Shown here in pieces: positions 1 to 64,000 of a DNA stretch of 64,000 nt. Every line of letters begins with the position of its first letter. Position 1 is the stretch's first letter. The translations under genes were made by a program, and so were the position numbers. Below the pieces are notes generated by a model, which saw nothing but the letters and a program-made list of their open reading frames with translations, ran no database searches and had not been told where the DNA came from. Source of the stretch: Pseudonocardia sp. TRM90224 (GTDB lineage Bacteria; Actinomycetota; Actinomycetes; Mycobacteriales; Pseudonocardiaceae); NCBI RefSeq assembly GCF_021245725.1, contig NZ_JAJGSX010000006.1:248001-312000 (forward strand), given 5' to 3'.

Positions 1-722
1 ACGTCCTCCCGCTCCTTGACGAACCCGACCTTCGTCGCGACCGCCTGGCTGGCGAGGTTGGTGTACGAGGTGCTCCAGCACGGCTGCTTGCCGCGGCTGC
101 GGATGTCGGCGGCCGCGGCGGCGGTGCACGCGGTCGAGAGCCCGGTGCCCCGATGGCCGGCGTCGGTGACCACACCGATGTCCTCGAAGCCCGCACCGAC
201 GTAGAACGGCACCGCGATCGACACCGGCCGGTCGTCGACGAACGCCGCCCAGCCCAGCTCCGACTTCGCGAGCCCTTCGGCGCCGTCCCAGGTCTCGTGG
301 ATCCAGCTGATGTCCTCGTCGAGCGCGGCCAGCCCGGCCGCGTCGGACGCGACGAGGCGCCGCACTTCGGGCCGGGGCGCCGGCAGGTCGACGTCGTCGG
401 GGAGGACGTAGATGATCCGCCCCCACCCCTTGGCGTTCGGATGGACCTCCTGCAGGGCGGGCAGCCACTGTGGGGGCGCCTCGACGAACCCGGCCATCGG
501 GCTGTCCAGCCCGTCCGGGCCGGTCAGCTGCGTCGGGGCGCCGCGGAGCTGGTAGTTGCCGCCCGGCAGCGCGACGACGACGGACCGCGGGTCGTCCGGG
601 CGGTCGACGAGGCACCGGCCGACACCGCTGCGGACGGCGTGCTCGAACATCATCGGCCCCGGTCGTTCCGGGAGGAACCACGGGCGCAGGTCGGGGATCT
701 GCTCGCGGGCGACGGTGTGCAC
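1..722 (-). CDS. GNAT family N-acetyltransferase (3' truncated by window edge)
   Basis: This is a minus-strand reading frame that starts at a GTG at 722 and stays open to the left edge, so the C-terminus lies outside the window. The first two thirds resemble the N-terminal domain of two-domain GNAT proteins. The visible C-terminal part carries the acetyl-CoA pyrophosphate-binding signature in the stretch DAGHRGTGLSTAC (R-x-x-G-x-G type), followed by the conserved SYTNLASQAVATKVGF segment near the fold's end. Such enzymes move an acetyl group from acetyl-CoA to an amine, and the substrate cannot be read from sequence. The upstream reading frame has no stop close by, so the exact start is uncertain; the GTG was chosen because the protein aligns sensibly from there. 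It diverges from the gene at 782. Confidence 0.72.
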   Translation of the reverse strand, partial: MHTVAREQIPDLRPWFLPERPGPMMFEHAVRSGVGRCLVDRPDDPRSVVVALPGGNYQLRGAPTQLTGPDGLDSPMAGFVEAPPQWLPALQEVHPNAKGWGRIIYVLPDDVDLPAPRPEVRRLVASDAAGLAALDEDISWIHETWDGAEGLAKSELGWAAFVDDRPVSIAVPFYVGAGFEDIGVVTDAGHRGTGLSTACTAAAAADIRSRGKQPCWSTSYTNLASQAVATKVGFVKERED

Positions 723-781
723 CCCGGCACCTTGCCCGGCCGTCGGCGGCCGCGCTACCCACTTCCAGGTACCCTGGCGCC

Positions 782-1075
782 ATGCGAGGGGCGTGGGTCC
801 AGGCGGCGGCATTGCTGCTGCTGGGCTCCGTGCTGGCCGGTGCCACCGGCGAGCACGCCCTGATCGTCGGCGTGATGGGCGCAGTGCTCGTCGCATGTGG
901 GCTGGTCAGGCGCGCCGAGATGGGTGTGCTGGCCACCGCGGGGTCCACTCCCGCGATCACCGCCCGCGAGCACCACCGCGCGCTGGCCCGACGTGCCGTG
1001 CCCCGCCAGCGTGATCCCGACGCCGCGGGTCACATCCGTTCCCGAGCCCCGTCCGGAGCAGTTCCGGCGGTGTAG
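782..1075 (+). CDS. DUF6412-like small membrane protein
   Basis: This 97-residue protein has two hydrophobic segments (about residues 5-20 and 26-42). A basic tail follows, containing ARRAVPRQRDPDAAGHIRSRAPS. The short membrane part with a C-terminal R-D-P-D-A-x-G-x-x-R-x-R-A-P motif matches my recollection of the DUF6412 family. Actinomycete genomes usually place that family directly before a yidC paralogue, as here. Function is unknown; the position suggests a link to membrane protein insertion. The ATG at 782 opens directly on the first hydrophobic segment. Confidence 0.6.
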   Translation: MRGAWVQAAALLLLGSVLAGATGEHALIVGVMGAVLVACGLVRRAEMGVLATAGSTPAITAREHHRALARRAVPRQRDPDAAGHIRSRAPSGAVPAV

Positions 1076-1177
1076 CTGCGCGCTCGCCGCCGGGTCCCGG
1101 TCCCTGTCCCGGCTGCTGCTCTGGAGCGCTGTCATGCCCTGCTTCGTCCTGTCCGATCCCGGCGCGGAGGTCGCGCC

Positions 1178-2158
1178 GTGCTAGACCCGATCTACTACGC
1201 GATCTCGGCCGTCATGTGGTTCTGGCACGAGGTGCTCGGATTCCTGCTCGGCCCCACCAACGGCATCGCGTGGGCGTTGTCCGTGGTGTTCCTCGTCCTC
1301 ACACTGCGCGCGCTGATGATCAAGCCGATGCTCGCGCAGATGCGATCCGGGCGTGCCATGCGCGCCCTCTCTCCGCACATGGAAGAGATCCGCAAGCGGC
1401 ACGCCGACGATCCCGCCAAGATGCTGAGCGAGAACAAGAAACTCCGCGAGGCAAACGGTGTGAAGACGGCCGGGACGCTGATCACCGCGTTGGTGCAGAT
1501 CCCGGTGTTCCTCGGCCTGTTGCACGTGCTGCGGATGTTCAACCGGCCGGGGCTGTCGTTCGAGCAGAACGCCGCCATCGCGAACTACGCCTTCCCCGCC
1601 GACGACGTGCGGTCCTTCCTGGAGGCACGGCTGTTCGGCGCGCCGCTCTCGTCGTTCCTCACGATGCCGCAGGAGCTGCTCGACTCCTTCGGTGCGCACG
1701 TCGACCGGTGGCAGGTCATTGCGGTCGTCGTACCGCTGACCCTGATCGCCGCGGTGGCGACGCACTTCTCGGCGCGGCACTCGCTGACCATCTCGCCGAT
1801 GGACGGCCCGGCAGCCTCGATGATGAAGCTGATGCCGTGGATCTTCCCGCTCGGTGTGCTCGGCGGCGGGTTGTTCTTCGGGCTCCCGGTCGCCGTGCTC
1901 GTGTACTGGCTGACGAACAACGTGTGGACGCTCGTGCAGCAGCCGCTGTTCCACCGCAGGCTCGAACGCCAGGCGGCGGCAAACCCGCCGCCGCCCGTCG
2001 TCGTACCTGCGGCGACCGCGCCCGGAGCGGCCGCACGGGCTGCGCCCAAACCCGGCGCGAAGCCGCTGCCGAAGCGCGAGCCCGGAGCCGGGGTGGCGAC
2101 CGCGACCAAGCCGCGGCGGCACGCGTCGGGGCATCGACCGAGCAAGAAACGCCGCTGA
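1178..2158 (+). CDS. yidC: YidC/Oxa1 family membrane protein insertase
   Basis: The 326-residue protein starts at a GTG preceded by GGAGG. It inserts and folds proteins into the cytoplasmic membrane, alone or with SecYEG. A first hydrophobic segment lies near residues 20-40, followed by the cytoplasmic helical hairpin with the conserved MRSGRAMRALSPHMEEIRKRH stretch. Further membrane segments lie near 105-125, 175-195, 215-235 and 235-255 (PWIFPLGVLGGGLFFGLPVAVLVYW). The tail from about 265 is proline/alanine-rich and then strongly basic (ends RPSKKRR), as expected for ribosome contact. There is no large N-terminal periplasmic domain, which is normal for Gram-positive YidC. It is probably a second copy, because the main yidC normally lies beside rnpA and oriC, and neither is seen here. 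Confidence 0.93.
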   Translation: MLDPIYYAISAVMWFWHEVLGFLLGPTNGIAWALSVVFLVLTLRALMIKPMLAQMRSGRAMRALSPHMEEIRKRHADDPAKMLSENKKLREANGVKTAGTLITALVQIPVFLGLLHVLRMFNRPGLSFEQNAAIANYAFPADDVRSFLEARLFGAPLSSFLTMPQELLDSFGAHVDRWQVIAVVVPLTLIAAVATHFSARHSLTISPMDGPAASMMKLMPWIFPLGVLGGGLFFGLPVAVLVYWLTNNVWTLVQQPLFHRRLERQAAANPPPPVVVPAATAPGAAARAAPKPGAKPLPKREPGAGVATATKPRRHASGHRPSKKRR

Positions 2159-2215
2159 AGGACCCTGGCGCTGAAATGATCTGACCCGCGTCACGAGGTG
2201 CGGCAGGATCGGCCC

Positions 2216-2617
2216 ATGCCCGTCGAGCTCGTCCGTGCCCCCGCCCTCACCGGCGCCGTCCCGTACGCCTACGCCGCCGTGGTCCCGCCGGGGTCGCGGT
2301 TGATCCAGACCGCGGGCGCCTGCCCGATCGACGTGAACGACGAGGTGGTCGCGCTCGGCGACATCGCCGGGCAGGCCGCGCAGGTCATGGACAACCTCGA
2401 AGTGGCGCTGCACGCGGCCGGCGCCGGGCTCACCGACGTCATGCGGACCACCGTCTATGTCGCGAGCACCGAGCAGGCCGACCTGGTGAAGGCTTGGGAC
2501 GTCGTCCGCGCGCGGTTCGGCGACCACGACGCCCCGAGCACGCTGCTGGGTGTCACGGTGCTCGGCTACGCGGGTCAGCTCGTCGAGGTCGACGCGGTTG
2601 CGGTGGTCCCGGAGTAG
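2216..2617 (+). CDS. RidA family protein (enamine/imine deaminase)
   Basis: This 133-residue protein belongs to the YjgF/YER057c/UK114 (RidA) family. These proteins trim reactive enamines and imines made by PLP enzymes, or act in catabolic pathways. The visible family signature is the stretch LIQTAGACPID, then QAAQVMDNLEVALHAAG and TTVYVAS, and the C-terminal VEVDAVAVVP strand. Length is typical for the family. The ATG at 2216 was preferred over an upstream ATG because family proteins begin close to this point. Its 3' end overlaps the convergent monooxygenase gene by 43 bases, so the two genes share coding sequence on opposite strands. Confidence 0.88.
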   Translation: MPVELVRAPALTGAVPYAYAAVVPPGSRLIQTAGACPIDVNDEVVALGDIAGQAAQVMDNLEVALHAAGAGLTDVMRTTVYVASTEQADLVKAWDVVRARFGDHDAPSTLLGVTVLGYAGQLVEVDAVAVVPE

Positions 2618-4536
2618 TCGGGCTCCAGCAGGAACTGCGACCAGTCGACCGCCCGGGTCATGGCCCAGTAGTCGACGATCCGCCACGGCAGCGCGCACAC
2701 CACCCGACCAGCGGTGTTGCGGTACCAGTTGCGCATGCCGGGGTGCGACCAGATCATCCGCGCGTGCGCGGCGTCGAGGCGCCTGGCGTACTCCTCGTAC
2801 ACCTCGGGGCGGCACTCGACGGCGCCGATGCCGCGCTCGACCATCGTGGTGAGCGCGTCGACGATGTAGCCCACCTGGCACTCGGCGATGGTGATGAAGC
2901 TGCCGCCGTGGCCGAGCACGGTGCCCGGACCCAGCGTGAGGAACAGGTTCGGGAAGTCCGTGACGGTGATGCCGAGGTGCGCGTCGGCGTCGTCCTCGCC
3001 CCACGTCTCGCGCAGCGACCGCCCGCTGCGACCGCGGACGTCCATCGGGTGCAGCAGCTTGCTCGCCTCGAAGCCGGTGCAGAGCACGACGACGTCCGCG
3101 TCGACTTCGGTCCCGTCGGCGCCGCGAACACCCGTCGGCGTGATCTCGGCGACCGCTTCCGTGACGAGCTCGACGTCGTTGCGCCTCAGGGCGCCGAACC
3201 ACCCGTTGTCCAGCAGCATCCGCTTCCCGAACGGCGGGTAGTCGGGCAGCGCCTTGGCTAGCAAGTCGTCGCGGCCGGCGAGCTCGGCCTCGAAGTAGCG
3301 TGTGAAGACGCGGCGCTGCCCGTCGTTCTGCGCGCAGACCGACCGCTCGGGGTGCTCCCACTCCGGGTCGATCTGCAGCGCCGGGTGCACGCGGTCGTTC
3401 ATGACCCACGCCAACCGGGTGCGGTACCAGCGGCGGTAGAACGGCACCTGTTCGAGCAGCAGCTGCTGCGCCTCGACGATCGAGGAGAAGTACACGTCGT
3501 TCGGGGCCACCCACTGCGGCGAGCGCTGGAAGATCGTCGTGCGCGCGGCCCGGCCCGCGATCGCGGGCACGATCTGCATCGCGCTCGCGCCCGTGCCGAT
3601 GATCGCGACCCTTTTACCGGTGACGTCGAGTTCGGCGGGCCAGTGCGCGGAGTGGAAGAGCGAGCCCTGGAACGTGTTGATGCCCGGCAGGTTGGGAATC
3701 TTCGGCCGGTTCAGCTGCCCGACGGCGGAGATGACGGCGTGCGCCTCGATCCGCTCGCCGGTGGTCGTCGTCACGGTCCAGCGCTGCCGGTCGGCGTCGT
3801 AATCGGCCCGGGCGACCTCGGTGCCGAACCGGATCCGGCTGCGCAGGTCGTGGGAGTCGGCGACGTCGCGCAGGTAGCCGAGCACCTCGTCGCGCTTGCC
3901 GAAGTGCGTCGACCACTGCCGTGGCGCGAAGGAGTACGAGTAGAGGTGGCTGGGCGTGTCGACGCCGGCGCCCGGGTAGCCGTTCTCCAGCCAGGTGCCG
4001 CCGACCTCGGCGTTCTTCTCCAGCACGACGTGGCTGATGCCGGCTTCCCCGAGCCGGATCGCCGCCAGGATCCCGGAGACGCCGGCGCCGATTATCACCA
4101 CGTGGAAGTTCCCGCCGTCGACCCGCCGGACGGGCTGCGCCGGAGCGAAAGCCATGTCCTTCGCGGCCATCTCGGCGTACTCGGCGGGCACGGGCTCGCC
4201 CGTGGCGAGCGTCATGAGAACGGTCAGCGGGTCGCCGACCGGGGCCGGGACCGCCGGCGGGCGACCCGCTGACCACGCGAGCACGGCGTGGAGGGTCGCC
4301 GTGCGGAGCTCGTGGCGGACCTCCTCCGAGAATCCGCCGTTGTCGTTGTTCTCCATGCCACGGCTGCGGGAGGGCCGGAACGGCTCCTCCAGCCAGCGTC
4401 GGTCGCCGGTGAGCTGGTACAGCACCGGGACGAGCGACGGGAAGTTCGCGTGGCGCAGTGCCTCGTCGAGCGCGTTGCGGTCGATCGGGGCGCCGGGAAC
4501 GGGTTCGGTCAAGAATGCCTCGGCGCCACCCCTCAT
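2575..4536 (-). CDS. Baeyer-Villiger monooxygenase (HAPMO-like flavoprotein)
   Basis: The 653-residue protein is a type I Baeyer-Villiger monooxygenase. These enzymes use FAD, NADPH and O2 to turn ketones into esters or lactones. An FAD Rossmann motif GAGVSG is at residues 150-155. The diagnostic fingerprint F-x-G-x-x-x-H-x-x-x-W-P is at 289-300 (FQGSLFHSAHWP), followed by the NADPH-binding GTGASA motif. The roughly 145-residue extension before the first Rossmann motif, with a helical DEALRHANFPSLVPVLYQLTG section, is like that of 4-hydroxyacetophenone monooxygenase and is absent from cyclohexanone monooxygenase. The substrate is not predictable. The last codons overlap the end of the convergent ridA. 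A 29-codon ORF lies 21 bases upstream. Confidence 0.9.
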   Translation of the reverse strand: MRGGAEAFLTEPVPGAPIDRNALDEALRHANFPSLVPVLYQLTGDRRWLEEPFRPSRSRGMENNDNGGFSEEVRHELRTATLHAVLAWSAGRPPAVPAPVGDPLTVLMTLATGEPVPAEYAEMAAKDMAFAPAQPVRRVDGGNFHVVIIGAGVSGILAAIRLGEAGISHVVLEKNAEVGGTWLENGYPGAGVDTPSHLYSYSFAPRQWSTHFGKRDEVLGYLRDVADSHDLRSRIRFGTEVARADYDADRQRWTVTTTTGERIEAHAVISAVGQLNRPKIPNLPGINTFQGSLFHSAHWPAELDVTGKRVAIIGTGASAMQIVPAIAGRAARTTIFQRSPQWVAPNDVYFSSIVEAQQLLLEQVPFYRRWYRTRLAWVMNDRVHPALQIDPEWEHPERSVCAQNDGQRRVFTRYFEAELAGRDDLLAKALPDYPPFGKRMLLDNGWFGALRRNDVELVTEAVAEITPTGVRGADGTEVDADVVVLCTGFEASKLLHPMDVRGRSGRSLRETWGEDDADAHLGITVTDFPNLFLTLGPGTVLGHGGSFITIAECQVGYIVDALTTMVERGIGAVECRPEVYEEYARRLDAAHARMIWSHPGMRNWYRNTAGRVVCALPWRIVDYWAMTRAVDWSQFLLEPDYSGTTATASTSTS

Positions 4537-4557
4537 GACGCCGAGGCTAACTGCTGA

Positions 4558-4647
4558 TCAGGCGATGCGGTGGGTGAAGCTCGAGCCGATCACGCCACCC
4601 TTGGCGATCCCGAGAACCGTCACCGCAACTTCGATCCGTGCATCCAT
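4558..4647 (-). CDS. 29-aa small ORF upstream of the monooxygenase
   Basis: A 29-codon frame (MDARIEVAVTVLGIAK...) begins at an ATG placed five bases after a perfect-looking AGGGGG Shine-Dalgarno run. It stops 21 bases before the monooxygenase start on the same strand. The peptide has alternating hydrophobic residues, two glycines and an SSFTHR tail, with no cysteine and no clear signal peptide. I do not recognise it. It could be a co-transcribed small protein, a leader peptide coupling translation to the monooxygenase, or chance. The strong ribosome-binding site and the position are the only support. Confidence 0.4.
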   Translation of the reverse strand: MDARIEVAVTVLGIAKGGVIGSSFTHRIA

Positions 4648-4732
4648 GTCATCCCCCTGATGTCGAACTGCTGACGGGGGAGAGCGTCCGATGGAGGCGT
4701 GTCAGAACCGTTTCAAAGACAGATCATGCTGG

Positions 4733-7700
4733 TCAGGCGCGTAGGCGAAGGCCTTTCGGGGTGACCCGGAACCCGGCGCCGGTCAGCACCTCGGCCAGCT
4801 CGGAGCCGAGCGAGCCCACGCCGTCGGCCCGCTCGACCGCGAGGGTGCCGAGCCACCCCTCGTGGACGGCGCCGGCAAGCGCCTCCGCGGCGGCGCCCAG
4901 CTCGGCGCGTTCGGGCGTGAACGACAGCAGCGAACGCCCGCCGCGTTCGACGTAGAGCACCGGCGCGCCCTCGACGAGCACCACCAGCGCACCTGCCTTG
5001 CGTCCCGGCCGGTGCTTGCTCTCGCCGACCGTCGCGGGCCACGGCAGGGCGGCACCGTAGGGCTGGGCGGGATCGGCGGCGGCCAGGACGACGCCGGTGA
5101 GCCCGCCCGCGGCCGGCCCCTCCGGGCGCGAGAGCGCCCGCAACCGGTCGATCGCGCCCGGCACCGCGAACTGCGCCGCGCCGAGCCCCTCCACGACGTA
5201 GCCGCGGCGCACGCGGCCGGAATCCTCCATCGCCCGCAGCACGCGGTAGACCGCGGCGAAGCCGCCGGTCACACGCTCGGTGCCGAGCGCTCCGCGGGTC
5301 AGCACACCATGGCGTTCGAGGAACGCCTCCGCCCTGGCATGGGCGCGGCGGGTGGGATCGGCCTCGCGTGCGACGGCCAGCGCCCACCGGCCACCGGCCG
5401 ACGGCGGCCCCGACCTGGTCGGCATCGCCGGCCGGGCGGCCCGCAGCTGCGCATAGCGGCCGCGCGGCGCCGCTCGCCGGGCGCGATGAGCCGGCCCGCC
5501 CCGGCCACCACCGCCGCCTAGGCGCGCCCGCAACGGGCCGAGCGTGTCGTTGGTCAGCAGACCGGCCCAGACGAGGTCCCAGATCGCCGTGACGACGTCC
5601 GTGTCGGTGGGCGCGGTGAGCGGGGTCGTCCCGCCCGATGCTGCGAGGATCTGCCCGCTGCGTTCGGCGAGCTGGCGGAAGAACAGCGCGCCGCCGCCGA
5701 CCGGTGGCGCGTCGAGATCCGGCAGCCCCAACGCCTCCAGCACCGCGCGGTGCAGCGGGGAGGCGGCCATCTCCGGGTCGGGCTCGGGAAGCAGCAGGTC
5801 GGCGACGTCGGCCGGGGCGACGGCGAGCCATCCGTCGCTGCCTGCGAGCGGCCCGCACCCGGTCCAGGTGACCTCACCCGCGGCGGTCAGCTCGTCGAGC
5901 AGCGCAGGCGAGTAGCCGGGCAGCCGCGCGGGCAGGATCAGCGACTCGAGCGCGCTCGCCGGCAGCGGCGCGCCGGCCAGCTGCTCGACCACACCCAGCA
6001 CGTCCTCGGCGCCGGGTGCGCGCCGCATCCGGCCGCGCCTGCCGTCGTCGGCACCGGTGCGCACGCCCTGCCAATCGGGCAGGAACCGGCCCAGCGCGCG
6101 CTGCTCGACGGGCTCGACCTCGGCCCGCAGCCGCGCGAGCGACGCCCGGCGCAGCCTGCGCAGCACCTCGGCGTCGCAGTACTCGACACCTTCCGAGCCG
6201 GGACGCAGCTCGCCGCGCACCAGCCGGCCGGTGCCGACCAGCCGCTCCAGCACCCCGCCGACCACCGCAACACCGAGCCCGAACCTGGCTGCGCAGCTCG
6301 CGGCCGCGAACGGGCCGTGGCTGCGCGCGTAACGCAGCACGAGGTCGCCCAGCGGGTCGGCCACCGGCTCGGTGAAGGTCTCCGGCACACCGACCGGCAG
6401 GGCGGCGCCCAGGGCGTCGCGGGCGCGGCCGGCGTCCTCGATCGCGAGCCAGCGCTCCTCGCCCGCGATCCGCACCCTGATCGCGCGCCGCGCGCTCTCC
6501 AGTTCGGTGAGCCACTCCGCGCGGATGCCGCGAGCCGCGGCCTCCTCGGTCGTGAGGTCGCCGAGGAACCGCAGCAGGTCGGCGGCGCCTTCGAGGTCGC
6601 GGGGGTGCCGCTCGACGCTCAGGCGCTGCAGCGAGGCCTCGACCTCGGCCAGCACCTCGGGGTCGAGCAGCTCCCTGATCGCGTCGGAGCCGAGCAGCTC
6701 GGCGAGCAGGGTGGAGTCGAGCGACAGCGCGGCCGCCCTGCGCTCGGCCAGCGGGGCGTCGGACTCGTACAGGAACATCCCGACGTAGCCGAAGAGCAGG
6801 CTGCGCGCGAACGGCGACGGCGCAGGCGTGCTCACCTCGACGACCCGCACCTTCCGGGACCGGACGTCGGACATCAGCTCGCGAAGGCCCGGCAGGTCGT
6901 AGACGTCCTGCACGCATTCGCGCATCGCCTCGAGCGTGATGGGGAACTGCTCGTAGCGCCCGGCGACGGCCAGCAGCTGCGAGGCACGCTGGCGTTGCTG
7001 CCACAGCGGGGTGCGACGGCGCGGGTCGCGGCGGGGCAGGAGCAGCGCGCGTGCCGCGCACTCGCGGAACCGCGCGGCGTAGACCGATGAGCCGCCCAGC
7101 TCGTTCACCACGATCTGCTCGACCTCGGCGGGGTCGAGCAGGATGTCCTCCGCGCTCGGCACGACCTCGGTGCCGTTCTCGTCGACGGCATCCGGCAGGC
7201 GCAGCACGATGCCGTCGTCGGCGGCGGATGCCTGCACCTCCACCCCGCGCCGCTCGCGCATCCGCGCCGCGATCGCCAGCCCCCACGGACCGTTGACCTT
7301 CGCCCCGAACGGCGAATGCACGACCAGTCGCCAGTCGCCGAGCTCGTCGCGGAACCGCTCGACGAGCAGCAGCCGGTCGCTCGGCACGTGGCGGGTGCTC
7401 TCGCGCTGCTCGTGCAGGTAGGCCAGCAGGTTGTCGACGGCCCACCCGTCGAGTCCGGCGAGCGTGGCGCGCTCGCGCGCGGCGTCGTCGGCCAGCGCCG
7501 ACATCTCTCTGACGAACGCTCCGACGGCGCGCCCCAGCTCCAGCGGCCGCCCGATCGACTCGCCCTTCCAGAACGGCATCCGCGCCGGCTGGCCCGGCGC
7601 CGGGGTGACGATCACGCGGTCGTGCGTGATGTCCTCGATCCGCCAGCTGGAGGTGCCCAGCAGGAACGTGTCGCCCACCCGCGACTCGTAGACCATCTCC

Positions 7701-9397
7701 TCGTCGAGCTCGCCGACCCGGGAGCCGGAGCCCTCGGCGCCGCCCGGTGTCATGACCATGAACAGGCCGCGGTCGGGGATCGTGCCGCCGGAGGTGACCG
7801 CGAGCCGCTGCGCCCCGGGCCGGCCCTGCACGATGTCGGTGACGCGGTCCCACGTGATCCGTGCCCGCAGCTCGCCGAACTCCTCCGACGGGTAGCGCCC
7901 GGAGAGCATGTCGAGCACGGACTGCAACGCCGACTCCGGGAGCGCGGCGAACGGCGCCGCCCTGCGCACGACGGCGGCCAGCTCGGTGAGCGTCCACGGT
8001 TCGAGCGCGACCATCGCCACGATGTGCTGCGCGAGCACGTCGAGCGGGTTGCGGGGGTAGCGCATCGACTCGATCGCGCCCGACGTCATGCGCTCCGCGA
8101 CGACGGCGCACGAGACGAGATCACCCCGGTACTTCGGGAACACCACGCCGCGTGAGATCGCGCCGACCTGGTGGCCGGCGCGGCCCACGCGCTGCAGCCC
8201 CGACGCGACGCTCGGCGGCGCCTCCACCTGGACGACGAGGTCGACCGCGCCCATGTCGATGCCCAGCTCCAGGCTGGACGTCGCCACGACGCACGGCAGC
8301 AGGCCGGCCTTCAGCTCCTCCTCGACGAGGGTGCGCTGCTCGCGCGACATCGAGCCGTGGTGCGCCTTCGCCACCGTGGGCGGCGCCCCGCCCCCGATGC
8401 CGGACTGCCCGATCGCCTCGGCCGGGAACGTGTCGAGGTCGACGGCCTCCTCGGCATCCTCCGCGGCCAGCTCGTTGAGGCGCGCGGTGAGCCGCTCGGT
8501 GAGCCGTCGCGAGTTGGAGAACACGATCGTCGAGCGGTGCTGCCGGACCAGCTCGAGCAACCTGCGCTCCACTGCGGGCCAGATCGACGGCCGGGTGGCC
8601 GTGCCCGCGACCGAGCCGATCACCTCCTCGTCGGAGCTCCCGACGGCGGGCTGCTCGTCGAGCGCGGCGAGATCCGGCACCGGGACCTCGACCGACACCT
8701 CGATCGTCTTCGGGATCGGCGGCTGCACTACGTCGACCGGCCGCGACCCCGCCAGGAAGGTCGATACCTCGTCGACCGGCCGGACCGTCGCGGAGAGCCC
8801 GATCCGCTGCGCCGGCTTCGGCAGCAGCTCGTCGAGCCGCTCCAGCGACAGCGCGAGGTGGGCGCCGCGCTTCGTGCCGGCGACGGCGTGCACCTCGTCG
8901 ACGATCACCGTCTGCACCCCGCGCAGCGACTCCCGAGCCGCGGAGGTGAGCAGGAGGAACAGCGACTCCGGTGTCGTGACCAGCACATCCGGCGGGGTGC
9001 GGGCGAACAGCCGGCGTTCCTCGGCCGGGGTGTCGCCGGTGCGCATGCCCACGGTGATCTCGGGGACGGGCAGCCCGAGCCGCTGGGCCGACTGGCGGAT
9101 GCCGGCCAGCGGCGAACGCAGGTTGCGCTGCACGTCGACCGCGAGCGCCTTGAGGGGCGAGACGTACAGCACCCGGCAGCGGTGCGCCGGCTCCTCGGGG
9201 AACGGCTCGGTGGACAGCCGGTCGAGCGCCCACAGGAACGCCGCGAGCGTCTTGCCGGAGCCGGTGGGCGCCACGACCAGCGCATGGCGCCCCGCCTGCG
9301 CCGCCCGCCACGCACCCTCCTGCGCGGCCGTCGGCGCGACGAACGCACCCGTGAACCAGGCGCGGGTGGCGGGGGAGAAGCCCTCCAACGCGGTCAT
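4733..9397 (-). CDS. lhr: Lhr-type ATP-dependent DNA helicase
   Basis: The 1554-residue protein is a full-length Lhr, a superfamily 2 3'-to-5' helicase used in actinobacterial DNA repair. The order is: helicase core with Walker A APTGSGKT at 43-50 and a DEVH Walker B box, SAT motif (GLSATVRP), the second RecA domain with the VATSSLELGIDMG and QRVGRAGHQ motifs, then the winged-helix and beta-barrel Lhr core. A long C-terminal region with tandem winged-helix folds ends the protein. The ATG at 9397 was chosen because GGAGGAGG precedes it and the Q-motif region (PTAAQEGAW) follows directly. A glycine/arginine/alanine-rich linker near residue 1275 joins the last two domains and looks poorly ordered. 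It is divergent from the MFS gene. Confidence 0.95.
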   Translation of the reverse strand: MTALEGFSPATRAWFTGAFVAPTAAQEGAWRAAQAGRHALVVAPTGSGKTLAAFLWALDRLSTEPFPEEPAHRCRVLYVSPLKALAVDVQRNLRSPLAGIRQSAQRLGLPVPEITVGMRTGDTPAEERRLFARTPPDVLVTTPESLFLLLTSAARESLRGVQTVIVDEVHAVAGTKRGAHLALSLERLDELLPKPAQRIGLSATVRPVDEVSTFLAGSRPVDVVQPPIPKTIEVSVEVPVPDLAALDEQPAVGSSDEEVIGSVAGTATRPSIWPAVERRLLELVRQHRSTIVFSNSRRLTERLTARLNELAAEDAEEAVDLDTFPAEAIGQSGIGGGAPPTVAKAHHGSMSREQRTLVEEELKAGLLPCVVATSSLELGIDMGAVDLVVQVEAPPSVASGLQRVGRAGHQVGAISRGVVFPKYRGDLVSCAVVAERMTSGAIESMRYPRNPLDVLAQHIVAMVALEPWTLTELAAVVRRAAPFAALPESALQSVLDMLSGRYPSEEFGELRARITWDRVTDIVQGRPGAQRLAVTSGGTIPDRGLFMVMTPGGAEGSGSRVGELDEEMVYESRVGDTFLLGTSSWRIEDITHDRVIVTPAPGQPARMPFWKGESIGRPLELGRAVGAFVREMSALADDAARERATLAGLDGWAVDNLLAYLHEQRESTRHVPSDRLLLVERFRDELGDWRLVVHSPFGAKVNGPWGLAIAARMRERRGVEVQASAADDGIVLRLPDAVDENGTEVVPSAEDILLDPAEVEQIVVNELGGSSVYAARFRECAARALLLPRRDPRRRTPLWQQRQRASQLLAVAGRYEQFPITLEAMRECVQDVYDLPGLRELMSDVRSRKVRVVEVSTPAPSPFARSLLFGYVGMFLYESDAPLAERRAAALSLDSTLLAELLGSDAIRELLDPEVLAEVEASLQRLSVERHPRDLEGAADLLRFLGDLTTEEAAARGIRAEWLTELESARRAIRVRIAGEERWLAIEDAGRARDALGAALPVGVPETFTEPVADPLGDLVLRYARSHGPFAAASCAARFGLGVAVVGGVLERLVGTGRLVRGELRPGSEGVEYCDAEVLRRLRRASLARLRAEVEPVEQRALGRFLPDWQGVRTGADDGRRGRMRRAPGAEDVLGVVEQLAGAPLPASALESLILPARLPGYSPALLDELTAAGEVTWTGCGPLAGSDGWLAVAPADVADLLLPEPDPEMAASPLHRAVLEALGLPDLDAPPVGGGALFFRQLAERSGQILAASGGTTPLTAPTDTDVVTAIWDLVWAGLLTNDTLGPLRARLGGGGGRGGPAHRARRAAPRGRYAQLRAARPAMPTRSGPPSAGGRWALAVAREADPTRRAHARAEAFLERHGVLTRGALGTERVTGGFAAVYRVLRAMEDSGRVRRGYVVEGLGAAQFAVPGAIDRLRALSRPEGPAAGGLTGVVLAAADPAQPYGAALPWPATVGESKHRPGRKAGALVVLVEGAPVLYVERGGRSLLSFTPERAELGAAAEALAGAVHEGWLGTLAVERADGVGSLGSELAEVLTGAGFRVTPKGLRLRA

Positions 9398-9500
9398 CGC
9401 CACCTCCTCCAGCTGCTCGGACGGCGTCGCGACCCATTCTGCGCCCGACCACCGACAGTTTCCGGACCGCGCACACCGCGACGCCACCCAAGGAGGATGC

Positions 9501-9571
9501 GTGCGATCCGCACGGGTTGCCTGGAAAGCCACTTTCCCAGCGCCACAGGCCGGGAAAGTGGCTTTCCAGGC
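9501..9571. repeat. Family 1 composite palindromic repeat, copy a
   Basis: The copy consists of a small palindrome GTGCGATCCGCAC (9501-9513) followed by two perfect 20-base inverted arms (9519-9538 and 9552-9571) built on GGAAAGCCACTTTCC and its complement. Each arm is itself roughly palindromic, so alternative hairpins can form. It lies in the 334-base divergent gap between lhr and the MFS gene. It therefore cannot be only a terminator for convergent genes. Nothing else recognisable was seen in that gap. The order of tag palindrome and arms is reversed relative to the other tagged copies. Confidence 0.9.
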
Positions 9572-9731
9572 ACACCCGACGCGCGAGGCGCTAGCGGGAG
9601 GTGGTGGCTGTCGCGAGAGCCATCAGCACCCGCAAATCGGCCAGCACCACGATCCACCGGCCACCGGCCCGGCCGGATGCGTGGGACGGCCGGCGTTGTC
9701 GTGCGCCCGTCCGCCCTGCAGTATCGATCGG

Positions 9732-10982
9732 GTGAACGGCTCGGTGGACCCTGCGGTGCAGCGGCGTGTACTGGTGGTGCTGAGCGCCGGGCAGGTGCTC
9801 GGCGGGATCGGCATGTCCGTGGCGATCGTGGTCAGCGCGTTGGTGGCCACGCGGCTGTCCGGTTCGGAGGCGATCGGCGGGGTCGCACAGACGTGCGTGG
9901 TGATCGGGGCGGCGGCCGCCGCGCTGCTCGTCGCCAAGGTGGCCACGCGGTCGGGCCGTCGACCTGCGCTGATGCTGGGCTACGGCATCGGGGCGATCGG
10001 TGGGCTCGGCTGTGTCGCGGCGGTGGCCGCGGGCAGTGCTCCTGCGTTACTGGTCGCGCTCGTACTGGTCGGGGCGGGTTCGGCAGCGGGGCTCGCCGGC
10101 CGCTACGCGGCCACCGACCTCGCGGCGCCCGCCCGCCGGGCCCGCTCGCTCGCGCTGATCATGTGGGCGAGCACGGTCGGCGCGGTCGCGGGGCCCAACC
10201 TGGCGAGCCCCGTCCAGGACCTCGCCGGCCGCGTCGGGCTCGAACCGGCGACCGGACCGTTCCTGCTCGGTGCCGCCGCGTTCCTCCTGTCGGTGGTGAT
10301 CGCATGGGCGGGGTTGCGACCGGACCCGCTGGTGCTGGCCCGCGCCGCGGACGTCGAGGCCGACGCCACACCGGTGCGGGGCGCCGAGGTGCGCGCCGCG
10401 CTGTTCGCCTCGCCGCCCGCGCTGCTCGGCGTCGCCGGGGTGGCGCTCAGCCACGTGATCATGATCGCCCTGATGTCGATGACGCCCGTGCACATGGACC
10501 ACGGCGGCGCGACGATCGCGGTGGTCGGGCTCGTCATCAGCCTGCACGTCGCCGGCATGTACGCGCTCAGCCCGCTGATCGGCTGGCTGGCCGACCGGGT
10601 GGGCCGCGCGACCGTGCTCGCCTTCGGCACGGCCCTGCTGCTCACCTCCGGCGTCCTGTGCGCGATGGCCGGGCCGCGGGACACGGCGTTGTTGAGCGTC
10701 GGGCTCTTCCTGCTGGGGCTGGGCTGGTCGGCGGGGATCGTCGCCGGGTCCGCCCTGCTCACGGAGTCGGTGCCGCTGCGGGTGCGGGCCGGCGCGCAGG
10801 GGCTGTCCGACGTCACCATGAACGTCGGCGGCGCCGTCGGCGGCATCGCCGCGGGCATCGTCGTCGCCGGTGCGTCGTTCGCGGTGCTCGGGATCGTCGC
10901 GGCGGTGGTCGTCGTGCCGTACCTCGTCGCGGCCGGGGTGCTCGCCGTGCGCAAGCCTGCGTCGGCGGATGTGCCCGGCTAG
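9732..10982 (+). CDS. MFS transporter
   Basis: The 416-residue protein has the hydrophobic pattern of a twelve-helix major facilitator. An MFS-type loop with basic residues follows helix 2 (ATRSGRRPALMLGYGIG), and an equivalent loop is present in the second half (GWLADRVGRATVLAFG). The central cytoplasmic loop lies around residues 205-225. The substrate is unknown; the closest impression is of drug or metabolite exporters. The GTG at 9732 is the best in-frame start before helix 1. Its TAG stop overlaps the stop of the convergent DUF3291 gene by two bases, so the two genes end on the same few bases. Confidence 0.85.
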   Translation: MNGSVDPAVQRRVLVVLSAGQVLGGIGMSVAIVVSALVATRLSGSEAIGGVAQTCVVIGAAAAALLVAKVATRSGRRPALMLGYGIGAIGGLGCVAAVAAGSAPALLVALVLVGAGSAAGLAGRYAATDLAAPARRARSLALIMWASTVGAVAGPNLASPVQDLAGRVGLEPATGPFLLGAAAFLLSVVIAWAGLRPDPLVLARAADVEADATPVRGAEVRAALFASPPALLGVAGVALSHVIMIALMSMTPVHMDHGGATIAVVGLVISLHVAGMYALSPLIGWLADRVGRATVLAFGTALLLTSGVLCAMAGPRDTALLSVGLFLLGLGWSAGIVAGSALLTESVPLRVRAGAQGLSDVTMNVGGAVGGIAAGIVVAGASFAVLGIVAAVVVVPYLVAAGVLAVRKPASADVPG

Positions 10983-11467
10983 GCCGGGCAGAGCCAGTCG
11001 TCGCCCGCCGTTGTGGGCTCGGGTGCGGCGTCGGGGGCGGGGAAACTCTGCCGGAACGTGAACGCGTAGGGCGTCGGGCCGTGTTCGCGCAGGTGGGCGA
11101 GCCGCTCCTCGGCGTCGGCCACGGTCGGGACCGTGCCCTCCGGCACCCACCACAGCACCTGGAACGCCTCGCGCATGCGCACGAACCACTCCCGGCGCCG
11201 CGCCATGATCGAGCGGTGCGCACCGCCGTAGGCGTAGGCGGCGAGCGCCTCGACCGACGTCCAGACGCTCATGTTCACGATCAGCCGGTCGTCGCCGAAG
11301 CCGCGGACGGCGGTGGCGTCGCCGTCCTCGGTCTGCATGCGCCACACGAAGCCATCGGCGGCGTCGGCCTCGGCGTTGACGGGGTCCAGCGCCTCGACGA
11401 ACCCGGCCAGCTCCGGCTCGGTGAGCGGGGCGACCGGGAGTGCGATGTTGACCTGCGCGAGATGCAT
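10979..11467 (-). CDS. DUF3291 domain-containing protein
   Basis: The 162-residue protein begins MHLAQVNIALPVAPL and contains GFVWRMQTEDGDATAVRG, NMSVWTSVEALAAYAYGG and FQVLWWVPEGTVPTVADAEERL. These features match the DUF3291 family, which has a ferredoxin-like (dimeric alpha-beta barrel) fold of the antibiotic-monooxygenase type. No function is established that I can name. The ATG at 11467 fits the family N-terminus. It converges with the MFS gene and shares its stop-codon region. Family 1 repeat copy b lies upstream. Confidence 0.85.
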   Translation of the reverse strand: MHLAQVNIALPVAPLTEPELAGFVEALDPVNAEADAADGFVWRMQTEDGDATAVRGFGDDRLIVNMSVWTSVEALAAYAYGGAHRSIMARRREWFVRMREAFQVLWWVPEGTVPTVADAEERLAHLREHGPTPYAFTFRQSFPAPDAAPEPTTAGDDWLCPA

Positions 11468-11544
11468 GTCCCGGAGATTAGGGCGCCGGCCGGGGCGCTC
11501 GCCGCGGATTTCGCCGGACGCGTAGCTCTCCCAGGGGTTGGGAA

Positions 11545-11614
11545 GGGCAGGAAAGCCACTTTCCTGCCCTGTGAGGGCCGGAAAGTGGCTTTCCTGCCTC
11601 GCGCGCGCAACGCA
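11545..11614. repeat. Family 1 composite palindromic repeat, copy b
   Basis: Two inverted 19-base arms (11546-11564 and 11580-11598) are separated by 15 bases. The first arm extends into its own hairpin with GGGCAGG on one side and CCTGCCC on the other. A GCGCAACGCAC tag palindrome follows at about 11604-11614. It sits in the 175-base gap between the DUF3291 gene start and the stop of the 43-aa membrane peptide gene, both on the minus strand. It could terminate transcription entering from the small gene. Confidence 0.9.
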
Positions 11615-11642
11615 CCCCCCGGACCACCACGGCCCGCCCGCC

Positions 11643-11774
11643 TCAGCGCCCGCGGTTCTGCCACCACCAGCGCGCGATGAGGACCAGCGACGCCAGCAGG
11701 CCGAAGAGCACGATGACCTTGCCCACGGGGCTGCCGAACCCGGTCTGGGCGAGGAGGAGCAGTGCGGTCGGCAT
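11643..11774 (-). CDS. 43-aa single-pass membrane peptide
   Basis: A 43-codon frame encodes MPTALLLLAQTGFGSPVGK, a hydrophobic helix (about residues 19-34, VIVLFGLLASLVLIA) and a basic/aromatic tail RWWWQNRGR. It looks like a small membrane protein whose tail stays in the cytoplasm. It diverges from the DUF3046 gene, in the position just upstream of DUF3046 and recA where small membrane ORFs are plausible. I do not know its function. Codon third positions are G/C-rich, supporting real coding. Confidence 0.55.
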   Translation of the reverse strand: MPTALLLLAQTGFGSPVGKVIVLFGLLASLVLIARWWWQNRGR

Positions 11775-11831
11775 GCGCCGAGCATGCCATCGGGGGAGGC
11801 CGTCGGGGCGGGCGGCAGTAGCGTTGTGCGT

Positions 11832-12026
11832 GTGCGACTGACCTACTTCCGCGAGCTGATGGAGGGTGAGTTCGGCGCTGCGCGGGCCGCCTCCGTCTCC
11901 CACGACCACGTGTTCGCCCAGCTCGGCGGGCGGACCGTCGAGCAGGCGCTGGAGGCGGGGATCGACCCGCGCGACGTCTGGCGTGCCGTCTGCGAGGTCT
12001 ACGACGTGCCGGCCGCGCGCCGCTGA
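11832..12026 (+). CDS. DUF3046 domain-containing protein
   Basis: The 64-residue protein (RLTYFRELMEGEFG... HVFAQLGGRTVEQALEAGIDPRDVWRAVC) is a typical DUF3046 protein. The family is small, actinobacterial and regularly found just upstream of recA, as here. The role is unknown. The start is GTG at 11832. The neighbouring recA promoter region with the SOS box lies downstream, so it is probably transcribed separately from recA. Confidence 0.9.
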   Translation: MRLTYFRELMEGEFGAARAASVSHDHVFAQLGGRTVEQALEAGIDPRDVWRAVCEVYDVPAARR

Positions 12027-12085
12027 CCCGCCGGTTCCCACCGCCGGGCGACGCATCTTACGCGGCGGGCGTGTCCGTTCCACGA

Positions 12086-12101
12086 TCGAACACGTGTTCG
12101 C
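12086..12101 (+). promoter_or_regulatory. LexA (SOS) box upstream of recA
   Basis: The sequence TCGAAC-ACGT-GTTCGC matches the actinobacterial LexA operator consensus TCGAAC-N4-GTTCGA in 11 of 12 fixed positions. It lies 130 bases before the recA start. LexA encoded at 48 kb in this window should bind here and repress recA until DNA damage. Confidence 0.9.
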
Positions 12102-12230
12102 TAGTCTGTTGTCCACATCGCGTGCCGGCTGTCCACAGTTCCGGAGTCGGTCCGCGGATTGTCGGTGGTGGCCCCTACCGTCGACAGCAGATCGAACAAC
12201 ACGTCCCGAGCACGAGGTGGAGACCCGGCG

Positions 12231-13271
<1,041 letters not shown>

Positions 13272-13273
13272 GC

Positions 13274-14272
13274 ATGACGCAGGAGCCGGGCGGCAGCCGG
13301 CTCGCCCGGTTCGACGAGCTCGAGCCGGCGGATGAGGCGGCACCGGTCGCGGGCCTGGACGGAGCCGACGAGCCACAGCCGGAAGCGGAAAGGATCGTGC
13401 TGTTCGGCGGGTTCGACGGCATCGTCGAGCCCGACGCGCCGGCGCCGGTTGCCGAGCTGAGGGTCCAGCAGCGCGGCGAGCCTGCTCGGGTTGCGGACGT
13501 CGATGCGGGCGTCGATGCGCCCGCCCCCGACATGCGCGTCGCCAGCCTCACCGGCTGGCGCGGCCGGCCCGGCGCTGGGCGGGTGCGAACCGACGAACCG
13601 GAGGCCAGGCGTCCGCGCAGGGAACGCCGACCCGTGGCGAGGCCGGCGTCCGACGTCGCCGCTCCGGAGGCGCCTGCGACCGCGGATCCGGAGGAAAGGG
13701 GACGACGGCCGCGCGAGCGCAGGCGGCACGGACCACCGGAGCTCGACCCCGGGGCAGATCCGATCGCGGTGGCCAAGGAGATCTGCCTGCGCCTGCTCAC
13801 CGACCGGGCACGCACCCGGCTCGAGCTGGAGCAGGCGCTGCGCCGCAAGGGTGTGCCCGACGAGGCGGCGACCACCGTGCTGGAGCGGTTCGACGAGGTC
13901 GGGCTGATCGACGATGCCTCCTTCGCCGAGCAGTGGGTCCGGTCGCGGCACAACTACCGCGGCCTAGCCCGCCGTGCGATCGCGCAGGAGCTGCGCCGCA
14001 AAGGTGTCGCCGACGACATCGCCGGTGAGGCGCTCGCCGGGGTCGACTCCGAGTCGGAGGAGCAGCGGGCCCGCGAGCTCGTCGAGCGAAAGGTGCGGTC
14101 GCTCCCGGTGGCGACGGCGGAGGAGCGCACCCGCACAGCGCGCCGGCTCGTCGGAATGCTCGCCCGCAAGGGCTACGGCGGCGGGATCGCGTACCGCGTG
14201 GTGCGCGAGGTGTTGGCCGCGCATGGCGCCGAGTCCGAGGAACTCGCGGGTGAGGAACCTGCCGAGGAGTGA
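13274..14272 (+). CDS. recX: Regulatory protein RecX with long N-terminal extension
   Basis: RecX modulates RecA filaments. The recognisable RecX domain, three tandem three-helix repeats, occupies about residues 160-315 (KEICLRLLTDRARTRLELEQ..., RSRHNYRGLARRAIAQELRR..., ARRLVGMLARKGYGGGIAYRVV). Usual bacterial RecX proteins are about 150-200 residues. This one is 332, because residues 1-155 form a proline, arginine, alanine and acid-rich low-complexity extension. The ATG at 13274 is two bases after the recA stop, so the pair is co-transcribed and probably translationally coupled. An internal start could shorten the protein, but no obvious ribosome-binding site settles this. Confidence 0.95.
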   Translation: MTQEPGGSRLARFDELEPADEAAPVAGLDGADEPQPEAERIVLFGGFDGIVEPDAPAPVAELRVQQRGEPARVADVDAGVDAPAPDMRVASLTGWRGRPGAGRVRTDEPEARRPRRERRPVARPASDVAAPEAPATADPEERGRRPRERRRHGPPELDPGADPIAVAKEICLRLLTDRARTRLELEQALRRKGVPDEAATTVLERFDEVGLIDDASFAEQWVRSRHNYRGLARRAIAQELRRKGVADDIAGEALAGVDSESEEQRARELVERKVRSLPVATAEERTRTARRLVGMLARKGYGGGIAYRVVREVLAAHGAESEELAGEEPAEE

Positions 14273-14281
14273 GGCGATCGC

Positions 14282-15007
14282 CTACTTCTTGAGTCGTCGG
14301 CTCCCGCCGTGCCAGTCCTCCTGCTTGCCCACCTCGCCGTCGGCCACGCCGAAGGAGCGCAGTTGGGGTTGCTCGCGCATGCTGCGCTTCAGCTCGGAGA
14401 AGCCGGGGAAGCGGGCCAGCGCGATCACGTGGTCCCACAGTTCGGCGGCCTCGTCGTCCGACGGGAGCCGGCTGATCACCGGACCGAAGAACGCCACTCC
14501 CGCAGGCGGCTCGAAGTGCAGGATCGGCGTGCCGACATCCTTGCCTGTCAGGCTCAGCGCCTCGTCGGTCTCGGCCTGGATCTCGGCGTCGCGGGCGGTG
14601 TCGTCCAGTGCCTCGGCGAGCCGCCTGTCCAGGCCGAGCTGATCGAGCACCGGCTCGACGAAGGCGGCGGTGCCACGCACGGCGGGGTCGTCGGTCGTGA
14701 TGGCGCTGTCGGCGCTGTCGAAGATCTGCCTGCCCAGCGTCTCGTAGAGGGCGCCGACGGCCGCCCGCCCGTGCTCCTCCCGCACCCGCGACGCCAGCCG
14801 CAGCAGGCGCAACCCGCCGGTGTGGCTCGCGTCGTACTCGGGAGGGAAATGTGTGTCGTAGTCGAGGTGCGAGTTGAGCAGCCGCAACGAGATGAACCGC
14901 CACTCGACGTCGTAGTCGCGTTGTGCCTGCACCTGCCGCACCCACTTGCTCGTCATCCAGGCGAAGGGGCAGACCGGGTCGAAGTAGAAGTGGATGTCGG
15001 CCACCAC
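14282..15007 (-). CDS. DsbA-family thioredoxin-fold oxidoreductase (mycothiol-dependent nitroreductase-like)
   Basis: The 241-residue protein has the DsbA fold signature at its start (HFYFDPVCPFAWMTSKWV), the helical insertion in the middle and the cis-proline region (VGTPILHF). This pattern resembles actinobacterial Rv2466c-type proteins, which take electrons from mycothiol. The CxxC site here reads C-P-F-A, so the second cysteine is missing; chemistry would have to be of the one-cysteine, thiol-transferase kind. It starts at tandem GTG codons near 15007. It lies tail-to-tail with recX and seven bases downstream of the LysR gene. Confidence 0.82.
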   Translation of the reverse strand: MVADIHFYFDPVCPFAWMTSKWVRQVQAQRDYDVEWRFISLRLLNSHLDYDTHFPPEYDASHTGGLRLLRLASRVREEHGRAAVGALYETLGRQIFDSADSAITTDDPAVRGTAAFVEPVLDQLGLDRRLAEALDDTARDAEIQAETDEALSLTGKDVGTPILHFEPPAGVAFFGPVISRLPSDDEAAELWDHVIALARFPGFSELKRSMREQPQLRSFGVADGEVGKQEDWHGGSRRLKK

Positions 15008-15013
15008 GCCACG

Positions 15014-15964
15014 TTAACCCGCGGTGTCGGGCCGGTGCAGCACCTGCACGTCGCCGGGGAACCCTCCGGCGGCGGACAGCTCGGCGAGGAACGAGAGCAA
15101 GGTCGTGCGGAACATCTGCACGGCGTGGGTCGGGGTGAGGTCGGCCCGCCGCGCGAGCGCGACCGTCCGGTAGATCGGCGGGGTCAGCACCGTGCGGCGC
15201 AGCCGCGGCCGGCCCGCGAACACCAGGTCGGGGACGACCGCGACCCCGGTGCCCGATTCGACGAGCCGCAGCACGGCGTCCATCTCGCCACCTTCGACCG
15301 CGAAGGTCGGGGTCTCCCCGGCGGCGGCGAACGCGAGCAGCGTGGCCTCCCGCACGTCGTAGCCCTGCCGCGGCACCACGAGCGGACGCCTGGCCAGCTC
15401 CCGGATGCCCATCGAGCCCCGCGCGGCCGGCGGCCGGCCCGCGGCCGGTGACGCCACCGAGAGCCGCTCGCGCAGCAGGGGAGTGGTGTGCAGCGCCGGA
15501 TCGACCCCGCTCGGCGGGACGATCACCATCGCGACGTCGATCTCGCCGCGCACGACCGAGCGCACGAGGGGTTGCGAGCCGCTCTCGACGAGCTCCAGTC
15601 GCACGTCCGGGTACTGCTCGTGGAACACCCGCAGCACATCGGCGAGCACCCCGATGCAGAGCGACGGGGTCGCGCCGACCCGCACCCGCCCGCTGCGCAG
15701 ACCGATGATCTCCGCGACGGCGCTGCGCGCGCTGTCCATGTCGGCGAGCATTCTTCTGGCGAGCGGGAGCACGGCCTCGCCCGCCGGGGTGAGCACCGGT
15801 CCCTCCCGGCCGCCGCGATCCACCAGCGCCGCACCAAGATCGCTCTCCAAGGCCCTGAGCTGCCGCGACAACGTGGGCTGCGCCACTCCAACGGCCTCGG
15901 CGGCACGCGTGAAGCTGTGCACGTCGGCCACCGCGACGAAGTACGCGAGCTGCTGAAGAGTCAC
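15014..15964 (-). CDS. LysR-family transcriptional regulator
   Basis: The 316-residue protein has the LysR winged helix-turn-helix at residues 1-60 (LQQLAYFVAVADVHSFTRAAEAVGVAQPTLSRQLRALE). The two-lobed substrate-binding domain (about 90-295) resembles CynR/CbbR-type regulators. It diverges from the sdhCAB operon, with 77 bases between the starts. By the usual LysR arrangement it probably regulates that operon and itself. A strong inverted repeat sits between the genes. The effector cannot be read; a TCA intermediate would be a reasonable guess only. Confidence 0.93.
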   Translation of the reverse strand: MTLQQLAYFVAVADVHSFTRAAEAVGVAQPTLSRQLRALESDLGAALVDRGGREGPVLTPAGEAVLPLARRMLADMDSARSAVAEIIGLRSGRVRVGATPSLCIGVLADVLRVFHEQYPDVRLELVESGSQPLVRSVVRGEIDVAMVIVPPSGVDPALHTTPLLRERLSVASPAAGRPPAARGSMGIRELARRPLVVPRQGYDVREATLLAFAAAGETPTFAVEGGEMDAVLRLVESGTGVAVVPDLVFAGRPRLRRTVLTPPIYRTVALARRADLTPTHAVQMFRTTLLSFLAELSAAGGFPGDVQVLHRPDTAG

Positions 15965-15978
15965 TCGAATAGCTTACG

Positions 15979-16004
15979 TGCATCGATCCGGTCGAACCGA
16001 TGCA
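15979..16004. promoter_or_regulatory. Candidate LysR operator between lysR and sdhC
   Basis: A 7-base inverted repeat, TGCATCG (15979-15985) and CGATGCA (15998-16004), is separated by 12 bases. The inner bases also pair partly (ATCGAT...ACCGAT). It lies in the short divergent gap, the standard place for a LysR recognition site. No other palindrome is visible there. Confidence 0.6.
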
Positions 16005-16041
16005 TTGGACGGCAGCGCCTTGCGGTAGGAACCTCTCCCAC

Positions 16042-16758
16042 ATGGTGACACTCGGGGAGCGCGCGGGCCGGCGTGCCGGACCGGCGGGTGCCAAGCGCAC
16101 GCCGTCGGTGCTGCTGAAGTACGTGATGGCGGTCAGCGGCGCCATCATGCTGCTGTACCTGATCGCCCACATGATCGGCAACCTGAAGATCTTCTTCGGC
16201 GCCGAGTCGATCGACAAGTACGCGCACTGGCTCCGGACGATCGGCGAGCCCGCGTTGCCGGAGGAGACGCTCCTCTGGATCATTCGCGTGGTGCTGGCGC
16301 TCGCGCTGGTCGCGCACATCGCCTCCGCCGTGATCCTGACCCGCCGTGCCCACAAGGCACGTCCGGTCAAGTACGCCTACCGGCCGCCGGTGAAGGGCAG
16401 CTACGCCGCCCGCACCATGCGCTGGGGCGGGGTGATCGTCTTCCTGTTCGTGGTCTACCACCTTCTCGACCTGACGACGGGAACGCTCAACCCGCACGGG
16501 GTGCAGGGCGAGGTGCACGCGAACGTCGTCGCCGACTTCGCGCCCGGGCGCTGGTACGTCACCCTCTTCTACGCGCTCGCCGTCATCGCGGTCGGCTTCC
16601 ACGTCCGGCACGGGCTGTGGAGCGGGCTGCAGACCTTCGGCCGCTCCAGCGCCGCGACCCAGCACACGCTGCAGGCGGTTGCGCTCGTCGTCGCGGTCGT
16701 GCTGGTCGTCGGCTTCCTCTCCGTTCCCTTCGCCGTCCTGACCGGATTGGTGGCCTGA
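16042..16758 (+). CDS. sdhC: Succinate dehydrogenase cytochrome b subunit (b558 type), complex 1
   Basis: The 238-residue membrane anchor has five hydrophobic segments starting near residues 20, 70, 120, 165 and 205. Histidines suitable for haem b are in LYLIAHMIGNLK, LVAHIASAV, VVYHLLDL and GFHVRHGLWSG. This single-polypeptide, di-haem b558 form is typical of Bacillus/epsilon-type and many actinobacterial enzymes. It anchors SdhA/SdhB and passes electrons to quinone. The ATG at 16042 was chosen over an upstream in-frame start because it follows an AGGA motif and gives the family length. It is the first gene of the sdhCAB operon. Confidence 0.92.
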   Translation: MVTLGERAGRRAGPAGAKRTPSVLLKYVMAVSGAIMLLYLIAHMIGNLKIFFGAESIDKYAHWLRTIGEPALPEETLLWIIRVVLALALVAHIASAVILTRRAHKARPVKYAYRPPVKGSYAARTMRWGGVIVFLFVVYHLLDLTTGTLNPHGVQGEVHANVVADFAPGRWYVTLFYALAVIAVGFHVRHGLWSGLQTFGRSSAATQHTLQAVALVVAVVLVVGFLSVPFAVLTGLVA

Positions 16759-16761
16759 GCC

Positions 16762-18701
<1,940 letters not shown>

Positions 18702-18705
<4 letters not shown>

Positions 18706-19448
18706 GACTGAACCTGCGGATCTGGCGCCAGGACGGGCCGAACGACAAGGGCAAGCTGATCGGCTACCGGGTCGACGACGCCGACGAGGACATGTCGTTC
18801 CTCGAGCTGCTCGACGTGCTCAACGAGAAGCTCATCCTCGACGGCGACGAGCCGGTCGCGTTCGACCACGACTGCCGCGAGGGCATCTGCGGTGCGTGCA
18901 GCATGGTGATCAACGGCCAGCCGCACGGCCCGCAGAAGGCCACCACAACCTGCCAGCTGCACCTGCGGCACTTCCACGACGGCGAGACGATCACCATCGA
19001 GCCGTTCCGCGCCGGGGCGTTCCCCGTGGTCAGGGACCTGGTCGTGGATCGCGGCGCGTTCGACCGGATCATCGCGTCGGGCGGGTACATCTCCGCGCCG
19101 ACGGGAGCCGCGCCCGACGCGCACGCCGTGCCGGTGCCGAAGCCGCAGGCCGATCGGGCGTTCACGGCGGCTGCCTGCATCGGCTGCGGGGCGTGCGTCG
19201 CAGCGTGTCCGAACGGCTCGGCGTCGCTGTTCCTCGGCGCCAAGATCACCCACCTCGGTGAGCTGCCGCAGGGTCAGCCCGAGCGCGACAGCCGGGTGGT
19301 GCGGATGGTCCAGGCGCACGACGACGAGGGCTTCGGCGGGTGCACCAACACCGGCGAGTGCGCGGTCGCGTGCCCGAAGGAGATCCCGCTCGACGTGATC
19401 AGCCAGCTGAACCGGGACTACCTGCACGCGACGACGACCCGGCGGTGA
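18702..19448 (+). CDS. sdhB: Succinate dehydrogenase/fumarate reductase iron-sulfur subunit, complex 1
   Basis: The 248-residue protein starts at a GTG inside the sdhA stop (GTGA overlap). It holds the three clusters in order: the [2Fe-2S] site in [11 protein letters not shown] with a later TTTC, then [14 protein letters not shown], and the third site in [15 protein letters not shown]. These carry electrons from FAD to the membrane quinone site. The RNA-level coupling implies equal production with SdhA. Sequence differs clearly from the second SdhB at 23 kb. Confidence 0.97.
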
Positions 19449-19462
19449 CACAGCAGGAGATC

Positions 19463-19475
19463 TATCGGCGATAGG
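19463..19475. promoter_or_regulatory. TetR operator and promoter region of the tetR at 19484
   Basis: The perfect palindrome CTATCGGCGATAG is centred 15 bases before the GTG start of the TetR gene. This size and placement fit an autoregulatory TetR/ActII-type operator. The same sequence was not noticed elsewhere in the window, so other targets are not obvious. Confidence 0.7.
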
Positions 19476-19483
19476 GTGCAGGC

Positions 19484-20101
19484 GTGCCCGGTCCCGTCGA
19501 CCTCGCGAGCATCACCACAGCCGCGGTGGAGCTGTTGGACGAGGGCGGCCTGCCCGCGGTCAGCACCCGCAAGCTCGCGACGAAGCTCGGCATCTCGTCG
19601 CCGAGCCTGTACTGGCACGTGCGCGACAAGGCGGCGCTGCTCGACCTCGTCGCCGAGGCCATCTGCGCCGACGCCTTCACCGTCGACCCGGGGCTCGGTT
19701 GGCGCGACCAGCTGGCCGAGGGGCTGCGCCAGTTCCGCACGATGCTGCTGGCGCACCGCGACGCGGCGGAGCTGCTGCGGCAGCGTCCGCCGACGGGCCC
19801 GCACCGGCTGCGGCACATCGAGACGACGCTGCGGATCCTGTTCGACGCGGGCTTCACCGACGACGAGGCTGCCGGGATCGTCCGCCTGCTCACCGCGCAC
19901 GTCCTGAACTCCGTCGACACGCGACCTGCCCCGGAACCGGACGAGGACCGCCGCGCCGCCATGCGGGAGGCGATGGCCACCTACCCGAACCTGCGCCGCG
20001 TGGGCCCGGCGCTCGTGCGGCAGACCGGTGGGGAGCTCTTCGAGCTCGGCCTGGGGGTCATCTTGGACGGGTTGGTGGCCCGCGCGGCGGCCAAGGGGTG
20101 A
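19484..20101 (+). CDS. TetR/AcrR-family regulator
   Basis: The 205-residue protein has an N-terminal helix-turn-helix (TTAAVELLDEGGLPAVSTRKLATKLGISSPSLYWHVRDKAALLDLVAEAI, residues 8-57). Its C-terminal ligand domain is of the TetR class C type, the tetracycline/ActII subgroup. It sits between two SDH operons on the same strand, so it may control the second operon or an unlinked exporter. The palindrome at 19463 suggests it represses itself. The GTG at 19484 fits the family start. Confidence 0.9.
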   Translation: MPGPVDLASITTAAVELLDEGGLPAVSTRKLATKLGISSPSLYWHVRDKAALLDLVAEAICADAFTVDPGLGWRDQLAEGLRQFRTMLLAHRDAAELLRQRPPTGPHRLRHIETTLRILFDAGFTDDEAAGIVRLLTAHVLNSVDTRPAPEPDEDRRAAMREAMATYPNLRRVGPALVRQTGGELFELGLGVILDGLVARAAAKG

Positions 20102-20133
20102 ACGCAGCGCCAATCCGGGCCGCCGCGACGGGT

Positions 20134-20204
20134 GCCGGGAAAGTGGCTTTCCCGGCGCGTGGGGCCGGGAAGGTGGCTTTCCCGGCAACGTGTGCGCTTC
20201 GCAC
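20134..20204. repeat. Family 1 composite palindromic repeat, copy c (direct-repeat variant)
   Basis: Two 23-base hairpin units (20134-20156 and 20164-20186) lie in the same orientation, each built on GGAAAGTGGCTTTCC with GCCGG/CCGGC flanks. The second has one A-to-G change. The tag palindrome GTGCGCTTCGCAC follows at 20192-20204. It lies in the 300-base gap between tetR and the second SDH operon. The rest of that gap (20205-20401) must hold the operon promoter, but I could not place -35/-10 boxes with confidence. Confidence 0.9.
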
Positions 20205-20401
20205 CGATCTGGCTCGTCGGCGCCCCATCCCCGCCACCTGCGTGAATCGCGTCACCATTCGGAACCGTCTGTGACAGCCCGCGCGGCAGGGCGTCACGGA
20301 TCCGTCGTAGGCTCCGCAAATCCAGATGTCCCGGTGCCGCGGCTTCTGCGGGAAGGCAGTTCCGCGGCGGCGGCACCGCAGAAGATTGAGGAACCCCTGA
20401 C

Positions 20402-21202
20402 GTGTCATCCACCACAGACGCGTCCGCCGGCCGGGCGCAGATCACGGCGCGGACGCTACGGACGGACCGGTGGTGGCTGCCACCGCTGCTGAACTTCGCC
20501 GGGCTCGTCGCGTGGGTCGCCTACGCGACCGTGCGGGCGTTCCTGCAGAGGGATTACTTCGTCGCGGAGTACAACTACCTCACGCCGTTCTACTCGCCGT
20601 GCTTCTCCAACGGTTGCATCGAGGAGGCCGCGCACTTCGGCCGGTTCCTCCCCGACGTGTGGTTCCTGCCCTACGCGGCGCTGACGCTGCCGTTCCTGCT
20701 GTTCTTCCGGCTCACCTGCTACTACTACCGGAAGGCCTACTACCGGGCGTTCTGGCTGTCGCCGCCCGCGTGCGCCGTCGCGGAGCCGCACCGCAAGTAC
20801 ACCGGTGAGACGCGCTTCCCGCTGCTCGGGCAGAACCTGCACCGCTACTTCTTCTACGCCGCCGTGATCATCTCGGTGATCAACACGTACGACGCCGTCA
20901 TCTCGTTCGTCAAGCACGACGGCAGCTTCGGGCTCGGCCTGGGCAACCTGATCCTGGTGGCCAACGTGGTGCTGCTCTGGGCGTACACGCTCTCCTGCCA
21001 CTCGTGCCGCAGCATCATCGGCGGCCGGCTGAACCACTTCTCGAAGCACCCCGTCCGCTTCGCGCTCTGGGGCTACGTCTCGCGGCTCAACACGAAGCAC
21101 ATGCAGCTCGCGTGGACCACGCTCGCCTCACTGGCGATCACCGACTTCTACATCATGGCCGTCTCGGCCGGATGGTTCTCCGACCTGCGGATCGTGGGGT
21201 GA
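20402..21202 (+). CDS. Succinate dehydrogenase membrane anchor, complex 2 (mycobacterial Sdh1-type)
   Basis: The 266-residue protein has about five hydrophobic segments, near residues 25-45, 90-105, 150-165, 180-198 and 245-260. It lies directly upstream of sdhA2 and sdhB2. It does not look like the b558 SdhC of complex 1. It has a conserved-looking luminal section with NYLTPFYSPCFSNGCIEEAA and a CYYYRKAYYRAFWLSPPAC loop. This matches my recollection of the anchor encoded with Rv0247c-Rv0248c in mycobacteria. Histidines in LHRYFFYA, LSCHSC and TKHMQLAW could bind haem. Its role is to pass electrons from the iron-sulfur subunit to quinone. It starts at GTG 20402. Confidence 0.82.
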   Translation: MSSTTDASAGRAQITARTLRTDRWWLPPLLNFAGLVAWVAYATVRAFLQRDYFVAEYNYLTPFYSPCFSNGCIEEAAHFGRFLPDVWFLPYAALTLPFLLFFRLTCYYYRKAYYRAFWLSPPACAVAEPHRKYTGETRFPLLGQNLHRYFFYAAVIISVINTYDAVISFVKHDGSFGLGLGNLILVANVVLLWAYTLSCHSCRSIIGGRLNHFSKHPVRFALWGYVSRLNTKHMQLAWTTLASLAITDFYIMAVSAGWFSDLRIVG

Positions 21203-21207
21203 ATCCA

Positions 21208-23118
21208 ATGACGGAAACGATCGAGACTCACGAGTACGACGTCGTCGTGATCGGGGCCGGTGGCGCCGGGTTGCGCGCCGCGATCGAGGCGCGGGCGCAG
21301 GGCAAGCGCACCGCGATCATCTCGAAGTCGCTGTTCGGCAAGGCGCACACCGTGATGGCCGAGGGCGGCTGCGCGGCCGCGATGGGCAACGTCAACCCGA
21401 ACGACAACTGGCAGGTCCACTACCGCGACACCATGCGCGGCGGGAAGTTCCTCAACAACTGGCGGATGGCGGAGCTGCACGCCAAGGAGGCGCCCGACCG
21501 CGTCTGGGAGCTGGAGACCTACGGTGCGCTGTTCGACCGCACCAAGGACGGCAAGATCAGCCAGCGCAACTTCGGCGGCCACTCCTATCCGCGCCTCGCG
21601 CACGTCGGCGACCGCACGGGCCTGGAGATGATCCGCACGCTCCAGCAGAAGATCGTCTCGCTGCAGCAGGAGGACTTCGCCGCGACCGGCGACTACGAGG
21701 ACCGGATCAGGGTCTTCCACGAGACCACGATCACCGACCTGTTCACGTCGGACGGACGCATCGCCGGCGCGTTCGGCTACTACCGCGCCACCGGCGCTTT
21801 CGTCCGGTTCGACGCCCCCGCGGTCGTGCTCGCCACCGGCGGCATCGGCAAGAGCTACCAGGTGACGTCGAACTCGTGGGAGTACACGGGCGACGGCCAC
21901 GCGCTCGCGCTGCGCGCCGGTGCCACGTTGATCAACATGGAGTTCCTGCAGTTCCACCCGACGGGCATGGTCTGGCCGCCCTCGGTGAAGGGGATCCTGG
22001 TCACGGAGTCGGTCCGCGGCGACGGCGGCGTGCTGCGCAACTCCGAAGGCAAGCGGTTCATGTTCGAGTACATCCCGGACGTGTTCAAGGAGCAGTACGC
22101 CACCACGGAGGAAGAGGGCGACCGCTGGTACACCGACGCCGACAACAACCGGCGCCCACCCGAGCTGCTGCCGCGTGACGAGGTCGCCCGTGCGATCAAC
22201 TCCGAGGTCAAGGCCGGACGCGGCTCGCCGCACGGCGGCGTGTTCCTCGACATCGCATCGCGGCTCAAGCCCGAGGAGATCCAGAAGCGCCTCCCGTCGA
22301 TGTACCACCAGTTCAAGGAGCTGGCCGACGTCGACATCACGAAGGAGCCGATGGAGGTCGGCCCGACCTGCCACTACGTCATGGGTGGCGTCGAGGTCGA
22401 GCCCGACACCGGCATGTCGAAGGTGCCCGGCCTGTTCGCCGCGGGCGAGTGCTCCGGCGGGATGCACGGCTCCAACCGGCTCGGCGGCAACTCGCTGTCC
22501 GACCTGATCGTGTTCGGCCGCCGTGCCGGCCTGGGCGCTGCCGAGTACATCGACGGCCTCGCTGCCCGGCCTGCCGTGAAGGAGGCGGACGTCGCGGTGG
22601 CGCAGGAGCGCGCGCTGCTGCCGTTCGCGAGCGCGGAGAAGGGTGGCGAGAACCCGTTCGTCGTGCAGCTCGAGCTGCAGAAGACGATGAACGAGCTGGT
22701 CGGCATCATCCGCAAGGCCGAGGAGATGGAGGCCGCGCTCAAGGCCCTGCAGGACATCGCGACGAAGGCGCGCACCGTCGGCGTCACCGGTGGGCGTGCG
22801 TTCAACCCCGGCTGGCACCTCGCGCTCGACCTGCGCAACATGCTGCTGGTCTCGCTGTGCGTCGCGAAGGCGGCGCTGGAGCGGCAGGAGAGCCGTGGCG
22901 GGCACACCCGCGACGACTTCCCGGTGATGGACTCGGACTGGCGGCACGTCCTGCTGGTGCTCTCCGCGCTCGGCGAGGACGACGTGAACCTCGTCCGGCA
23001 GGAGCAGGTGCCGATGCGGCCGGAGCTGCTCGACCTGTTCGAGATGGACGAGCTGAAGAAGTACTACACAGGTGATGAGCTGGGCGGGCACCGCGCGGAC
23101 CAGGGAGCGAAGGCATGA
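21208..23118 (+). CDS. sdhA: Succinate dehydrogenase/fumarate reductase flavoprotein, complex 2
   Basis: The 636-residue flavoprotein has FAD motif GAGGAG at residues 16-21 and the covalent-FAD histidine region GKAHTVMAEGG with His48. Substrate motifs QFHPTG and CHYVMGGVEV, and GSNRLGGNSLSD near residue 430, are also present. It belongs to the mycobacterial Sdh1-like branch and is only distantly like the SdhA at 16.8 kb. The ATG at 21208 follows five bases after the anchor gene and overlaps the next gene by four bases (ATGA). Direction of catalysis, succinate oxidation or fumarate reduction, cannot be told from sequence. Confidence 0.96.
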   Translation: MTETIETHEYDVVVIGAGGAGLRAAIEARAQGKRTAIISKSLFGKAHTVMAEGGCAAAMGNVNPNDNWQVHYRDTMRGGKFLNNWRMAELHAKEAPDRVWELETYGALFDRTKDGKISQRNFGGHSYPRLAHVGDRTGLEMIRTLQQKIVSLQQEDFAATGDYEDRIRVFHETTITDLFTSDGRIAGAFGYYRATGAFVRFDAPAVVLATGGIGKSYQVTSNSWEYTGDGHALALRAGATLINMEFLQFHPTGMVWPPSVKGILVTESVRGDGGVLRNSEGKRFMFEYIPDVFKEQYATTEEEGDRWYTDADNNRRPPELLPRDEVARAINSEVKAGRGSPHGGVFLDIASRLKPEEIQKRLPSMYHQFKELADVDITKEPMEVGPTCHYVMGGVEVEPDTGMSKVPGLFAAGECSGGMHGSNRLGGNSLSDLIVFGRRAGLGAAEYIDGLAARPAVKEADVAVAQERALLPFASAEKGGENPFVVQLELQKTMNELVGIIRKAEEMEAALKALQDIATKARTVGVTGGRAFNPGWHLALDLRNMLLVSLCVAKAALERQESRGGHTRDDFPVMDSDWRHVLLVLSALGEDDVNLVRQEQVPMRPELLDLFEMDELKKYYTGDELGGHRADQGAKA

Positions 23119-23867
23119 CGCACGACCAGGTGTTCCGCGTGTGGCGGGGCGACTCCGTGGACGGGGAACTGATCGACTACCCGGTCGCGGTGAACGAGGG
23201 CGAGGTCGTCCTCGACATCATCCACCGGCTCCAGCAGACCGAGCCCGACCTCGCGGTCCGCTGGAACTGCAAGGCCGGCAAGTGCGGCTCCTGCAGCATG
23301 GAGATCAACGGGCGGCCGCGTCTCGCGTGCATGACCCGGATGAGCACGTTCGACGAGACCGAGACCATCACGATCACCCCGCTGCGGACGTTCCCGCTGG
23401 TCCGCGACCTCGTCACGGACGTCTCGTTCAACTACGAGAAGGCCCGTGAGGTGCCGAGCTTCGCGCCGCCCGCGGACCTCGGCCCCGGCGAGTACCGGAT
23501 GCAGCAGGTCGACGTGGAGCGGAGCCAGGAGTTCCGCAAGTGCATCGAGTGCTACCTCTGCCAGAACACCTGCCACGTCGTGCGTGACCACGAGGAGAAC
23601 AAGGAGAGCTTCTCCGGCCCGCGCTACCTGATGCGGATCGCGGAGCTCGACATGCACCCCCTCGACGTCGCCGACCGGCAGAAGGAGGCGCAGGAGGAGC
23701 ACGGGTTGGGCTTCTGCAACATCACGAAGTGCTGCACCGAGGTCTGCCCCGAGCACATCAAGATCACCGACAACGCCCTCATCCCGCTGAAGGAGCGTGT
23801 CGTCGACCGCAAGTACGACCCGCTCGTATGGCTCGGCAGCAAGATCTTCAAGCGCGCCGGGGCGTAG
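23115..23867 (+). CDS. sdhB: Succinate dehydrogenase/fumarate reductase iron-sulfur subunit, complex 2
   Basis: The 250-residue protein carries the [2Fe-2S] site CKAGKCGSCSM with the later RLACM cysteine. The other two cluster sites are CIECYLCQNTCHVV and CNITKCCTEVCPEHI. The second site has a CIECYLC form rather than the CIGCGAC of complex 1, which fits a different paralogue class. The ATGA overlap with sdhA2 indicates translational coupling. Family 1 repeat copy d follows the stop within five bases and is the likely terminator. Confidence 0.96.
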   Translation: MTHDQVFRVWRGDSVDGELIDYPVAVNEGEVVLDIIHRLQQTEPDLAVRWNCKAGKCGSCSMEINGRPRLACMTRMSTFDETETITITPLRTFPLVRDLVTDVSFNYEKAREVPSFAPPADLGPGEYRMQQVDVERSQEFRKCIECYLCQNTCHVVRDHEENKESFSGPRYLMRIAELDMHPLDVADRQKEAQEEHGLGFCNITKCCTEVCPEHIKITDNALIPLKERVVDRKYDPLVWLGSKIFKRAGA

Positions 23868-23871
23868 GGGA

Positions 23872-23943
23872 GGGCAGGAAAGCCACTTTCCTGCCCTGTG
23901 AGGGCCGGAAAGTGGCTTTGCTGCCCTAGCGTGCGGAACGCAC
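23872..23943. repeat. Family 1 composite palindromic repeat, copy d
   Basis: A first unit GGGCAGGAAAGCC... forms its own 25-base hairpin (23872-23896). The inverted second unit runs 23907-23926 and has one substitution that breaks part of the pairing. The tag palindrome GTGCGGAACGCAC is at 23931-23943. It lies between the convergent ends of sdhB2 and the 90-aa minus-strand gene, a terminator-like position. Confidence 0.9.
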
Positions 23944-23971
23944 GCACACGTTCGTTCGGCCGGCTGGCCCG

Positions 23972-24244
23972 TCAGCCGAGCGAGCGGCGGATCTCGTCCA
24001 GCTTCGCCTTCGCCGCCCGCTCCCGCTCGGCCTCCTGCTCGGCGACCGTGCGGCCCTGGGTCGTCTCGTCGGCGAGCTCCTGCGTGCCGATGCTCGTCGC
24101 GTACCGGCCCTCGATCTTGTCGCGGACGAAGTCGAAGCTCGGGACGCCGTGATCGTCGTAGTCCGGGTCGGGCACGGCCGGGGGCGGCGGCGCGACGGGG
24201 TCCGGGACGATCTCCGCGTCGATCGGCTCGTTCGGGTCAGGCAT
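23972..24244 (-). CDS. Conserved 90-aa hypothetical protein
   Basis: The 90-residue protein has an acidic, proline-rich first half (MPDPNEPIDAEIVPDPVAPP) and a central VPSFDFVRDKIEGRYATSIG segment. It ends in a charged helix (AEQEAERERAAKAKLDEIRRSL) that could form a short coiled coil. There is no signal peptide and no cysteine. I do not recognise a named domain. It is divergent from the 24.36 kb gene and convergent with sdhB2. Confidence 0.65.
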   Translation of the reverse strand: MPDPNEPIDAEIVPDPVAPPPPAVPDPDYDDHGVPSFDFVRDKIEGRYATSIGTQELADETTQGRTVAEQEAERERAAKAKLDEIRRSLG

Positions 24245-24360
24245 GTGCGCCACGGTACGCGCCACCCGTTCGGCCCATCCCGATTTGACAACCAGGCGTG
24301 ACCACCGCTCACCCGTCTCGTTGATCCGACCAGAGCGTGCCTTCACCCGGGGGGATGACG

Positions 24361-25128
24361 ATGGTCTCAGCTGTTCCGTCGGCGCGACCGGCGCAACAGG
24401 CCGACGTCGAGCGGGTCGCCCCATCGGGGGCGAAAGTGCGGCTGGCTGTTCCGTCGGAGCTCGGCACCCATTCGTGGTACGCGAACACCCGGTTCAGCGG
24501 GCCGCGGCTGTCGCGCCAGTTCTTCTTCGCGCCGCTCGGCGAGCACCAGGCCATCCCGAAGCACCTGCTGCCCGGCGCCCGCGAGTACCGCCAGCAGATG
24601 CGCGGCTACGACGCGATCGTCTTCGAGGCCGTCGACCGGTCCGACTCGGCGCTCGTGCTCGCCGGTCCGCACCACGAAGCGACGACGTGGTTCGCGGGGC
24701 CCGCGCCCGATCCGGCCGGCCTCGACGCGCTGCTCGCGACGTTCCGCTTCACCGACTCGCTGAAGGGTGCAACGCTCGCGCCGGTGTCGAACCTGCTGGT
24801 CAAGCAGACCGACGTGTCGCTGATCGGCAAGAGCGCCGTCTCGATGCTCGTCGTCAAGAAGGCGACGGACGTCTTCGGTGTGCTGCCGGACTGGGCCGGT
24901 CTCGTCCTGCCCGACGGTGAGCTGTGGCGCGCCACCCGCGTGCTGGGCGCGGCCGCTGCGGCAGCCGTGAAGGGCACGCCGCACGAGTGGCGCTACCTCA
25001 TCGCGAACGCCTCGACCGTGATGGACGTCGTGCTGCTCGGCCCCGAGTCGGGGCGCCCGCGCTCCGCGCTGGCCGACTCGCAGGTCGTCGAGGCGCTCTC
25101 CGGCCTCGTCGGCCGCTGGGTGGTCTGA
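24361..25128 (+). CDS. Hypothetical protein, first gene of the CxxC/Tat locus
   Basis: The 255-residue protein has no recognised domain, no clear signal peptide and no cysteine. It has a mixed alpha/beta look with tryptophan-containing segments (HSWYANTRF, ATTWFAGPAP, PDWAGLVLPDGELW). The ATG at 24361 was preferred over an ATG two codons earlier because the GGGGGG run at 24349-24354 is then correctly spaced. The next gene begins three bases after its stop, so it opens an operon of five or six tightly spaced genes. A role together with the downstream redox proteins is inferred only from position. Confidence 0.7.
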   Translation: MVSAVPSARPAQQADVERVAPSGAKVRLAVPSELGTHSWYANTRFSGPRLSRQFFFAPLGEHQAIPKHLLPGAREYRQQMRGYDAIVFEAVDRSDSALVLAGPHHEATTWFAGPAPDPAGLDALLATFRFTDSLKGATLAPVSNLLVKQTDVSLIGKSAVSMLVVKKATDVFGVLPDWAGLVLPDGELWRATRVLGAAAAAAVKGTPHEWRYLIANASTVMDVVLLGPESGRPRSALADSQVVEALSGLVGRWVV

Positions 25129-25131
25129 GCG

Positions 25132-25617
25132 GTGTCGCTCGCGCTCGCCGTTGCACTGCTCGCACTGCTGGTGGCGCTGTTCGCGCTGGTGGCGCTGGTC
25201 GCCGTCTACGCACGGGTGAAGGCGCTCGAAGCCGGACGGGCCGCTGACCTCTCCGGGTACGCGTCACTGGTGGGCCGTCTCGCGCCGCTGTCGGTGCGGC
25301 CCGGTACCGGCCAGCGCGCCGGCGTCGTCGCGGTGCTCGACGCCGACTGCGCGCTCTGCCACGCCGTCTGGGCGGCGCTCGCGACCGCACCGGACGTGCG
25401 GGCCGTCGCGGTGCTGGACCGGCCGGCCGCGCTGGGGGACGGGCCCGCGGAGCTGCTCGTCGACCTCGACACCCGCATCGCGCTCTTCGAGGGCTACGCG
25501 CCCACCCTGCTCGGGCTCGACGCCGCGGGCGTCGTCACCCAGCGGGTGTTCGTCTACGCCGACACCGACCTCGCCGCCACGATCTCCCGCCTGACCGGAG
25601 CAGAGGTGACCACATGA
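25132..25617 (+). CDS. Membrane-anchored thioredoxin-like protein (MauD-like)
   Basis: The 161-residue protein has one N-terminal membrane helix (residues 3-26), a short linker and a thioredoxin-like domain. That domain carries a CALC active site (Cys73 and Cys76, in VVAVLDADCALCHAVWAAL). A cis-proline-like APTLLGLDAAGVV segment follows near residue 125. MauD, the disulfide-handling factor for methylamine dehydrogenase small subunit, has the same design, but similarity here is general and not proof. Its stop overlaps the start of the next gene (ATGA), so it is translated together with the Tat-exported cysteine protein, its likely substrate. Confidence 0.75.
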   Translation: MSLALAVALLALLVALFALVALVAVYARVKALEAGRAADLSGYASLVGRLAPLSVRPGTGQRAGVVAVLDADCALCHAVWAALATAPDVRAVAVLDRPAALGDGPAELLVDLDTRIALFEGYAPTLLGLDAAGVVTQRVFVYADTDLAATISRLTGAEVTT

Positions 25618-26135
25618 TCAGCCTCGACGACATCCCGACCGCGTTCGAGCCGCCCGCCGACGCGCGTCCGAGCGGGGTCGTAGCCATGATCCGTTCGATC
25701 CGGCCGAGCCGTCGGGCGGTGCTGCGCGGGCTGGTCGTCGGTGCGGCGGCCGCCGCGCTCGTGCCGATCGACTGGTACCTCACCCGAAGGGCTGCCGCCG
25801 CGGCGCCCGGTCCCAGCGACGAGTACCTGACCTGCCCCAAGGACTATGACGAGGAAGCGACCAACTGGCCGCGCGGCGGCCCGGCCGTGTGCGCGGGCGG
25901 CTGGCGGCGCGGCACCTTCCCCTGCTCGGGCGGCTACCACATCGAGGGCAGCCACTACGAGGAAGGCGCCGGCTACGAGTCGATGCGGGTGACCACCGAC
26001 TGCCACGGCCGCAACGCGTGGCGCTGGAAGGGCTACCGCTGCTCCGACGCCGTCACCAACGCCGCGTTCACCGACGGGCTGGAGTACCACGGAGTGACGA
26101 TCGCGATCTGCTCGTTGCCGAGCGGCGCGGAGTAG
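25614..26135 (+). CDS. Tat-exported six-cysteine protein
   Basis: The 173-residue protein has a twin-arginine signal: SRRAVLRG with Arg33-Arg34, then a hydrophobic stretch at 39-50 and an alanine-rich region ending near 64. The mature part of about 108 residues contains exactly six cysteines (74, 93, 104, 130, 143, 166) and several tryptophans (85, 97, 136, 138). Even cysteine number and export by Tat suggest three disulfides formed before or at export. The layout recalls the methylamine dehydrogenase small subunit (MauA), which is also Tat-exported and disulfide-rich, but it has fewer cysteines and I cannot assign it. A start at the internal ATG (codon 25) would leave a more standard Tat signal. 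Confidence 0.72.
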   Translation: MISLDDIPTAFEPPADARPSGVVAMIRSIRPSRRAVLRGLVVGAAAAALVPIDWYLTRRAAAAAPGPSDEYLTCPKDYDEEATNWPRGGPAVCAGGWRRGTFPCSGGYHIEGSHYEEGAGYESMRVTTDCHGRNAWRWKGYRCSDAVTNAAFTDGLEYHGVTIAICSLPSGAE

Positions 26136-26143
26136 ATCGAGGG

Positions 26144-26290
26144 ATGCGGCAGCTCGGGCGCGCGACGCTGCACCCGCTCGTCCCCGTTGCCGTGCTCGCG
26201 CTGGCGCTGCTGCCGGCCTGGACGTCCACGGCGCTGCTCGCTGCCGTCGCGGGCGCGGCCGCCGGGTACGCCAACTCCGGCAGCACTTGA
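26144..26290 (+). CDS. 48-aa hydrophobic ORF ending in UGA, in frame with the next gene
   Basis: Forty-eight codons (MRQLGRATLHPLVPVAVLALALLPAWTST...) encode a hydrophobic helix pair and stop at TGA 26288-26290. The start lies eight bases after the previous stop. The next 33 codons after the TGA have no ATG, GTG or TTG, yet keep G/C-rich third positions. They run without further stop into the membrane protein at 26390. This piece may therefore be the N-terminus of one 237-codon gene interrupted by UGA, through selenocysteine, a nonsense mutation or a base error. If it is independent, it is a small membrane peptide. Confidence 0.5.
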   Translation: MRQLGRATLHPLVPVAVLALALLPAWTSTALLAAVAGAAAGYANSGST

Positions 26291-26317
26291 AGCCACAACT
26301 CGGCGTTCCTGCTGAGC
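26288..26317 (+). other. In-frame UGA followed by a stem-loop (candidate Sec codon/SECIS)
   Basis: Directly after the UGA, the RNA can fold CUCGGC (26299-26304), a six-base loop GUUCCU (26305-26310), then GCUGAG (26311-26316): six pairs including one G-U. A hairpin shortly after UGA with G and U as the first loop bases is the general form of bacterial SECIS elements, though the spacing of eight bases to the stem is on the short side. The context is redox-related. This is suggestive only. Confidence 0.3.
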
Positions 26318-26389
26318 GCGTCGGTCTGGCGCGCACGTCCCGTACTCCGCTTCTTCGGCGCAGGACTGCTGCTGGGGGCGGAGCTGGTT

Positions 26390-26857
26390 GTGTTCGCCGC
26401 GGCGGCGTTGGGTGCGTTGCCGCAGCTGCTCGTCCCCGCACCCGTGCGCTGGGCGGTGTTCGGGGCGGCTGCGCTGGCCGTGCTGCTGCGGGAGACGGGG
26501 GTGGCGCGGTTCCCCGTGCCGGAGAACGCCCGGCTCGTCACCGAGGACGTGCAGCACCTGCGCGAATGGGGTGCGCTGCAGTTCGGGTTCGAGATGGGCA
26601 CCGGCATGCGCACGTACTCGCCGTCGGCGCTGCCGCACCTCGCCCTGCTGGCGGTCCTGCTGGTCGTGCCGTTCCCCGCGGCGTTCGCGCTGGGCGCCGG
26701 GTTCGCGGTGGGCCGGCTGGTGATGCCGCTGATGTCGAACGCGTGGAGCGACGACGGCTCGTGGACCGAGCTCTGGGCGCGGTGGGACGCGGTGGCGCGC
26801 CCGTTGCTCGCACTGGTCGCGGTGGCCGCGTTCGGGCTTGGCATGCTGCCCGCATGA
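26390..26857 (+). CDS. Polytopic membrane protein of the CxxC/Tat locus (conservative gene model)
   Basis: From GTG 26390 the frame encodes 155 residues with about four membrane segments (near 1-18, 20-35, 82-108, 140-155) and a polar section VPENARLVTEDVQHLREWGALQFGFEMGTGMRTY. The GTG start would fall inside a hydrophobic helix that clearly begins about ten codons upstream (FFGAGLLLGAELVVFAAAAL). The true N-terminus is therefore probably further upstream, at a rare CTG or across the UGA at 26288. Its stop overlaps the next gene (ATGA). A role with the two thioredoxin-like proteins, for example transmembrane electron transfer, is inference. Confidence 0.6.
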   Translation: MFAAAALGALPQLLVPAPVRWAVFGAAALAVLLRETGVARFPVPENARLVTEDVQHLREWGALQFGFEMGTGMRTYSPSALPHLALLAVLLVVPFPAAFALGAGFAVGRLVMPLMSNAWSDDGSWTELWARWDAVARPLLALVAVAAFGLGMLPA

Positions 26858-27180
26858 GGTGGACCGAGGTGATCGTGATCTACGACGTCGGGTGCCCGTC
26901 GTGCTCGCGGATCGCGCGCGAGCTGCCCGAGCTGGTGAAGGTGCCGGTGACCGTCCGGTCGTGCCGCGATCCGCAGCTGGCCGCATACCCGGGGCTGAGC
27001 GCCGCGGTGCGGGCCTGCACGACGCCCGCGCTGGGAATGGTGCGTGCACGAGGAACGGTCCGCTGGTGGCTCGGGCTCAGCGGCGCGGTCGGGGTGCTGC
27101 CGGTCGTGCGCCCGCGGGCGCTGAAGGAAGCGGTCGGTCTGGTCTGGGCGGCGTTCCGGACCGCGCGCATGCACCAGTAG
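26854..27180 (+). CDS. Soluble thioredoxin-like protein with CPSC site
   Basis: The 108-residue protein opens VIVIYDVGCPSCSRIARELPEL, a beta-strand followed by a C-P-S-C redox centre (Cys14, Cys17) at the start of a helix, as in glutaredoxin-like or DCC-type proteins. Two more cysteines (in VRSCRDP and VRACTTPALG) are present. The second sits just before a threonine-proline pair in the cis-proline position. No signal peptide is seen, so it probably acts on the cytoplasmic side. It is the last gene of the locus, coupled by ATGA to the membrane protein. Confidence 0.72.
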   Translation: MRWTEVIVIYDVGCPSCSRIARELPELVKVPVTVRSCRDPQLAAYPGLSAAVRACTTPALGMVRARGTVRWWLGLSGAVGVLPVVRPRALKEAVGLVWAAFRTARMHQ

Positions 27181-27191
27181 CGTGACCACAT

Positions 27192-29141
27192 GTGACTAGC
27201 GCCCCTTTCGGTTCGTGGCCGACGCCGATCACCTCGGAGCTCGTTGTCGCATCCGCCGTCCGGCTCTCGGAGCTGCGGGTCGACGGAGCCGACGTCGTCT
27301 GGTCGGAGGGCCGTCCGGACGAGGGCGGCCGCACCCAGCTCGTGCGCCGCGCACCCGACGGCACCCTGACCGAGCTGCTGCCCGAGGGGATGAACGCGCG
27401 CAGCGCCGTGCATGAGTACGGCGGAGCGGGCTGGTGGGTGCGCGACGGCATTACGTGGTTCGCCGAGTGGGCCGACCAGCGGCTCTACCGGATCGGCCCC
27501 GACGGCGCGCCGGCCGCGATCACCCCTGAGTCGGCGGAGCCGCGGGCCGACCGCTACGCCGACGGGGACGTCTCGCCCGACGGTGCCACGATCGTCTGCG
27601 TCCGCGAGCACCACGACGGGCCGACCGCGCGGGAGGTGCGCAACGAGATCGTGCGGATCGCCGCCCACGCGGAATCGACGCCGGAGGTGCTCGTCAGCGG
27701 CCCCGACTTCGTCGCGGCGCCGCGGTTGAGCCCCGACGGTACGAAGCTGGCGTGGATCCAGTGGGACCACCCGTCGATGCCGTGGGACGCGACCGAGCTC
27801 GTCGTGCAGGACCTCGAGACCGGCGAGCGGACCGTCGTAGCGGGCGGGCGCGACGAGTCCGTCTCCGAGCCGCGGTGGCAGCCCGATGGCTCGCTGTGGT
27901 TCATCAGCGACCGCACCGACTGGTGGAACTTGTACCGCTGGGCGTCCGGCTCGGACATCGCCGCCATGGTGCGGATCGACGCGGAGATCGGTGTGCCGCC
28001 CTGGCAGTTCGGCACTGCGCGGTACGCGGTGCGGCCCGACGGCAGCGTCGTGTTCGCACGGCAACGCGACGGCTACGGCGGCCTCGGGATGCGCCGGGGC
28101 GACGGCACGGTGAGCGATCTCGACCTGCCGTTCTCCGCGATCAGCGCAGTGCGCACCGACGCGTCCGGTGCCGTGCTCGTCGTCGCCGGCAGCCCGACCG
28201 CGGAGGCGGGTGTGCACCTCGTCGACCCGGAGACGCTCGCGGTGACGACGCTGCGCCCGCCGCGTGACCTGCGTGTCGACCCCGGCTACGTCTCGGTGCC
28301 GGAACACGTCTCGTTCCCGTCGGTCGACGGGCAGGGCGCCCAGCGCACGGCACACGCGCTCGTCTACGCCCCGGCCAACCCCGACCGCACCGGACCGGAG
28401 GGCGAGCTGCCCCCGCTCATCGTGATGATCCACGGCGGGCCGACGGCAGCGGCGTCATCCGCGTTCAGCGTCGCAGTGCAGTACTGGACGAGCCGCGGCT
28501 TCGCCGTCGCCGACGTGAACTACGGCGGCTCCACCGGGTACGGCCGTGCCTACCGCGAGCAGCTGCGCGGGAACTGGGGAGTGGTCGACGTCGCCGACTG
28601 CATGGCGGCGGCGAGCTGGCTGGCCCGCCGCGGGCGGGTCGACGCCACCCGCATGGCGATCACGGGCGGCTCGGCCGGCGGCTACACCGCGCTCGCGGCC
28701 CTGGCCAGCGTCGACACCCCGTTCGCCACGGGCGGCAGCCACTACGGCATCGCCGACCTGGAGGCGATCGCCGCGGAGTCGCACAAGTTCGAGAGCCGCT
28801 ACACCGACCAGCTCGTCGGCCCCTACCCGGAGGCGCGCGACCTGTACGTCGAGCGCTCGCCGATCCACCACGTCGACCGCTTCACCCGCCCCCTCATCGT
28901 GCTGCAGGGCAGCGAGGACAAGGTCGTGCCGCCCAACCAGAGCGAGATGATCGTCGACGCGCTGCGCGCCCGCGGCATGCCCGTCGCGTACCTGCTCTTC
29001 GAGGGCGAGCAGCACGGCTTCCGGCGCGCCGAGAACATCCGCGCGGCGCTCGACGCGGAGCTGAGCTTCTACGCGCAGGTGTTCGGGTTCGACCTGCCGG
29101 CGGGGGAGGGCATCGAGCCGGTGGTGGTGGAGAACCTCTGA
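27192..29141 (+). CDS. S9 family peptidase (prolyl oligopeptidase/acylaminoacyl-peptidase type)
   Basis: The 649-residue protein has an N-terminal beta-propeller (about residues 30-380, with repeated SPDG/RPDG blades) and a C-terminal alpha/beta hydrolase domain. The catalytic serine is in GGSAGG (Ser494), with the acid at Asp576 (GSEDKVVPP) and the histidine at His608 (GEQHGF). Enzymes of this kind cleave short peptides after proline or release N-acylated residues. There is no signal peptide, so it is cytoplasmic. It starts at GTG 27192, eleven bases after the previous gene, but is probably an independent housekeeping gene. Repeat copy e follows its stop. Confidence 0.93.
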   Translation: MTSAPFGSWPTPITSELVVASAVRLSELRVDGADVVWSEGRPDEGGRTQLVRRAPDGTLTELLPEGMNARSAVHEYGGAGWWVRDGITWFAEWADQRLYRIGPDGAPAAITPESAEPRADRYADGDVSPDGATIVCVREHHDGPTAREVRNEIVRIAAHAESTPEVLVSGPDFVAAPRLSPDGTKLAWIQWDHPSMPWDATELVVQDLETGERTVVAGGRDESVSEPRWQPDGSLWFISDRTDWWNLYRWASGSDIAAMVRIDAEIGVPPWQFGTARYAVRPDGSVVFARQRDGYGGLGMRRGDGTVSDLDLPFSAISAVRTDASGAVLVVAGSPTAEAGVHLVDPETLAVTTLRPPRDLRVDPGYVSVPEHVSFPSVDGQGAQRTAHALVYAPANPDRTGPEGELPPLIVMIHGGPTAAASSAFSVAVQYWTSRGFAVADVNYGGSTGYGRAYREQLRGNWGVVDVADCMAAASWLARRGRVDATRMAITGGSAGGYTALAALASVDTPFATGGSHYGIADLEAIAAESHKFESRYTDQLVGPYPEARDLYVERSPIHHVDRFTRPLIVLQGSEDKVVPPNQSEMIVDALRARGMPVAYLLFEGEQHGFRRAENIRAALDAELSFYAQVFGFDLPAGEGIEPVVVENL

Positions 29142-29163
29142 TCAGGGCAGGTCGAGTCGGGAC

Positions 29164-29216
29164 GTCAGGAAAGCCACTTTCATGCAACCACGTTGCATGA
29201 ATGTGGCTTTCCTGAC
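29164..29216. repeat. Family 1 palindromic repeat, copy e (tag-less variant)
   Basis: Two 25-base inverted arms (29164-29188, 29192-29216) meet around a 3-base loop. They share GTCAGGAAAGCCAC at the outside, and the inner part is CATGCAAC/GTTGCATG instead of CCTGCCC. One mismatch occurs. No GTGCG...CGCAC tag is present. It sits between convergent genes and has the form of a strong bidirectional terminator. Confidence 0.88.
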
Positions 29217-29239
29217 CCTTCCAGCGACCGCTGAGAGCA

Positions 29240-29494
29240 TCACCTGCCCAGCAGATGGTTGACGAGCCGCTGGTAGTGCAGGTGCTCGGCGGCGTTGCCG
29301 CCCTCGGTGACCCACTCCATCGTCAGCGGCTGGATCAGGTCGTGCCGGCCGCGGGAGCGCAGGAACTCCTCGACGGTGCGGATGCGGGCGATGGCGGCGT
29401 CCATGCCGGGGTTGTCGTGCTCCGCGCGTGAGTGGTGGTGCGCGGCCGCCGCGTTCCGGTGTGCCTGGACGGCAGCCTCGATGGTGTCGAACAT
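29240..29494 (-). CDS. 84-aa hypothetical protein
   Basis: The 84-residue protein (MFDTIEAAVQAHRNAAAAHHHSRAEHD... VEEFLRSRGRHDLIQPLTMEWVTEG) is histidine-rich in its first third and looks all-helical. No domain, signal peptide or cysteine pair is seen. The ATG at 29494 is the natural start. It is convergent with the S9 peptidase gene and lies downstream of the glutamate transport operon on the same strand. The terminator-like hairpin at 29553 separates it from gluD. Confidence 0.6.
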   Translation of the reverse strand: MFDTIEAAVQAHRNAAAAHHHSRAEHDNPGMDAAIARIRTVEEFLRSRGRHDLIQPLTMEWVTEGGNAAEHLHYQRLVNHLLGR

Positions 29495-29552
29495 GCGTTC
29501 GAGTCTGCGCCGACCGGGGAGTGCTGCCAACCCGCCGATCAGGGCATATGCA

Positions 29553-29591
29553 CGAACGGCGCCCCCGACCACTGGCCGTGAGCGCCGTTCG
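29553..29591 (-). terminator. Terminator-like hairpin after gluD
   Basis: Ten-base perfect arms CGAACGGCGC (29553-29562) and GCGCCGTTCG (29582-29591) flank a 19-base loop directly after the gluD stop. There is no T-run, as is usual for actinobacterial intrinsic terminators. It would end the gluABCD transcript. Confidence 0.6.
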
Positions 29592-29606
29592 GACGGACCG
29601 GTGCGG

Positions 29607-30485
29607 TCAGCCGCCGCCGGCTGCGCCCGTGTCGACGAGCGTCGGGTCGGCCGGCGCCGCGGCCGTCTTGCGGGCACGCGACGACCGCCGCTCGACGTAC
29701 TCCGCCAGCTTGCCCAGCGCGAAGTTGACGACGATGAAGATCAGCGCGACGACCAGGTAGGTCTGGATCGGGTTCCGGGTCGTCTGGATGATGATGTTCG
29801 CCGTCCGGACGAACTCCTCGTAGCTGATGATGAAGCCCAGCGACGTGTCCTTCACGATGACGACGAGCTGGCTGATCAGCGCCGGCAGCATCACGCGGAA
29901 CGCCTGCGGCAGCAGGATCGACGAGAGCACCTGCCAGCGGGTGAGCCCGACGGAGTAACCCGCTTCCGCCTGGCCGCGCGGGAGCGAGGCGATACCCGCC
30001 CTGATGATCTCCGCGATGATCACGGAGTTGTAGGCCGTGAGGCCGATCACCAGGTACCAGAAGATCGGCAGGGAGACGCCGAACTCGGGCAGCACGCGGG
30101 AGGCGAAGAAGATCGCGATGACGACCGGGACGCCCCGCAGGAACTCGATCACCCCGACGACGAGCCAGCGGTAGTACTTGTTCGCCGTGACCCGGGTGAC
30201 CGTGAACGCGGTACCGATGACCAGCGAGAGCACCAGCGTCACGGCCGCTGCGAGCAGCGTGGCGACCAGCGCGTTCCCCAGCAGGGTCCAGATGGCTGCG
30301 AAGTACTGGTGGAACGGGTTGAAGAGCGGTCCCCACCGGTCGGCCGTGAACTGCCCCTGCGCGGCGAGCCGGAGCGCGACGACCACGACGACCGCGAGGA
30401 TGATCACTCCCGCGACGATGCTCGAGATCATCGTCCGCCGGCGGGCCGCCGGGCCTGGAGCGTCGTAAAGAACAGATGCGGTCAT
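29607..30485 (-). CDS. gluD: Glutamate ABC transporter permease GluD
   Basis: The 292-residue permease has about five membrane helices plus an N-terminal one (residues 18-38). The binding-protein-dependent transport signature is in EIIRAGIASLPRGQAEAGYSVGLTRWQVLSSILLPQA, where EAA-loop glycine and proline residues contact GluA. Together with GluC it forms the channel for glutamate import. The ATGA overlap with gluC indicates coupled translation. The C-terminal tail is basic and then ends in a glycine-rich stretch. Confidence 0.95.
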   Translation of the reverse strand: MTASVLYDAPGPAARRRTMISSIVAGVIILAVVVVVALRLAAQGQFTADRWGPLFNPFHQYFAAIWTLLGNALVATLLAAAVTLVLSLVIGTAFTVTRVTANKYYRWLVVGVIEFLRGVPVVIAIFFASRVLPEFGVSLPIFWYLVIGLTAYNSVIIAEIIRAGIASLPRGQAEAGYSVGLTRWQVLSSILLPQAFRVMLPALISQLVVIVKDTSLGFIISYEEFVRTANIIIQTTRNPIQTYLVVALIFIVVNFALGKLAEYVERRSSRARKTAAAPADPTLVDTGAAGGG

Positions 30486-31132
30486 CGGGCCACCGCCAGC
30501 TTCCGCTCGAGAACACCCAGCAGGATGCCGCCGGGAATGGTCAGTACGAGATATCCGAGCATGACGCCGAAGAGCACCCCGGCGGCCGAGTAGCCCTGCG
30601 CCGAGGTGAGCTGGACGCCGTTGGCGAACAGGTCGCCGCCGATGCCGAACGCGCCCGCGATCGCGGAGTTCTTGATCATGGCGATCAGCACGCTGCCCAG
30701 CGGCGGGATGACCGTGCGGAAGGCCTGCGGCAGCACGATGAGCGACAGCGACTGGCCGAACGTCAGCCCGACGGCGCGAGCTGCCTCGGCCTGCCCGGCC
30801 GACACCGAGTTGATGCCACTGCGGATGGCCTCGCAGACGAACGCGGAGGTGTAGAGCACCAGCCCGAGCACGCCGAACACGAAGTAGGAGCTGTTGACGC
30901 CGATCTCGGGGAGCCCGAACGCGGTGGCGAACAGGACGACGGCCAGTGGGGTGTTGCGGAAGACCGTCACCCAGCCGGTGCCGACGAGGCGCAACGGCGG
31001 GACCGGCGACACCCGGAAGGCCGCGATGATCGTTCCGAGGATGATCGACAAGACCCCGGCGATGAGCACGAGCCTCAGCGTGGTCAGGAACCCTGACACG
31101 TAGAGCGGGAACTGCTCGATGATGACGCCCAC
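30482..31132 (-). CDS. gluC: Glutamate ABC transporter permease GluC
   Basis: The 216-residue permease belongs to the HisM/GluC family of polar amino-acid importers. The EAA signature lies in EAIRSGINSVSAGQAEAARAVGLTFGQSLSLIVLPQA. The GTG at 31132 was chosen because AGAGG stands just upstream and MGVIIEQFPLYVSGF opens as in relatives; a longer frame would run into the hairpin before the gene. It is third in the gluABCD operon. Confidence 0.94.
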   Translation of the reverse strand: MGVIIEQFPLYVSGFLTTLRLVLIAGVLSIILGTIIAAFRVSPVPPLRLVGTGWVTVFRNTPLAVVLFATAFGLPEIGVNSSYFVFGVLGLVLYTSAFVCEAIRSGINSVSAGQAEAARAVGLTFGQSLSLIVLPQAFRTVIPPLGSVLIAMIKNSAIAGAFGIGGDLFANGVQLTSAQGYSAAGVLFGVMLGYLVLTIPGGILLGVLERKLAVAR

Positions 31133-31157
31133 GACACCTCTTTCGGGGGAGCGGAGA

Positions 31158-31197
31158 CCGATGGGGTGCCGATCCGTGCGGACCGGCACCCCATCGG
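31158..31197 (-). terminator. Intercistronic hairpin between gluB and gluC
   Basis: Perfect 14-base arms CCGATGGGGTGCCG (31158-31171) and CGGCACCCCATCGG (31184-31197) enclose a 12-base loop directly after the gluB stop. In binding-protein operons such hairpins act as partial terminators or block 3' decay, so that the binding protein is made in excess over the permeases. That role is inferred here. Confidence 0.7.
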
Positions 31198-31205
31198 GTT
31201 CGAGA

Positions 31206-32102
31206 TCAGCTGCAGGTGCCGGCTGCGGGCAGCGGCGGAACGTCCGGCGAGACCTTGGCGAGGGTGGAGTCCCAAGCGGCCTTGTAGCTGCCGTCGGCCT
31301 CCGCCTCCTTCAGGGTCTTGTTGACGAACTCGCAGAACTTGACGTCGCCCTTCTTGACGCCGATGCCGTACGGCTCCTCGGTGAACTTCTTGTTCACCAG
31401 CTTGAAGGCGCCGCTGGAGTTCTCGATCAGGCCGGTGAGGATGACGTTGTCGGTGGTGACGACGTCGACCTGGCCGGTGCGCAGCGCGTCGGCGCACTTG
31501 GAGTACACGTCGAACAGCGTCAGGTTCGCCGGGTCGATGTACTGCTTGATCTTCTCCGACGGCGTCGAGCCCGAGACCGAGCAGACCTTGGCGTTGGCGG
31601 CCTTGAGCGACTCGGGGCCGGTGATGGTCGTGTTGTCGCTCTTGACCATCAGGTCCTGACCGGCGACGTAGTACGGGCCGGCGAAGGTGATGCGCTCCTT
31701 GCGCTTGTCGTTGATCGTGTAGGTGGCGACGACCATGTCGACGCGGTCCTGCTCGATCACCTCCTCGCGCACGGCGGAGGGTGCCTCGGTGTAGGAGATC
31801 TTGTCGGCCGGGATGCCGAGCTTGGCCGCGATGATCTTGGCGATCTCGACGTCGAAGCCGGCGGGCTTCCCGTCGAGCCCCTTGAGGCCGAAGAGCGGCT
31901 GGTCGAACTTGGTGCCCAGACGCAGGGCCTGCGCCTTGTTCAGCTTCTCCATGGTGGTGCCGGCCTCGAAGCTGGCGCCCTGCGCGACCGATGGAGCGGC
32001 ACCCGACGAGCCGAGCGACGGCGACTGGCCGCCACACGCGGTCGCGGTGAGCACCGCGGCAGCCGCGACCGCGGCAACCTTGGCGAAATGGGAGAGACGC
32101 AT
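31206..32102 (-). CDS. gluB: Glutamate-binding lipoprotein GluB
   Basis: The 298-residue substrate-binding protein has a lipoprotein signal (MRLSHFAKVAAVAAAAVLTATAC, lipobox LTAC with the cysteine near residue 23). The type II periplasmic-binding domain of family 3 amino-acid binders follows (ALRLGTKFDQPLFGLKGLDG..., ...VDMVVATYTIND, ..., YGIGVKKGD). It captures glutamate outside the membrane and delivers it to GluCD. The ATG at 32102 was chosen because upstream codons do not fit a signal peptide. Confidence 0.95.
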   Translation of the reverse strand: MRLSHFAKVAAVAAAAVLTATACGGQSPSLGSSGAAPSVAQGASFEAGTTMEKLNKAQALRLGTKFDQPLFGLKGLDGKPAGFDVEIAKIIAAKLGIPADKISYTEAPSAVREEVIEQDRVDMVVATYTINDKRKERITFAGPYYVAGQDLMVKSDNTTITGPESLKAANAKVCSVSGSTPSEKIKQYIDPANLTLFDVYSKCADALRTGQVDVVTTDNVILTGLIENSSGAFKLVNKKFTEEPYGIGVKKGDVKFCEFVNKTLKEAEADGSYKAAWDSTLAKVSPDVPPLPAAGTCS

Positions 32103-32136
32103 GATGGTGCGGGTCCTTCCGACAGAGCGGATATCG

Positions 32137-32886
32137 CTAGTGGGTGAGGATCTTGCCGAGGAAGTCCTTGGCGCGGTCGGATGTCGGGTTCGAGAAGAAC
32201 GTGTCGGGGCTGGCATCCTCGACGATCTCGCCGTCGGCCATGAACACCACGCGGTTCGCGGCGCGTCGGGCGAAGCCCATCTCGTGGGTCACCACGAGCA
32301 TGGTCATGCCCTCCTTGGCCAGGGTGGTCATCACGTCGAGGACCTCTTGGACCATTTCGGGGTCGAGTGCCGAGGTGGGCTCGTCGAAGAGCATCACCTT
32401 CGGCTTCATCGCGAGCGCGCGGGCGATCGCCGCGCGCTGCTGCTGCCCGCCCGAGAGCTGGGCGGGGTACTTGTCCTTCTGGTTGGCGATCCCGACGCGT
32501 TCGAGCAGGGCGAGGCCGTGGGTCTGCGCCTCGCCCTTCGGCATCCGCCGCACCTTGATGGGCGCGAGCGTGACGTTCTCGAGGATCGTCTTGTGCGCGA
32601 ACAGGTTGAAGCTCTGGAACACCATCCCGACGTCGGCACGCAGGCCGGCGAGCGCCTTGCCCTCCTCCGGCAGCTCCTTGCCGTCGACCTCGATCACGCC
32701 GGTGTCGATCGGCTCCAGCCGGTTGATCGTCCGGCAGAGCGTGGACTTCCCCGACCCCGAGGGGCCGAGAACCACCACGACCTGGCCTGCGTCGACTTCC
32801 AGGTTGATGTCGCGAAGGACGTGCAGATCGCCGAAGTGCTTGTCGACCGCAGCCATTCGGATCATGGGCGTGCTAGAACGGGTCAT
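32137..32886 (-). CDS. gluA: Glutamate ABC transporter ATP-binding protein GluA
   Basis: The 249-residue ATPase shows Walker [10 protein letters not shown] (about residues 41-49), Q-loop VFQSFNLF, the ABC signature LSGGQQQR, Walker [13 protein letters not shown] and the H-loop histidine in LVVTHEMG. It powers glutamate uptake through GluCD and is first in the operon. The two-component system encoded divergently at 33.0 kb shares its promoter region. Confidence 0.96.
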
Positions 32887-33003
32887 CGCGGGCCTCCGGG
32901 CATGGCGGGACGCTAGGGCTGATCTCGTGCCTCAGTCCAGCACCTTGAGCAACCCATAGGGTTGCGCTCCTATAACGGCCGCCGAACACGGAAGGTGGGG
33001 GAC

Positions 33004-33735
33004 GTGCACATCCTGCTGGTCGAGGACGACGATCGTATCGCCGCAGCGCTGCGACCAGCACTGCACCGCCACGGGATGACGACGACCCGGCTCGCCCGTG
33101 GCAAGGGCGTCGTCGACCACCTGACGGACGTCGACGTGGTGCTGCTCGACCTCGGGCTGCCCGACATCGACGGTGTCGACGTCTGCCGCGCCATCCGCGA
33201 GACCAGCGAGGTGCCCGTCATCGTCGTCTCGGCGCGCGGCGAGGTCGACGACCGCATCCTCGGGCTGCACTCCGGCGCCGACGACTACCTCGTGAAGCCC
33301 TACGACATCGGCGAGCTGGTCGCCAGGGTGCACGCGGTGTACCGGCGCCGGCGGATCGGGACGCAGGCCGCCGGCACCGGGCCGGGTGACGTCGTCGTCC
33401 TCGACGAGGTGACGATCGACCTGCACCGCCACATCGTCACCGTCGGGGACCGGCCCGTGACGCTCACGCGCAAGGAGTTCCAGGTGCTCGCGCTCCTGGC
33501 CAGCTCCGGCGGCGCGGTGTGCACCCGCAACCGGATCGTCGCCGAGGTGTGGGGCCGCACCTGGGCGGGCGCGAACCGGACGCTCGACGTGCACGTCGCC
33601 ACCCTGCGCACCAAGCTGGGCAGGGCCGATCTCGTGCAGACGGTGCGGGGTGTCGGCTACCGCCTCGGCCTCCCGGAGACCCCGGTCGCGCCTGATCCTG
33701 GGCCTGATCCCGGGCCCGGCCCCGACGGGGAGTAG
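33004..33735 (+). CDS. OmpR-family response regulator
   Basis: The 243-residue regulator has a receiver domain with the acidic pair EDD near the start, phospho-acceptor Asp49 (VVLLDLGLPD) and Lys in the LVKPYD segment. A winged-helix OmpR/PhoB DNA-binding domain follows (VTLTRKEFQVLALLAS..., NRTLDVHVATLRTKLG, VRGVGYRL). The GTG at 33004 was taken because the receiver strand starts immediately and a GGTGGGG run precedes it. The sensor kinase follows after three bases. It diverges from gluABCD, which it may regulate. Confidence 0.93.
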   Translation: MHILLVEDDDRIAAALRPALHRHGMTTTRLARGKGVVDHLTDVDVVLLDLGLPDIDGVDVCRAIRETSEVPVIVVSARGEVDDRILGLHSGADDYLVKPYDIGELVARVHAVYRRRRIGTQAAGTGPGDVVVLDEVTIDLHRHIVTVGDRPVTLTRKEFQVLALLASSGGAVCTRNRIVAEVWGRTWAGANRTLDVHVATLRTKLGRADLVQTVRGVGYRLGLPETPVAPDPGPDPGPGPDGE

Positions 33736-33738
33736 GTC

Positions 33739-35163
33739 GTGCGCGCCAGGCTGCTCGTGATCGTGCTGTTCCTGGTCGGCATGCTGGCCGCCGGGCTCGG
33801 CGTGCCGCTCGCGTGGCAGAGCGCCCAGAACGCCCAACTGGAGCTGTACACCGACCGGCTCTCCGACACCATCTTCTTCGCGTCGATCGCGGAGCGGCCG
33901 CTGACGGAGGCGAAGCCGACGGGCTTGGAGGAGGAGCTGGCGCGCTACGACATGACCTACGGCATCTCCGTGATGATCCTCGACTCGCGCGGACAGCTCT
34001 TCGCCGCTTCCCGCAACCCCGCACCCGTGCTGGACGAGGACGGGCTCCGCCGGGTGCAGGTCGCGATGGCCGCACGCCCGTCGCCGTCGTACCCGCTGCT
34101 CATGCCGTGGGACACCCGGCCGATGGTGCTGGCGCAGGTCGTGCTCGACGACACGACCGTGCGCGGGGTTGCGGTGACCGTCTCGCCGACGGACGACCTG
34201 CACCGCGACGAGGTCGGGGTTTGGCTGCTCATCGCGGCGGCAGGGGCGCTGGCGCTCGGGCTGGCGGTGCTCGTCGCGCTGCCGATCGTGCGCTGGATCC
34301 TGCGGCCCGTGCGACGGCTCGACGAGGGCACTGGTCGGGTCGCGGCGGCCGTGCTCGCGGGCGCCGAGCCGGACCGGGTCTCCGACGGCTCCGGCCCGCC
34401 CGAGCTGCGCCGTCTCACGCTGTCGTTCGACCGCATGGCCGAGACGGTGGCGCAGGCGTACACGGCCCAACGCGCGTTCGTCGCCGACGCGAGCCACCAG
34501 CTGCGCAATCCGCTGACGGCGCTGCGGCTGCGGCTGTCCAACCTCGAAGAGCACATCGACGAGGCCGGCTCGGAGGACCACATCGCGGCGCTGGAGGAGG
34601 CCGACCGGCTCTCCACGCTGCTCGACGGGCTGCTTGCGCTCGCTCGCGCCGAGCGCACATCGCCGCTGGTCGCGGTCGACGTCGACGCCGGCGTGGAAGA
34701 CCGCATCGACGCCTGGCGACCGCTCGCGGAGCACACGGGGCTGCAGCTGGTGCGGGAAGGGGAGACGGGTCTGACGGTCTCGGCGACAGCGGGCGCGATC
34801 GATACCGTGCTCGACGCCGTGCTCGACAACGCGGTGAAGTTCTCCCCCGACGGCGGCGCGATCACCGTCCGGACATCGGTGGCCGGCCGGTTCGTGGAGA
34901 TCGCCGTCCGGGACACCGGGCCGGGGATCCCCGCCGACGAGCTGGACCGCGCGACCGACCGCTTCTGGCGCAGCCCCGCCCAGATCAACGTCGAGGGCTC
35001 GGGGCTGGGGCTGGCCATCGCGGCGCGCACCGTCGAGCTGGCCGGCGGCGAGCTGGCGCTCGACTCACCGCCGGGTGGCGGGCTCCAGGTGACGGCGCGC
35101 CTGCTCCACGTCGCCGTCGACAACGACGTTGTGGCTGAGTTCCGGGCCGCTAAGCAGCCATAG
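33739..35163 (+). CDS. Sensor histidine kinase of the OmpR-type pair
   Basis: The 474-residue kinase has a first membrane helix at residues 3-24, an extracellular sensor domain of about 140 residues, and a second helix near 165-190. HAMP and HisKA (His253 in ADASHQLRNPLTAL) precede a HATPase domain with N box DNAVKFS, and DTGPGIP and GSGLGLAIAARTVELAGG G boxes. The signal is unknown. Its last 17 codons are part of an inverted repeat of family 2 and overlap the convergent ABA4-like gene by 14 bases, so the C-terminus (NDVVAEFRAAKQP) is probably a late acquisition. Confidence 0.93.
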   Translation: MRARLLVIVLFLVGMLAAGLGVPLAWQSAQNAQLELYTDRLSDTIFFASIAERPLTEAKPTGLEEELARYDMTYGISVMILDSRGQLFAASRNPAPVLDEDGLRRVQVAMAARPSPSYPLLMPWDTRPMVLAQVVLDDTTVRGVAVTVSPTDDLHRDEVGVWLLIAAAGALALGLAVLVALPIVRWILRPVRRLDEGTGRVAAAVLAGAEPDRVSDGSGPPELRRLTLSFDRMAETVAQAYTAQRAFVADASHQLRNPLTALRLRLSNLEEHIDEAGSEDHIAALEEADRLSTLLDGLLALARAERTSPLVAVDVDAGVEDRIDAWRPLAEHTGLQLVREGETGLTVSATAGAIDTVLDAVLDNAVKFSPDGGAITVRTSVAGRFVEIAVRDTGPGIPADELDRATDRFWRSPAQINVEGSGLGLAIAARTVELAGGELALDSPPGGGLQVTARLLHVAVDNDVVAEFRAAKQP

Positions 35164-35177
35164 CGTCGTTGTGGACG
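35114..35177. repeat. Family 2 inverted repeat, copy i, inside two gene ends
   Basis: Imperfect 23-base arms (35114-35136 and 35155-35177) carry ACAACGACG...TGGCTG and its complement CAGCCA...CGTCGTTGT around an 18-base loop. The left arm encodes the C-terminus of the histidine kinase and the right arm encodes the C-terminus of the convergent membrane protein. A related element is at 59489. It is probably a bidirectional terminator. Confidence 0.75.
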
Positions 35178-35599
35178 GTGCGGGTGCGGGTCACCGTGCG
35201 GATGATCAGGTAGGCGAGCAGGCCCAGTGGTGCGAGCATGATCGTCAGCACCAGAACGGGCGCCATCACCAGCGGGTGGATGCCGCGTTCGCGGGCCTCC
35301 AGGTACATCCACCTGCCGACGAACAGGTCGAAGCCGATGAAGTGCGCCCAGCCGGCCGCGGCGCCGACCGGGGTCGCCAGCAGCGCGGCGACGCCTGCGG
35401 GCGTCGGTTGCGCCACCGCCGCGAGCACCTCGCCGAACTGCGGGATGACGGCGAGCGCGTACACGAGCAGCGGCGGGACGACGATGAACGGCGAGCCGAT
35501 GATGCGCCGCGTCACCGACCACGTCGGCGCGACGATCATGAGCAGCCAGAACGGTGCCGCCAGTGGGAACGCGATCGTGAAGAGGACGTCGGGGTTCAC
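35150..35599 (-). CDS. ABA4-like (DUF4281) membrane protein
   Basis: The 149-residue protein has four hydrophobic segments and the family motif GWAHFIGFDLFVGRWMYLEARERG. This motif is shared with plant ABA4/neoxanthin-synthase-like and bacterial DUF4281 proteins. The bacterial function is not established. It starts at GTG 35599 and is followed upstream by another membrane protein gene on the same strand, 15 bases away. Its stop lies inside the repeat at 35114. The divergent TetR at 36.58 kb probably controls both. Confidence 0.85.
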   Translation of the reverse strand: MNPDVLFTIAFPLAAPFWLLMIVAPTWSVTRRIIGSPFIVVPPLLVYALAVIPQFGEVLAAVAQPTPAGVAALLATPVGAAAGWAHFIGFDLFVGRWMYLEARERGIHPLVMAPVLVLTIMLAPLGLLAYLIIRTVTRTRTVHNDAMAA

Positions 35600-35614
35600 A
35601 GGGGTTCTCTCCGT

Positions 35615-36496
35615 TCAGGACGTGATGCGGGACGGGTTGGGCCGCAGGGCCACCGACAGCCCAACCGCAACCGCGACGGCCAGCGCGGCGGCGACGGCCA
35701 GTGTCGTGGCCGAGGGGGCGAACAGCGGTTCGGCGCGCAGCGCCTGCCAGGTGAGCAGTGCTGTGAGGCCGAGGTAGCCGGCGGCCACGACCCGGACGAC
35801 GCGCACCCGCGCGTCCTCGGTCAGGCGCGTCCCTGCCGCGGCCAGCCCGGCTGCGAGCAGCGGGAGCAGCTGCAAGGCGTGCATCCCGATGAAGTGCGCG
35901 ACCCGCAGGTCGCCGCCGGTGGTGCTCCAGCCGAGCAGCGGCAGGCCGGGACCGCCGTCCGGTAGGCCGACGGCGTGGGCGTCGCCGAACGACATCAGGA
36001 CGCCGACGGTCATCCCGGCGAGCGAAACGATGATCCCGAGCCGGATCGCGACCGTCGCGGCGCGGTCGCGCGCCGGTTCGCGGAAGAACCGCAGCGCGAT
36101 CGCCAGCGTGGCCAGCCAGAGGATCGCGACGGTCACACCCATGAGTGCGTAGAGGGAGACGCCGAGCACGTCGTCGTCGTTGAAGTGGCTGCGCACGCCG
36201 CGGGCCGCCTGGAAGACGATGATCACCAGCTCGACGACCGACGCAACGACGGCCACCCAGCCCACCCGGCGCATGGCCGGCACGCGCAGCTGGCCGAGCA
36301 TCCAGGCCAGCGCGGCGCCGTAGAGCACGAAGGAGAGCGCGAACTTCAACGGCTTGAACCACAGCGGCGCGCCGAGCAGCGTGCGGTGGTCGACCGCGGC
36401 CAGCCCCACCAGCACGACGGCCAGCGCCGCGCTGCCCACCGCGAGCCAGAACAGCCCCGGATGTCCTCGCCGAGCATCCGCGATCACGGTCTGCAT
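35615..36496 (-). CDS. Seven-to-eight-helix membrane protein, unknown function
   Basis: The 293-residue protein is almost all hydrophobic helices, with polar motifs PLWFKPLKFALSF, FQAARGVRSHFNDDD, MSFGDAHAVGLPDGG and VAHFIGMHALQLLPL. The conserved-looking histidine and acidic residues in loops suggest metal or cofactor binding, but I do not recognise an enzyme family. The pair with the ABA4-like gene and the TetR operator upstream make it part of a small regulated module. Confidence 0.7.
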   Translation of the reverse strand: MQTVIADARRGHPGLFWLAVGSAALAVVLVGLAAVDHRTLLGAPLWFKPLKFALSFVLYGAALAWMLGQLRVPAMRRVGWVAVVASVVELVIIVFQAARGVRSHFNDDDVLGVSLYALMGVTVAILWLATLAIALRFFREPARDRAATVAIRLGIIVSLAGMTVGVLMSFGDAHAVGLPDGGPGLPLLGWSTTGGDLRVAHFIGMHALQLLPLLAAGLAAAGTRLTEDARVRVVRVVAAGYLGLTALLTWQALRAEPLFAPSATTLAVAAALAVAVAVGLSVALRPNPSRITS

Positions 36497-36511
36497 CGCC
36501 GTCCCCCTGTC

Positions 36512-36569
36512 TGACAGTGTTAGCCTATGCGAACGGCGTCAGTATCAGGGCAGTAGACTAACAGTGTCA
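36512..36569. promoter_or_regulatory. Paired TetR half-operators in the divergent gap
   Basis: TGACAGTGTTAG (36512-36523) and CTAACAGTGTCA (36558-36569) are inverted copies 34 bases apart. Each is itself roughly palindromic (TGACA-n-TGTTA). They lie between the membrane-protein gene at 36496 and the TetR gene at 36583, one near each start. This is the layout expected for a TetR repressor controlling both directions. Confidence 0.7.
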
Positions 36570-36582
36570 AGGAAGGCGATCG

Positions 36583-37302
36583 GTGTCAGTCGAAGGATCG
36601 GTGCGGGACCGCAGGCGGGCGGAGACGATCCGCGAGATCAAGGACGCCGCGCTCACCCAGCTGGACGAGACGGGCGCAGCATCGCTCTCGCTGCGGGCCG
36701 TCGCGCGGGCCATCGGGATGACCGTGCAATCGCTGTACCACTACTTCGACAGCCGCGACGCCCTGCTCGCCGCGCTGCTCGTCGACGCGCACAACCAGCT
36801 CGCCGACGCCGTCCGCGCCGCAGCCGACGCGACCGCGGGGGAGACCCCGCTGGCGCGCAGGCTCGCCACTACGGGCGCGTTCCGCGAGTGGGCGATCGCC
36901 AACCGCTCGGCGTTCCTCCTGATCTACGGCACGCCGGTGCCCGGGTTCGACCCGGAGGTGCACGAGGTGCCGTCGCAGGCAGCGGTCCGGCTCGCCGTCC
37001 CGTTCGCCGAGGCGGTGTTCTCCGGCTGGACAGCAGCGGAGATCGCCGACATGCCGTTGCCGCCCGGCGGCACGAACCTGGGCGACGTCGCCATCCCCGA
37101 GGTGCCGATGCCGCTGTCACCGGGCGCGTTGGCGCTCTTCATCGAGATGCGCGGGCTGATGCACGGGCTGGTCATGCTGGAGCTGATCGGGCACCTGCAG
37201 CCGTTCACCCAGGTCGGCGCGGAGTTCTTCACGGCATCGATGCACCGCATGTCGGAGATGATCGACTCGCTCAAGCCGACACCGAAGCCGCTGACAGGCT
37301 GA
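36583..37302 (+). CDS. TetR/AcrR-family regulator with WHG domain
   Basis: The 239-residue protein has an N-terminal helix-turn-helix (RRAETIREIKDAALTQLDETGAASLSLRAVARAIGMTVQSLYHYFDSRDALLAALL). The C-terminal ligand-binding part is of the WHG type (W near residue 107, REWAIANRSAFLLIYGTPVPGF). The ligand is unknown. It diverges from the two membrane protein genes and probably represses them via the operators at 36512. It starts at GTG 36583; an ATG does not occur earlier in a suitable place. A long palindrome follows its stop. Confidence 0.92.
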   Translation: MSVEGSVRDRRRAETIREIKDAALTQLDETGAASLSLRAVARAIGMTVQSLYHYFDSRDALLAALLVDAHNQLADAVRAAADATAGETPLARRLATTGAFREWAIANRSAFLLIYGTPVPGFDPEVHEVPSQAAVRLAVPFAEAVFSGWTAAEIADMPLPPGGTNLGDVAIPEVPMPLSPGALALFIEMRGLMHGLVMLELIGHLQPFTQVGAEFFTASMHRMSEMIDSLKPTPKPLTG

Positions 37303-37309
37303 CGAACTT

Positions 37310-37368
37310 CCCCACCGTTTTGGGTGGATGCGCGCCCGCAGAGCGCGCATCCACCCAAAACGATGGGG
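37310..37368. terminator. Long near-perfect palindrome, bidirectional terminator
   Basis: Two 26-base arms (37310-37335, 37343-37368) with one mismatch enclose a 7-base loop. The outer part reads CCCCACCGTTTTGGGTGGAT, so that T-rich and A-rich runs flank the base of a GC-rich stem. It lies between the convergent tetR and TAXI genes and occupies almost the whole gap. It shares no clear core with families 1 or 2. Confidence 0.85.
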
Positions 37369-37372
37369 AGAT

Positions 37373-38368
37373 TCAGTTGCTCTTGGCCTCGCGGAAGTAG
37401 CGTTCGGCGCCCGCGTGCAGGGCGACGGGTTGGGTGCCGATCGCGGCCCGCAGGTCGATCGTCAGCGCCGCCGGGCTCGCGCGGGCGAGCCGTTCCTGCG
37501 CCGCGAACACCGTCTCGACGAGCGCGTAGGCGAGGTCGGCCGACATGTCGGCCGGCACGAGCAGGAAGTTGCGAACCAGCACGGTCTTGATCGGCGTGGT
37601 CAGCCCGTACATCGCCGCCGGGACCGTGCCCGGCGCGTAGACGGGGAAGGCGTTGCGGACGTCCTTCAGCAGGTCGTCCGGTTCCAGGTCGAGGAGCCGG
37701 ATGGGTTTCTCCATCGCCAGCTCGGTGACCCCGCTGGTCGGCAGCCCGCCCGTCCAGAAGAACGCGTCGACGGAGCCCTCGCGCAACGCGTTCACCGATT
37801 CGTTGATGCTGAGGTACTCGGTCTGCAGATCGGTCTCCGGGGAGATGCCGGCCACCTGCAGCAGCCGCCGCGCCACGAACTCGACGCCCGAGTCGCGCGC
37901 CCCGATCGAGACCTTCCGCCCGCGCAGGTCGCGCAGGGTCCTGATCGGCGACTCGGCGGGCACCACGACCTGCACGAACTCGTCGTAGACCCGGCAGAGG
38001 GCCCGCGGCGAGCGCGGGTCGCCCGGCGCGATTCGCTGGAGCTGGTCGGCCGCGGCGTCGACCTGGCAGAAGGCGACGTCGGCCGCGCCGGTCGCCAGCA
38101 ATTGCAGGTTCTCGACCGACCCCGCCGTCGAGCGCACCACCGGCGGGGTGAGCAGGTCGAGCCGTTGCTGGTACTCCACGGCGAGCGCCGTGCCCAGCGC
38201 GAAGTAGACGCCCTGCGTCCCGCCGGTCGCGAGGGTGAGCCGCACGTCGCGGAACGGTGCCGAGCACGCGGAGAGCGTCGGGAGTGCGCCGAGCACCCCG
38301 AGCGCACCGAGCCCACGCAGAACCGTGCGCCGGTCGACGGCTGCGCGTCCCCCGGTCATGCTCGGCAT
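37373..38368 (-). CDS. TAXI-family substrate-binding lipoprotein
   Basis: The 331-residue protein is a TAXI-type TRAP solute receptor. It has a signal with Arg-Arg ([25 protein letters not shown]), which is both Tat-like and a lipoprotein lipobox LSAC. The binding domain has [27 protein letters not shown] and [10 protein letters not shown]. Such receptors feed TRAP permeases with organic acids or glutamate-like ligands. No TRAP membrane gene is adjacent, so it is an orphan here or works with a distant permease. The ATG at 38368 or the one three codons later could start it. Confidence 0.88.
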
Positions 38369-38438
38369 CCTGCCGTGCCGGCCCGTCCCGGTCGACCCAG
38401 CCGGCGCGACGGCGTGGCAGAAGGCCTACCCTCGGACC

Positions 38439-39896
38439 GTGACGCGCAGCTACACCATCCGCACCTACGGGTGCCAGATGAACGTGCACGACTCCGAGCG
38501 GATGGCCGGCCTGCTGGAGTCGGCCGGCTACACGAGAGCCGATTCCGACACCGCAGACGTCGTCGTGTTCAACACCTGCGCCGTGCGCGAGAACGCCGAC
38601 AACCGCCTCTACGGCAACCTCGGGCACCTCCGCCCCGTGAAGGACGCCCACCCCGGCATGCAGATCGCGGTCGGCGGCTGCCTCGCGCAGAAGGACCGCG
38701 ACACCATCGTGCGCAAGGCGCCGTGGGTCGACGTCGTGTTCGGCACGCACAACGTGCACGCGCTCCCGGTCCTGCTCGAACGCGCGCGGCACAACGAGGC
38801 CGCGCAGGTCGAGATCGCCGAGTCGCTCGAGGTGTTCCCCTCGACGCTGCCGGCCCGCCGCGAGTCGGCCTACGCCGGCTGGGTGTCGATCTCGGTCGGC
38901 TGCAACAACACGTGCACGTTCTGCATCGTCCCGTCACTGCGCGGCACCGAGAAGGACCGCCGCCCCGGCGACGTCCTCGCCGAGGTGCAGGCCCTCGCTG
39001 CCGACGGCGTGCTGGAGGTGACCCTGCTCGGTCAGAACGTCAACTCCTACGGCGTGGAGTTCGGCGACCGCGGCGCGTTCGCGAAGCTGCTGCGCGCCTG
39101 CGGCGACGTCGACGGCCTCGAACGCGTCCGGTTCACCTCGCCGCACCCCCGCGACTTCACCTCCGACGTCATCGCCGCGATGGCCGAGACGCCCAACGTC
39201 TGCCCGCAGCTGCACATGCCGTTGCAGTCCGGCTCCGACGACGTGCTGCGCCGCATGCGCCGCTCGTACCGCTCGGCGCGGTTCCTCTCGATCCTCGACG
39301 AGGTGCGCGCGTCCATTCCCGATGCCGCGATCAGCACCGACATCATCGTCGGGTTCCCCGGCGAGACCGAGGACGACTTCCAGGCGACGCTCGACGTCGT
39401 GCGCGAGGCCCGGTTCGCCAGCGCGTTCACGTTCCAGTACTCGCCCCGGCCCGGGACCCCCGCGGCGACGCTGCCCGACCAGCTGCCCAAGGCCGTCGTG
39501 CAGGAGCGCTACGAGCGGCTCGTCGCGCTGCAGGAGGAGATTTCCTGGGCGCAGAACCGGGCGATCGAGGGCAGGGTTGTCGAGGTGCTCGTCTCGGCGG
39601 GGGAGGGGCGCAAGGACGGCGCCACCCGCAGGCTCTCCGGGCGGGCGCGCGACGGGCGGCTCGTGCACTTCCAGCCGGGCGAGGCGGAGATCCGGCCCGG
39701 CGACGTCGTCGAGGTCGAGATCGGCTATGGCGCGCCGCACCACCTCGTATCCGACGGCGCGGTGCTGAGCCACCGCCGGACGAAGGCGGGCGACGCGTTC
39801 GGCAAGCCGCGCCCGGCCTCGACCGGGCTCGGCCTCCCGGGCTTCGGCGCGCCCGCGCCCGCCCCGGCGGCGACGGGGTGCGCGGTCCCTGGATGA
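38439..39896 (+). CDS. miaB: tRNA-2-methylthio-N6-dimethylallyladenosine synthase MiaB
   Basis: The 485-residue radical-SAM methylthiotransferase adds the 2-methylthio group to i6A37 of tRNA. The N-terminal UPF0004 domain has the three auxiliary-cluster cysteines ([22 protein letters not shown]). The radical SAM motif is CNNTCTFC, followed by a TRAM domain near 380-445. A 40-residue proline/alanine-rich tail is extra. The start at GTG 38439 gives the canonical [13 protein letters not shown] opening. Its substrate is made by MiaA, encoded at 42.7 kb. It is divergent from the TAXI gene. Confidence 0.97.
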
Positions 39897-39899
39897 CCC

Positions 39900-40373
39900 A
39901 TGATGGCAACGGAAGGTGACGAGGTGCCAGAGGAGCTCGCAGCGCTCGACAAGGAGCTGCAGCGTCGTATCGAACGCCGCATCGACCCCGGCCGGACGGC
40001 GATGACCGTCTCGATCGGGATGGTCGCGCTGATCGTCTCGCTCGTGCTGCCGTGGACGGGCGGCGCGGCCGGCTGGCAGATCCTCTCCGGCGAGGAGACC
40101 TTCGGGGTGCTGCCGCGGCTGTTCACCTTCACGTCGCTCGGCTTCGGCCTCGTCGGCTCCGCCATCGCGCTGGCGGCACAGCGGTTCGCGCTCGCGTGGG
40201 TCTGCGCCGTCGGGTGCGGGTTCTCCGTCGTGCACGGGATCTGGGCGATCTGGTCGCGCCAGACCGCCGTGTTCGAAGGCGGCACCGGGCCCGGGTTCGG
40301 GATGGTGCTCGCCGTCCTGGCCATGGTGGTGCTGGCGGCGAGCTGGGTCCGCATCGCGATCAGGCGCGACTGA
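39900..40373 (+). CDS. Rv2732c-type membrane protein
   Basis: The 157-residue protein has a charged N-terminus (EELAALDKELQRRIERRIDPGRTA) and four membrane helices (about residues 36-52, 75-95, 98-118, 133-150). Gene order after miaB and before a DUF349 gene, plus the sequence pattern, matches the Rv2732c family of actinobacteria. Function is unknown. Two ATGs (39900 and 39903) are possible starts; the gene follows miaB after three bases, so they are likely co-transcribed. Confidence 0.85.
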   Translation: MMATEGDEVPEELAALDKELQRRIERRIDPGRTAMTVSIGMVALIVSLVLPWTGGAAGWQILSGEETFGVLPRLFTFTSLGFGLVGSAIALAAQRFALAWVCAVGCGFSVVHGIWAIWSRQTAVFEGGTGPGFGMVLAVLAMVVLAASWVRIAIRRD

Positions 40374-40405
40374 CCCGACTCCCCTCCCGGCCAGGGTGCG
40401 GGGGA

Positions 40406-40479
40406 GGGCAGGAAAGCCACTTTCCTGCCCTCACAGGGCCGGAAAGTGGCTTTCCTGCCCTCGCGTGCGCAACGCACGC
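40406..40479. repeat. Family 1 composite palindromic repeat, copy f
   Basis: A self-complementary 25-base unit (40406-40430) and an inverted 20-base unit (40441-40460) are followed by the tag palindrome GCGTGCGCAACGCACGC (40463-40479). This is the cleanest copy and shows the consensus layout: arm, 10-base spacer, arm, tag. It lies between the convergent Rv2732c-type and DUF349 genes. Confidence 0.92.
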
Positions 40480-40531
40480 ACCGCGCCCCGGCACCATCAC
40501 CGGGCTGAACCCCAGCCTGCCCGCGAAGGGT

Positions 40532-42409
40532 TCAGCGGTGTTGGACCGCCTGCTCCGCCGTCTCCAGCCATTCGCGCCACTGCGTGGCCTGCGCCTCGGC
40601 CTGCTCGGCGCGGCGCTTGTCGCCCGCGGCGTGCGCCTTGGCGGCCTGCGCCTCGAACTGGGCGACCCGCTCGCGGAACTGCGCCACCCTCGCCTCGGCC
40701 TCGGGGTCGCTGCGGCGCCACTGCCGGTCGGCCGACTCCCGCACCTTCTCCTCGACGGCCCGCAGCCGCGCCTCGAGCGGTCGGATGTCGTCGCGCGGGA
40801 CCTTGCCGATCGCCTCCCAGCGCTCCTGGATGCTGCGTAGGGCGGCCCGGGCGCCGTTGGCGTCGGACGTGTCGATCCGCTCCGCCTCGACCAGCAGCGC
40901 CTTCTTCGCCTCGGCGTTCGCCTCGAACTCCGCGTCGCGTTCGGCGAACGTGCCGCTGCGGCGCGCGAAGAACGCGTCCTGCGCGGTCCGGAACCGCTGC
41001 CAGAGCGCGTCGTCGGCGTCCTTGTGCGCGCGCCCTGCCGCCTTCCACTCGGCCATCAGGTCGCGGAAGCGGGCCGCGGTCGGGCCCCAGTCGTCGGAGT
41101 CGGCGAGCTTCTCCGCCTCGACGGCCAGCTCCTCCTTGCGGACCTTCGCGCCGGCCCGCTGCCGGTCGAGGTCGGCGAAGTGCGAGCCGCGCCTGCGGTT
41201 GAACGCCTCACGGGCCTTCGAGAAGCGCTTCCAGAGCAGCTCGTCGGTCTTGCGGTCGATGCCGCGGATGGTGCGCCACTCGTCGAGGATCGACTTGAAC
41301 CGGTCGCCCGCCTGCTTCCACTGGGTCGCCTCGCCGGCGAGCTGCTCCGCCTCCGCGGCCAGCTCCTCCTTGCGCGCGACACTCTCCGCGCGCTGAGCGT
41401 CCCGGGCCGCCCGCGCGGCGCCCACTGCCTCCTCGGCGGCGGCGACCAGCTCGTCCAGCCGTGCGCGCAGCCCGACGAGGTCGCCGACGACCGTGGCTTC
41501 GTCGAGACCGTCGATGATGGTCTTCGCGCTGGTCAGCGTGTGCTTCGGGTCGCCACCGCCGGCGTGCAGGCGGGTGGCGAGCAGCTCGACCTCGGTGAGG
41601 ATGTCGTCGAACCGGCGGGCGAAGTGCGCGAGCCCTTCCGCCGGCTCACCGGCCTGCCACGACCCGACCACCCGCTCGCCGTCGGCCGTCGTGACGTAGA
41701 TCGTGCCCTCGGCGTCGACCCGGCCCCAACGGCCCGGCTCGTTGCTCGCCGGCGCGACGGGGGACGGGTGTGCCACGGCCGCCACACCGGACGGCACGGG
41801 TGCCGGCGCCGGAGCGACAGCCGCGGGTGTCACCGGGGGCGGGCCCGGCCGGGCTGCCGGCGGTGGGCCGGGCCGAGGCACGGGACGGGGACCGGGCGGC
41901 GGCGCCGGTGTCGGCCGGGCCGGCGCGATGCTCGCAGGCGAGGGAATGGGCGCCGGCTGCTCGACGGCATTCGGTGCCGGCTGCTCGACGGCCTCCGGCG
42001 CGGGGGCCTCGACGGCCTCTGGAGCTGTGTCCTCGACGACCTCTGGCGCAGTGTCCTCGACGGTCGCCGGGTTCGAGTCCTCGGCGCTCTCCGGCGCAGG
42101 CTCCTCGACGGCCTCGGTTGCCGGCGTTTCGACCACGTCGGCTGACTGCTCAACGGCTGACTGCTCAACGGCTGCCGGCTCGACGAGGGCCGGCTCGTCC
42201 ACTGTTAGAACGTCCACCGGCGCCTCGTCCACTTCAGCCGATCGGTGTTCGACGGGGTCGGGCGGTGTGGCGGCCCGTCCGGCGAGGTCGGCGGGGCTGG
42301 GCGCCCGCTCCTTGCCGGCGGCCTGCGTCCCTTCGACAGGAGCGGCCACCTCTTCGCCCGCCGTCCCCTGGGCCTGCGCCTGCTGGGCCTCCGCCTGTTG
42401 CTCCGCCAC
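40532..42409 (-). CDS. DUF349 domain protein (Rv2731-like)
   Basis: The 625-residue protein has two parts. Residues 1-215 are a low-complexity acidic and proline/alanine-rich region with imperfect repeats of the type VEDTAPE and VEQPAP. Residues 220-620 contain successive DUF349 helical repeats (for example WKQAGDRFKSILDEWRTIRG, FRDLMAEWKAAGRAHKDAD, IQERWEAIGKVPRDDIRPLE), rich in coiled coil. The function is unknown; a structural or DNA/RNA-related role is possible. The GTG at 42409 was chosen because AAGGAGGACG precedes it. It is divergent from miaA and convergent with the Rv2732c-type gene, as in mycobacteria. Confidence 0.88.
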   Translation of the reverse strand: MAEQQAEAQQAQAQGTAGEEVAAPVEGTQAAGKERAPSPADLAGRAATPPDPVEHRSAEVDEAPVDVLTVDEPALVEPAAVEQSAVEQSADVVETPATEAVEEPAPESAEDSNPATVEDTAPEVVEDTAPEAVEAPAPEAVEQPAPNAVEQPAPIPSPASIAPARPTPAPPPGPRPVPRPGPPPAARPGPPPVTPAAVAPAPAPVPSGVAAVAHPSPVAPASNEPGRWGRVDAEGTIYVTTADGERVVGSWQAGEPAEGLAHFARRFDDILTEVELLATRLHAGGGDPKHTLTSAKTIIDGLDEATVVGDLVGLRARLDELVAAAEEAVGAARAARDAQRAESVARKEELAAEAEQLAGEATQWKQAGDRFKSILDEWRTIRGIDRKTDELLWKRFSKAREAFNRRRGSHFADLDRQRAGAKVRKEELAVEAEKLADSDDWGPTAARFRDLMAEWKAAGRAHKDADDALWQRFRTAQDAFFARRSGTFAERDAEFEANAEAKKALLVEAERIDTSDANGARAALRSIQERWEAIGKVPRDDIRPLEARLRAVEEKVRESADRQWRRSDPEAEARVAQFRERVAQFEAQAAKAHAAGDKRRAEQAEAQATQWREWLETAEQAVQHR

Positions 42410-42450
42410 CGTCGTCCTCCTTACGACCCGGCCCACCGCGCGCGGCGGGC

Positions 42451-42470
42451 GCCCCGCCCGAGGGCGGGGC
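42451..42470 (-). other. GC-rich hairpin in the 5' leader of the DUF349 gene
   Basis: GCCCCGCC (42451-42458) and GGCGGGGC (42463-42470) can pair across a 4-base loop, within the 241-base divergent gap between the DUF349 and miaA starts. The gap should hold both promoters, but I could not place them with confidence. I see no RNA gene there. Confidence 0.35.
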
Positions 42471-42650
42471 CGTGCACTACGGCCACGGCCGATCCTGCTG
42501 ATCAGCCGGTTTCCCCGTGGGGGCCGTGTCCCGATTCAAGCAGCTCCCCCTGCGGATCGGAACGCCCACGATGGAGCACCAACGCCAGCGGTGGCTCCTG
42601 GTCGCCGAGCCGCCCCCCACCTGAGCAGGCATCACCCGATACGGTTCGGT

Positions 42651-43580
42651 GTGGCCCAACTACGCAGCGGGACCCCTCCGCTCGTCGTCGTACTCGGGCC
42701 GACGGCCACCGGGAAGTCCGGCCTGGGCGTCGCACTGGCGGCCGAACTGGGTGGCGAGGTCGTCAACGCCGACGCCATGCAGCTCTACCGCGGCCTCGAC
42801 GTCGGCACCGCCAAGCTCACGGCCGCGGAGCGCGCGGGTGTGCCGCACCACCTCCTCGACGTGCTCGACGTGAGCGCCACGGCGACGGTCGCGGCGTACC
42901 AGCGCGCCGCCCGCGGCGTCATCGAGGAGCTGCGCGCCCGCGGTACGACACCGGTGCTGGTCGGCGGCTCCGGCCTGTACGTGCAGGCGGTCGTGGACGA
43001 GCTGGAGTTCCCCGGCACCGATCCCGAGCTGCGCGCAGGTCTCGAGGCCGAGCTGGAGGCGAACGGATCGGCCGCGCTGCACGAGCGCCTCGCCGCCGTC
43101 GACCCGGCCGCCGCCGAGGTCGTGCTGCCCAGCAACGGGCGGCGGATCGTGCGGGCGCTGGAGGTGATCGCGCTGACCGGCCGTCCGTTCCCCGCCCAGC
43201 TGCCGGCCGGCCGCGACCCGCGCTACGACGCCGTGCTGCTCGGTGTCGACCGCGACACCGCGGAGCTCGACGCACGCGTCGCGCGCAGGGTGGCGCTGAT
43301 GTTCGCGGCCGGGCTCGTCGACGAGACCCGTGAGCTGCTCACCAAAGGGCTCCGGGAGGGCCTCACGGCCGCTCGGGCGTTGGGATATCAGCAGGTCACG
43401 GCCGCTCTGGACGGCGGCGGCGACATGATGACCGCGGCCGAGGAGACCGTCGTCGCGACCCGTCGGTTCGTGCGGCGGCAACGCTCGTGGTTCCGCCGCG
43501 ACAAGCGGGTGCACTGGCTCGACGGCGCCGCGCCCGACCTGGTGCAGCAGACGCTGGAGCGGCTCCGCGTACGCTCGTGA
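42651..43580 (+). CDS. miaA: tRNA dimethylallyltransferase MiaA
   Basis: The 309-residue enzyme transfers a dimethylallyl group to A37 of tRNAs that read UNN codons. The P-loop is GPTATGKS (residues 16-23), followed by the catalytic [16 protein letters not shown] region. Further conserved parts are [12 protein letters not shown], the [10 protein letters not shown] segment and the C-terminal [13 protein letters not shown] basic motif. It starts at GTG 42651 and heads miaA-dapF, with one base between the two genes. Confidence 0.97.
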
Positions 43581-43581
43581 G

Positions 43582-44415
43582 GTGCGGTTCAGCAAGGGGC
43601 ACGGCACCGAGAACGACTTCGTGCTGCTGCCCGACCCGGATGGTGCGCTCGACCTGACGCCTGCGCTGGTCGCGGAGCTGTGCGACCGCCGCCGCGGCAT
43701 CGGCGGCGATGGCGTGCTGCGGGTGGTGCGGTGGGTGGCGCTCGGCGACGGTCCGGCCCCGGATCCGTCGGTCACCTGGTTCATGGACTACCGCAACGCC
43801 GACGGCAGCATCGCCGAGATGTGCGGCAACGGCGTGCGCGTCTTCGCCCGGTACCTCGCCACCACCGGCCTGCAGCCCGGCACGGAGTTCCCCATCGGCA
43901 CCCGGGCCGGCGTGCGCACGGTCCGGTTCGTGGGCGGCGACCGCGAGCACGGCGACGTGGCCGTCGACATGGGCCCTGCGCGGCTCGGGGAGAGCAGCAA
44001 GGCGAGCGTCGCGGGCCAGGAGTTCGGCGGTGTCGCCGTCGACGTCGGCAACCCGCACCTCGCGTGCGTCACCGACGCCCCGCTCGCCGCGCTCGACCTC
44101 ACCCGCGCGCCCCTGCACGATTCCCAGCTGTTCCCCGAAGGGGTGAACGTCGAGTTCGTCTCGCCGCTCGCCGGCGGCGAGGTCCGCATGCGGGTGCACG
44201 AGCGCGGTGTCGGCGAGACCCGTTCCTGCGGCACCGGCACGGTCGCGGCGGCCGCCGCCGCGCTGCAGCACGCGGGCCGCGAGACCGGCGAGGTCGTCGT
44301 GCACATCCTGGGCGGCACCGTGCGCGTGACCATCGGCCACGGCACCTCGACGCTCCAGGGCCCGGCCGTGCTCGTCGCCCACGGCGAGGTCACGTCGGAG
44401 ATCGGGAAGGCGTAA
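43582..44415 (+). CDS. dapF: Diaminopimelate epimerase
   Basis: The 277-residue enzyme converts LL- to meso-diaminopimelate for lysine and peptidoglycan. It uses two cysteines as acid and base: Cys81 in MCGNGVR and Cys216 in SCGTGT. Both conserved sites are intact, and the two half-domains have normal length. It starts at GTG 43582, one base after the miaA stop. Confidence 0.97.
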
Positions 44416-44443
44416 GGCCGTCCTGCGGCGGTCAGCCGGCACA

Positions 44444-44791
44444 GTGTCCGATCTCGTCCCGACCGGGAGCCCGACGACCAACCTGATCATCATCCGCTGG
44501 AACTCCGGCTCGGGGAAGTCGACCGTCGCCGGCGCCGTCCGGGCCGAGCGCGGGCGGCCGTGCGCGCTGGCGCAGCAGGACACTTCCGCCGGATCGTGAT
44601 GTGGGGGCACGACAAAATCGGCGGGCACGCCATCGGGTCTCGTCTCCTTCGCCGAGACGGTGCGCCACGCCACGCGACCGCTGCGCGACGAGTTCACCGC
44701 GCTGCTTGCGGTCGAGGGGGATCACGTCATCGGGGAGGGCTCGTCACTGCACGAGACCATCCGCCGGATCGGGTCCCACTTCGGTGCGTGA
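44444..44791 (+). pseudogene. Decayed P-loop kinase/AAA-family ATPase gene
   Basis: A GTG-started frame gives a good kinase N-terminus with P-loop NSGSGKST (in NLIIIRWNSGSGKSTVAGAV) and PCALAQQD, then stops. The continuation FRRIVMWGHDK appears in a shifted frame. A further shift gives SFAETVRHATRPLRDEF and LHETIRRIGSHFGA, which resemble later parts of the same kinase family. At least two frameshifts and a large internal loss are needed, so the gene is dead. It fills the 411-base gap between dapF and hflX, which would otherwise be empty. Confidence 0.7.
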
Positions 44792-44826
44792 AACAAAGCC
44801 GACACACCGGGCGTTGTCGTGGGAGC

Positions 44827-46311
<1,485 letters not shown>

Positions 46312-46340
46312 TCCGCCTGTTCGTCGCCGGACTGGCTGCC

Positions 46341-47312
46341 GTGGCGGTGACCGTCCCCGCGGTGACCGTTGCGGCGCCGCAGCCGCTGTGCACGGTGGAC
46401 GATCCGCGGCTCGCCGAGCTGTCCGGCCTCGTCGCCGACGGCAGCGGGCTGTGGGCGATGACGGACGGCGGGCGGCGGGTCGAAGTGCACCGCCTCGATC
46501 ACACGACCTGCGCGGTGACCGAGACCCGCCGTGCCGACATCGACCCGTTCGACGCCGAGGACCTCGCCCGCGGGCGCGACGGCGCGTTGTGGGTCGCCGA
46601 CACCGGCGACAACGACCGGACCCGTGATTCGGTCGCCGTCGTCGTGCTGCCGAAACGCGGCAAGGGTGTGCTGCACCGGCTGACCTACCCCGACGGTCCG
46701 CACGACGCCGAGGCGCTGCTCGTCGACGCGGAGCAGCGTCCCCTCCTGATCACCAAGGAGATCGGGAACCAGGCCGGGATCTACCGGACGGACACGGCGC
46801 CGGAGGGGGCCGGCCCGATCCCGCTGACGAAGGTCGGCACGGTGAGCCTGCCGGCGTCCGACACGGAGGGCGGCCCGCTCGGCGGTATCGGCTCGCGGCT
46901 GGTGACGGGCGCCGCCGCCACCCCCGACGGCCGCCTGGTCGCCCTGCGGACCTACACCGACGCCTGGCTCTTCCCCGTGGTCGACGGCGACGTCGTCGCC
47001 GCGCTCCGCGGCGAGCCGATCCGGGTGCCCCTACCGGGGGAGCCCCAGGGCGAGGCGATCACGTTCGACGAGGACGGCACCCTCATCTCGGGGTCCGAGA
47101 CCCGCGGCGGCGTGCCGGGGGAGCTCAGGGTCGTGCCAGGAGCGGCGGCGCTCGTGCCGGTCGGCGCGTCCGTCGTCCCCGCCAGCGGCACCCCGACCCC
47201 CGAACCGGAGCCGGCGCCGACCTGGCTCCCCGCCGCCGTCGGCGGCGGGGTCGCGGTCCTGGCGCTGGTGGTGCTCATGCTGGCGATGACGCTGCGCGGC
47301 CGCCGCCGGTAG
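46341..47312 (+). CDS. Secreted, C-terminally anchored beta-propeller-like protein
   Basis: The 323-residue protein has a hydrophobic N-terminus, a propeller-like domain (GLVADGSGLWAMTDGGRRVEV..., ALWVADTGDNDRTRDSVAVVVLP, ATPDGRLVALRTYTDAWLFP), a proline-rich linker near 275-290 and one C-terminal membrane helix followed by RGRRR. It looks exported and anchored outward. Function is unknown. The GTG at 46341 truncates the signal peptide. The frame extends upstream to a CTG at 46308 that overlaps the hflX stop and would supply LIRLFVAGLAAVAVTVPAV, a complete signal, so translation may start there. Confidence 0.75.
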   Translation: MAVTVPAVTVAAPQPLCTVDDPRLAELSGLVADGSGLWAMTDGGRRVEVHRLDHTTCAVTETRRADIDPFDAEDLARGRDGALWVADTGDNDRTRDSVAVVVLPKRGKGVLHRLTYPDGPHDAEALLVDAEQRPLLITKEIGNQAGIYRTDTAPEGAGPIPLTKVGTVSLPASDTEGGPLGGIGSRLVTGAAATPDGRLVALRTYTDAWLFPVVDGDVVAALRGEPIRVPLPGEPQGEAITFDEDGTLISGSETRGGVPGELRVVPGAAALVPVGASVVPASGTPTPEPEPAPTWLPAAVGGGVAVLALVVLMLAMTLRGRRR

Positions 47313-47325
47313 CCGCGGCCGACGT

Positions 47326-48066
47326 TCAGAGGCGCCGAAGGACCGCCACGACGCGGCCGAGGACCGTCGCCTCGTCGCCGTCGATCGGGTCGTACGCGGG
47401 GTTGGCCGGCATCAGCCACACGTGCTTGCCCTGCCGCTTGAACGTCTTGACGGTGGCCTCGCCGTCGATCATGGCGGCGACGATCTCGCCGTTCTCCGCG
47501 ACCGGCTGCTGGCGGACGACGACCCAGTCGCCGTCGGTGATGGCCGCCTCGACCATCGAATCGCCTCGGACGTTCAGGAGGAACAGCTCGCCCTCACCGA
47601 CGATCTCGCGCGGCAGCGGGAACACGCTCTCCACCGCCTGCTCGGCGAGGATCGGACCACCGGCCGCGATGTTGCCGAGCAGCGGCACGAACGCCGGCGT
47701 GGGGTGCAGGTCGCCGGTGTCGCCGGCGTCCTCCGCCGCGACGACCCGGGTGTTCTCGCCGGGCTCGTCCGGGCCGCGCACGTCGACGGCGCGAGTGCGG
47801 TTGGGGTCGCGACGCAGGTAGCCCTTGCGCTCCAGCGTGCGCAGCTGGTGGTGCACCGACGAGGTGGACGTGAGCCCGACCGCGTCGCCGATCTCCCGCA
47901 CGCTGGGCGGGTAGCCGAAGCGCTCGACCCAATCGCGGATCACCTCGAGCACCTTGCGCTGGCGCGGGGTCAGTGCACCCGTGACGCCCGGCGGGTCGGG
48001 AAACGTGCTGACCTCCGCGGTCGCACCTGCGCTCCGCCGTGGGCCGCCGGGCTCGTCCCGTGCCAT
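47326..48066 (-). CDS. lexA: LexA repressor
   Basis: The 246-residue repressor has a winged helix-turn-helix ([44 protein letters not shown]) and an S24 peptidase domain. The cleavage bond is Ala135-Gly136 (GNIAAGG), with catalytic Ser170 (GDSM) and Lys207 (TVKTF). It represses SOS genes and cleaves itself when bound to RecA filaments. An N-terminal extension of about 25 residues precedes the winged helix. The ATG at 48066 follows GAGGAG. Its own box is at 48195, in the gap shared with the divergent LysM gene. Confidence 0.97.
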
Positions 48067-48194
48067 GTCGTTGCTCCTCCTCGGAAATGCCGCTCGAGCG
48101 CGGTGACCCCGCATTCCTTCGGAGCTGCTCACCCGATCAGGTGGAGTGCGGGGGACCGCCGTTGCGAAGACGGTAGCCCGATCTTGCGCATCCG

Positions 48195-48210
48195 CCAAAC
48201 ACATGTTCGA
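48195..48210 (-). promoter_or_regulatory. LexA box in front of lexA
   Basis: On the minus strand the sequence is TCGAAC-ATGT-GTTTGG, matching the consensus in 10 of 12 fixed positions. It lies 129 bases upstream of the lexA start. This fits autoregulation of lexA. Confidence 0.8.
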
Positions 48211-48274
48211 AGGACACGCCCTACTTTTCTCGATTCTGTCGGTGCCGAGTGGTAGACATCCCCCATGCGTTCGC

Positions 48275-48290
48275 TCGAACGTCTGTTTGA
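48275..48290 (+). promoter_or_regulatory. LexA box in front of the LysM gene
   Basis: TCGAAC-GTCT-GTTTGA matches the consensus in 11 of 12 fixed positions. It lies 38 bases before the chosen start of the LysM gene and would place that gene in the SOS regulon. If the gene instead started at the ATG at 48265, the box would be inside coding sequence, which argues for the later start. Confidence 0.85.
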
Positions 48291-48327
48291 GTCGCAGGGA
48301 CGGGTTGGCAGAAGCGGAGGCGGCGAG

Positions 48328-49155
48328 ATGCACAAGCACATGGAGGCCCGCGAGGCGCTCGATGGAGTGCGGCCGGGAGTGGCTCCGGCGGGTTCGACGC
48401 CCGCCGAGGCGCGCTCGGAATCCGGGCCCGAGCAGGCGCACTCGACCGTCACCAGAGCCGGCCTCGGTCGGCCCGCCGCTGGTCGGGGCGCTGTGCGTCC
48501 CGGCCGGGCGCAGCCGCGCCGCCGCGAGCGCGGCCCGTGGCCCGCGCGGCCGGAGATCGCGCCGGCCGCCTTGCGTGGTGCGCCGCTGGAGCGCCAGTCG
48601 TGCCAGTCGGTCCGGCTGAGCATCGTGCGCGAGGCTCCTCTTGAGGAGTCGAGCAGGCCGGCGGCGGCGGACGTCGAGCCGGCGCGCGAGCGAGCTGACG
48701 CGAGGCGCGACGCTGCCAATTTTCACTCGAACGGCCCAGTGGCGGCGCGTCGCCCGTTCACGCTGCGCGCTCCATTGTGGGCGGTTGCCGTCCCGGGGCG
48801 GCGCCCGGCCGGGGTGCGGCTCGCGCTGCGGAGGTCCGCGCCCCGCCCGATCGCAACGGCCGCTCGTATGCGCGTCCGTCGCGTGCTCGCCGGGATCGCG
48901 GTGTTCGTCGCCAGCGTCGCGGTGGTCGTCGCGCTCGGGCTCGTCGCGGATGCCGCCGTGCAGTGGAGGGGCGAGGGCGAGCAGCTGTCGGTCACGGTGA
49001 CGAGCGAGACCACCGTGTGGGACGTCGCGCCCGGCGCGGCCCCGCTCGCCGACGGCGCGGAGCTGAGCGCGATCGTCGAGCAGATCGTCACCGAGAACTC
49101 CCTCACCACGGTGCAGCTGCAGCCCGGCCAGGTGTTGCGGCTGCCCCGCGGCTGA
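48328..49155 (+). CDS. SOS-controlled LysM membrane protein (Rv2719c-like cell-division inhibitor candidate)
   Basis: The 275-residue protein has a long, basic, disordered N-terminal region (1-170) and then one membrane helix near 190-210 ([22 protein letters not shown]). An extracytoplasmic LysM domain follows ([17 protein letters not shown]..., [24 protein letters not shown]). The gene lies between lexA and nrdR, as Rv2719c does in M. tuberculosis. Rv2719c is a damage-induced cell-wall hydrolase or division inhibitor. The ATG at 48328 follows GGAGG at seven bases, and this start leaves the LexA box upstream. The N-terminal region is much longer than in Rv2719c. Confidence 0.82.
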
Positions 49156-49315
49156 CGCTGCGCGTCCGGTCGGCCCGTTCGGAGGACACGCCGGCACGGA
49201 TGGGGGCCTCCTGCTTCCCCTGCCCCTACATGTTGTGTTTACACTGGTGTTGTTCGTCAACGAGTGGGGTTCCGAGCGCGGAACCGTCGCTATGCGGGAA
49301 GGGAGTGCGAGGTCG

Positions 49316-49804
49316 ATGCGCTGTCCCTTCTGCCGCCACTCCGACTGCCGCGTGATCGACTCCCGCGAGGTCGACGACGGCCAGGCCACACGCCGCAGAC
49401 GATCCTGCGTCGCGTGCGGCCGCCGCTTCACCACGGTCGAGGAGGCCGTGCTCGCGGTGCTCAAGCGCAGCGGGGTCACCGAGCCGTTCAGCCGCGAGAA
49501 GGTCGTTCGCGGCGTCCGGAGGGCCTGTCAAGGCCGCCCGGTCGACGAGGACGCGTTGCAACAGCTCGCGCACCGCGTCGAGGAGACCGTGCGCGCGGGC
49601 GGCACCGCGGAGATCCCCAGTCACGAGGTCGGCCTCGCCATTCTCGGCCCCCTCCGTGAGCTCGACGAGGTGGCGTACCTGCGCTTCGCGAGCGTTTACA
49701 GATCCTTCTCCTCCATCGAGGACTTCGAGAAGGAGATCGCCGACCTGCGCGGCGTCGACGAGTCGCAGGAGCCCGGGTCTTCCGCCGGGCCCGGTTCCCC
49801 CTGA
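49316..49804 (+). CDS. nrdR: Transcriptional repressor NrdR
   Basis: The 162-residue protein begins [22 protein letters not shown], the zinc ribbon, with the second cysteine pair in [10 protein letters not shown]. An ATP-cone domain follows (residues 50-140, [27 protein letters not shown]). NrdR senses dATP/ATP and represses ribonucleotide reductase genes. It lies directly upstream of nrdJ, its likely target. The ATG at 49316 gives the invariant N-terminus. Confidence 0.96.
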
Positions 49805-49928
49805 AGAGCCCCACCTCACCGGTCTGACGCCCCGGATCAGGCCGTCCGCCCCCGCAACGCAGCCAGTAGCGCAGCCATAGCCACGGTGTCGGCGACCCCA
49901 GCCCGTCTGCACCGGAGGAGAGGAAAGC

Positions 49929-52900
49929 ATGACCGAGACCGTCGGAGCCACGTCGGGACGAGGGAAGAAGCCCGCAGCCAAGAACAAGCAGGCGGGCCTC
50001 ACCGTCGGGCGGATCTACACCACCCCCGGCGTCCACCCTTACGACGAGGTCGCGTGGGAGCGCCGCGACGTCGTCATGACGAACTGGCGCGACGGCACCG
50101 TCAACTTCGAACAGCGGGGGGTCGAGTTCCCCGAGTTCTGGTCGCTCAACGCCACCAACATCGTCACCAGCAAGTACTTCCGCGGCGCTGTGGGCTCCCC
50201 GAAGCGCGAGTCGAGCCTGCGCCAGCTGATCGACCGCGTGGTCGGCGTGTACCACCGCTCCGGTGTCGAGAACGGCTACTTCGCGACCGACGAGGACGCC
50301 GAGGTCTTCGCCCACGAGCTCACCTGGATGCTGCTGCACCAGGTGTTCAGCTTCAATTCGCCGGTTTGGTTCAACGTCGGCACGAACTCCCCTCAGCAAG
50401 TCTCGGCGTGTTTCATTCTTGCCGTAGACGACACGATGGAGTCTATTCTTAATTGGTATCGCGAGGAAGGGCTGATCTTCAAGGGCGGCTCGGGGGCCGG
50501 GCTCAACCTCTCCCGAATCCGCTCCTCGAAGGAGCTGCTCTCCTCCGGCGGCACGGCGTCGGGCCCGGTGTCGTTCATGCGCGGCGCCGACGCGAGCGCC
50601 GGCACGATCAAGTCCGGCGGGGCGACGCGCCGCGCGGCGAAGATGGTCGTGCTCGACGTCGACCACCCCGACATCGAGGAGTTCGTCGAGACCAAGGCCA
50701 AGGAGGAGGCGAAGATCCGCGTCCTGCGCGACGCGGGCTTCGACATGGACCTCGGCGGCTCCGACATCACGTCCGTGCAGTACCAGAACGCGAACAACTC
50801 GGTGCGTGTCACCGACGAGTTCATGCGCGCCGTCGAGGCCGACGGTGAGTTCGGGCTGCGCGGCCGGATGACCGGCGAGGTCATCGAGAAGATCAGCGCG
50901 AAGAAGCTCTTCCGCACCATTGCGCAGGCCGCGTGGGAATGCGCCGACCCCGGTATCCAGTACGACGGAATCATCAACGACTGGCACACCTGCCCCGAGT
51001 CGGGACGCATTTCCGCGTCCAATCCGTGCTTCCCGGCCGACCAGCGGGTCCTGACCGACAGCGGGCTCATCCCGATCGGCGACCTCGTCGGTCGGTCAGC
51101 GGTCGGCGAGGAGTTCGCCGTCTACACCAACGACGTCACCAATGAGACCGATCCCCGTTCGGCGGTGCACGCGACCCGGCCGACCCAATACATGGTCACC
51201 GGCACGAACGAGGTCGTCGAACTGCGATTCCGGGACGGGTCGCGGCTGCGGTGCACGCCCAAGCACCGCGTCTGGACGGCGAACAGGCAGTGGGTGCGCG
51301 CGGAGGAGCTGACCGAGGACGACCGGGTCGTCCGCTCCTTCGAATACGCCCCCCGCCCGCACGCTTCGGCTGCGCTTCCGGAACGGGCGGTGGAGGCCGG
51401 GCACTCCGCACGTGGCCGAGCGCTCGCCACGGTTCCCGAGAAGTGGTCGCCCGAGTTGGCCGGCTACCTCGGCTGGCTGGTCGGCGACGGTTGCCTGACG
51501 CAGGACGGCGCGGTCACCGTCTACGCAGGGGAGTGGGAGCAGCGCGTCCTGCTCCCCGCACACACCGCTCTCGTTGCCGGGATCACGGGGACGCGTGGGA
51601 AGCCGAGCGTCCAAGCGAACGGCACGCAGCAGCTGAGGACCATGCGCGGCCGTTTCGGCGCTTTCCTGCGGATGCTCGGGGTGTCGGACGGGCGTTCGTC
51701 GGAGAAGGTCGTTCCCGGTTCGCTCCTGGAAGCCCCCGAGGAGTCGCTGGTCGCCTTCCTCCGCTCGCTGTTCGACGCCGATGGGTGTGTTGTCGACCAG
51801 CAGGTGAAGGGCACGCGGTACGTCGGGCTGGGAAGTCGCTCCGAGGAGCTCCTGATCGGTGTCCAGGAGCTGCTGGCGAGCCTGGGGATCCGGGCCGTGA
51901 TCTACCGGACGGGGACCAAGGAGGTCTCCTTCACCTACGCCCGCAAGGACGGGAGCATCGCCGAGTACGGCAGCGATGGTCCGTTCTTCGACCTGCGGAT
52001 CACCGGGCGGCACATCGAGCGCTTCGCCGCCCGCGTCGGGTTCGAGCACCCGCGGAAGGCGGACAAGCTGCGGGACGTGCTGGCGAGGAGCAGCTTCTAC
52101 ACCGTCGAGGAGAGCACGCGTCTCGTCTCACGGGTGTCCCGCGGGTTCGAGACGACCTACAACCTCACCGAGCCGCGGAACCACTCCTACGTCGTCGGCG
52201 GCGTCGTGGTGGCGAACTGCAGCGAATACATGCACCTGGACAACTCCAGCTGCAACCTCGCCTCGCTGAACCTGCTCACGTTCCTGGGTGAGGACGGCAC
52301 GTTCGACGCCGTGCGTTTCCAGAAGTCGGTCGAGCTGGTCATCACCGCGATGGACATCTCGATCTGCTTCGCAGACTTCCCGACCGAGCCGATCGGTGAG
52401 ACCACCCGCAAGTTCCGCCAGCTCGGCATCGGCTACGCCAACCTGGGCGCGCTGCTGATGGCGACCGGTCACGCGTACGACTCGGAGGGCGGGCAGTCGC
52501 TCGCCGCCGCGCTCACGTCGCTGATGACCGGCGCCGCGTACAAGCGCTCTGCGGAGCTGGCGGGTGTCGTCGGCCCTTACGAGGGCTACGCGCGCAACGC
52601 CGAGTCGCACCAGCGCGTGATGCGCAAGCACGCCGCCGCGAACGACGACGTGCGCACGTTCCCGGCCAGCACGAGCATCCACAAGCTCGCGACGATCGCC
52701 TGGAAGGACTGCCTCGCGGTCGGCGCCCGCAACGGGTGGCGCAACGCGCAGGCGTCCGTGCTCGCACCCACCGGCTGCCTCACGGCCGACACGCTGGTCA
52801 CCACCGACCGCGGGCTCGTCCGCCTCGGCGAGATCGGCGACGTCTACGGCGACCGCTGGCAGGACCTCGACCTGGTGGTCGCCACCGACGAGGGTCCGCG

Positions 52901-55217
52901 CGCGGCGACGAAGTTCTTCGTGAACGGTGAGGAGCCGACCCGCCGGATCGTCACCAGCGGCGGCTACACGATCCAGGGCACGCTGGCGCACCGGATCAAG
53001 GTGATCGACACCGCGAGCGGCGAGTGGGTCTGGCGTCGCATGGCCGACGTGGCCGCGGGCGACATCGTCCCGATGCAGCTCGGCACGTTCGTCGGCCAGC
53101 CGCGACGGGTGCCGCTGCCCGTGCTCGACGAGGCCTACTACACCGACGACCGGCGGGTCGTCGTGCCCGACGTCGTCGACGGCGAGCTCGCCGAGCTGGT
53201 CGGCTACTTCATGGGCGATGGCAGCCTGCAGGCCGGTGGGCTGCGCTTCCGCGTCGCCGAGGCCGATCTCGACGTCGTCGAGCGGCTGCGGATCCTGGGC
53301 AAGGAGCTGTTCGGGCTGGAGGCCGCGGTCACCGCCGGTGCGGGGCACCACGAGGTCGTCTTCGCCTCGGTCCGGCTGGCCCGCTGGTGGCAGGCCGCCG
53401 GCTTCACCCGTCGCGCGCTCGACAACGGTGTCGTGTCACCGCTCGTGCCTTCCGCGCTGCTGGAGTCGAACGACCCGGAGGTCTACGGTGGCTTCGTCCG
53501 CGGTCTCTTCGAGGCCGACGGCTCCGTGCTGGACGGTGTCCCGACGCTGTCGACCGGCTCGGAGGCGTTCGCCAAGGAGATCCGCACGATCCTGCTGACG
53601 CTCGGCATGGCGACGACGACCCGTGCGACGGTAAACGGCTGGGGCGGGGCGGTCCACCAGGTCCGGCTGCGCAACCTCGACCACGCCATGCGCTACGACG
53701 AGATCGTCGGCTTCATCGGCGATCGGAAGAACCGCCTGCTGCCGGAGCTGGAGCCCACCCAGAGCGGCAACCGCGACCGGATCCACCTCCCGCGCTCGGT
53801 CTGGAACGAGCTGGTCCCCGTCGGCCACCCTCGCCGGTCGGCCGTGATGGGCGCGCTGCGCAAGTCCGGCAACGTCTCCCGCATGATCGCGCAGACGATC
53901 TACGCGGAGCAGCCCGACGAGCGGCTCGGGAACGCGCTGGGCTACCTGTTCGAGACTGTCGCCGAGAACGTCGACGGCGGCGTGCAGCCCACCTACGACC
54001 TCTCGGTGCCGGAGAACGTCACCTACGTCGCGGGTGGCTTCGTCAGCCACAACACCATCGGCCTGATGATGGACTGCGACACCACCGGCATCGAGCCCGA
54101 CCTGGCGCTGGTGAAGTTCAAGAAGCTGGTCGGCGGCGGCTCGATGCAGATCGTCAACCAGACGGTGCCGCGTGCGCTGGCCCGCCTCGGCTACCAGCCG
54201 GAGCAGGTCGAGGCGATCGTCGAGTACGTGGGTGAGCACGGGCACGTCGTCGACGCGCCGGGGCTGCGCCAGGAGCACTACGAGGTGTTCGACTGCGCGA
54301 TGGGGGAGCGGTCGATCGCCCCCATGGGCCACGTGCGGATGATGGCCGCGGTGCAGCCGTTCCTCTCCGGCGCGATCTCGAAGACGGTCAACATGCCGGA
54401 GAGCGCCACCGTCGAGGAGGTCGAGAAGATCTACCTCGAGGGCTGGAAGCTCGGCCTGAAGGCGCTGGCGATCTACCGCGACAACTGCAAGGTCGGGCAG
54501 CCGCTCTCGGCGGGCAAGTCGGCGAAGGCGTCGGGCGGCGGTGAGCAGCAGCAGGTGACGACCGTGGTCGAGGCCCGGCCGGTGCGCAAGCGGCTGCCGA
54601 AGAAGCGCCCGAGCGAGACGATCTCGTTCACCGTCGGCGGCGCCGAGGGCTACCTGACGGCCGGGTCGTACCCCGACGACGGGCTCGGCGAGATCTTCGT
54701 CAAGCTCGGCAAGCAGGGTTCGACGCTCTCCGGCGTGATGGACGCGTTCTCCATGTCGATCTCCGTGGGCCTGCAGTACGGGATCCCGCTGGAGTTCTAC
54801 GTCTCGAAGTTCTCCAACCTGCGCTTCGAGCCGGCCGGCATGACCGACGACCCGGACATCCGCATCGCCACGAGCGTGCTCGACTACCTGTTCCGGCGAC
54901 TCGCGCTCGACCACCTCCCGTACGAGAAGCGCGCCCAGCTGGGCATCTTCTCGGCCGACGAGCGGACGGTGCAGGTCGCGGAGAGCTACGGCGAGGTCGA
55001 CGTTGAGGGGTTGCGCGGTGGGGTCGAGGCCCTCCCGGCTGCCCCGTCGGGCACCGCTCCGGCACCGGTCGAGGTCGGCAGCTCCACCGAGCTGCTGGAG
55101 CTGCGGATGGGCAAGGCCGCCGACGCGCCGCTCTGCATGACGTGCGGCACGAAGATGCGTCCGGCCGGGTCCTGCTACCTCTGCGAGGGTTGCGGGTCGA
55201 CCAGCGGCTGCAGCTGA
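49929..55217 (+). CDS. nrdJ: Adenosylcobalamin-dependent (class II) ribonucleotide reductase with two inteins
   Basis: The 1762-codon gene makes a precursor that should splice to an enzyme of about 939 residues. It reduces ribonucleotides to deoxyribonucleotides with vitamin B12. Extein landmarks are FSFNSPVWFNVG, KGGSGAGLNLSRIRS, the split ASNP/CSEYMHLDNSSCN, the split LAPTG/TIGLMMDCDTTG, and a C-terminal zinc-ribbon-like tail (CMTCGTKMRPAGSCYLCEGCG). Inteins occupy residues 367-763 and 950-1375. Both interrupt highly conserved active-site motifs, as inteins typically do. No B12 riboswitch is visible in the 124 bases before the ATG, so regulation is probably by NrdR. GGAGAGGA stands before the start. 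Confidence 0.97.
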   Translation: MTETVGATSGRGKKPAAKNKQAGLTVGRIYTTPGVHPYDEVAWERRDVVMTNWRDGTVNFEQRGVEFPEFWSLNATNIVTSKYFRGAVGSPKRESSLRQLIDRVVGVYHRSGVENGYFATDEDAEVFAHELTWMLLHQVFSFNSPVWFNVGTNSPQQVSACFILAVDDTMESILNWYREEGLIFKGGSGAGLNLSRIRSSKELLSSGGTASGPVSFMRGADASAGTIKSGGATRRAAKMVVLDVDHPDIEEFVETKAKEEAKIRVLRDAGFDMDLGGSDITSVQYQNANNSVRVTDEFMRAVEADGEFGLRGRMTGEVIEKISAKKLFRTIAQAAWECADPGIQYDGIINDWHTCPESGRISASNPCFPADQRVLTDSGLIPIGDLVGRSAVGEEFAVYTNDVTNETDPRSAVHATRPTQYMVTGTNEVVELRFRDGSRLRCTPKHRVWTANRQWVRAEELTEDDRVVRSFEYAPRPHASAALPERAVEAGHSARGRALATVPEKWSPELAGYLGWLVGDGCLTQDGAVTVYAGEWEQRVLLPAHTALVAGITGTRGKPSVQANGTQQLRTMRGRFGAFLRMLGVSDGRSSEKVVPGSLLEAPEESLVAFLRSLFDADGCVVDQQVKGTRYVGLGSRSEELLIGVQELLASLGIRAVIYRTGTKEVSFTYARKDGSIAEYGSDGPFFDLRITGRHIERFAARVGFEHPRKADKLRDVLARSSFYTVEESTRLVSRVSRGFETTYNLTEPRNHSYVVGGVVVANCSEYMHLDNSSCNLASLNLLTFLGEDGTFDAVRFQKSVELVITAMDISICFADFPTEPIGETTRKFRQLGIGYANLGALLMATGHAYDSEGGQSLAAALTSLMTGAAYKRSAELAGVVGPYEGYARNAESHQRVMRKHAAANDDVRTFPASTSIHKLATIAWKDCLAVGARNGWRNAQASVLAPTGCLTADTLVTTDRGLVRLGEIGDVYGDRWQDLDLVVATDEGPRAATKFFVNGEEPTRRIVTSGGYTIQGTLAHRIKVIDTASGEWVWRRMADVAAGDIVPMQLGTFVGQPRRVPLPVLDEAYYTDDRRVVVPDVVDGELAELVGYFMGDGSLQAGGLRFRVAEADLDVVERLRILGKELFGLEAAVTAGAGHHEVVFASVRLARWWQAAGFTRRALDNGVVSPLVPSALLESNDPEVYGGFVRGLFEADGSVLDGVPTLSTGSEAFAKEIRTILLTLGMATTTRATVNGWGGAVHQVRLRNLDHAMRYDEIVGFIGDRKNRLLPELEPTQSGNRDRIHLPRSVWNELVPVGHPRRSAVMGALRKSGNVSRMIAQTIYAEQPDERLGNALGYLFETVAENVDGGVQPTYDLSVPENVTYVAGGFVSHNTIGLMMDCDTTGIEPDLALVKFKKLVGGGSMQIVNQTVPRALARLGYQPEQVEAIVEYVGEHGHVVDAPGLRQEHYEVFDCAMGERSIAPMGHVRMMAAVQPFLSGAISKTVNMPESATVEEVEKIYLEGWKLGLKALAIYRDNCKVGQPLSAGKSAKASGGGEQQQVTTVVEARPVRKRLPKKRPSETISFTVGGAEGYLTAGSYPDDGLGEIFVKLGKQGSTLSGVMDAFSMSISVGLQYGIPLEFYVSKFSNLRFEPAGMTDDPDIRIATSVLDYLFRRLALDHLPYEKRAQLGIFSADERTVQVAESYGEVDVEGLRGGVEALPAAPSGTAPAPVEVGSSTELLELRMGKAADAPLCMTCGTKMRPAGSCYLCEGCGSTSGCS
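51027..52217 (+). other. NrdJ intein 1 (397 aa, LAGLIDADG)
   Basis: The intein starts at Cys367 (CFPADQRVLTDSGLIPIGDL) and ends at Asn763 (NHSYVVGGVVVAN), followed by extein Cys (CSEYM). The N-terminal splicing block, the homing-endonuclease motifs LGWLVGDG and SLFDADG, and the C-terminal block are all visible. The penultimate residue is Ala rather than the usual His, which occurs in a minority of inteins. It interrupts the conserved NPCSEYMHLDN motif. Confidence 0.9.
52776..54053 (+). other. NrdJ intein 2 (426 aa, LAGLIDADG)
   Basis: The intein starts at Cys950 (CLTADTLVTTDRGLVRLGEI) and ends at His-Asn (VTYVAGGFVSHN, Asn1375), followed by extein Thr (TIGLMMD). Block B has GYTIQGTLAHRIKV with the conserved histidine, and the DOD endonuclease motifs are LVGYFMGDG and GLFEADG. 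All catalytic splicing residues look intact. It interrupts the APTGTIGLMMD motif. Confidence 0.92.
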
Positions 55218-55230
55218 CGCCGACGCTCCC

Positions 55231-55263
55231 GAGGGCGGTGCCACGACCCGTGGCACCGCCCTC
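55231..55263 (+). terminator. Strong hairpin terminator after nrdJ
   Basis: Perfect 15-base arms GAGGGCGGTGCCACG (55231-55245) and CGTGGCACCGCCCTC (55249-55263) enclose a 3-base loop, starting 13 bases after the nrdJ stop. No T-run follows. It insulates the toxin-antitoxin genes from nrdJ. Confidence 0.85.
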
Positions 55264-55276
55264 GTGCGTTTCGCGG

Positions 55277-55306
55277 CCAGGTACGTCACGTACTTGACGT
55301 ACCTGG
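55277..55306. promoter_or_regulatory. Perfect palindrome upstream of the toxin-antitoxin pair
   Basis: CCAGGTACGTCA (55277-55288), six bases, then TGACGTACCTGG (55295-55306). The 12-base arms are perfect. It lies 43 bases before the antitoxin start, and overlapping GTACGT repeats run through the site. Position and form fit the operator at which type II antitoxin or toxin-antitoxin complexes repress their own operon. Confidence 0.75.
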
Positions 55307-55348
55307 CGTTCGTCGTCACGCTGGTGGTGAGCGACTTTGGAGGCTGCA

Positions 55349-55765
55349 TTGGCCGCTGTTCACTACGACAGTTACACGGAAGCGCGTGCCCACCTGAAGG
55401 ACCTGCTCGACGCCGCGGAGAGCGGGCGGGTCGCGACGGTCCGGCGCGATTCGATGACAACCGCCGTCGTCGAGGTCGAGCGGTTGCGCCACTTCCTGGC
55501 GTCGATCGTGCCCTCGAACGCGCAGGTCGTCCCCGAGGCGGGGGGCTGGTCGGTCTTCATCCCTGGCCTGCCGGTCGCCGCCGACGGCGCATCATTCGAC
55601 GAGGCGATCGGCGAGATGGTCGTTGCGCTGCGGGAGTACGCGGACGACTGGCAGCAGCGGCTGCTGAACGCCCCGAACCACCGTGAGAACTGGGGGCTGG
55701 TCCAGCTGATCAGCCTCAGCGACGACAACCGGTTACGCGAGTGGCTGGTCGGGTCCCCGCGGTGA
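55349..55765 (+). CDS. Type II antitoxin, Phd-like N-terminus with HicB-like C-terminus
   Basis: The 138-residue protein starts with a prevent-host-death/YefM-like segment (YDSYTEARAHLKDLLDAAESGRVATVRRDSMTTAVVEVERLRHFLA). A HicB-like partial RNase H segment follows (VVPEAGGWSVFIPGLPVAADGASFDEAIGEMVVALREYADDW). It should bind both the operator upstream and the toxin encoded next. The TTG at 55349 was chosen because GGAGG is then five bases away; an earlier TTG at 55337 has no site. The GTGA overlap couples it to the toxin. Confidence 0.8.
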   Translation: MAAVHYDSYTEARAHLKDLLDAAESGRVATVRRDSMTTAVVEVERLRHFLASIVPSNAQVVPEAGGWSVFIPGLPVAADGASFDEAIGEMVVALREYADDWQQRLLNAPNHRENWGLVQLISLSDDNRLREWLVGSPR

Positions 55766-56187
55766 AGCGGCCCCAGCCGACGCGAAAGGACCACCAGGTG
55801 TTCTGCCATGTCGAGAGCTGGAGCCTGGTGCGTGATGCCCGGGGTCGGAGCGGCACGCACCACGTCACCTACGAGCTCGACCTCGTCGACGGCAGGATCC
55901 TGCGCACCCGCATCTCGCACCCGGTCGACCGCACCGACTACGGGCCCGCGCTGTGGAAGCACATCCTCCGCGATCAACTCGAGGTCGACGACACGCAGTT
56001 CTGGGCCTGCGCACGCGACGGTGTGAAGCCCGATCGCGGCATCCCGAGCGTGCCGGACGGAGCGATGCCGGCCGCGCTCGTCCACATGCTGATCTCGCGG
56101 GTCGGCCTCGACGAGTCGCAGGTGGCGGCGATGACGAAGGACGAGGCGATCAGCAGGCTCCAGCAGTTCTGGGCCGACGGCAGCTGA
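55762..56187 (+). CDS. Putative type II toxin (cytotoxic translational repressor family)
   Basis: The 141-residue protein matches a family in actinobacteria described as cytotoxic translational repressor of a toxin-antitoxin stability system. Landmarks are RKDHQVFCHVESWSLVRDARGR, THHVTYELDLVDGRILRTRISHPVD, and YGPALWKHILRDQLEVDDTQFWAC. A hybrid with the HicA/RelE fold is likely, since the basic strand-rich core is RNase-like. It starts at GTG 55762, overlapping the antitoxin stop by GTGA. Its target is not known. Confidence 0.8.
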   Translation: MKRPQPTRKDHQVFCHVESWSLVRDARGRSGTHHVTYELDLVDGRILRTRISHPVDRTDYGPALWKHILRDQLEVDDTQFWACARDGVKPDRGIPSVPDGAMPAALVHMLISRVGLDESQVAAMTKDEAISRLQQFWADGS

Positions 56188-56350
56188 GCCGTCCCGCAGC
56201 GTCGACACCTTTGTCGAGCGAAAAGGGAAGGTGAACCTGACTGTTACGGCATAGCCGCGCCTGCTGACCGGCAGGGATCGTCTGGCGACGCCCCTCGTGC
56301 GGGGCGCGAGCCACCGGCCTGGGCCGGTGTGCGCAGGCGAGGGGGCGGCC

Positions 56351-59188
56351 ATGCTGGACGATCGGATCACGCGCGACACCCGCAGGCGGAAGGGCCGATC
56401 GCTGGTCGGTGTGCTGCTGGCGCTCGCAGTCGCGACCGTCGCCGCCTGCTCGGCGGCGCCGGACGGCGGAATGCCGGCCCAGGGGCAGGGCACCGACCTG
56501 AGCTTCGAGAAGTACACGCTGGGCAACGGGCTCGAGGTGATCCTCCGCAAGGACGACAGGGTGCCGGTTGCGGCGGTCAACCTGTGGTACCACGTCGGGC
56601 CCGCCAACGAGGTCGCCGGGCGGACCGGCTTCGCCCACCTGTTCGAGCACATGATGTTCCAGGGCTCCGGGCACACCGAGCACGACGTCTACTTCCCGAC
56701 GCTGGAGGCGCTCGGCGCTTCGGACGTCAACGCAACCACCGGTTTCGACCGGACGAACTACTACGAGACGGTGCCGTCGAACGCGCTGGAACGGGCGCTC
56801 TGGCTGGAGAGCGACCGGATGGGGTTCCTGCTCGACAGCCTGGACCAGGCGCAGCTGGCCAACCAGCAGAGCGTCGTGCGCAACGAGCGCAGGCAGAACA
56901 CCGAGGCCGTGCCGTACGGGCTGTCGGGGGAGGCGCTCTACCAGGCCCTCTTCCCCGTCGGCCACCCGTACCACGCGAACATCATCGGCTCGCACGAGGA
57001 CATCCAGGCGGCTCGGCTCGACGACGTCCGCAGCTTCTTCCAGCAGTACTACGTGCCCAACAACGCGAGCCTCGCCATCGTCGGGGAGATCGACGTCGCA
57101 GCGACCAAGGCGATGGTCGAGAAGTACTTCGGCAGCATCCCCCGCGGGGCCGATGTGCCGAAGCCGCAGGTGGACGCGCCGCGGCTCACCTCGGAGCAGC
57201 GGCTGACGATCACCGACGACGTCGAGCTGCCGCTCCTCCAGATGGCGTGGGTGACACCGTCGGTCTTCACCGCCGGGGACGCCGAGGCGGACATGACGGC
57301 GGGCGTGCTCTCCGGGAGCCGGAGCAGCAGGCTCGACGAGCTGCTTGTGCGGCGCACCCGCATCGCGCAGAGCGTCTCGGCCTCCCAGCAGTCGCTCAGC
57401 CACGGGTCGGTGTTCTCGATCTCGGCGATCCCCGCACCCGGCCACACCGTCGAGGAGCTCGAGGCGGCGATCCAGCGCGAGCTCGACACGCTCGCGACGG
57501 ACGGGCCGACTGCCGCGGAGCTGGATGCGATCGAGACCGGCTTCCGTGCCGGCGAGGTCTTCGCGTTGGAGAGCGCCGGCGCCGTGGCCGACACGCTCAA
57601 CAGGTACAACCACCACACCGGCGATCCCGGCTACCTCAGTCGCGACCTGCAGCGGTACGCCGAGGTCGATCCCGAGGCCGTCAAGCGCTTCGTCGTGGAG
57701 CAGCTGCCGCGCGACAGGCGTGTGGTCGTGCACACCGTGCCGGGCGAGAAGGTGCTGCCGCCCGACCCACCGGCGCCGGCGACCCCCGACGTCGCCGCCG
57801 CGAAGGTGCCGTCGGCGCAGGAGTGGCGCAACGCGGTCCCCGAGCTCGGCCCGGTCCCGCCGCTGGAACTGCCCAGCGCAAAGCGCTTCGAACTGGCCAA
57901 CGGCATGCCGGTCTACCTGCTGGAAGCCCACCACCTGCCGCTCACCGTCGCGAGGCTGGTGTCCCGGTGGGGCTACGCGACGGATCCCCTCGACAAGCCG
58001 GGCCTCGCGTCGATCTCGACCGACATGCTGGACGAGGGCACCACGAGCCGCGACGCCTTCACGATCGCCCGCGAGACGGAGGCGATCGGGGCCGCGCTCT
58101 CGGCGTCGGCGGGTGCCGAGAGCAGCGCGGTGCAGGTCTCCGCGCTGACCTCCCGGATGGACGAGGCGATGGCCGTCATGGCCGACGTCGTCCGCGAGCC
58201 GACGTTCCCGCAGGCGGAGCTAGATCGGATCAAGGAACGGTCGGCCGTCGCGCTCGACCAGGCCGGTGACGATCCGTCGACCGTGGCGAGCGGGCTTGCG
58301 GCCGGCGAGCTCTACGGGGGGCAGCACCCGTTCGGCAGGTCGATCGCCGACGTCAAGCGGTCCTTGCCGACCATCGGCAGGGAGGACCTGCTGCGCCACC
58401 ACCGGGCGGCGTTCACCCCGAGCAACAGCGCGCTGATCCTGTCCGGTGACCTGACGGAGGACCAGGCCCGCGCCCTCGCCGAGAAGCACTACGGCAGCTG
58501 GAAGGGCGACGGCACCGAGCCGCGCGACATCGGCCCGCCCGTCCCGTCGCCGGAGCGGGTGTTCGTGGTGGACAAGCCCGGATCGCCGCAGTCCTCGGTG
58601 GTGCTCGCGCAGCCCGGCGTGGCGTACGCCGATCCCGATCTGGCGAAGCTGCAGGTCATGAACGCCGTGCTCGGTGGCGGGTTCAGCGGCCGGTTGAACC
58701 TGAACCTGCGCGAACGCAACGGCTACGCCTACGGTGCCTCGTCGAGCGTGGGGGTCGGCCGTTCGGTCGGGCTGATCACCCTGACGAGCAGCGTGCAGAC
58801 CGCGGCCACCGGCCCGTCGATCAAGGAGATGTTGGCCGAGGTGAGAGCGATCCGCGATGCGCCGATCACCGCCGCCGAGCTGCAGTACGCCAAGGACTCG
58901 CTGAGCCTCACCGAGCCGACGCGGTTCGCCACGGTCGGTTCCAGTGCGAGCTCCATCGCCGACCTCTACCTGTACGACCTGCCGCCGGACTTCTACGAAG
59001 GCGTTCCGGCCGCGTACGCGGACATCTCCATCGCGGACGTGCAGGCGGTCGCGCAAGCGCACCTGCGGCCCGAGGAGTTGAAGGTGATCGTGGTCGGCGA
59101 CCGGGCGCAGATCGATGCCCAGCTGGCGGAGCTCTCGCTGGGCCCGATCGCCTACCGGGCCGCGGACGGCGCGCCCACGCTGGACTAG
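56351..59188 (+). CDS. M16 (insulinase-like) zinc peptidase lipoprotein
   Basis: The 945-residue protein has a basic N-terminus and a lipoprotein signal (LLALAVATVAAC, lipobox VAAC near residue 33), so it is anchored outside the cell. Two M16 modules follow. The first has the inverted zinc motif HLFEH (His96, Glu99, His100) and a downstream Glu179 in NERRQN. The second half (about 520-930) lacks HxxEH and should be the non-catalytic lobe, as in PqqF-like and processing-peptidase pairs fused in one chain. It probably degrades short peptides outside the membrane. It lies 163 bases after the toxin gene and just before the small cysteine-rich peptide gene. Confidence 0.93.
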   Translation: MLDDRITRDTRRRKGRSLVGVLLALAVATVAACSAAPDGGMPAQGQGTDLSFEKYTLGNGLEVILRKDDRVPVAAVNLWYHVGPANEVAGRTGFAHLFEHMMFQGSGHTEHDVYFPTLEALGASDVNATTGFDRTNYYETVPSNALERALWLESDRMGFLLDSLDQAQLANQQSVVRNERRQNTEAVPYGLSGEALYQALFPVGHPYHANIIGSHEDIQAARLDDVRSFFQQYYVPNNASLAIVGEIDVAATKAMVEKYFGSIPRGADVPKPQVDAPRLTSEQRLTITDDVELPLLQMAWVTPSVFTAGDAEADMTAGVLSGSRSSRLDELLVRRTRIAQSVSASQQSLSHGSVFSISAIPAPGHTVEELEAAIQRELDTLATDGPTAAELDAIETGFRAGEVFALESAGAVADTLNRYNHHTGDPGYLSRDLQRYAEVDPEAVKRFVVEQLPRDRRVVVHTVPGEKVLPPDPPAPATPDVAAAKVPSAQEWRNAVPELGPVPPLELPSAKRFELANGMPVYLLEAHHLPLTVARLVSRWGYATDPLDKPGLASISTDMLDEGTTSRDAFTIARETEAIGAALSASAGAESSAVQVSALTSRMDEAMAVMADVVREPTFPQAELDRIKERSAVALDQAGDDPSTVASGLAAGELYGGQHPFGRSIADVKRSLPTIGREDLLRHHRAAFTPSNSALILSGDLTEDQARALAEKHYGSWKGDGTEPRDIGPPVPSPERVFVVDKPGSPQSSVVLAQPGVAYADPDLAKLQVMNAVLGGGFSGRLNLNLRERNGYAYGASSSVGVGRSVGLITLTSSVQTAATGPSIKEMLAEVRAIRDAPITAAELQYAKDSLSLTEPTRFATVGSSASSIADLYLYDLPPDFYEGVPAAYADISIADVQAVAQAHLRPEELKVIVVGDRAQIDAQLAELSLGPIAYRAADGAPTLD

Positions 59189-59277
59189 TGATCTTGTAAG
59201 CGGAGGTCGAGATCAACGACAGGCCGCGTTGTTAGCGTCCGTATCGATTCACCAGGGATCCAACGGGGGAGGAACTC

Positions 59278-59478
59278 ATGATCGGGATCGCGTCACGGCT
59301 CGCGGATCGGATGCTGTCGGTGCTGGTGCCCAACACCGAGGCCGCGGCCGAGGGGTGCGCGCAGTGCGGTGACTTCTTCTGCTCGCAGGTCATCTGCCTG
59401 CGCGGCGACTTCAAACACATCCGCATGTTCCGCAACTGCGAGTGCCAGATCATCCACACCGACTGCTCCTGCTACTGA
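59278..59478 (+). CDS. 66-aa cysteine-rich peptide (leader plus eight-Cys core)
   Basis: The 66-residue protein has an amphipathic leader-like part (MIGIASRLADRMLSVLVPNTEAAAEG). A C-terminal 40 residues follow with eight cysteines at 27, 30, 35, 40, 54, 56, 63 and 65, in the patterns CxxC and CxC, ending CSCY. It has no Sec or Tat signal. The LADRMLxxxVPxxxAxA style resembles small cysteine-rich peptides I have seen in many actinomycetes, some of which could be precursors of modified peptides; I cannot name a family. A GGGGGAGGAA ribosome site supports the ATG. It lies 89 bases after the M16 peptidase and before a family 2 terminator. Confidence 0.75.
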   Translation: MIGIASRLADRMLSVLVPNTEAAAEGCAQCGDFFCSQVICLRGDFKHIRMFRNCECQIIHTDCSCY

Positions 59479-59488
59479 CCGAGGGCGA

Positions 59489-59545
59489 CGACAACGACGT
59501 TTTGGCTGTTTGGAACGTTTCAAAACAGCCAGAACGTCGTTGTCG
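59489..59545. terminator. Family 2 inverted repeat, copy ii (bidirectional terminator)
   Basis: Arms of 23 bases (59489-59511, 59523-59545) with one mismatch enclose an 11-base loop. The core ACAACGACGTTTTGGCTG and its complement match copy i at 35114. It begins ten bases after the small peptide stop and faces the convergent response regulator gene. Confidence 0.88.
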
Positions 59546-59559
59546 ACGGTTGTCGGGTG

Positions 59560-60213
59560 TCAGCCGTGGAGGCCGGCGTGGATCGCGTAGCGCACCGCGT
59601 CGGCCCGGCTCGCCGCTCCGATCTTCGCGAACGCGTTGTTGATGTGGGTCTTGACCGTCGTCTGGCCGATGAACAGGCGCTCGGCGATCTCGCCGTTGGA
59701 GAGGCCGTCGGCGATGAGCCCGAGCACCTCGCGCTCGCGGGCGGTCAGCCCGTCGCGGTCGGGGGCGGCGACGCGCCCGGCCGGGGCGTCGACCAATGCG
59801 GCGACCAGCCGTTGCGTGACGGCGGCGTCGAACGTGGACTGCCCGGCGGCCGCCGACCGGATCGCGGCGGCGATCTCGGCGCGCCCGGCGTCCTTGGTGA
59901 GGTAGCCACGGGCGCCCGCGGCCAGCGCGGAGCTGATGGACGTGTCGTCGGCGTAGGTGGTGAGCACCAGCACCGCGATGTCGGGATGGTCGCGGGTGAT
60001 CCGCTCGGTGGCGGCGACGCCGTCGAGGCCGGGCATCCGCAGGTCCATCAGCACGACGTCGCACGTGGTGGTGGCGAGCAGGTCGAGCGCCTGCTGCCCG
60101 TCGGCCGCGTCGCCGACGACGTCGATGCCCTCGGCCAGGTTCAGCAGCGCGACCAGCCCTTCCCGGACGATCAGCTGGTCGTCGACGACGAGCACGCGCA
60201 CGGGGTCGGTCAT
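59560..60213 (-). CDS. NarL/FixJ-family response regulator
   Basis: The 217-residue regulator has a receiver domain with VVDD at 9-12 and Asp57 (VVLMDLRMPG), and Lys in YLTKDAG. The LuxR-type helix-turn-helix follows (LTAREREVLGLIADGLSNGEIAERLFIGQTTVKTHINNAFAKIG). It overlaps the histidine kinase gene by ATGA, so both are one operon. Targets are unknown; the small peptide and M16 genes are close but not provably regulated. Confidence 0.95.
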   Translation of the reverse strand: MTDPVRVLVVDDQLIVREGLVALLNLAEGIDVVGDAADGQQALDLLATTTCDVVLMDLRMPGLDGVAATERITRDHPDIAVLVLTTYADDTSISSALAAGARGYLTKDAGRAEIAAAIRSAAAGQSTFDAAVTQRLVAALVDAPAGRVAAPDRDGLTAREREVLGLIADGLSNGEIAERLFIGQTTVKTHINNAFAKIGAASRADAVRYAIHAGLHG

Positions 60214-61382
60214 TCGGGCACCTCCGCGACGACGTGCCAGCCGTCGCCATCGGCGCCGGCCGAGAGCTGACCACCGACCAGCGCCAGCCGTTCGCGCATG
60301 CCCGTCAACCCGTTGCCGGACGGCTCCGAGCGCGGCTCGGGCTCCCGCGCGGGTGCGCCGTTGCGGACGGCGAGCCGGACGCGTTCCGGCTCGTACTCCA
60401 GCACGATCCGCACCGGGGCGCCGGGCGCGTGCCGGGCGGCGTTGGTGAGCGCTTCGCGGGCTGCTCCGGCGAGCGAGACCGCAACCGCAGCCGGCACCGG
60501 CCGGCTCGCGCCGCGCACCTCGATGTCGGGCACAGCGGCGTGGTGGTCGCGGCCGTGCGCGGTGGCGAGCGTCGAGAGCGCTTCCGGGAGCGGCATCGGG
60601 TCGCTGCGCAGCGCGGCCACGGCGGACCGGGCCTCACCGAGCCCTTCGGCGGCGAGCCGGCGGGCCCGCCGGACCCGCGCGAGCCCGCCGTCGAGATCGG
60701 ACTCCTCCAGCATCGCCTCCGCCACCTCCAGCTGGACGCCGAGCGCGCCGAGCGAGTGCGCGAGCACGTCGTGCAGCTCCCGGGCGATCCGGGCGCGCTC
60801 GTCCAGCGCGGCCGCGCGGGCCTGCTCGGCCTGCGCGAGGCGGGTCTGCTGCAGCAGCTCGGCCGTCTCGGCGGCCCGCTGGTGGTACTGGCGGCGGTAC
60901 AGGCACGAGAGCACGATGAACGCGAGCAGCCCGATGAGCAGCAGCAACGCTTCGAGGCTGCGCCCCGTCCACGGCCAGATCACGATCAGTGCGGCGGCGA
61001 TGACCACCGCGAGGGCGGTCGAGGCGAGCGGACGCACTGCCCGGTGCGTCGCGAACATCGTGAGGCAGAGGTAGGAGATCACGATGCCGGTCGTGTCGCC
61101 GTCGGCGGCCAGCGTGACGGCGCCGGCCAGCGCCGCCACCGCGAGCCCGACCAGTGGCAGCACCCGGACCCGCGGGTCGGCGATGACGTAGAACAGCCAA
61201 CCCGCGAACGCGCAGCCCAGGCACACCCAGACCCACCAGGCGCCCGGCGACACGTGCGTGGTGATCAGCAACCCGGTGATGACGCCGGTGCCGACCAGCC
61301 TGCCCAGCCAACCCGTCTCCGGGTCGCCCGCGCTGAAGACGGACCACACGCGTCGCCAGACGCTGTTCCGTGCAGTGGTCAC
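60210..61382 (-). CDS. Sensor histidine kinase (HisKA_3 type)
   Basis: The 390-residue kinase has five or six membrane helices in residues 20-165. A coiled linker precedes the HisKA_3 phospho-acceptor (ARIARELHDVLAHSLGAL) and a NarX-type HATPase domain (REALTNAARHAPGAP, GNGLTGMRERLALVGGQLSAG). The GTG at 61382 is preferred because upstream codons are a repetitive Leu-Pro-Thr-Arg stretch from the tandem repeat at 61396. The membrane part has almost no external loops, so it probably senses the membrane itself or a lipophilic signal. Confidence 0.92.
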   Translation of the reverse strand: MTTARNSVWRRVWSVFSAGDPETGWLGRLVGTGVITGLLITTHVSPGAWWVWVCLGCAFAGWLFYVIADPRVRVLPLVGLAVAALAGAVTLAADGDTTGIVISYLCLTMFATHRAVRPLASTALAVVIAAALIVIWPWTGRSLEALLLLIGLLAFIVLSCLYRRQYHQRAAETAELLQQTRLAQAEQARAAALDERARIARELHDVLAHSLGALGVQLEVAEAMLEESDLDGGLARVRRARRLAAEGLGEARSAVAALRSDPMPLPEALSTLATAHGRDHHAAVPDIEVRGASRPVPAAVAVSLAGAAREALTNAARHAPGAPVRIVLEYEPERVRLAVRNGAPAREPEPRSEPSGNGLTGMRERLALVGGQLSAGADGDGWHVVAEVPE

Positions 61383-61395
61383 GGAGCCATCCTGC

Positions 61396-61440
61396 CTGGT
61401 GGGCCGCCGTCTGGTGGGCAGCAGTCTGGTGGGCAGCGCC
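61396..61440. repeat. Three 15-bp tandem copies between two genes
   Basis: Three consecutive copies of CTGGTGGGCAGCAGT, with two changes in the first and three in the last, fill most of the 59-base gap between the kinase start and the next gene's stop. Such arrays change copy number easily and could alter spacing to the kinase promoter or ribosome site. Confidence 0.75.
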
Positions 61441-61441
61441 G

Positions 61442-61684
61442 TCAGCGGTGTTCCCGCCTTTCGGGTTCCTCGAAGTAGTGCGTCATGCCGCGGCCGACCA
61501 TGCCGGCCATCCCGTCGCGCTTGCTGAGCCCCTGCGCGATCGGGCCGGCCATGCGGCGGGCGTCGTCGATGCGGCCGGCGCGACGCAGCCACATGAGCAC
61601 GGCGGCGCCGATGATGATCACTGCGACGACGACGGCAGCGATGATGGCGTAGCGGAGGAGCATGAACTCGATGACGTGTTCCAT
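61442..61684 (-). CDS. 80-aa single-pass membrane protein
   Basis: The 80-residue protein has one membrane helix at about 10-32 (LRYAIIAAVVVAVIIIGAAVLMWL). A basic cytoplasmic tail follows (RRAGRIDDARRMAGPIAQGLSKRDG...). No domain is recognised. The ATG at 61684 lies ten bases from the stop of the ArsR-like gene upstream on the same strand, and it precedes the kinase, so it may belong to either unit. Confidence 0.65.
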   Translation of the reverse strand: MEHVIEFMLLRYAIIAAVVVAVIIIGAAVLMWLRRAGRIDDARRMAGPIAQGLSKRDGMAGMVGRGMTHYFEEPERREHR

Positions 61685-61694
61685 GCGGAGGACG

Positions 61695-62738
61695 TTATGG
61701 ACGGGACCGGGTGGAGCGGGACCTCCCGCGGGTGGAGCCGGGGGTGGAGATCGGCCAGGCGCCGCCCGCGCCGGACGCCGCTGCGGCGACGACCGCGTCG
61801 CCCGGCGCGGCCCGGTAGTAGAGCACCGAGCGTCCTGACCTGCGGCGTCGCACCAACCCGGCGTCCAGGAGGATCTTGAGGTGGCGCCCGACGGAGCCGA
61901 GCGCCTGCCCGGTCAGCGCGACCAGCTGGGTGGTGCTCTTGGGCGTCTCGACCAGCACGAGCACGGCGGCCCGGGCCGGCCCGAGCAGCGCGCCGAGCGC
62001 GGCCGGCACCGCCGCGTTGCCGGGCTCGACGAGCGCGCCCGAGCAGGGGTAGATGATCGCGTAGCGGTCGGTGCCGGTCCACGTGACCCAGCGTCGTCGC
62101 AGCGTGACCGGCACGAACACCAGCGTCGACCCGTCGACGTCGCGCGGCGGGTACTCGTAGGCGTTGATCTGCAGCCGGCCCTCGCCGAGCCACCGCGCCT
62201 GCGGGCGGAGGTCGACGATGGTGCCGGCCCACCCCTTCGTCGCGAGCTGCGACGTGCGCGCGACGACGTCGGCCTCCAGAGTGCGCCTGCGGGCCGGCCA
62301 GTAGGGGAGCACGGTCTCCTCCCATACCCAGCGGTACAGCTCGGCAGCGTGTTCGGGCAGGTCGGAGCGCCGCAGCTCGGCCGGGAGCGGCCCGTTCAAC
62401 GCGACTTCGAGATCGGCACGAGCGGCGTCCGGCGGGGTTCGCCGGACGACGGCCACCTCCTCGTCGAAGGTGTGCTCGCGGTCCGCGGTGGGGGTGGGGG
62501 TCAGGAAGTCGGCGTTCCACGAGAGCCGCAGCCCGGCCTGCATGATCAACGCCCCGATCGGCTCGTCGCGCGTGCGTTGCCGGTAGGCGGGCAGGTGCGC
62601 GTCGAGCCACGCCTGCTCACCGGGGTGGGCGGCCGTCGTGTGCACCAGCGACTGCACGCTCGCGATCGTCTCCGCCAGCGGTGAGAGCACGAACCTGGCC
62701 TGTGCCAGCGTGTCGGCGCTGATCCGCCACCAGCCCAT
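61695..62738 (-). CDS. ArsR-like winged-helix regulator with large N-terminal domain
   Basis: The 347-residue protein has an ArsR/SmtB-type winged helix near residues 240-320 (GPARAAVLVLVETPKSTTQLVALTGQALGSVGRHLKILLDAGLVRRRRSGRSVLYYRA). The roughly 240-residue N-terminal domain is of a type often seen in actinomycete regulators (RFVLSPLAETIASVQSLVH). No metal-binding cysteines are evident. The ATG at 62738 follows GGGAGG and excludes an upstream in-frame ATG. It diverges from the MFS gene, which it probably represses, via the palindrome at 62740. Confidence 0.88.
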   Translation of the reverse strand: MGWWRISADTLAQARFVLSPLAETIASVQSLVHTTAAHPGEQAWLDAHLPAYRQRTRDEPIGALIMQAGLRLSWNADFLTPTPTADREHTFDEEVAVVRRTPPDAARADLEVALNGPLPAELRRSDLPEHAAELYRWVWEETVLPYWPARRRTLEADVVARTSQLATKGWAGTIVDLRPQARWLGEGRLQINAYEYPPRDVDGSTLVFVPVTLRRRWVTWTGTDRYAIIYPCSGALVEPGNAAVPAALGALLGPARAAVLVLVETPKSTTQLVALTGQALGSVGRHLKILLDAGLVRRRRSGRSVLYYRAAPGDAVVAAAASGAGGAWPISTPGSTRGRSRSTRSRP

Positions 62739-62739
62739 G

Positions 62740-62759
62740 GTTTCGCCTCCCTGCGAAAC
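62740..62759. promoter_or_regulatory. Operator palindrome between the ArsR-like and MFS genes
   Basis: GTTTCGC (62740-62746) and GCGAAAC (62753-62759) form a perfect 7-base inverted repeat with a 6-base spacer. It overlaps the ribosome-binding site of the ArsR-like gene, so a bound protein could block its own expression and the divergent transporter promoter. Confidence 0.65.
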
Positions 62760-62797
62760 TGTAACTGCCCTCACGACCGCCGTCCGAGACTCCCGGC

Positions 62798-64000
62798 GTG
62801 GTCACCTTCCGCGAGCTCTTCCGCATACCCGAGTTCGGTCCGCTCTTCGCCGCCTCCGCCGCGCACGTCGCGGCGCAGACCGTGAGCGGCCTCGCGCTCG
62901 GCACGTTGCTCTTCACCGAGACGGGCTCGCCGCTGCTGGCCGCGTTGGGAATGTTCGGGCCGTCGCTGGCGCAGCTGCTCGGGGCGAGCACGCTGCTCTC
63001 GGCTGCCGACCGGCTCCCGCCACGTGCCGCGCTGGTGGGGTTGTCGCTGGTGATGGGCATCTCGACGGCGGTGCAGGCGGTGCCCGGCCTGTCCGTCGCG
63101 GCGACGTTCGCGGTGCTGCTCGGCGTCGGGACGGTCACGTCGCTGGGCGGCGGCGTGCGCTACGGGCTGCTCAACGAGATCCTCCCGCCGCAGGGCTACC
63201 TGCTCGGGCGGGCGATGTTGAACATGTCCGTCGGTGTCATGCAGATCAGCGGGTACGCGCTCGGTGGGCTGCTGCTCGCGCTGGTCTCGCCGGGTGGTGC
63301 GCTGCTCGCCGGCGCCGCGCTGCACTGCGTCGCCGCGCTCGTCGCGGTGTTCGGGCTCAGCCGACGCCCACCCCGAGCCGGCGGCCGGCCGTCGGTCGCG
63401 CAGACGTGGCGCGGCAACGCGCAGCTCTGGTCGGCGCCGCCCCGCCGGTTCGTCTACCTGGGGTTGTGGGTGCCGAACGGCCTGGTCGTCGGCTGCGAAT
63501 CGCTCTACGTCTCGTACGCGCCGCAGCACGCCGGGGTGCTGTTCGCGAGCGCGGCGTTCGGGATGCTGCTCGGCGACACCGCCGTCGGACGGTTCCTGCC
63601 CGCCCGGTGGCGCGCCCGGCTGGCAGTGCCGATGCTCCTGCTGCTCGCCGCCCCGCACCTGATCTTCGTGTTCCGCCCGGAGCTCGGCGTCGCCGCCGTC
63701 GCGGCGGCCGTGGCGTGCGTGGGCTACGGCGCGAGCCTGCTCCTGCAGGAGCGTCTGATGGCGTTGACGCCCACCGAGCTCACCGGCCACGCGCTGGGCC
63801 TGCACACGTCCGGCATGCTGGCCATGCAGGGCGTCGGAGCAACGGTTGCGGGCTCGGTGGCGCAGCTGACCTCGCCGGCGACGGGCATCGCGGTGATGGC
63901 GGCCGCGTCGATCGCCGTGACGGTCGCGATCGCGCCTGGTCTGCGGCCCGGGGCAGGCGCATCGGCCCCGTCAGAACGGGCGGAAGTCCTCGAACCTCGG
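62798..64000 (+). CDS. MFS transporter (3' truncated by window edge)
   Basis: A frame of 401 codons, open to the right edge, starts at GTG 62798. It encodes about twelve hydrophobic segments of MFS type (FGPLFAASAAHVAAQTVSGLALGTLLFT, then AALGMFGPSLAQLLGAS and others). Loops GLSRRPPRAGG and LPARWRARL separate the segments. The frame passes the last helix and appears to enter a C-terminal tail (GASAPSERAEVLEPR), so only a few residues may be missing. It is divergent from the ArsR-like regulator. The substrate is unknown. Confidence 0.82.
   Translation, partial: MVTFRELFRIPEFGPLFAASAAHVAAQTVSGLALGTLLFTETGSPLLAALGMFGPSLAQLLGASTLLSAADRLPPRAALVGLSLVMGISTAVQAVPGLSVAATFAVLLGVGTVTSLGGGVRYGLLNEILPPQGYLLGRAMLNMSVGVMQISGYALGGLLLALVSPGGALLAGAALHCVAALVAVFGLSRRPPRAGGRPSVAQTWRGNAQLWSAPPRRFVYLGLWVPNGLVVGCESLYVSYAPQHAGVLFASAAFGMLLGDTAVGRFLPARWRARLAVPMLLLLAAPHLIFVFRPELGVAAVAAAVACVGYGASLLLQERLMALTPTELTGHALGLHTSGMLAMQGVGATVAGSVAQLTSPATGIAVMAAASIAVTVAIAPGLRPGAGASAPSERAEVLEPR

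What the first reader, a model, noticed from the sequence alone, without database searches (positions are those of the whole stretch)
26144..26857. Membrane gene read through an in-frame UGA: candidate selenoprotein or recent nonsense mutation
Codons 1-48 (26144-26287) and the membrane protein continuing from 26291 are in the same frame. The 33 codons between the UGA and the first usable GTG have G/C-rich third positions like real coding, and the hydrophobic helix starts before that GTG. A hairpin with a GU-starting loop follows the UGA. The gene sits among CxxC thioredoxin-like partners, a setting where a selenocysteine would make chemical sense.
Basis: partly seen in the sequence, partly recalled or inferred. 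Interest (0 to 1): 0.72.

Follow-up and report, generated by a model that had tools for sequence, protein, structure and literature searches.

The report
New membrane selenoprotein family in actinobacteria
A gene that looks broken by a stop codon is very probably read through with selenocysteine: relatives in other actinobacteria keep the same stop codon beside thiol-redox genes, and they match no family in the libraries searched.

Summary
The in-frame UGA at 26288-26290 is not a nonsense mutation. It is kept in 78 of the 80 homologous loci fetched (97 relatives found). A hairpin with apical loop GGUCU follows 32 nt downstream; its stem covaries with a synonymous Arg codon position. The own genome has selA, selB, selD and tRNA-Sec on one contig, and a UGA-containing formate dehydrogenase gene with the same GGUCU loop. 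tRNA-Sec is over threshold in 48 of 49 genomes tested; the exception is a species whose copy lost the UGA. A distant branch shows Sec/Cys pairs, [WF][SG]P(U/C)GxSM; in the class sample its UGA copies lie in 8 SelA-positive genomes and its Cys copies in 2 SelA-negative ones. Pfam and NCBIfam have no family for it, and a 2026 review table of 119 families lists none like it. It is the fourth gene of a mau-like operon. Best mechanism: a DsbD/CcdA-related membrane selenol serving a Tat-exported six-Cys protein (about 50%). There is no protein-level proof.

The parts
26144..26857 (+). Selenoprotein gene (237 aa with Sec49 by UGA), membrane protein distantly related to DsbD/CcdA
   Evidence: UGA kept in 78 of 80 fetched loci; AlphaFold model all helical, mean pLDDT 93.5
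26288..26290 (+). UGA codon read as selenocysteine
   Evidence: aligned TGA in 78 of 80 loci; TGC in 7 of 44 branch-B stretches examined
26316..26334 (+). SECIS-like hairpin, 7-bp stem here, apical loop GGUCU at 26323-26327, 32 nt after the UGA
   Evidence: same loop as the organism's own fdhA
26300..26315 (+).
24337..25128 (+). Operon gene 1: conserved protein of unknown family (cluster 0); start codon uncertain
   Evidence: in 68 of 80 loci plus the window by crude gene calling and clustering; no Pfam family
25132..25617 (+). Operon gene 2: thioredoxin-like protein with invariant CxxC and an N-terminal hydrophobic stretch (seen by eye)
   Evidence: only weak Pfam thioredoxin-type hits in a few members
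25614..26135 (+). Operon gene 3: twin-arginine (Tat-like) exported protein with six invariant Cys and two invariant Trp (NAWRW here)
   Evidence: alignment of 36 members; TAT_signal in 11 of 36 at E<=1
26854..27180 (+). Operon gene 5: small CxxC protein; its start overlaps the stop of the selenoprotein gene
   Evidence: tblastn hit in 30 of 80 loci

Best explanation
Window 26144-26857 is one gene whose UGA codon 49 is decoded as selenocysteine by the organism's own SelA/SelB/SelD/tRNA-Sec system, directed by the hairpin at 26316-26334 (supported by comparative evidence, not by protein data). The product belongs to a family of small membrane proteins that I find described nowhere I could look, distantly related to the DsbD/CcdA transmembrane thiol carriers; one Sec (or, in the distant branch, Cys) near the start is kept and no second Cys is conserved. 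Inferred mechanism: Sec49 forms a transient selenenylsulphide with the CxxC thioredoxin-like protein (25132-25617) and passes electrons at or across the membrane to form or repair the disulphides of the exported six-Cys protein (25614-26135), much as MauD and MauE serve the methylamine dehydrogenase light chain (recalled). The confidence given is for selenocysteine decoding; I give the redox-relay role about 0.5.
For: UGA at the aligned codon in 78 of 80 fetched loci and in all 17 branch-A matches with E<=1e-56, in 14 of 394 class genomes (checked). SelA at E<=1e-70 in 14 of 14 of these against 121 of 394 overall (my count from the listing; hypergeometric 4e-8). tRNA-Sec over the gathering score (62.7 bits or more) in 48 of 49 genomes. 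Loop GGUCU in 67 of 78; Ala GCG with Arg CGC in 34 of 34, Ser TCG with CGA or CGG in 43 of 44, a synonymous site that follows the stem; odds ratios 9 for CGA and 51 for GTC/GTT over the rest of the same genes. selD or selB within about 4 kb in 19 of 80 loci by clustering (identity confirmed for 3 of 13 selD and 2 of 6 selB). Sec/Cys pairs in branch B. One branch-B member scores DsbD_2 over cut-off; profiles of the two branches match with probability 98.4. MauE hits in 17 of 17 scanned members (of 25) of cluster 3.
Against: No protein or selenium data. Folding energy after the UGA is hardly lower than that of synonymous shuffles (mean z -0.32; z below -1 in 17 of 79), and a loose SECIS rule is met by 54% of shuffles as against 78 of 79 real. 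The hairpin is in the minimum-energy fold of 66 of 79. Two-sided covariation is nearly all at one base pair, and the outermost pair is unpaired in 26 of 41. SelB is over the NCBIfam cut-off in only 9 of the 14 branch-A genomes. Sequences are related, so counts are not independent. Branch A itself is narrow: in a 178-genome phylum sample only the own genome has it. For the role: no second conserved Cys, so the two-Cys CcdA mechanism does not apply; the window protein hits no Pfam family; the fold match to CcdA is weak (Foldseek E 0.22).
Confidence: 0.95

Rival explanations
1. Recent nonsense mutation or sequencing error; the real gene starts at a later GTG (26390) or is a pseudogene.
For: In this genome alone an ORF of 155 aa starts at 26390.
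Against: The same TGA stands in 78 of 80 loci from other genomes with conserved protein on both sides.
Confidence: 0.01
2. Programmed UGA read-through with a standard amino acid (for example Trp), or a switch making short and long forms, without selenium.
For: UGA read-through by near-cognate tRNA exists in bacteria (recalled, no call).
Against: Tie to SelA and tRNA-Sec, Cys and not Trp in distant homologues, selD/selB/selA neighbours, the same GGUCU loop in the own fdhA.
Confidence: 0.03
3. A selenoprotein, but not a redox relay for the exported protein: Sec49 acts in carrying or sensing a small molecule, or binds a metal or haem.
For: Only one conserved Cys/Sec; a conserved motif QFGFEMGTGxRTY of unknown use; the PDB fold matches are weak and mostly transporters.
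Against: Branch B keeps MauE-like and CxxC thioredoxin-like neighbours in all 10 class genomes that have it, as expected for disulphide chemistry; DsbD_2 relationship.
Confidence: 0.35

Closest known systems
DsbD / CcdA transmembrane thiol carriers (Pfam DsbD_2 PF13386, DsbD_TM PF02683)
   Same: One branch-B member scores DsbD_2 over its cut-off (1 of 3 given); CcdA 5vkv is the first but weak Foldseek match of the window model; the Sec/Cys lies in an S-P (branch B) or S-G-S-x (branch A) turn near the N-terminus.
   Different: Only one conserved Cys/Sec; the second Cys of CcdA (recalled) has no counterpart; the window protein itself hits no Pfam family.
Methylamine utilisation cluster mauE-mauD-mauA
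   Same: A MauE family protein in 25 of 80 loci (17 of 17 scanned members hit), a thioredoxin-like CxxC protein and a Tat-type exported Cys-rich small protein lie together.
   Different: No detectable similarity of the exported protein to the methylamine dehydrogenase light chain in Pfam or PDB sequences; no mauB recognised; an added selenoprotein; the window itself has no MauE gene in the cluster.
Selenoproteins TsoB (rhodanese/DsbD fusion-like), TsoY and the YeeE/YedE type (Table 1 of PMC13188914)
   Same: TsoB is described as DsbD-like and YeeE/YedE as a transporter family.
   Different: TsoB is hit by 2 of 76 members, best E 0.019; the Sec motifs listed there (UxxxxU, UxxV, GUxSG) differ; no TsoY hit was reported.

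Membership tests
Selenoproteins | In-frame UGA conserved at one site in a protein family | tested here: met
   78 of 80 fetched loci
Selenoproteins | Bacterial SECIS hairpin: 3-9 nt apical loop with G in its first two positions, 16-37 nt after the UGA (rule as in PMC13188914, section 5) | tested here: met
   loop GGUCU 32 nt after the UGA in 67 of 78, the other 11 with G second; in the minimum-energy fold of 66 of 79; stem covariation. The energy limit of the rule was not applied to the single hairpin
Selenoproteins | Sec machinery in the same genome | tested here: met
   own genome SelA, SelB, SelD, tRNA-Sec; relatives
Selenoproteins | Cys-containing homologues at the Sec site | tested here: met
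   distant branch B only: of 44 stretches examined 33 have TGA, 7 TGC, 4 gave no motif; none seen in branch A
Selenoproteins | Selenium present in the protein | not testable with these tools
   needs 75Se labelling or mass spectrometry
DsbD/CcdA family | Sequence match to the family model | tested here: inconclusive
   window protein none; branch-B L106 26.2 bits against cut-off 24.9, the other two given did not hit it
DsbD/CcdA family | One redox Cys in each half (recalled definition) | tested here: not met
   one invariant Cys/Sec column in 76 branch-A rows (all chosen for TGA) and in 13 rows of both branches
DsbD/CcdA family | CcdA fold | tested here: inconclusive
   Foldseek rank 1 but E 0.22, prob 0.57; not among the 50 rows shown by VIA-align
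Methylamine dehydrogenase light chain (operon gene 3) | Match to the light chain in Pfam or PDB sequences | tested here: not met
   AlphaFold model too poor to judge the fold (pLDDT 63.7)

The most novel reading that the evidence does not exclude
A selenium-dependent, membrane-based maturation pathway in actinobacteria, in which a one-Sec DsbD-like protein with MauE- and MauD-like partners builds an unrecognised exported redox protein, possibly with a tryptophan-derived cofactor made from the invariant Trp pair of NAWRW.
Probability: 0.2. Interest if true: 0.88.

Novelty: new variant of a known kind. Interest (0 to 1): 0.76.

Why it matters
UGA-bearing members of the two branches occur in 22 of 394 sampled class genomes (14 branch A, 8 branch B), and branch B in 33 of 178 sampled phylum genomes, 28 of them with a TGA. 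Pfam, NCBIfam and the 2026 inventory I read have no such family. I expect, but did not check in annotated records, that these genes are annotated as fragments or missed. No Cys form of branch A was seen, and the authors of deep-Sep say that selenoproteins without Cys homologues may be filtered out (PMC12013277, passage). If true it adds a membrane thiol-redox role to selenium use in these bacteria, testable in cultivable strains.

Full report
Observation. Window 26144-26857 reads in one frame through TGA at 26288-26290. The window lies in a genome of 9.38 Mb in 113 contigs; its closest relatives among the fetched loci are Pseudonocardia.

Conservation. A scan of genome contigs found 97 relatives, of which the best 80 were kept (L011-L090). 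In 78 of the 80 the codon aligned with the window's UGA is TGA, in the motif SGSx-U-[ST]xNSA. These 78 come from 24 named genera, among them Pseudonocardia, Amycolatopsis, Nonomuraea, Micromonospora, Actinoplanes, Streptomyces and Pimelobacter, and from MAGs including one named Acidimicrobiales (titles). Exceptions: L043 (Pseudonocardia thermophila) has an open frame in which the U position is lost; L045 aligns only in C-terminal parts, and the motif was found in no frame. In both, operon genes 1-3 were not detected in the fetched stretch. In the 76 proteins aligned (all chosen for TGA) no other Cys column is invariant.

SECIS. Two hairpins follow the UGA. The second, positions 29-47 counted from the T of TGA (window 26316-26334), has loop GGUCU in 67 of 78 sequences (AGGUU 5, AGUUU 3, AGGCU 1, CGUGU 1, CGUGC 1; L064, with a shifted register, was left out). 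It lies 32 nt from the UGA, inside the 16-37 nt of the bacterial model (PMC13188914 section 5), and is in the minimum-energy fold of 66 of 79. In a 41-row alignment the helix pairs in 90.2% of cells against 83.1% in shuffles and 31-50% when slid; 24 cells change on both sides, 22 of them at one pair; the outermost pair is unpaired in 26 of 41. The covarying pair joins the first base of an Ala/Ser codon to the third base of an Arg codon: GCG goes with CGC in 34 of 34, TCG with CGA (25), CGG (18) or CGU (1). CGA is rare elsewhere in these genes (47 of 953 Arg codons; enrichment P 2e-12), and Val at the loop is GTC/GTT in 70 of 72, while GTG is commonest elsewhere (P 3e-24; the sequences are not independent). 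Against this, folding energy is not unusual (mean z -0.32). The own fdhA gene has an in-frame TGA followed by a hairpin with the same GGUCU loop.

Machinery. The own genome has SelA (TIGR00474, 399.6 bits), SelB (TIGR00475, 270.6 bits, cut-off 242.25), SelD (387.6 bits) and tRNA-Sec (79.1 bits; ARAGORN anticodon tca), all on contig C22 between about 105 and 120 kb. Of 394 sampled class genomes 14 carry branch-A genes with TGA, 17 matches in all (the TGA site checked). All 14 have SelA at E<=1e-70, against 121 of 394 (my count; the tool counts 141 over the Pfam cut-off, weak matches included). SelB is over its cut-off in 9 of these 14 and in 76 of 394. Of the 80 named loci I gave 50, lying in 49 genomes: 48 have tRNA-Sec at 62.7 bits or more (gathering score 47); the one without, best 45.7 bits, is that of L043. 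This model also passes its threshold in 5 of 14 control genomes. In 5 of the 14 class genomes SelA lies on the same contig within about 7 kb of the gene (G183, G285, G307, G369, G043), and in L150 and L152 selA, selB and selD lie beside the operon. Gene clustering puts selD in 13 and selB in 6 of the 80 loci (3 and 2 confirmed).

Wider family. Remote hits led to a second branch (alignment A7) with WSP(U/C)GxSML. Branches A and B match with hhalign probability 98.4, E 6e-15, over 152 columns downstream of the Sec; in a joint alignment of 13 the Sec/Cys columns coincide. In the 394 class genomes branch B has TGA in 8, all 8 SelA-positive, and TGC in G109 and G013, both without a SelA match. In the phylum sample 33 of 178 genomes have branch B, with TGA in 28 of 34 matches; branch A was found there only in the own genome. 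Of 44 branch-B stretches examined, 33 have TGA and 7 TGC in the motif, and 4 gave no motif match; a hairpin with a GGU or GGG loop about 34 nt on is seen in many of the TGA ones, not in all. SelA was not searched outside the class. One branch-B member scores DsbD_2 over its cut-off.

Operon. Order in the window: unknown protein 24337-25128; thioredoxin-like CxxC protein 25132-25617; Tat-type exported protein 25614-26135 with six invariant Cys and two invariant Trp; selenoprotein; small CxxC protein 26854-27180. By clustering, a MauE-family protein lies nearby in 25 of 80 loci, 3 of them on the other strand; 17 of 17 scanned members hit PF07291 at E<=1. The window has none. In all 10 class genomes with branch B, Sec and Cys alike, MauE-like and thioredoxin-like neighbours are present, in the Cys ones on the opposite strand; operon genes 1 and 3 were not detected in the stretches read. 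I infer that the basic unit is MauE + thioredoxin-like protein + one-chalcogen DsbD-like protein.

Structure. AlphaFold2 gives a confident helical model (pLDDT 93.5, pTM 0.91). Foldseek against PDB has CcdA first but weak (E 0.22); VIA-align rows are generic. I call it DsbD/CcdA-related, not a member, because no second Cys is conserved.

Novelty. The window protein has no Pfam or NCBIfam family; other branch-A members have no hit better than E 0.006; nine branch-B members given to NCBIfam had none at E<=0.1. Table 1 of PMC13188914 (119 families) has no matching entry. One relevant paper could not be read, so a prior mention cannot be excluded.

Supported by comparison: conservation of the UGA, constraint on the hairpin, coupling to Sec machinery, Sec/Cys exchange. 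Inferred: selenocysteine in the product, the redox relay, the client protein.

Noticed in passing
L043 3700-4700: Pseudonocardia thermophila, without tRNA-Sec over threshold, keeps an open but divergent copy that lost the Sec position; operon genes 1-3 were not detected in the stretch: a natural loss case.
   Followed up: partly
L140 (own genome C34:39279-40193): Own formate dehydrogenase alpha gene with in-frame TGA and a SECIS-like hairpin with loop GGUCU.
   Followed up: yes
window 25614-26135: Exported protein family with six invariant Cys and NAWRW, no known family; possibly a new redox protein.
   Followed up: partly
window 24337-25128: Conserved first gene of the operon without any known family.
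   Followed up: partly
L150: selA, selB and selD directly beside two sets of the operon genes on opposite strands.
   Followed up: no
L179 301-1245: Branch-B selenoprotein with a C-terminal extension of about 80 residues; likeness to MauE was tested and not supported.
   Followed up: partly
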